Below are positions 1-20,934 of a stretch of 20,934 nt of DNA, piece by piece. Origin of the DNA: a virus; IMG/VR virus record IMGVR_UViG_3300047476_000479, positions 1 through 20,934 of that record. One strand, 5' to 3'. Position numbers and translations under genes: made by a program. The notes beneath the pieces were generated by a model. It was not told the origin of the DNA, did no database searches, and worked only from the letters and a program-made list of their open reading frames with translations. Within the stretch, counting starts at the first letter, position 1; every line of letters begins with the position of its first letter.

Positions 1-706
1 CTACCTCAATGACGCCAAGGAATGAACCGCCTACACTAATGGTATCAACCGTTACAATTATTTTTTTTATATTGACTGGAACTGAAGGGGTAGTAAATTT
101 TGTTGTTGACCATGAAGAGCCATTGTAGTAAAGTTGGAATACTCCATTGTCTGGAACAACGCCATTTGTGGAAATAGTAGATTCTGTTCCAGAGTGATCT
201 TGTATTTTAATATTCCAGTTTGCTGGTTTAGAATAAGATGTTTCAAATTTGACCACTATTGTATTTGCAACAGCTGTTTTTGATATTGGGTATTCTACCG
301 TAAAATTACAATTTGAAAGCGATGTAGATATTCCCTCAGCTTTTGGAGAAAGCCAAAACTTATATTGGTTTTTTGTGCTAGAAAAATATGTTCTAACTGG
401 CAGATCTGAAGATACATTATATTTTGGTATTTGGCTTATTACATTTGGATTAAGTATAAAATAATTAATACCAGCAGATGAAGGTCTTCTTGGGTCTATA
501 ATACTTGTCAATGGGAATAACTTTTTAAATGGCTGATAGGCTTTGCCAGTTACTGGATCTGTTTTTGATGCTGTCTCCACTGGAGAAGTAATTGTAGTTC
601 CACTAATTAAATCATTCATATTATATTCTAGCCAGCATCCTCCAGACATTGAGTACGCTAATGACTGATTAATCTTATCTAGTGTTCCTTGGCTTACTGT
701 CTGCAT
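1..706 (-). CDS. Minor tail protein, 3' end cut by window edge
   Basis: An open frame of 235 codons runs from the ATG at 706 to the left edge with no stop, so the C-terminus is missing. The start overlaps the stop of the preceding gene as TAATG and has a purine-rich GGAAGAAG just upstream, which supports translational coupling. The N-terminus contains GGCWLEYNMNDL, then a PFKKLFPLTSIIDPRRP block and a YRTYFSS-like stretch followed by Ser/Thr-rich beta-type sequence. I associate this pattern with actinophage minor tail proteins encoded just after the tape measure gene. Its position suggests a tail-tip component assembled on the distal end of the tape measure. No enzyme motif is visible in the part present. 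Family assignment rests on remembered resemblance and synteny, so the exact role (distal tail, hub or spike) is open. Confidence 0.6.
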   Translation of the reverse strand, partial: MQTVSQGTLDKINQSLAYSMSGGCWLEYNMNDLISGTTITSPVETASKTDPVTGKAYQPFKKLFPLTSIIDPRRPSSAGINYFILNPNVISQIPKYNVSSDLPVRTYFSSTKNQYKFWLSPKAEGISTSLSNCNFTVEYPISKTAVANTIVVKFETSYSKPANWNIKIQDHSGTESTISTNGVVPDNGVFQLYYNGSSWSTTKFTTPSVPVNIKKIIVTVDTISVGGSFLGVIEV

Positions 707-1155
707 TATACTTCTTCCAGTGCAATAGATACATCCCAAAATAGCTGTGCTGTGTCAGCCGCATTTGCTTTTACATTTCTTTTTATGATATTAAATGAGC
801 ATGATGTAAAGCTGGCTACAAATTCTTCCGTTCTGGATGAATTATAAGCTATTTTGGCATTAAATGTTCCTTGGCCCTTAGCGCTCAAATAGAATGCCTT
901 TATGTCTTCCGCCCCCCAGCCTCCATCTACCGTCATAGTTGAATATGATGGCAACATGCTCCAGGAGGTAGACACATTCTTCTTATCGGCTATAAACAGC
1001 TTTCTAAGGCTTCCATTGGCCATTCTAGAAGACTGCTCGATACGCTGCACATCTACAGATATTGGAGATCTGTTATGTTCAGTTAATTTTTGCCATGCTC
1101 CAGCGGCGTCCTGTATAAACAGGGCTGATCCTACTGGTAAAGTTAGAGCTGCCAT
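706..1155 (-). CDS. Minor tail / distal tail tube-like protein (149 aa)
   Basis: This is a 149-residue protein with no signal peptide or membrane segment. Its ATG overlaps the tape measure stop codon (TAATG), with AGGGAAG a few bases upstream; its own stop overlaps the next start in the same way. Visible blocks are VDVQRIEQSSRMANGSLRKL, TSWSMLPS and DGGWGAEDIKAFY. I recognise these from small proteins encoded directly downstream of actinophage tape measure genes, usually annotated as minor tail or virion structural protein. The pattern of short beta strands and the position suggest a distal tail protein related to the tail tube fold, which would cap the tube and connect it to the tip. The location in the tail module is solid; the Dit-like role is an inference from synteny. 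Confidence 0.65.
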   Translation of the reverse strand: MAALTLPVGSALFIQDAAGAWQKLTEHNRSPISVDVQRIEQSSRMANGSLRKLFIADKKNVSTSWSMLPSYSTMTVDGGWGAEDIKAFYLSAKGQGTFNAKIAYNSSRTEEFVASFTSCSFNIIKRNVKANAADTAQLFWDVSIALEEV

Positions 1156-4100
1156 TATATATTCTTCCCTTGTCCAACCATTTTAACATTAATCTTGGCC
1201 TTTTGTCCAATGACAACTTCTGCTTTTTTAACAATCATATTTGACAATGCCTCGACATCCATTCCGTCAGACGCATATATTGTTTGATTAACTACATATG
1301 AGTTACCAGAAGCAACATTATCTCTTACGCTATACTGAGCTTTGTTAAAGTTATATCTAGGAGATGCTGCTGCCAATGTTTGCATGACGTCATTAGGCAT
1401 AATATTAGCTTTATTTTTTAGGTGAACAATTTCTGGACCCTTTTCTCCAACGAGGTACATTCCCCTTCCACCGTTTTCGACTCCAGTTGCAGCTGCTCCA
1501 ATAAATACCATGTCGCCAGTTTTTTTAGAAATTCCATATCTCTGCCCATTAACAATAACAGACTCGCCAATTTGAAGATCAAACCTCTTTGTTATTGCTT
1601 CTCTAGCCTCAGCATTTAAAACCTTTACTTTCTTGCCATCAAAAGTTTTTTCTTCTAGGCTCTTAGAGTAATCTCCAGAAACCTTAATATCTTTTCTTAA
1701 TGTTTTTTGTCCAGTAAGAGCATTATATACATCTGCAAGTGTTTTGCCACCAGTTATTGCTCTTGCTGCAGCTGCATCAACACCTACGCCAGTCTTTGAA
1801 TCTGCTAATATCTTAGCTGCATTTTGCTCTGGAGATACTGCGACTTTCTTGCCATCTTTGCCAACAACATATCTGTCCATCTTTTTACCAGTCGCAGCCT
1901 CTACAGCAGCAACTAATCCTGCGGCAGCTGTCTTATTGCTCTTAACATATTCTTCAATAGAGACACCAGCAAGCTTTGCATTTGCATATAACGAGGTCAT
2001 TGATGTATTAACTTTATCAATGGCAGCCTGTTGCTTATCATACTTATCTTTAATCTTATCTAAGCTTTCTCCAGCCAAAGCTGCGCTGTCTGCAAGCCCT
2101 TGTTGCTTTTTGCCCATAGCATCTATTGCTGCTTTTAGAGGAGCATTTGCAGCTTCTGTTGCCTTATCTATAGACTTCATCTGAGACTCTGTCTGTTGCT
2201 GAGAAGTTAATGACTCAAGATCTATTCTGAGTTCCTGTGCTTTTTGAGTATCTCCAGTAGCAGCAGCATTTTGCATCTGCATCCTTGTCTTTTCAATTTG
2301 TCTGCCTAAATCTGCGTCTGCTTGTGCGGCAGCTAATGCTTTCTTTCTGGCATCAGCAAGTTTATTATTTGCTTCAATTTGTTTATTCAGAGAGGCAATT
2401 CTGTCTCTATCTGATATTTGCTGCGATACGGTTTGTCCCTTAAGAGCTTTTGTATAAGATGCAATTTGGCCTTTAAGCTTTTCTAAGTTTGCGTACTGAT
2501 CTTTTAATAGGCCGCCCCTATTAGTTTTTTGAACAGAGTCGCTTACAGCTGTAAATAATGCTGCAGCAGTATTTGCTTGTTCAGCGCTAAGCTTTGATAG
2601 GTCTCCCTTAAAGCCCAAAGCCTCAAGTCTTATCTTTTGCCATGTGCTTACTATTGTATCTGACCCATTAATTATTTTTCTTACCTGTGGATTAGTCTTA
2701 GCCAATTCGTCAACAGTTTCCTTGGTAATTTTTGTATTTTTTTCTTTTGATGTATTAAGCTGATCTAAAATAATTTTTTCTGCTTCTACATAGCTTAAAG
2801 ACTTTACTTTACCAGTGTTATCTTTTGCAACCAGTCTTTCTCTTTTAGCGATTAAATCATTAATTGCTGTTTCTGTTGCCATTAAAGCTGTATTGAGTGA
2901 TGCTGCTCTTTCTTTTTTGCCTTCAGTTCTTGTTGTTTTACCAAAATCTGTAACTGATGCAACTGCTGCAGTTTGAGCGTCTGTTATTCCTTTGAACTCA
3001 GCATTTCCTACAGTAGCTGTTATTGCCTGATCTTTCTTATTTGAAAGTCTTAGCATTGTATAAACTTTTTTAGTTGCTTCGTCAGCAGACATTCCAGCAG
3101 CAATAAGCTGCTCTTTAATTCTGCGAACTGCATCTGGAACCTTGCTTGATGGCTGACGATCTAATGCTTTAATTTGCTCAGCAAATGTTTCTTTAACTTC
3201 AACCTTAAGTTTTTTATATTCTGCAATAGTCATTTGGAATGGAGTGCCGCCATCCTTCATGCTTTCATAAACAAGTTTATTGGCCGCCTCTAAATCTCTT
3301 GAATCCTGAATAACATCCTTCATCTTTGAACCAAAATCAGTAAATCTTAGTCCAGCTTTTTTGGCAGCTTCAGCTGTCATGCCAAATGTAGATATATTTA
3401 ATGTCTGTCCTTCTTTATAATGCTTCCACATTTTGTATCCAGCATAACCAGCTGCTGTTACAGCCGCTAAAGGAGCAACAAGTCCTGCAGCGGCAGCAGC
3501 GGTTGCACCGAACCCTGCTGTCATTGCTCCAGTTGCCACTGAAGCAGCTGCACGTGTTGCAATCATCTTGCCAGCGCCTTTCATAAGAGCTGGGCCAGCC
3601 ATCATTCCAACCATACTACCCATCATTGCGCCATTTTGTCCGCCAATCTTGCCACCGATGGCAGTTCCTGCTGCCATTCCACCCATGGTACCTAGCATCA
3701 TGCCGCCAGCACCTGAACCTAGTTGAGGGTTTACAACACCCTTTGCTTGCATGTATTGAACTGGATGCAGCATTGCTTGTGTAGAATAACGAGCATTTGC
3801 CATAAATGATCTTCTGATAGCTTTATCTGCTCTAGAAGCTGGCACTTCGTTGCCACGTCTATCTATGTACGCTGGGTTAAAAATTGCTCCTGGAGCATTA
3901 GCTGCTATTGTTTTTTGTTCTCCAATTACATTTTTACGATTTTGTATCATTCCAGCGGTTCTGTATCCTGAATCCTTTATCTTAGTTCCAAGCGAACTTA
4001 TACTTGCTGATATATCTGAAGCTGCAATTTTAGTGCTTGTTATTAATTTTGTAGAAGCAGTTTTAAGTCCATTAGAGATAGATGAGAATGCTGAATCTAT

Positions 4101-7100
4101 TGCTATGTTAGCCCTTTGTAGTGGCAGCTTTAATCCTGGCGCATAAGGGAAAGACCCTTGAAGGCCATAAGCATTTGTTCTTACACCACCATTACCAACT
4201 ATAGTTGTTCTAACTACAGATAATGGGCCCTCTTTATATACTGGCTGTTGAATTGGAGAAGATTGATATGAAGCTGCACGAGCTGCTTGCGCTGCAAGTT
4301 GTTCTGCACGTTTTGCTGGATTGCCACTTAGGCCATATGCTTTTTTACCACGACTAATAAGTCCACCAATTTGATACGCAGGGATTATGCCACCAGAATT
4401 TTTTGGAACAAACAGCTCTGGGCCCTTTTCACCAACAAGGTAAGGTCTTCCAGCATTTACTGGGCCTCCATTTTCACGAGCAGCATCTATTACCGCCTGT
4501 AACTTTAATCTATTCTTGCTTGCAGCAACTACCCTAAACTTTCCTCCCATGTAAACTTCGCTTTCGTTTACAGAAACAGGGCCTTGTGGAGACTGGAATG
4601 TTAGATCTGGGAAAATTTCAGAAGCTGGTACTGCATTTCTATTCTTAACAGATGCAACCATCTGCAATTGACCAAAGCCTTCTGCAGTTTCTGGGTTTTT
4701 GCTCCATGAAGAGCGACGCATAATAAATTCTTTGCCTACAAGCTCTGACCATTTGCCTTGTCTTACCAAGTCGCTAATTACTGGAGGCAAGGAATTAATA
4801 TTTCTTACGCCTCTATGTAGTGTGCCAGTAAATTTAGTTCTAAGCGTAGACAGATACGCCTGCACTGCTGGATCATTTATTGCAGCATAGTCACCCTGCA
4901 TATAATTAAATAATGCAGTTTTAGCTCTTGACTCTAGGTCGCCTGTGACAAAAGCTGGTCTGGTGTCTTGCTTGTGATATCCTGTTCCGCTATATCTTAC
5001 ACGTGCACCCTGTAATACATTTCTAATATGCATTGGGGCTTGGTATCTACCAATTTGCAATGGGCCATGCAATGGATCATCATTTACTATGTCCTGATAA
5101 TAAGGACGTGGCATTGGGAATCTGCCAGCAGGCTTTAAAGGATTATATTGTGTGGGCATTTGCCCATTAGGATATGCTTCAAATTTTTTGGCTAACTGTT
5201 TTTCTATCTCTGGGCTGACTCCATCTTTTGCCCAGTTTCTCCAGCTTATTTGGTTCTTTATTGAATTATTAAAAAGATTTGGATTCTTTGATATAAAAGC
5301 ATTGCTATTCATTATTCCATAGTTGCCCTTATTTCTTACAATCCGTCCGCCGACATTATATCCTGGCATCATGTGTGCTAATGCAGTAGCTTCACCATTA
5401 ATTTTTTCTATTCCATAATTACGGTATGACCCCATGTATCTTGTGCCGTTGGCATCATTTGCTGCAATTAGTTTATCTAGATCGGATGTGCCATATGGAT
5501 TTAGTGCAGTTTCTGCCTGTATACCTCTAGCTGCTGGATCAGTTGAATGTGCTCTTCTTTGTCCTGGAATATTTAAGCTTTCTAAATATTCTTTCTTTAA
5601 GCGAAGCTCTTTGGCTATATCTAAATACTCTTTATGCTGAAGCCTAGACCATTCAGCCTCTCCAATTTTTCCAGTTCCACTTAGACCAGATACTATGTTT
5701 GCTCTAGCACGATCAGTAAGCTGCTGTATTTTATCAGGACCAATTTTATTTACCTGAAGGAATCTTGTCAATGAAGGAAGTGCTTGTTGAGATGTTCCAT
5801 TCATCAAGTCACTAACTATATCTGCTTTTTTAGCAGCGCCATGAGCTAGAGCTGTGTTTACACTGGCCCTTAATCTTCCTCCCCAGTTTCCTACATAGTA
5901 ATACTGTCTACTTAATTCCTTAGAAGATGATCTTAGCGCTGAGCCAAATACGCTTTCCTGATATGCCCTAGCTTCTGCTCCTGACAAAGACATTCCTCTG
6001 CCAAGTAGCATCTCTCTAGAGAGTTTTGGATTCCTTCTAAAAAGCTGTCCTAGTATTTTTGTCATAACTGCTGGATTAACTACTCCATAATTTGGTCTTG
6101 ACAAGCTAATCTTTCCGCCACGCATATGCCCTGGTACGGGTCTTCCATTATTAGCTGCATCAACCGCTGCATATAGTGCTGGGTTATCTTGAATGCCTGG
6201 GCCAAAGACTGTTTCCTTTGGAGTAAGCATTGCAGTTATTTCTCCGCCATTATTCTTATAGGTAGAAGGTGCTGCTGCTACAAGTGCAGCATTTCTTGGG
6301 TCAAGTGAGGCTTGCTGGTTTAAAACATATCCACCTACTGGAACTGTTCCTAATCTATCGTCGTAAGATACAGATGCAGGACCAGAAACCTGAGTTTTGT
6401 TTGGCCCAAATGATTCTACTTTTCCACCATCATTGTATCTTCTAGGTATTGTGGTCTGCATGCTATATCCAGCACCAGAAGTTCTTACTCCAAGTCCACG
6501 TGCAATTGAATCTATTAACTTAGATGTTTCTGTTTTATGAAAAAGCTCTTTCATATTTGACTTTCCAGCTGCACTAACAACTGGTTGTGTTGTCAGTGGA
6601 ACTGTTGTAAGACTAATATTTCTAGCTTGTGCTGTAGCAATACCCTGTGCTGTTTGGGCCATCATGGTCTCTACTTGTGCATTTAGTGCAAATATTTGAG
6701 ACCTTGCTGCCTCTACTGTAATCTTGCCAGCCTGTAACTGCTTTACAATTAGTGCAGTCTCATCTGCTGCCATAGATGTTATTTTTGTCATCTGTGGAAG
6801 CAGCGCATTATAGGATTCTGATAATGAGGATGTTATAGTGCCAGTTGCTGCTATCTCAGTTTTTAGCTGTGCAATTTCTGCCTTTGATTGCATTGCAAGC
6901 GCTGCGGTCATTGAATGCCATTTAGCAGCTTCTGCTGCAACTACGCCATTTGATACTCCGTTTGCTGATGTAAGACCATTAATTCTTGGTAGATCATCAT
7001 TCATGTATGTCTGAGGTGAATTTGAAAGTCTTTGATTTACTGGCTTTGGTCCAGGAACCGTAGAGAATATTGTCTCGTCTGCTCTTTGTTGTGGAGTTTT

Positions 7101-8234
7101 TGATCCTGTTGGGATCATATGTGACATATCTCTTGAGTAGGCTCTTCCTACTAGAGGGTTACTCTTATCTACAATTCTTCCTCCGCCTGGCATTACTGTA
7201 TTACCAGCTACTGTTGACATACTGTTAGAAGTTGCAATTGTTGCAGACATTGCATTTTGTCTTAGCTTTTCAAATGATGATGCTAGTGTGAGAACTGCGT
7301 CTGAGAAAGTAGCAGCTGCTTTTGTATCGCTATAAAATGATTGCTCTACATTTTCAGCAGCAGAAGCTGCTGCCATTAATTCTGGTGTTAATAGCTTAAA
7401 GCCTGTTCCGCCCTTGCCAATATTTTTAAGCGCAAATATACCTTTTACAATATACCCAAAGAAGTTTGCTAGTACACCAGTCAACATAATAATTGGGCCA
7501 GCAATTGCTGTTAGGCTTCCAATAAATCCTAATACTGCTTTAATCGGTCCTGGTAGATTTCCAATAAATTTAATAATTCCGTCTATTGCATTTAATACAA
7601 ATGTTCCAACTTTTAAGAACTGCTCTCCAATTACTGCAAGGTCAGCCTTTACGGACTCAAGGGCTCTCCTGTATTTACCAGATGCAGACTCTGTCATCGC
7701 AGTTAATTCTCGCTCAGATATACTTGCAAGATCTTGTGTACTTGCTTTCATCAGGTCTAATACCTGTAGGGTCTGGCTTCCTTCTTTACCAAGATTTTCA
7801 AACAGTGCATTAATTCTTGCAAACTGGAACTTACCAAATAACTGCTCGATAGCTCTTGCTCTTTGCAATGGCTGTAATGCATCTAAAGAATCTTTAAGCG
7901 CCATAACTGTTCCAGTTAAGTTTCCAGCATTTTTATCTACGATACCTGCTAAATCTATACCAAATCCCATGAACTGTTCTCTGGCAACCTTGGTTGGATT
8001 AATAATAGATGCTAATGCTGACTTGAGCGCATTTGCTCCTTCTGAAGCATTAATTCCGCCTTCTCTCATTGCTGTCAAATAAAGTGCAAGATCTTGTACG
8101 TCTCCGCCAAGTGCCTTTACTACTGGGCCAGCTTTAGGAATTGCCTCAACTAAATCTGCAAGGCTTGTCGATGTCTGGTTTTCAACTGCGTTAAGAAAAT
8201 CAATTGATTCTATCAACTTCACCAAGCACCGCAA
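1155..8234 (-). CDS. Tail tape measure protein, main part (TP901/PhageMin_Tail type)
   Basis: This 2359-codon frame encodes most of the tape measure protein, which sets tail length, fills the tube and leaves the virion with the DNA. It starts in mid-domain: residues 12-32 (DFLNAVENQTSTSLADLVEA) belong to the conserved TMP core whose first half is in the frame 8200-9078. The first codon at 8234 is a TTG with no Shine-Dalgarno, so it is probably not a real start. Numbering from that codon: a hydrophobic segment at about 217-268; glycine hinge modules at 600-610, 659-680, 704-720, 959-975, 1254-1280, 1289-1300 and 2252-2282, with YLVGEKGPE present twice; an unknown insert at about 710-955; an ADP-ribosyltransferase-like domain at about 1099-1248; a Gly/Ala/Met-rich region at 1506-1604; and long Lys/Gln/Ala-rich helical, coiled-coil-like sequence at 1650-2100. 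The C-terminus overlaps the next gene (TAATG). Confidence 0.9.
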   Translation of the reverse strand: MRCLVKLIESIDFLNAVENQTSTSLADLVEAIPKAGPVVKALGGDVQDLALYLTAMREGGINASEGANALKSALASIINPTKVAREQFMGFGIDLAGIVDKNAGNLTGTVMALKDSLDALQPLQRARAIEQLFGKFQFARINALFENLGKEGSQTLQVLDLMKASTQDLASISERELTAMTESASGKYRRALESVKADLAVIGEQFLKVGTFVLNAIDGIIKFIGNLPGPIKAVLGFIGSLTAIAGPIIMLTGVLANFFGYIVKGIFALKNIGKGGTGFKLLTPELMAAASAAENVEQSFYSDTKAAATFSDAVLTLASSFEKLRQNAMSATIATSNSMSTVAGNTVMPGGGRIVDKSNPLVGRAYSRDMSHMIPTGSKTPQQRADETIFSTVPGPKPVNQRLSNSPQTYMNDDLPRINGLTSANGVSNGVVAAEAAKWHSMTAALAMQSKAEIAQLKTEIAATGTITSSLSESYNALLPQMTKITSMAADETALIVKQLQAGKITVEAARSQIFALNAQVETMMAQTAQGIATAQARNISLTTVPLTTQPVVSAAGKSNMKELFHKTETSKLIDSIARGLGVRTSGAGYSMQTTIPRRYNDGGKVESFGPNKTQVSGPASVSYDDRLGTVPVGGYVLNQQASLDPRNAALVAAAPSTYKNNGGEITAMLTPKETVFGPGIQDNPALYAAVDAANNGRPVPGHMRGGKISLSRPNYGVVNPAVMTKILGQLFRRNPKLSREMLLGRGMSLSGAEARAYQESVFGSALRSSSKELSRQYYYVGNWGGRLRASVNTALAHGAAKKADIVSDLMNGTSQQALPSLTRFLQVNKIGPDKIQQLTDRARANIVSGLSGTGKIGEAEWSRLQHKEYLDIAKELRLKKEYLESLNIPGQRRAHSTDPAARGIQAETALNPYGTSDLDKLIAANDANGTRYMGSYRNYGIEKINGEATALAHMMPGYNVGGRIVRNKGNYGIMNSNAFISKNPNLFNNSIKNQISWRNWAKDGVSPEIEKQLAKKFEAYPNGQMPTQYNPLKPAGRFPMPRPYYQDIVNDDPLHGPLQIGRYQAPMHIRNVLQGARVRYSGTGYHKQDTRPAFVTGDLESRAKTALFNYMQGDYAAINDPAVQAYLSTLRTKFTGTLHRGVRNINSLPPVISDLVRQGKWSELVGKEFIMRRSSWSKNPETAEGFGQLQMVASVKNRNAVPASEIFPDLTFQSPQGPVSVNESEVYMGGKFRVVAASKNRLKLQAVIDAARENGGPVNAGRPYLVGEKGPELFVPKNSGGIIPAYQIGGLISRGKKAYGLSGNPAKRAEQLAAQAARAASYQSSPIQQPVYKEGPLSVVRTTIVGNGGVRTNAYGLQGSFPYAPGLKLPLQRANIAIDSAFSSISNGLKTASTKLITSTKIAASDISASISSLGTKIKDSGYRTAGMIQNRKNVIGEQKTIAANAPGAIFNPAYIDRRGNEVPASRADKAIRRSFMANARYSTQAMLHPVQYMQAKGVVNPQLGSGAGGMMLGTMGGMAAGTAIGGKIGGQNGAMMGSMVGMMAGPALMKGAGKMIATRAAASVATGAMTAGFGATAAAAAGLVAPLAAVTAAGYAGYKMWKHYKEGQTLNISTFGMTAEAAKKAGLRFTDFGSKMKDVIQDSRDLEAANKLVYESMKDGGTPFQMTIAEYKKLKVEVKETFAEQIKALDRQPSSKVPDAVRRIKEQLIAAGMSADEATKKVYTMLRLSNKKDQAITATVGNAEFKGITDAQTAAVASVTDFGKTTRTEGKKERAASLNTALMATETAINDLIAKRERLVAKDNTGKVKSLSYVEAEKIILDQLNTSKEKNTKITKETVDELAKTNPQVRKIINGSDTIVSTWQKIRLEALGFKGDLSKLSAEQANTAAALFTAVSDSVQKTNRGGLLKDQYANLEKLKGQIASYTKALKGQTVSQQISDRDRIASLNKQIEANNKLADARKKALAAAQADADLGRQIEKTRMQMQNAAATGDTQKAQELRIDLESLTSQQQTESQMKSIDKATEAANAPLKAAIDAMGKKQQGLADSAALAGESLDKIKDKYDKQQAAIDKVNTSMTSLYANAKLAGVSIEEYVKSNKTAAAGLVAAVEAATGKKMDRYVVGKDGKKVAVSPEQNAAKILADSKTGVGVDAAAARAITGGKTLADVYNALTGQKTLRKDIKVSGDYSKSLEEKTFDGKKVKVLNAEAREAITKRFDLQIGESVIVNGQRYGISKKTGDMVFIGAAATGVENGGRGMYLVGEKGPEIVHLKNKANIMPNDVMQTLAAASPRYNFNKAQYSVRDNVASGNSYVVNQTIYASDGMDVEALSNMIVKKAEVVIGQKAKINVKMVGQGKNI
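3425..3719 (-). other. Glycine-zipper, membrane-prone region of the tape measure protein
   Basis: Residues about 1506-1604 of the main tape measure frame are unusually rich in Gly, Ala and Met. The spaced glycines (GMMLGTMGGMAAGTAIGG, then GAMMGSMVGMMAG) continue into an Ala-rich hydrophobic stretch ending AAGYAGYKMW. Such glycine-zipper sequence packs into membrane helices. In tape measure proteins of siphoviruses, hydrophobic segments of this kind are thought to insert in the host membrane during DNA entry. The sequence pattern is direct; the membrane role is inferred. Confidence 0.6.
4491..4942 (-). other. ADP-ribosyltransferase-like domain embedded in the tape measure protein
   Basis: This segment encodes residues 1099-1248 of the tape measure frame that begins at 8234. 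It shows the order expected for R-S-E mono-ADP-ribosyltransferases. An N-terminal helical part contains LFNYMQGDYAAIN. The first strand has TLHRGVRN with Arg1141. Next comes VGKEFIMRRSSWSKNPETAE, whose Ser1175, Ser1176 and Ser1178 match the STS strand and which is followed by the usual A-x-x-F-like helix (TAEGFGQ). Last is SVNESEVYMGGKFRVV with Glu1224 and Glu1226 as the ExE motif, followed by the usual Gly and Phe-x-Val strand. Arg-to-Glu spacing of about 85 residues fits the family. ExE (rather than QxE) would predict arginine as acceptor. This is motif reading; no structure or profile search was run. Glycine hinges flank the segment, so it looks like a cargo insertion. Confidence 0.75.
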
Positions 8235-9078
8235 GTCTTGTTGTTTGTCTAGTTGAATCTAAAAGCTCAGTGCCTTGCTTTCCTGTGGCAGCAATATCTG
8301 CGGCTAAAGCAATTGTTTCATTAAAGTTTGCGCCTAATCCAGATGCTAATTCTCTAGATAGTGCAGCAACATCTTTTCTTACCTTAAGCAAATCTTCTGA
8401 AGATGTTTGAGTAAGTCCGCCATAAACCTTTGTCAGTCTTACAAGCTCTTCGTCTGCTTGTCTAAATGCCTTTGCAGCGGCCATACCAAATGCTGCAAGT
8501 GGTACAGTTAGACCTACTGTAAGTTGTCTACCAGCCCACTGTGTATTTTTACCCCAGTTAATTAATTGATTGGCTCCATCATTCATAACCTTATTCATGA
8601 TAGAAAGCTCTTGTCTTAGAAGCGCCGACTTGTTCTTTGTTGCGTCTAGGCCAGACTGAACCATTACATTGTACTGCATTAATCCTTGAGCATTTTTGCC
8701 CAATGGTTGTATTATTGCATTCTCAAGCATTACCTGCTGTTTAGCTAAATCTCTAACTAATGAACTAGTCTTCTTTGTATGTCCTTGCCAGGTTCTGTAG
8801 TACTCACCAAGCTTCATTCTTCCGCTGTCTAGGTTTTGGCCAAACTTAGATACGTCTGAATTTAATGTTACAAAGTGTCTAGCAAACTGGCCAGTGGAGC
8901 GCATGGTTTCGTCAAACTGACGATTCATGACTCCAACCTGGCTAGTTAGATTTTTATTTAAACCAATTGTTGTTGCTTGGAGTTTTAGGAGTTGGGAAGT
9001 AACCGCCTGTAACTGCGCTGTTAGGCTAGAAAAATTAGCCGTAGCAGTTATGTTGGTTACTATATTTTGATCTGCCAA
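8200..9078 (-). CDS. Tail tape measure protein, N-terminal part (frame broken at its end)
   Basis: This 292-codon frame starts at a TTG at 9078, with AAGGAG six bases upstream inside the end of the chaperone gene. MADQNIVTNITATA is a typical tape measure N-terminus. The protein continues as hydrophilic helical sequence to about residue 170, then enters the conserved core (NWGKNTQWAGRQLTVGLTVP, AFRQADEELVRLTKVYGG, ATGKQGTELLDSTRQTTRLA, VLGEVD). In the family, LGEVD is followed by some 20 residues of helix and then by INFLNAVENQT. Here LGEVDRIN is followed at once by TGA, while the remainder (LIESIDFLNAVENQT) is encoded in the +1 frame on the same bases. I read the two frames as one tape measure gene interrupted by a small deletion or an assembly error. 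Together they would make about 2640 residues, a very long tape measure. Confidence 0.85.
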   Translation of the reverse strand: MADQNIVTNITATANFSSLTAQLQAVTSQLLKLQATTIGLNKNLTSQVGVMNRQFDETMRSTGQFARHFVTLNSDVSKFGQNLDSGRMKLGEYYRTWQGHTKKTSSLVRDLAKQQVMLENAIIQPLGKNAQGLMQYNVMVQSGLDATKNKSALLRQELSIMNKVMNDGANQLINWGKNTQWAGRQLTVGLTVPLAAFGMAAAKAFRQADEELVRLTKVYGGLTQTSSEDLLKVRKDVAALSRELASGLGANFNETIALAADIAATGKQGTELLDSTRQTTRLAVLGEVDRIN

Positions 9079-9081
9079 CTT

Positions 9082-9740
9082 TTACTCCTTTTTGTATCCG
9101 AGTCCTGCTCCGATACCAAACCCTGCTTCTGATGCAAACTGACCCTGTAACGAAACAACATCAGATGCATCTGCAGTTATTCCAAGAGCTTTTCTTCTTA
9201 CATCTTCAAAGCTCTTGCTTTCTTCTTGTTCTCCACCGTCAAGCTCTATGCCTTGTATGGAAGCCAGAAACTTTCTTTTTTCAGATTCAGTCTTTTGCAT
9301 TGCCGAGAAGGTTTGAATCAACTCTGGCATTGAAAGATTGTCTTCCAGCTCTTCGTAATTCTTATAGTTTCCTATCAGAAATACTTCTCCTTCTAATGCA
9401 GCTAGATCTAGTTCTGACCAGCTAGAACCGCTGCTGCTAGCAAATTTGGATCATCCATCTTAATGCCACCGCAAACTTCAAGGATACGATTAATTGTTGG
9501 TACATCTAATACGTCCTCAAATGCGTCTCTATCTGCTACCAATTCTGGAAGTTGCTTTTCTAGTGCTACTGCACAAGCATCAATAAGGATAGTTAAGGTC
9601 TCATCTTCTGTAGTAACTTCTGCAGTCTTGCTGATAGCGGCCATAAACTTTCTAAGCTCTTTAATTGTTAAAGGCTTTAGCTTTACTGTTGCGCCATTCT
9701 GTAGTTGAATCTCTTCTACATCATATACTGTTGTTGCCAA
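9082..9740 (-). CDS. Tail assembly chaperone, long form made by -1 frameshift (GT-like)
   Basis: The short chaperone frame (start 9740) and a downstream frame ending at 9082 are predicted to be joined by a -1 programmed ribosomal frameshift. The join is at the heptamer AAATTTG at 9447-9441, read in frame 0 as A AAT TTG and thus of XXXYYYZ type. The -1 frame opens just one codon before the heptamer. A slip there gives 100 residues from the first frame plus 119 from the second, 219 in total. The extension begins ASSSGSSWSELDLAALEGEV and continues FLIGNYKNYEELEDNLSMPEL and KFLASIQGIELD. I recognise this pattern from the T portion of actinophage tail assembly chaperones. The long form is thought to recruit tube subunits to the tape measure protein during tail assembly. 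The ATG at 9330 in the second frame is unlikely to be a real start. Confidence 0.8.
9408..9740 (-). CDS. Tail assembly chaperone, short form (lambda G-like)
   Basis: This 110-residue acidic protein is the unshifted product and ends GGIKMDDPNLLAAAVLAGQN. The start is a TTG at 9740; AGGAGG six bases upstream decides it, and a candidate promoter lies further upstream. The sequence MATTVYDVEEIQLQNGATVK, then KPLTIKELRKFMAAI and a helical C-terminus, is typical of phage tail assembly chaperones, which bind the tape measure protein and guide tube polymerisation around it and are absent from the finished virion. It sits between the major tail protein and the tape measure protein, as in lambda and most siphoviruses. 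The short and long forms are normally both required, at a fixed ratio set by the frameshift. Confidence 0.8.
   Translation of the reverse strand: MATTVYDVEEIQLQNGATVKLKPLTIKELRKFMAAISKTAEVTTEDETLTILIDACAVALEKQLPELVADRDAFEDVLDVPTINRILEVCGGIKMDDPNLLAAAVLAGQN
9441..9447 (-). promoter_or_regulatory. Candidate -1 frameshift slippery heptamer AAATTTG
   Basis: On the coding strand, frame 0 reads CCA AAT TTG CTA; slipping one base back re-pairs the two tRNAs on AAA and TTT. The -1 frame has a TGA just two codons upstream of the slipped TTT codon and is then open for the whole T-like extension, so the shift must occur between here and the frame-0 stop at 9408. A modest CAGC/GCTG hairpin follows; I see no strong pseudoknot by eye. 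Confidence 0.65.
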
Positions 9741-9768
9741 TTTAATCCTCCTAGGATATCTCTTAATT

Positions 9769-9797
9769 ATTGTATCATATCAGAAATACCAATACAA
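9769..9797 (-). promoter_or_regulatory. Extended -10 promoter for tail assembly chaperone and tape measure
   Basis: On the minus strand, TTGTAT (9797-9792) is separated by exactly 17 bases from TACAAT (9774-9769). TACAAT is preceded by TGA, giving an extended -10 (TGnTACAAT). It lies right after a strong terminator and about 30 bases upstream of the chaperone start with its AGGAGG site. This is a reading of bacterial sigma-70-type consensus; no transcription start is known. Confidence 0.55.
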
Positions 9798-9800
9798 TGC

Positions 9801-9831
9801 TAAAACCCCCCTAATTTCTTAGGGGGGTTTT
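9801..9831 (-). terminator. Rho-independent terminator after the major tail protein gene
   Basis: On the minus strand, CCCCCCTAA pairs with TTAGGGGGG (9 bp) around a GAAA tetraloop. Outer AAAA/TTTT bases extend the stem, and the 3' side runs into TTTTA. The element is nearly symmetric and could also stop plus-strand transcription. It starts about 20 bases after the major tail protein stop codon and would insulate that abundant transcript from the tape measure operon. Confidence 0.9.
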
Positions 9832-9849
9832 ATTAATTAATAGAATTAA

Positions 9850-10536
9850 TTATATTGCAAGAACACGGTCTACGATAAATCCGTATTCCTGACCTGCGTT
9901 TGCTGAGTCACCTGATGGAAGCAAACGGAATGTAACTGGGAATGTTGATGCTGCGTTACGAGCCAAAGAGAACTGTGACTGTTGTACAGAAAGAACACGA
10001 CGTGCATAATATACACGCTCAGTTGCTGTTGCCTCTGATGTTGGTGCCTGACCTACTGCAATAAGCTGACGCTCTGTTGGAGCCTCACCAAGTGCACCAC
10101 CAGCAAGACCGAGCTTATCGGTTGCTGTGACACCTGTTCCTGCTGAAGTAAGTGTTGTTGAGCGCTGACCGAATACAGCAAGAACGTTCTCAAGAGTACC
10201 TTCTGCCATTTCTGTTGCGATCATAACTTCCATTGACTCCTTGAAAAGCTTTGCTGTATCAAGAAGCTGATCAACTGTTACTGAACCGTATGATGGGTTG
10301 TATGTAACCTGAAGACCGTTATTTGTGTAACCTACGTTACGATATCCAAATGTACCAGCTGTCTGGTCGATATCGTTAAGCGTCTTTGTAAAAGAAACAC
10401 CAGACTCGTAAGCGTAATCGCCTGCGCCTGGTTCTGCGTTCTGCACATAATCTGCATCTGTTACGTCAATGTTTGAAATAAACAATGGTGACGCACCAAC
10501 GAGAATATTTTTAGCATTACCTACGTTTTGTGCCAT
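9850..10536 (-). CDS. Major tail (tube) protein
   Basis: This 228-residue soluble, beta-rich protein starts at an ATG with GGAGGT eight bases upstream, a strong ribosome site fitting a highly expressed gene. The sequence (MAQNVGNAKNILVGASPLFI, then SGVSFTKTLNDIDQTAG, LQVTYNPSYGSVTVDQL and a C-terminal PVTFRLLPSGDS) is typical of siphovirus tube subunits that stack as hexameric rings. It sits between the tail terminator and the chaperone genes, and the only strong terminator in this part follows it. Codon choice differs from neighbours: Arg is almost always CGT/CGC and AAG, AAC and TTC are common, while the tape measure gene prefers AGA, AAA, AAT and TTT. This fits selection for high expression. 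The identification is by position, size and pattern. Confidence 0.85.
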   Translation of the reverse strand: MAQNVGNAKNILVGASPLFISNIDVTDADYVQNAEPGAGDYAYESGVSFTKTLNDIDQTAGTFGYRNVGYTNNGLQVTYNPSYGSVTVDQLLDTAKLFKESMEVMIATEMAEGTLENVLAVFGQRSTTLTSAGTGVTATDKLGLAGGALGEAPTERQLIAVGQAPTSEATATERVYYARRVLSVQQSQFSLARNAASTFPVTFRLLPSGDSANAGQEYGFIVDRVLAI

Positions 10537-10648
10537 GTTGTAAAACCTCCGTTAAATAAATATATATATATTGACTTACTTTAAATTAAGCTGGCTAGGC
10601 TCTTTTCCTCTTGGTATAAGTTTATCTTACAATCAACTAAAAGGCAAA
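10537..10648. other. Non-coding interval before the major tail protein gene
   Basis: These 112 bases between the tail terminator stop and the major tail protein start are AT-rich, with a TA repeat near 10560-10571 and the GGAGGT ribosome site of the tail protein near its left end. A weak minus-strand promoter-like pair (TTGCCT, 17 bases, TAAACT) can be drawn but is not convincing. I see no hairpin terminator or RNA gene. Confidence 0.5.
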
Positions 10649-11155
10649 CTATTCGAATCTGCCGTCTGGGCCTACCACCCTAGAGTACTTGACCTCTAAT
10701 ATGACATCTGCTGCTAGAAACCCTGCTAGCTCTTCAGACGGCTCTGTAGGAGACATATCAACTATCAGGGTGTTGTGGAATATAATCTTGTCTGTAGTTT
10801 TTGATCTATTTAGGTCTCTAGCAGAATCGTCCATTCTTCTAAAGACATCCATCATCATATTCCGAATAGCATTAATTTCGGCATGGTCTATAGAATAAAT
10901 AGTAAATGATATTTTTTCACAGCATATCATCCAGTTTTCTTCATATGTGCTACCTATCTTATCATATACAATATGTGTCTTGCCACTCAAAAATTGATTC
11001 AGCTCTGGGGCTTGCTGCACAGGGATAATAGGGATGATTGATTCTCCTAGATTATCACTATAGTATGAGTTAGGGTCAACTAAGCTATTTAGTATTAGCT
11101 CTTGCCATAAATGCTTTCTGATCTCATACATTGCGTCTATATTATAGTTAGTCAT
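10649..11155 (-). CDS. Tail terminator / tail completion protein
   Basis: This 168-residue protein has its ATG overlapping the upstream stop (TAATG) and a GGAGGGG ribosome site. Visible blocks are PELNQFLSGKTHIVYDKIGS, EENWMICCEKISFTIYSIDH, AEINAIRNMMMDVFRRMDDS and a C-terminal FLAADVILEVKYSR. The alternation of strands and one long helix, together with the IVYD, W-x-I-C-x-E-x-I-S-F and FRRMDDSAR patterns, resembles tail terminator proteins of actinophages that close the tail tube and join it to the neck. It lies immediately before the major tail protein, the standard place for this function. A neck role other than terminator cannot be excluded from sequence alone. Confidence 0.7.
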   Translation of the reverse strand: MTNYNIDAMYEIRKHLWQELILNSLVDPNSYYSDNLGESIIPIIPVQQAPELNQFLSGKTHIVYDKIGSTYEENWMICCEKISFTIYSIDHAEINAIRNMMMDVFRRMDDSARDLNRSKTTDKIIFHNTLIVDMSPTEPSEELAGFLAADVILEVKYSRVVGPDGRFE

Positions 11156-11946
11156 TACGCTACCCCTCCAAATTGTTCAGTTAATGCTGCATCTGCTTGC
11201 AATCTAATTGTACCTGGACTAAATGCATAACGCACCTTAGATATAGAAGATGGAACCCTCATAGCACTTTCAAATCTAGCGCCAAATATATTTTGGAACC
11301 CAGAGGCTTTAATTGAACTAGAAACTAAAGGTCCGCTAAAATATCTGCTATATGCCAAATCAAATTGATTTGTTGATGCTCTTCCTCCAGGACTTTTTAC
11401 TATAACAGACTTACCTTTTGGCATAAAGACAGCCTGCCCGTCAATCTCAAAAACCAGTCTCTCTGCGGACTTTGGTCGTATAACTATTGGCATGCCTTTT
11501 TCCATTACAGAAGCCTTATTAGCAAATACGTACCTGCTTGTTTGCTTTCTATTTTTTGTAGGCACTGAAGTTTTTGATATCTTCAGCTCATAGTTTATCT
11601 TAAATGATAGTCCAGCAGCATCTAATCTATTTAGCTTAAAAAGTCTACTTGATTGCTGGCCAACCTTTTTCCACTCATAAACATGGTGCAATGATTTTGG
11701 TTTTGTTCTAGCCTGTGAATCAATAAATAGTCCAAAGTCTTTTTCTATCTGATTAAATAATGTTGTTTTAAAAAGTTTTTGAAAGGCTTTGTTTGAAGTT
11801 AATTTAGCAGCGACATTTGCCTGATAATACAAGAATGCCGATATCTGTGCTACATTGCTATCTTTAAGAACTCCAGAAGGCACACCAACCATTAATCTTT
11901 CTAGTCCAGATGCTGCCTGTAATAATGCTACTCCGTTAGTCTCCAA
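11155..11946 (-). CDS. Neck / HK97 gp10-like minor capsid or tail completion protein
   Basis: This 263-residue protein appears to start at a TTG at 11946, overlapping the end of the stopper gene by 11 bases, with a GGAG about ten bases upstream. A shorter alternative begins at an internal ATG (MVGVPSG). The early helical part is followed by PKSLHHVYEWKKVGQQSSRL, a block I know from actinophage neck proteins. Beta-rich segments follow, including FEIDGQAVFMPKG, and the C-terminus is SFSPGTI-like. It sits between head stopper and tail terminator, where HK97 gp10-type proteins are usually encoded. Its stop overlaps the next start (TAATG). The assignment rests mainly on gene order plus the HHVYEW block; the biochemical role is uncertain. 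Confidence 0.6.
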   Translation of the reverse strand: METNGVALLQAASGLERLMVGVPSGVLKDSNVAQISAFLYYQANVAAKLTSNKAFQKLFKTTLFNQIEKDFGLFIDSQARTKPKSLHHVYEWKKVGQQSSRLFKLNRLDAAGLSFKINYELKISKTSVPTKNRKQTSRYVFANKASVMEKGMPIVIRPKSAERLVFEIDGQAVFMPKGKSVIVKSPGGRASTNQFDLAYSRYFSGPLVSSSIKASGFQNIFGARFESAMRVPSSISKVRYAFSPGTIRLQADAALTEQFGGVA

Positions 11947-12364
11947 TTATCTGATTCTCCGACCTTTTGGCAATTGAGTTATATGCCATAAGTGTTCCAA
12001 AAGGATCTGTGATTGGTGTGGAGCTTACTATTTCAAATACAGTTGGTGTGTCATTTGGGTAGTTTAGTTCAAACCATATTACATTTCCAGAAGAATCTCT
12101 AATGTTGGCTATCTTTTGTCTATACGTCAATCTAGACTGTGTTCTAATTTCTATGGTTTGCTTATCTGTGTATCTGGCCGATAAAGTTTGGCTATCTCCA
12201 CTTCTTGTTGAAGAAGAGTTAGATATCATTCCTTTAGCAAAGCACGGAATAGTCTTGCTATAAATCCAAGACTTTTTTATAGCTCCAGTATTTTGGTCTT
12301 GGTAATCTTCTTGAATATATACGTCTACCTTCATATTAAAAATAGAATCTACCAAGTTGTTCAT
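11936..12364 (-). CDS. Head stopper / head-tail joining protein
   Basis: This 142-residue protein follows the adaptor gene with a one-base gap and has no clear Shine-Dalgarno, so it is probably translated by coupling. It starts MNNLVDSIFNMKVDVYIQED and contains TIPCFAKGMISNSSS, a central charged beta region, and a DTPTVFEIVSSTPITDPFGT block near the C-terminus. Small beta-barrel proteins of this size between adaptor and tail terminator are head-closure proteins (SPP1 gp16 / HK97 gp9 type) that retain packaged DNA and form the docking surface for the tail. The function is called from size, beta-rich look and position. Confidence 0.6.
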   Translation of the reverse strand: MNNLVDSIFNMKVDVYIQEDYQDQNTGAIKKSWIYSKTIPCFAKGMISNSSSTRSGDSQTLSARYTDKQTIEIRTQSRLTYRQKIANIRDSSGNVIWFELNYPNDTPTVFEIVSSTPITDPFGTLMAYNSIAKRSENQIIGD

Positions 12365-12365
12365 A

Positions 12366-13346
12366 TTAAATTACTACCATCTTATTTGTGACGTATGGAA
12401 GCAATAGCTGGTCGGCATAATTATTCCCAGTGCCAGAAAATGCTGATGTATCATATTGAAACTGCCAGTCAAATGTCTGTATGCTCTTGATATACTTATT
12501 GCGCCATTCTTTGTCTTTAGAGAAAAAGTCTCTCATTAACTCAATCGATGCAAGTTCTACTTCGTCTGGCACATGCTCCCAGCCATAGCGACCAGCAACT
12601 CTATAAGTGCCACCATTAATAAATATGCCTCTACCGCTATCGTTAATGCTTGGAGGAATCATTCCATTTGCATAGTAAACAACATTGTCTAAAGCATTTG
12701 ATCTGTCAACCTTTAATCCAAATCCGCTCTCAGATATTGTAACTGGCATAGCTAAATTATTTATTCCATTTATGTTATCAACCAGCAGCATGTCATTTAA
12801 ATATAATTCATGTAGCTGGTTTATTTTATATGGTAGTGGTAGTGTATCTGACCCAGTCGAATAAACAACATTCACGTCGTCGTATAAATGAAACTGCTGT
12901 CCAGTATAATTTTCAATTAGTTTTCTAGCATATCTTTCTGCGGCTACTAGGTCAGCAAATGTTCTATAGTTTGGGTCTGATTGGTCAAATCCAAATCCCA
13001 AAGCTTCTGCTGCTTGAGTCAAATCAGCATATGGCTTGACTACAAATATCTTGTGCTCTTTTGATACAGACTCACCGTCGACCTCATACTCCCAGACTAG
13101 CTTTAATGATCTTGGTCTATCTGTAAGAGACAATGGAGGGTATACGCTATAAACTCCAAAGTCTGTCTCTGACTCTTCTGCTTCTTGAGTCTCTAAAACA
13201 GTTTCTGGATTTATAGAAGGATCAAGTGCTGGATCTTCTGTTACGTCGTAGAACTTAACCATGGGCAGAGAATCTGCTTTGGCTATACCACCCTTCCAAA
13301 AGACTCTTTGCTTTACTGGGGCATTTGTTCCTACTATAATTTCCAT
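12366..13346 (-). CDS. Head-tail adaptor with N-terminal Ig-like domain
   Basis: This 326-residue protein has two parts. Residues 1-105 look like a beta-sandwich (QRVFWKGGIAKADSLPMVKF ending SKEHKIFVVKPYADL). From about residue 110 comes the connector part: a helix with RTFADLVAAERYARKLIENY followed by TGQQF, then beta loops and a C-terminal helix ELASIELMRDFFSKDKEWRN. The A-E-R-x-A-R-x-x-I-E-x-x-T-G-Q-x-F pattern is characteristic of gp6/gp15-like adaptors that bind as a ring under the portal. No strong ribosome site precedes the ATG; it starts 15 bases after the previous stop. The order portal, capsid, adaptor, stopper supports the call. Confidence 0.75.
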   Translation of the reverse strand: MEIIVGTNAPVKQRVFWKGGIAKADSLPMVKFYDVTEDPALDPSINPETVLETQEAEESETDFGVYSVYPPLSLTDRPRSLKLVWEYEVDGESVSKEHKIFVVKPYADLTQAAEALGFGFDQSDPNYRTFADLVAAERYARKLIENYTGQQFHLYDDVNVVYSTGSDTLPLPYKINQLHELYLNDMLLVDNINGINNLAMPVTISESGFGLKVDRSNALDNVVYYANGMIPPSINDSGRGIFINGGTYRVAGRYGWEHVPDEVELASIELMRDFFSKDKEWRNKYIKSIQTFDWQFQYDTSAFSGTGNNYADQLLLPYVTNKMVVI

Positions 13347-13361
13347 TTTATGTGATTAAGA

Positions 13362-13757
13362 TTAGCCGTAATAATCCTGTACTTCTTTTGGTGTGGCTAA
13401 ACGAAACCCCTCCTCTTTATCAAAAATTTGCTGAGCAGCATCTTTATGCATTGCTACAAATGGGTGCTCTCTTGTAAAAGTATATCCCATAATATCGTAT
13501 CTAAAGTTTGCTCTTGTCATCATAACCAATACTGTATCTTCTGTGCGTTCTGCCTTTGGATCAAATACTGGAAGGATTTCAATCTCTTCTTTTGCATCCT
13601 CTAAATCTTTAAGCGTTTTTTCATAAACCGCATATGTCACGCCTTCTTCTGCGAGAGCTGCAATTATGTCTTGCTTGTTCTTGAGGCCTTCTGTTTCAAC
13701 TGCGAACTCTTCTGCAATTGATTTTAGTTCTGCGACCTTTAATGTGTCAAAAGACAT
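13362..13757 (-). CDS. Small protein with N-terminal Rho_N/SAP-like domain
   Basis: This 131-residue protein starts at an ATG with AAGGAG six bases upstream and is the first gene after a terminator-promoter pair. Residues 5-40 (TLKVAELKSIAEEFAVETEG, then KNKQDIIAALAEEGV) match the short helix-extended-helix pattern of Rho_N/HeH/SAP domains, which bind nucleic acid. A linker of Glu-rich helix follows, then a C-terminal part with VLVMMTRANFRYDIMGYTFT and HPFVAMHKDAAQQIFDKEEG. I have seen such proteins next to capsid genes of actinophages. A capsid accessory role or contact with packaged DNA is possible. The domain pattern is fairly clear; the function is an inference from context. Confidence 0.65.
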   Translation of the reverse strand: MSFDTLKVAELKSIAEEFAVETEGLKNKQDIIAALAEEGVTYAVYEKTLKDLEDAKEEIEILPVFDPKAERTEDTVLVMMTRANFRYDIMGYTFTREHPFVAMHKDAAQQIFDKEEGFRLATPKEVQDYYG

Positions 13758-13784
13758 TTATTACTCCTTTTTCTAGGTAAAACC

Positions 13785-13813
13785 ATTATAGCATTGTATA
13801 ATTAAAATGAAAA
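13785..13813 (-). promoter_or_regulatory. Extended -10 promoter for the head-tail connector operon
   Basis: On the minus strand, TATAAT (13790-13785), a perfect -10, is preceded by TGC, making an extended -10. Seventeen bases upstream is TTTTCA (13813-13808), a weak -35 that overlaps the U-tract of the terminator. It lies about 28 bases upstream of the Rho_N-like gene start. Confidence 0.6.
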
Positions 13814-13835
13814 GCCCCCAAAATTAATTGGGGGC
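13810..13835 (-). terminator. Rho-independent terminator after the major capsid protein gene
   Basis: On the minus strand, GCCCCCAA pairs with TTGGGGGC around the loop TTAATT (13835-13814), followed by TTTTC. It lies about 20 bases downstream of the capsid gene stop. The opposite strand would also form a hairpin but has a poorer U-tract. Confidence 0.9.
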
Positions 13836-13856
13836 CTCTCTTAGATTAATTCCTAA

Positions 13857-14906
13857 TTAGGAAGCAACCTTAACGTTCTTAACAACTACCCAAGCGTCTG
13901 CCTGCTCGATTTGAACGCCAACACGAGTATACATTGTGTACTCGATTGAGTCCTTACGTGGCCAGAAGAAGCGGTAAACTGTTACGTCACGCTTTACACC
14001 AATAACAACGTTATTAGGGAATGTCAAGTGGACGTCACCGTGTGAGCCAGTTGCATTTGCGTAATCTCCAGTTTGTGTCTCTGGAAGTAGTGGAACTTCA
14101 ACAATTGGAATACCGAATGCGTATGGGGCTACGTAGCCTGCTGGACCTGAAACAGGTGCAACTTCACCACGGATGATGCCTGAAGCAATATCCTGTGGGT
14201 TAACATTCTGAATATTTTGTGATGTTGAGTATAGGTAATCCTGGATCAAGTTTGATCCTGCAAGGAAGCGAAGGTCTGTACGACGTTGCTTGTACTTACG
14301 TGGGAGTGCCTTAAGTGCTGAGTTAAATACAGCACGTGAAAGTCCAGCACCAGCTGCGTCAACTACGTGACCGTTAGCCTTAGACTTCTTTACTACACCG
14401 TCAAATGCCTTGTAAAGCGCATCTGATGAAAGTGATTCGTTACCATTAAGAAGAACATCTTCGATGTCATTTCCAGCCTGTGTAGCCATCATTCGTGCGA
14501 TGTGGTCTTCTAGATCTGGACCTTCGATGTTGTCTTCTAGTGACTCTGTTGAGAGCTCCCAGTCGAGACGAAGCTTCTTTGTTGTGAGAGAGATCTTTGA
14601 GAATGTAACAGCTGCGTTTGATGCAGTATTGTCACCTTCTGTAGCGAGCTTCATAAGCTTCTCGCCAACGCCGACTCTGTCGATTTCTGTTGTGTCTGAC
14701 TTCATTCTGACAGTACGTGCGACCTTACCAATTACGGTTGCGTCGAACATATAGTCTAGGAAGCGAGCTGATTGCTCTGGGTTAAGAAGACCACCGTTGC
14801 CATTTTCAGACGCAGTGTGAATGCCTTCTCCACCAGTTGTTGATGCGAAAGTACCTGTAGCTGTTGTTCCAGCTGCGATTGCTTTCTCTAATGTTTCATT
14901 ACTCAT
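13857..14906 (-). CDS. Major capsid protein (HK97 fold)
   Basis: This 349-residue shell protein starts at an ATG with TAGGTG some nine bases upstream, 16 bases after the protease/scaffold stop. After a flexible Gly/Thr/Ala-rich N-terminus (about residues 1-40) comes GGLLNPEQSARFLDYMFDAT, then a beta-rich E-loop and P-domain region (VRMKSDTTEID, KISLTTKKLRLDWELSTESL), a spine-helix-like EDHIARMMATQAGNDIEDVL, and an A-domain with ALKALPRKYKQRRTDLRFLA. This order is that of HK97-type capsid proteins. Codon choice favours CGT/CGC, AAG, AAC and TTC, and a strong terminator follows, both as expected for the most abundant virion protein. I cannot see a definite protease cleavage site. Confidence 0.88.
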   Translation of the reverse strand: MSNETLEKAIAAGTTATGTFASTTGGEGIHTASENGNGGLLNPEQSARFLDYMFDATVIGKVARTVRMKSDTTEIDRVGVGEKLMKLATEGDNTASNAAVTFSKISLTTKKLRLDWELSTESLEDNIEGPDLEDHIARMMATQAGNDIEDVLLNGNESLSSDALYKAFDGVVKKSKANGHVVDAAGAGLSRAVFNSALKALPRKYKQRRTDLRFLAGSNLIQDYLYSTSQNIQNVNPQDIASGIIRGEVAPVSGPAGYVAPYAFGIPIVEVPLLPETQTGDYANATGSHGDVHLTFPNNVVIGVKRDVTVYRFFWPRKDSIEYTMYTRVGVQIEQADAWVVVKNVKVAS

Positions 14907-14922
14907 TATAATTTCACCTACC

Positions 14923-15510
14923 CTAGTTAAATATTTCGTTTACGGAACCGAGGAAAGAACCGTTCCATGTTGATTTTTTTGTTGTTGCTACCACAGACCC
15001 GCCGAGGTCTGAGGACTTCTTAATTGCTGTATCGCCTTCTACGGCATCTACACGCTTTTGAACACCATCAATGGTGCTCTTTATTTCTGTTACAGCTGCA
15101 CTAAGTGCGCTGTGCTTTTCTGCTAACTCTGTAATCTGAGCATTTACGCCCTTGCTAAAAGTCTCCACAGTTTCTTTGATTTCTGAAACCTGTACTGCAT
15201 TTGCCTCTGTAGCCTTGCTAAGAGTATCTGCAAAGAATCCCTTTAGGTCTACTAACATTTTTGCAAAATCAGGCTCTTCAACTTCTACTGCAGCATCTGC
15301 TTGAGGAGCATCAACCGACTTAAAGACATCTACAGAAGCAGAGTCTGCATCTTCTGCTGACTCAGCAGCAGCTGGTGCATCTTCAACAACAGGAGCATCA
15401 GATGCCACTGCGGTCTCTTCAACGATTGCTTCTTCTACAGCTGGTGCTTCTGCAACTGGTGTTGCTTCTACAACTGCTGGCTCTTCAGCTTTTACGTTTA
15501 GTTTTTCCAC
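14923..15510 (-). CDS. Nested scaffold protein from an internal GTG start (195 aa)
   Basis: Inside the protease gene, in the same frame, AAGGAGGT (15524-15517) precedes a GTG at 15510 by six bases. This is one of the best ribosome-binding sites in the window, although it lies within a coding sequence. Translation from it gives 195 residues, VEKLNVKAEEPAVVEATPVA and onward, that is, exactly the acidic and coiled-coil scaffold half without the protease. This mirrors the lambda C/Nu3 arrangement, where the scaffold is the C-terminal part of the protease gene made from its own start. The ATG just before it is out of frame and too close to the site. The site is seen directly; that it is used is an inference. 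Confidence 0.6.
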   Translation of the reverse strand: MEKLNVKAEEPAVVEATPVAEAPAVEEAIVEETAVASDAPVVEDAPAAAESAEDADSASVDVFKSVDAPQADAAVEVEEPDFAKMLVDLKGFFADTLSKATEANAVQVSEIKETVETFSKGVNAQITELAEKHSALSAAVTEIKSTIDGVQKRVDAVEGDTAIKKSSDLGGSVVATTKKSTWNGSFLGSVNEIFN

Positions 15511-16299
15511 TTCATTACCTCCTTGTACGTTTGCCTGTTTTGCTATTGTTTGTGTTGCAGGCAACGGAACTCTTGACTTCTTAAATGAAGCAAGAATCTT
15601 ATCTATCTCTTTTGATTTGTTTATGTCTGAGCTTTCAACCCAGCCAATTAGCGTAGCTTCTTTCCCAGTAACTGGAGAAGAGTATGTCTTGTCTGTTGAG
15701 ATAAAAACAGAGTCGCTTTCTTCGCAATAAAAAATATTTTCTGTAACTACATCTGCAGCCATACCCTTAAAAATAAGTTGACCATTCATTTTTTCAATTG
15801 AAACAATGTTGCACATTTCGTTTGCTGGAGAATCTACAATTGATAATTCTACAAGATCATATTCTTTGATAAATCTAATTGCTTCTCCTGTTGCTTTATT
15901 AACTTCGTTGTCTGAGTCTTTAATTTTTCCGCCAATTGAAAAACCAGAAAGAGTACCATCAAGAACTTTTTCCCAAGTATCTTGTGCACCCTTTGAAATG
16001 TATGATGTTACGTAAACGCCATTGTAAAAAGTTTGAGATTTTTGGTCATAGTATGTTTCTGGTTTAAAAGAAACAACTTTGCCAACTGCAAGTGGCTGAT
16101 GCATCTCTCTAAGGTTTCCTCTAAAATTTTCAAATGCTTTGATGCTTGCTTCTGCGGTAACTACGTCTCCTGTTTGATCTACATTGTCTAATGTAGCAAA
16201 TCCAGAAACAGTTCTATTTTCCCTATTCACTTTTGTGAAAGGGACAGCTAAATGAATGTTTTGGCCGTCGGAGGACCACTGAGCTTTTTCAATGTTCAT
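14923..16299 (-). CDS. Prohead protease fused to a scaffold domain
   Basis: This 458-residue protein has two halves. Residues 1-165 are a caudoviral prohead protease: SGFATLDNVDQTGDVV, NLREMHQPLAVGKV with His67, GTLSGFSIGGKI with Ser121, and YDLVELSIVDSPAN with Glu151. These correspond to the catalytic His and Ser of HK97 gp4-type proteases and a conserved Glu. Residues 170-250 form a small extra domain (YCEESDSVFIS, GKEATLIGWVESSDI). Residues 264-458 are scaffold-like: a Glu/Ala/Val/Pro-rich acidic part, then a helical coiled coil (about 345-430) and a C-terminus KKSTWNGSFLGSVNEIFN that may bind the capsid protein. The ATG has no Shine-Dalgarno, and a promoter-like -10 sits 7 bases upstream. 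An internal start at 15510 probably also makes the scaffold alone. Confidence 0.82.
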   Translation of the reverse strand: MNIEKAQWSSDGQNIHLAVPFTKVNRENRTVSGFATLDNVDQTGDVVTAEASIKAFENFRGNLREMHQPLAVGKVVSFKPETYYDQKSQTFYNGVYVTSYISKGAQDTWEKVLDGTLSGFSIGGKIKDSDNEVNKATGEAIRFIKEYDLVELSIVDSPANEMCNIVSIEKMNGQLIFKGMAADVVTENIFYCEESDSVFISTDKTYSSPVTGKEATLIGWVESSDINKSKEIDKILASFKKSRVPLPATQTIAKQANVQGGNEVEKLNVKAEEPAVVEATPVAEAPAVEEAIVEETAVASDAPVVEDAPAAAESAEDADSASVDVFKSVDAPQADAAVEVEEPDFAKMLVDLKGFFADTLSKATEANAVQVSEIKETVETFSKGVNAQITELAEKHSALSAAVTEIKSTIDGVQKRVDAVEGDTAIKKSSDLGGSVVATTKKSTWNGSFLGSVNEIFN

Positions 16300-16306
16300 A
16301 TGCTTA

Positions 16307-16335
16307 ATTTTATACGTGTCTATCTAAAAATGCAA
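16307..16335 (-). promoter_or_regulatory. Candidate promoter giving a leaderless protease/scaffold mRNA
   Basis: On the minus strand, TTGCAT (16335-16330), a 17-base spacer and TAAAAT (16312-16307) lie so that transcription would begin at or next to the ATG at 16299. The gene has no Shine-Dalgarno. Actinobacteria often use such leaderless mRNAs. The element lies in the 53-base gap after the portal gene, which shows no terminator. The -35 match is weak. Confidence 0.35.
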
Positions 16336-16352
16336 ATAGCAGTTGATTAGGT

Positions 16353-17936
16353 TTAGTCAACCCTTTTCCCATCACCTTTTGCATTTCTGCCTTCTCCGAC
16401 TTTATCGGAAGAGGCAGCAGATCTTTGAGAATCTCTGGCTCTAGTTTTGCCAGCAGTGGCTTTTTGATCAGCTGCCTGCTGTGGCTTTAATTCAACCATT
16501 TCATCTCCGCCCTCAACAGGAATCATTCCCTTTTTAATTCTAACTTCATTAGGAGTAATTACCTGCATTCTCAGATATCTTTCGTCTATTTGTGACTGGG
16601 TATCTTCATCTGTAAGAGTTAGCTCCTCGAATTTAATTTTTAGAGCGTCTGTCTTTTCTTCAATAATTGAATTAATTCTTTTTTCTAATCTCATTTGAGC
16701 TGGTCGGCAAACTTGCTCTTTAAATGTTTTATCTGCGTCTCTAGCATTTGCCAAAGACACACCCTCTGGAACTCCAATTTTATTAATAGGAACTCTATGG
16801 GCCAAGAGGATTTCGTCTCTATTTGACTGTCTATAAATATTAAATGATGACTCTTGAGCACCAGCTTCAACTGGCTCCATTTTAAATTCAACTTTGTTGT
16901 CTGGTGTATCGGCTGGAAGCGGTATATAGAGTGATCTATGGTTCTTCCCCTTTAGTCCAACTTGGAAAAATTCAAGAAGTTTTCTTTCTGATTCTGGTGA
17001 AAGTTTTGCACCCTTTACTGTAATAATATATCTTGGGACCGCCTTATTTTCAAAGTAGTCCAGGTTATATCTACCAGCAAACTCATTTCCAGCTAAAGCC
17101 ATTTGAGCAGCAACAATATCTGGGATTCCATAATAATTATTCATAGGTGTATACTTTTTTAAATGAATAATTTCATTTGGTCTGTCTTCTACATCACCAA
17201 TTGGATTTGGAGTTTCTGTATCTCCAAAATTTCTAAAAAATACTGCCTTGCCATAAAGCAATTGCATAAATCCGTCACGAAGTCTTCTGACACGCATTGT
17301 CTTTGCAGGTATGTGACCAATATACCCAATGTCTCCAGCTGTAGTTCTTCCAATTTCAATATAGCCGTTACCTGTAGCCTCTAGGTCGGTGTAAACCTTA
17401 ATTAATGTTTCTGTAAATGTATCTTCATCATTTGTTGAGTCTAACCAGTCTTGCAAATCTTGCTTAAGTTTATTTAGTTTTCTACGTGCTCTTTCTAATT
17501 GTTTGTCATCTGTTATTGCATCGATAGCGTCATTAGTCTTTCTTGTTTCCATAAAAGAATAACCAAGACCAACTATATTTGCAACCTTTGCATTAATAGC
17601 TGCATAATTATATGTAGAAACTTCATAGATTTGAGAAAGGTACTCTAAATTATATATTGGTTGAACAAGGTCAAACATAGCATACCCAGTTACTGCTTGC
17701 TGTAAAAGATTTTGTTGTGTAGAAGCACCATCTTTGCCAGTAAAAGATTTTGCAAAATCTCTATTTACTTTTCTCTTAAAGTTTGTGCCTAAACCTCTTA
17801 CTTTTTTAAGTTCATCTATGCCAATTGCAAATGGATCAATGTGCTCTTTTTCTTTTTTAAATGAGAATAGATCAGAACTATTTTTTACAGATACCTCGTA
17901 TGTATCTCCTGGTCCATCTTCTAGAAACTGTGTCAT
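16353..17936 (-). CDS. Portal protein (HK97/PBSX-like)
   Basis: This 527-residue protein forms the dodecameric ring at the head vertex through which DNA is packaged and ejected. The start overlaps the upstream stop as ATGA, with AGGAGG in the end of that gene. Visible family features: an N-terminal helical stretch with IYEVSTYNYAAINAKVANIV, a stem/clip region with TDLEATGNGYIEIGRT and HIPAKTMRVRRLRDGF, the typical NNYYGIPDIVAAQMAL near residue 268, FFQVGLKGKNHRSLYIPLP, and the crown region LLAHRVPINKIGVPEGVS. The basic, low-complexity C-terminal tail from about residue 485 is probably disordered. Length and motif order fit siphovirus portals. Terminase is not adjacent, because fibre genes lie upstream. 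Confidence 0.88.
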   Translation of the reverse strand: MTQFLEDGPGDTYEVSVKNSSDLFSFKKEKEHIDPFAIGIDELKKVRGLGTNFKRKVNRDFAKSFTGKDGASTQQNLLQQAVTGYAMFDLVQPIYNLEYLSQIYEVSTYNYAAINAKVANIVGLGYSFMETRKTNDAIDAITDDKQLERARRKLNKLKQDLQDWLDSTNDEDTFTETLIKVYTDLEATGNGYIEIGRTTAGDIGYIGHIPAKTMRVRRLRDGFMQLLYGKAVFFRNFGDTETPNPIGDVEDRPNEIIHLKKYTPMNNYYGIPDIVAAQMALAGNEFAGRYNLDYFENKAVPRYIITVKGAKLSPESERKLLEFFQVGLKGKNHRSLYIPLPADTPDNKVEFKMEPVEAGAQESSFNIYRQSNRDEILLAHRVPINKIGVPEGVSLANARDADKTFKEQVCRPAQMRLEKRINSIIEEKTDALKIKFEELTLTDEDTQSQIDERYLRMQVITPNEVRIKKGMIPVEGGDEMVELKPQQAADQKATAGKTRARDSQRSAASSDKVGEGRNAKGDGKRVD

Positions 17937-18271
17937 TTGACAGCTCCTCCTCTTAATACTGAATCTTTATATTCGCCAATATCTAAAGGATCTGGTGTTA
18001 ATCCCCATTTAAGTCTTTGATTTTGATACTCAAATTCTTCGTCATCTATCTTTCTTCTGCCAGGCAAGAACTTTGGCTGTCCTTCATAAATGCCATAGTG
18101 TCTGACTGCATCTGCAAGAGCCGCCATTCTAGAACGGTTTCCCTTTTTAGAAGTTATAGAAAGAAAGTTACCATCATCGTCACCAATCCATCGTCCGTCT
18201 GGCATTTCCCATACGTATATTCCGAGTGTGGTTTCCTCGATGATCTGACTTTTTTGATTTAAGATGTCCAT
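17933..18271 (-). CDS. Small conserved-looking protein coupled to the portal (112 aa)
   Basis: I do not recognise a defined function. The protein is 112 residues, charged, with no membrane segment. It contains GIYVWEMPDGRWIGDDDGNF, a short basic KKGNRSRMAALADAVRHYGI, then QPKFLPGRRKIDDEEFEYQN and a C-terminal GLTPDPLDIGEYKDS. It overlaps the portal start by four bases (ATGA), so it is co-translated with it and may work in head assembly or at the portal. The ATG at 18271 has no Shine-Dalgarno, but a promoter-like TGGTAAACT lies nine bases upstream, which would make a nearly leaderless message. It starts the head gene cluster in this window. Confidence 0.6.
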   Translation of the reverse strand: MDILNQKSQIIEETTLGIYVWEMPDGRWIGDDDGNFLSITSKKGNRSRMAALADAVRHYGIYEGQPKFLPGRRKIDDEEFEYQNQRLKWGLTPDPLDIGEYKDSVLRGGAVK

Positions 18272-18280
18272 ATGTTAAAT

Positions 18281-18309
18281 AGTTTACCATTGTTCTTAGC
18301 AAAAGTCCA
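18281..18309 (-). promoter_or_regulatory. Candidate extended -10 promoter, leaderless start for the portal operon
   Basis: On the minus strand, TGGACT (18309-18304), 17 bases, then TAAACT (18286-18281) preceded by TGG. The distance from the -10 to the ATG at 18271 is nine bases, so the predicted transcript start is within about three bases of the start codon. It lies in the 84-base gap between the LamG-like gene and the portal operon; no terminator is visible in that gap. Low to moderate support. Confidence 0.35.
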
Positions 18310-18355
18310 GCTTCTGTACCTACAAAAGCCAAGTTTTATATATTTTGTACTAGAT

Positions 18356-20158
18356 TTAGTCAAAAGATCTTACGAAGTTAGGTGTCCCGTCAGCGCCAGA
18401 GCCGCTTTCAGAGACTGTCATGCCTGTGTCATTTATAGAAAACGAGTTATCTGAGCAATAAAGTCTATAGTGATTGCTTGCCTGCTCTGCTGTAAAATCA
18501 TTTTCGTAAAAAGCTATATTGTTATATGTGCTTGATGTACCATATTCTGAGCCAGACTGATTTTGGTTAAACTTAATATTATCAGCAGATTCAGACAAAA
18601 CTATTATTACGTGGTGTGATACATCTGGCAAAAAGAAGGTGCTAATATTTGTTTGACTTGTTCTGTCAATCCCATTAACGTATATTGCATTAATTCCATT
18701 TTTAGAAATAACCCCATTTGCCGACCAAGCAAGCTGGGATGAGTCTGAAGAAAATAGTATATTACTGGTTCCTCTTGGAGTAAAAAATAACTCTATAGTT
18801 TTAGGGCTAATTGGCAAATCAACAGAAAATCCGTGGCCATCAATCATAGACAAGCCATTATACTTATTCTGCATTCTAACTGGATAGTTATAGTATCCCA
18901 TAGAATAGTCGTAATCAGAGTATATCTTTGCCCCAGAGTTGTCAGAGTAAAAATCTTTATTTGAGTACATGTCTATCTCAAGCATATTGAAGTATGGTAG
19001 ATCAAAAGAGGAGTCGTCTGTACTCATAGTTACTCTAAAATCTAAAATGGGACTATTAAAGTTTTGATTTTTATTAAAGTATGGGACTGGAGCATTATTG
19101 GTACAAGCAATCCATGGCTGACCTGGAATGCTTACCTCTACCGTTATATTATTAACATCTTGTCCATAAGATATTCTAGACGAAACAACTGTTTCTGGAT
19201 TTGGTATGTATATCCTATCCTCATATAAATACGACTTGCTTTCTGCAGATTCGGTTTTTTCAAACTCTATTCTATTAAATCCTGTATTGTAATACGCATC
19301 CCCTGCCACCATTTCAGAAAGTGCTTTATTCCCAGGATATCTAAATGAAGCTGAAGGCTTTACTGTAAGAGAATTTATCGAGAATAATATTCCATTATCG
19401 GGGTAAACAATTTGAGCATACTTAGTTTCTTTGTGTCCTATCTTATAATGCTTTAAGCATATAGATTCTGTAAGCTCATAATCATATATCGCAATTGAAT
19501 CAACTATAAATCTTTTGCCAGCATTCGCTGGTCCAATTTTTATGCTTAATAATTCATTAGAAAATTTAATTGATCCATATATATCTTTTTCTGCTACAAG
19601 TATCCCGTTAATAAATAGAGATAATGTATTTTTTGAGTAGGATCCAACTATATGCATGGCCTGTATTTTAGGTACTTTATGGTTTACATAATGCTCAGAT
19701 CCACATCTAAACAAAACATTTTCATTTTCATAAAATAATCCTATTTGATTTTCTACGTCTCCTACTATTAAATACTCATTTATATCATCCGAGCTTGGAC
19801 TAAACCATGCTTCAATTGAAAATGGGCTATCTGGTTTTTTACTAGTTGCAATACCTAATGCTTTTAGGTTTATGTCAGAATATTCATTAATTTCAGTTCC
19901 TCTGACTCCCGCCCCTATTATTGGAAGAACTTCTATTTCAGAAGAATTAATTGCATATCCTTCCATGGCATTTCCAGAATAATCAATAATTGGGAGGCCA
20001 CTAACTGCAGCATAAGATATTCCATTATCTTTTAAATCTTGATAAGTAGCATAAATAGATTTTAAGCCTGTATAAGAACCAGCTTCTCCAGAACGAACTT
20101 CATCCAATAAAAAGAAAGCTAGTGGGTTATCATTTAAGACAGTATATTTATATGACAT
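18356..20158 (-). CDS. LamG-like tail appendage protein, putative host binding
   Basis: This 600-residue protein has no signal peptide or membrane segment. The N-terminus MSYKYTVLNDNPLAFFLLDE is typical of phage LamG (concanavalin A-like) minor tail proteins. A first LamG-like domain covers about residues 110-245 (PFSIEAWFSPSS, LSLFINGILVAEKDI, FIVDSIAIYDYELTE). A second, more diverged one covers about 450-580 (TIELFFTPRGTSN, GINAIYVNGI, NNIAFYENDFTAEQASNHY). Between them lies beta-rich sequence with ITVEVSIPGQPWIAC. LamG domains bind sugars or cell-surface glycans, so a receptor-binding or adhesive role is likely. It begins three bases after the fibre gene stop, forming a pair with it. The ribosome site is weak (AAGAG). 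Receptor specificity cannot be told. Confidence 0.7.
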   Translation of the reverse strand: MSYKYTVLNDNPLAFFLLDEVRSGEAGSYTGLKSIYATYQDLKDNGISYAAVSGLPIIDYSGNAMEGYAINSSEIEVLPIIGAGVRGTEINEYSDINLKALGIATSKKPDSPFSIEAWFSPSSDDINEYLIVGDVENQIGLFYENENVLFRCGSEHYVNHKVPKIQAMHIVGSYSKNTLSLFINGILVAEKDIYGSIKFSNELLSIKIGPANAGKRFIVDSIAIYDYELTESICLKHYKIGHKETKYAQIVYPDNGILFSINSLTVKPSASFRYPGNKALSEMVAGDAYYNTGFNRIEFEKTESAESKSYLYEDRIYIPNPETVVSSRISYGQDVNNITVEVSIPGQPWIACTNNAPVPYFNKNQNFNSPILDFRVTMSTDDSSFDLPYFNMLEIDMYSNKDFYSDNSGAKIYSDYDYSMGYYNYPVRMQNKYNGLSMIDGHGFSVDLPISPKTIELFFTPRGTSNILFSSDSSQLAWSANGVISKNGINAIYVNGIDRTSQTNISTFFLPDVSHHVIIVLSESADNIKFNQNQSGSEYGTSSTYNNIAFYENDFTAEQASNHYRLYCSDNSFSINDTGMTVSESGSGADGTPNFVRSFD

Positions 20159-20161
20159 GTC

Positions 20162-20934
20162 TTACTGCTCTTCTAGTACTTTAACTCTCGCTGTAAGTTC
20201 TTGTACTGCTTTAATAAGTGGCGATATAAATTCTTCATATCTTAGTGCCTGCTCAGAATTTTCATCATCTTTATCCAAAAGTACCCAGCCAGCAAAATCT
20301 ACTCCAGATTCATCCAGAACTTCTTTTACTTCTTGAGCTATTAGGCCATAATGTGTCCTGGATCCAGGCAACGAAACTATGTCTCCATCAACAACTTCTT
20401 TGCTTCCTTCAATAAATTTATAACTTACTGGATTTAGTTTATTAATAAAGTCAAGCCCAAGAACTGATTCTGACACGCTTGTCTTTAGTCTTATGTCTGA
20501 TGTATTAATTGTTCCAGTATTAGAATATATTGTTTTCCAAAATCTGTTTGAAGAAACTCCAGAGCCAGCGTCGATGGGCTGACCAATTGAATATAGATTA
20601 TTTGCCAGCGGATACCAGTTTGAGTTTACTCCGTAACCTGATGTTGTTGGGATATTCAAACTAATAGTTGTTGGAACTGGATCAATAGTCGCACTTGATC
20701 CAGGTATACCTTGAGGGCCTTGAGGCCCAGTCGCACCTGTTGCTCCACGTGGAATAGTAAAATTAAATACAGCTTCTGTAGATGTTCCTGAATTTGTAAC
20801 TGAAGCATTTGTGCCAGCTGCACCAGTTGTTGTTGTACCAACGGCTAGTGTTGTTGGTCCTGCTGGACCTTGTGGGCCTTGTGGGCCTTCTGGGCCTTGT
20901 GGCAAAACTAAATTCAATACCTGCTCTGGGCTTG
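20162..20934 (-). CDS. Collagen-like tail fibre with C-terminal S74 chaperone, 5' end cut by window edge
   Basis: The frame is open to the right edge. A TTG at 20917 could be taken as the start, but the frame continues upstream (SPEQV) and no ribosome site is visible, so the gene probably begins outside. Counting from that TTG: Gly-X-Y collagen-like repeats at 8-21 and 58-73; between them a TTTTGAAGTNASVTNSGTST-type spacer often seen in phage fibres; a head region at about 75-130; then a peptidase S74 intramolecular chaperone from Ser140. The SDIRLK motif supplies the Ser140/Lys145 dyad that autocleaves in endosialidase-type fibres, releasing the last 112 residues after trimer folding. HYGLIAQEVKEVL and the terminal coiled coil LTARVKVLEEQ complete the domain. 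Fibres of this type bind the host surface. Confidence 0.82.
   Translation of the reverse strand, partial: SPEQVLNLVLPQGPEGPQGPQGPAGPTTLAVGTTTTGAAGTNASVTNSGTSTEAVFNFTIPRGATGATGPQGPQGIPGSSATIDPVPTTISLNIPTTSGYGVNSNWYPLANNLYSIGQPIDAGSGVSSNRFWKTIYSNTGTINTSDIRLKTSVSESVLGLDFINKLNPVSYKFIEGSKEVVDGDIVSLPGSRTHYGLIAQEVKEVLDESGVDFAGWVLLDKDDENSEQALRYEEFISPLIKAVQELTARVKVLEEQ

What the first reader, a model, noticed from the sequence alone, without database searches (positions are those of the whole stretch)
4491..4942. ADP-ribosyltransferase-like domain built into a tape measure protein
Seen: the segment has, in order, a helical AIN-containing lead, HRGV with Arg1141, G-K-x-F...SSWSKN with Ser1175-1178, and NESEVYMGGKFRV with Glu1224/Glu1226 (numbering from 8234). 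Known: this is the R-S-E signature of arginine-type ADP-ribosyltransferases (PF03496/PF01129-like); T4 Alt is a head-packaged ADP-ribosyltransferase injected with DNA, and ADP-ribosyltransferase domains occur in phage MuF-type proteins. Inference: because tape measure proteins leave the virion during ejection, this would be a tail-delivered effector that modifies a host protein (or RNA) at the first moment of infection, or blocks a competing phage or defence. I do not know of a described system of this kind in a tape measure protein.
Basis: partly seen in the sequence, partly recalled or inferred. Interest (0 to 1): 0.88.

Follow-up and report, generated by a model that had tools for sequence, protein, structure and literature searches.

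The report
ADP-ribosyltransferase module in phage tape measure
The phage protein that sets tail length and is pushed out at infection carries a swappable toxin-type enzyme domain with its catalytic residues intact, and relatives carry a kinase-like domain in the same place, so these tails probably deliver enzymes into the bacterium along with the DNA.

Summary
Residues about 1091-1250 of the tape measure ORF (window 4485-4964, minus strand) form an R-S-E-type ADP-ribosyltransferase (ART). The AlphaFold model hits solved ARTs (C3, VIP2, iota-type; best VIA Z 10.9). Arg1141, Ser1176-x-Ser1178 and Glu1224-x-Glu1226 are invariant in 43 distinct relatives (lowest pairwise identity 33%); median dN/dS is 0.13. 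PF03496 itself stays below its cut-off.

The ART is one of several interchangeable modules in a cargo region between two hydrophobic segments. The nearest tape measures by backbone have other modules there. Slot 1 holds one of three module families; slot 2 holds either the ART or a kinase-like (HipA/CtkA fold) and/or small helical module, never both. All nine combinations occur.

Most likely these actinophage-type siphovirus tape measures carry host-modifying enzymes that are ejected with the tape measure and act at entry. Catalysis and delivery are inferred. In this contig the tape measure frame is broken by a 67-base deletion absent from six relatives checked (mutation or assembly error). 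I found no published ART in a tape measure. Known neighbours: T4 Alt, MuF-VIP2 fusions, and the tape-measure-derived effectors Tme and Sle1.

The parts
4485..4964 (-). ADP-ribosyltransferase core, ORF residues 1091-1250
   Evidence: AlphaFold and fold search; 43 unique relatives
4812..4814 (-). Arg1141 codon, the R of R-S-E
   Evidence: invariant in 43 of 43
4701..4709 (-). Ser1176-Trp1177-Ser1178, the S-x-S motif
   Evidence: invariant in 43 of 43
4557..4565 (-). Glu1224-Ser1225-Glu1226, the E-x-E motif
   Evidence: both Glu invariant in 43 of 43, middle residue variable
4965..5315 (-). stretch before the ART (residues 974-1090), only partly conserved among ART-bearing relatives
   Evidence: conservation profile
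4416..4469 (-). motif GGPVNAGRPYLVGEKGPE, downstream border of the cargo region
6084..6119 (-). linker 1 GGKISLSRPNYG (residues 706-717)
5373..6074 (-). slot-1 module A (residues 721-954), fold unknown
   Evidence: shared with ART-bearing L062/L064 and ART-less L109, L111, L112
5316..5351 (-). linker 2 GGRIVRNKGNYG (residues 962-973)
4332..4367 (-). linker 3 GGLISRGKKAYG (residues 1290-1301)
1155..8234 (-). main part of the tape measure gene
   Evidence: PF10145 E 2e-19, phrog_10030 E 1e-73
8200..9078 (-). first part of the tape measure gene, start TTG 9078 after AAGGAG
   Evidence: aligns with residues 1-293 of intact relatives
8208..8209 (-). junction of a 67-base deletion that breaks the tape measure frame in this contig
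   Evidence: six relatives have the bases
7434..7544 (-). hydrophobic segment before the cargo region (residues 231-267)
   Evidence: hydropathy
3450..3515 (-). hydrophobic segment after the cargo region (residues 1574-1595)
   Evidence: hydropathy
9082..9740 (-). two overlapping tail assembly chaperone frames just before the tape measure
   Evidence: position and layout as in Streptomyces phages Angela and Tomas; the frameshift itself not tested

Best explanation
It is a catalytically competent R-S-E-type mono-ADP-ribosyltransferase domain carried as an exchangeable cargo module inside the tape measure protein of a siphovirus related to actinophages of the family Stanwilliamsviridae. The tape measure fills the tail tube and is pushed out ahead of the DNA. 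The cargo region lies between two hydrophobic segments, so when the tape measure inserts in the host membrane the region could be exposed to the cytoplasm, where NAD+ is. There a few enzyme copies would ADP-ribosylate a host macromolecule at the moment of entry, to seize host functions or disarm a defence. Other phages of the group put a kinase-like module in the same slot, as expected for a changing set of host-directed effectors. Shown: fold, conserved catalytic residues, purifying selection, position in the tape measure, module exchange. Inferred: enzymatic activity, entry into the cytoplasm, target and benefit.
For: ART fold in model and fold searches; R, S-x-S and E-x-E invariant in 43 unique sequences, dN/dS 0.13; ART is the most conserved stretch of the tape measure among ART-bearing relatives, 79% against 40% for the rest (with the caveat that they were collected through the ART); domain sits in ORFs with the tape measure backbone; nearest backbone relatives have it replaced; ART and kinase-like module exclude each other in slot 2 and combine with three slot-1 families in all nine ways; kinase-like fold of the alternative. 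Precedents: T4 Alt and MuF-ARTs are virion-delivered (PMC9503650), tape-measure-derived effectors Tme and Sle1 are active enzymes or functional modules in injection systems (PMC11126660, PMC13277306), tape measure proposed to leave the tail and form an envelope channel in phage Douge (PMC13033339).
Against: No biochemistry; no virion or delivery data; PF03496 cut-off not reached; TM-scores to solved ARTs modest (0.35-0.5); host and target unknown; the domain must pass an approximately 35 Angstrom tube unfolded and refold; frame broken in this contig.
Confidence: 0.7

Rival explanations
1. The ART is active but works in the producing cell late in infection, before or apart from assembly: it modifies host or phage proteins, or excludes a competing phage, and is not a tail-delivered effector.
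For: Tape measures are made late and in the cytoplasm; virion incorporation of the module was not tested; the module would lengthen the ruler if it stayed in it.
Against: A late enzyme need not be fused to the one tail protein that is ejected; exchange with a kinase-like module at the same slot in the same protein points to delivery through that protein.
Confidence: 0.15
2. The ART fold is kept as a catalytically dead structural or binding domain of the tape measure.
For: Folds of enzymes are sometimes reused; no activity shown.
Against: R, S-x-S and both Glu invariant in 43 sequences while the residue between the Glu and most others vary; the slot is replaceable by unrelated folds, so no common structural duty is evident.
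Confidence: 0.1
3. The ART acts outside the bacterial host, for example on a grazing protist, as VIP2- and C3-like ARTs act on eukaryotic proteins.
For: The closest solved folds include eukaryote-directed toxins.
Against: Fold similarity does not tell the target; bacterial-target ARTs with immunity proteins are equally close (8za7, 6dre); no uptake part seen.
Confidence: 0.03
4. The match is a chance motif and no ART is present.
For: Pfam, PHROGs and PDB sequence searches with the window protein alone show no ART.
Against: Fold searches are dominated by ARTs; the only sub-threshold Pfam hits of the close relatives are the ART families PF03496 and PF07357.
Confidence: 0.02

Closest known systems
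Phage T4 Alt and the Alt/VIP2 family
   Same: R-S-E ART carried in the virion; Alt is injected with the DNA and modifies host RNA polymerase (PMC5512222, PMC9503650)
   Different: Alt is a separate head protein; here the ART is a module of the tail tape measure
MuF-VIP2 (MuF-ART) fusions of Microbacterium, Gordonia and other phages
   Same: ART fused to a virion structural protein and thought to be delivered (PMC9503650, PMC7302621)
   Different: Fusion partner is the head protein MuF, not the tape measure
Polyvalent proteins of phages and conjugative elements
   Same: Very large virion proteins with several exchangeable enzyme modules, ARTs the commonest (PMC5512222)
   Different: Those ARTs are of the H-Y-D type; the word tape does not occur in that paper
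Tme and Sle1 effectors of actinobacterial contractile injection systems
   Same: Tape-measure-related proteins with interchangeable effector domains that are ejected (PMC11126660, PMC13277306)
   Different: Bacterial contractile systems, C-terminal nuclease or other domains, no ART mentioned; here an infectious siphovirus with internal cargo
Bacterial ART toxins and effectors (C3, VIP2, iota-type, ART-ARH and T6SS ARTs)
   Same: Fold and R, S-x-S, E-x-E residues
   Different: About 10-20% identity, Trp in the middle of the S-x-S motif, below the PF03496 cut-off, no separate delivery or binding domain seen
Tape measures with cell-wall hydrolase domains (e.g. M23 in Streptomyces phages Angela and Tomas)
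   Same: Enzyme domain inside a related tape measure
   Different: Those open the cell wall; an ART needs cytoplasmic NAD+ and would act on host macromolecules

Membership tests
R-S-E clade of ADP-ribosyltransferases | ART fold | tested here: met
   Foldseek E 2e-4, VIA Z 10.9 with rmsd 3.6 over 134 residues; the top rows are all ARTs
R-S-E clade of ADP-ribosyltransferases | Arg on the first core strand | tested here: met
   Arg1141 in predicted strand E75-84, invariant in 43
R-S-E clade of ADP-ribosyltransferases | S-x-S motif | tested here: met
   S1176-W-S1178 in strand E110-119, invariant; Trp stands where Thr is usual
R-S-E clade of ADP-ribosyltransferases | E-x-E (or Q-x-E) motif with catalytic Glu | tested here: met
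   E1224-x-E1226 invariant
R-S-E clade of ADP-ribosyltransferases | NAD-dependent transfer activity | not testable with these tools
   needs biochemistry
Pfam PF03496 (ADPrib_exo_Tox) | score above the curated cut-off of 23.4 bits | tested here: not met
   best 12.6 bits, E 0.0026; E 0.059 in 3 of 20 members; so it is not filed under PF03496
Phage tape measure protein | PhageMin_Tail or tape measure profile | tested here: met
   PF10145 E 2e-19, phrog_10030 E 1e-73
Phage tape measure protein | longest gene of the virion module, right after the tail assembly chaperones | tested here: met
MuF-ART fusions | MuF domain in the same protein | tested here: not met
   no MuF hit in the whole ORF
CIS effectors of the Tme/Sle1 kind | gene in a contractile injection cluster with sheath and DUF4157 partner or domain | tested here: inconclusive
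   no DUF4157 in the ORF; the window holds portal and capsid genes of a phage, but the record is partial and a sheath was not sought in the whole genome
Kinase superfamily, for the slot-2 alternative module K in relatives | kinase fold with Lys, Glu, catalytic Asp, Asn and metal Asp | tested here: inconclusive
   VIA top 50 nearly all kinases, best Z 10.4; K74, D155, D157, N162 and D170 invariant and E85 at least 90% conserved in 24 sequences; Foldseek TM-scores low; activity untested

The most novel reading that the evidence does not exclude
A large group of actinophage-type siphoviruses uses the tape measure protein as a modular delivery chassis: two slots bounded by the N-terminal backbone and a GEKGPE motif accept different modules (ART, HipA/CtkA-like kinase, and families of unknown fold), which are ejected into the host with the tape measure and act as first-minute effectors or counter-defence.
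Probability: 0.55. Interest if true: 0.9.

Novelty: new variant of a known kind. Interest (0 to 1): 0.8.

Why it matters
Virion-delivered ARTs are known from phage heads, and tape-measure-derived effectors are known from bacterial injection machines. A phage whose own tape measure carries an ART, swapped with a kinase-like domain in relatives, would join the two. It would make the tail itself an enzyme carrier, explain part of the extreme length and mosaicism of tape measures, and give a ready list of unexplored host-targeting modules. It also makes testable whether the middle of a tape measure reaches the cytoplasm, since the enzyme needs intracellular NAD+.

Tried and rejected
Pfam, PHROGs and PDB sequence searches with the window domain alone: no ART; profile searches of PDB sequences with A1 and A2: nothing relevant. 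tblastn against 50,697 phage records with the ART, module A and module K: no match, so the modules are not seen in annotated phages at this sensitivity. GTDB genome scan with the ART: no relative. hhalign of A2 with two Gordonia phage GMA2 proteins (Orf14, reported as VIP2-like, and Orf10): no significant match, only a short stretch near the C-terminus of Orf14 at the corresponding place; a viral scan with Orf14 gave nothing. ADP-ribosyl hydrolase PF03747 in ten related contigs: none (partial records). Slot-1 modules: no convincing Pfam identity for the mixed slots, and no PDB sequence match for module A. Literature: searches for tape measure together with ADP-ribosyl, VIP2, toxin domain or domain shuffling gave no paper that, in the listings and passages read, describes an ART in a phage tape measure; not every listed paper was opened, and only open-licence papers are held. 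The BFVD search need not cover long tape measures, so an unnoticed database entry is possible. Residue-level superposition on an ART active site was not available. Three submission slips with frame coordinates were repeated correctly or dropped.

Full report
WHAT IS THERE. The window is a partial virus record on whose minus strand lie a portal (PF04860), prohead protease, major capsid protein, connector genes, major tail protein, two tail assembly chaperone frames, the tape measure and distal tail genes. The capsid protein is about 58-61% identical to those of Streptomyces phages. The two Streptomyces phages examined, Angela and Tomas, are Stanwilliamsviridae, and their gene order from capsid to tape measure matches. 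An actinobacterial host is therefore likely but not shown. The ORF 8234-1155 is a tape measure by PF10145 (E 2e-19) and phrog_10030 (E 1e-73), and 358 phage records match its N-terminal part.

CORRECTION TO THE GENE. The true tape measure starts at TTG 9078 after AAGGAG. The ORFs 9078-8200 and 8234-1155 align with residues 1-293 and from about 310 on of single uninterrupted ORFs in relatives. At DNA level 67 bases present in six relatives are missing at window 8208/8209. This is either a real mutation in this phage or an assembly error; the gene is intact elsewhere in the family.

THE ART. IMG/VR scans gave 21, 37 and 50 loci with relatives, many of them the same contigs. In 43 distinct sequences, with pairwise identity down to 33%, Arg1141, Gly1142, Arg1173, Arg1174, Ser1176, Trp1177, Ser1178, Glu1224, Glu1226, Gly1230, Gly1231 and Phe1233 are invariant, while the residue between the two Glu varies. 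Median dN/dS in 24 unsaturated pairs is 0.13. The AlphaFold model (mean pLDDT 73.7; core blocks mostly 77-93) has the ART order of helices and strands. Foldseek against PDB returns C3, Certhrax, C3larvin, BECa and CDTa at E 2e-4 to 1e-3 with probability near 1.00, and anthrax lethal factor lower down. VIA gives Z 10.9 (rmsd 3.6, 134 residues) to an ART-ARH effector and 9-10 to VIP2, iota-type and other ARTs. BFVD returns phage ARTs. By sequence it is diverged: PF03496 is seen only below its cut-off (E 0.059; 12.6 bits). I therefore call it an R-S-E ART but do not file it under PF03496.

IN TAPE MEASURES, BUT NOT IN ALL OF THEM. Nearly all ART loci lie in ORFs that also match the N-terminal tape measure backbone; the exceptions are a contig fragment (L057) and a split ORF (L088). 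Conversely, of the 80 best relatives of the tape measure N-terminus, 67 of them with at least 1600 aa, only 9 have the ART. The nearest ones by backbone, L108-L117, are 76-88% identical up to residue 717-975 and 56-71% identical from about 1249-1285 on, and carry something else in between.

A MODULAR CARGO REGION. In 106 distinct tape measures slot 2 holds the ART (43), K and G modules (27), G alone (11), K alone (2) or nothing recognised (23); none has both the ART and K or G. Slot-1 modules group by hhalign into three families: A; B118/F157/H124; C137/D146 (the H124-G match there is a boundary effect of how I cut H124). Counts for ART / K+G / G alone are 3/3/3 for A, 11/15/2 for the B family and 2/4/2 for the C family, so all nine combinations occur. 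Slot 1 is unassigned in 51 tape measures. The ART group was collected through the ART and the other group through the backbone, so the proportions are not prevalences, and contig ends truncate some proteins. In the window the modules are bracketed by three copies of a linker GG[KRL]I-x(4-8)-YG at residues 706, 962 and 1290 and by the motif GGPVNAGRPYLVGEKGPE; in many relatives this linker pattern is absent or differs (62 of 106 have no match to it). Hydrophobic segments flank the cargo region at 231-267 and 1574-1595.

MODULE K. Its alignment shows a glycine-rich G-x-GG-x-Y, VFVKP, an Ala-Glu-x-Arg helix, GD-[KR]-DL-x(3)-N and a later D-x-G. The AlphaFold model (pLDDT 76.6) matches kinases: CtkA Z 10.4, PI4KII beta 9.8, HipA 9.0, HipT 8.4. 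Foldseek TM-scores are low, 0.2-0.35, so the class is likely rather than certain. That two unrelated macromolecule-modifying folds share one slot is the best indirect evidence that slot 2 carries effectors.

HOW IT LIKELY WORKS. In mycobacteriophage Douge the tape measure is a trimer in a channel about 35 Angstrom wide and is proposed to leave the tail and form a channel reaching the inner membrane (PMC13033339). An ART of about 150 residues would have to pass unfolded or nearly so and refold. If the hydrophobic segments enter the membrane, the region between them could face the cytoplasm, where NAD+ is. A few copies can suffice because they are catalytic. The target is unknown; by analogy with Alt it may be RNA polymerase or translation, or a defence component. 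These steps are inference.

COMPARISON. T4 Alt and MuF-VIP2 fusions are the functional precedents (PMC9503650, PMC5512222, PMC7302621); a word search of the main text of the first two found no mention of tape measures. Tme and Sle1 show that tape measure relatives in actinobacterial contractile systems carry exchangeable, active effector domains (PMC11126660, PMC13277306). The enzyme domains known to me in phage tape measures are cell-wall hydrolases, as seen here for Angela and Tomas. So the parts have precedents and the combination appears new: new variant of a known kind.

VERDICT. My estimates: ART fold about 0.97; active enzyme about 0.85; tail-delivered host effector about 0.7; modular tape measure cargo as a general strategy in this phage group about 0.55.

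Noticed in passing
   Followed up: yes
L111:11899-12873 and 23 further relatives (alignment A4): A kinase-like module (HipA/CtkA/PI4K fold) occupies the ART's slot in related tape measures; no Pfam or phage-record match.
   Followed up: partly
window 5373-6074; slot-1 regions of L118, L124, L137, L146, L157: Slot-1 modules fall into three families without known identity; possibly further effectors.
   Followed up: partly
L062 and L064 (tape measure ORFs of 4160 and 4190 aa); L101 (3834 aa): Unusually long tape measures, with several hundred to over a thousand residues beyond the common architecture, content unknown.
   Followed up: no
L109 against L111: Two tape measures that share modules A and G and a close backbone differ by the kinase-like module (2499 and 2878 aa): a natural test of whether cargo counts in tail length.
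   Followed up: no
window 18356-20932, minus strand: A large ORF (600 aa) and a collagen-like (GPQGPQGPAG) ORF whose C-terminal part (SDIRLKTSV...) looks like an S74-type intramolecular chaperone, lying before the portal gene; judged by eye only.
   Followed up: no
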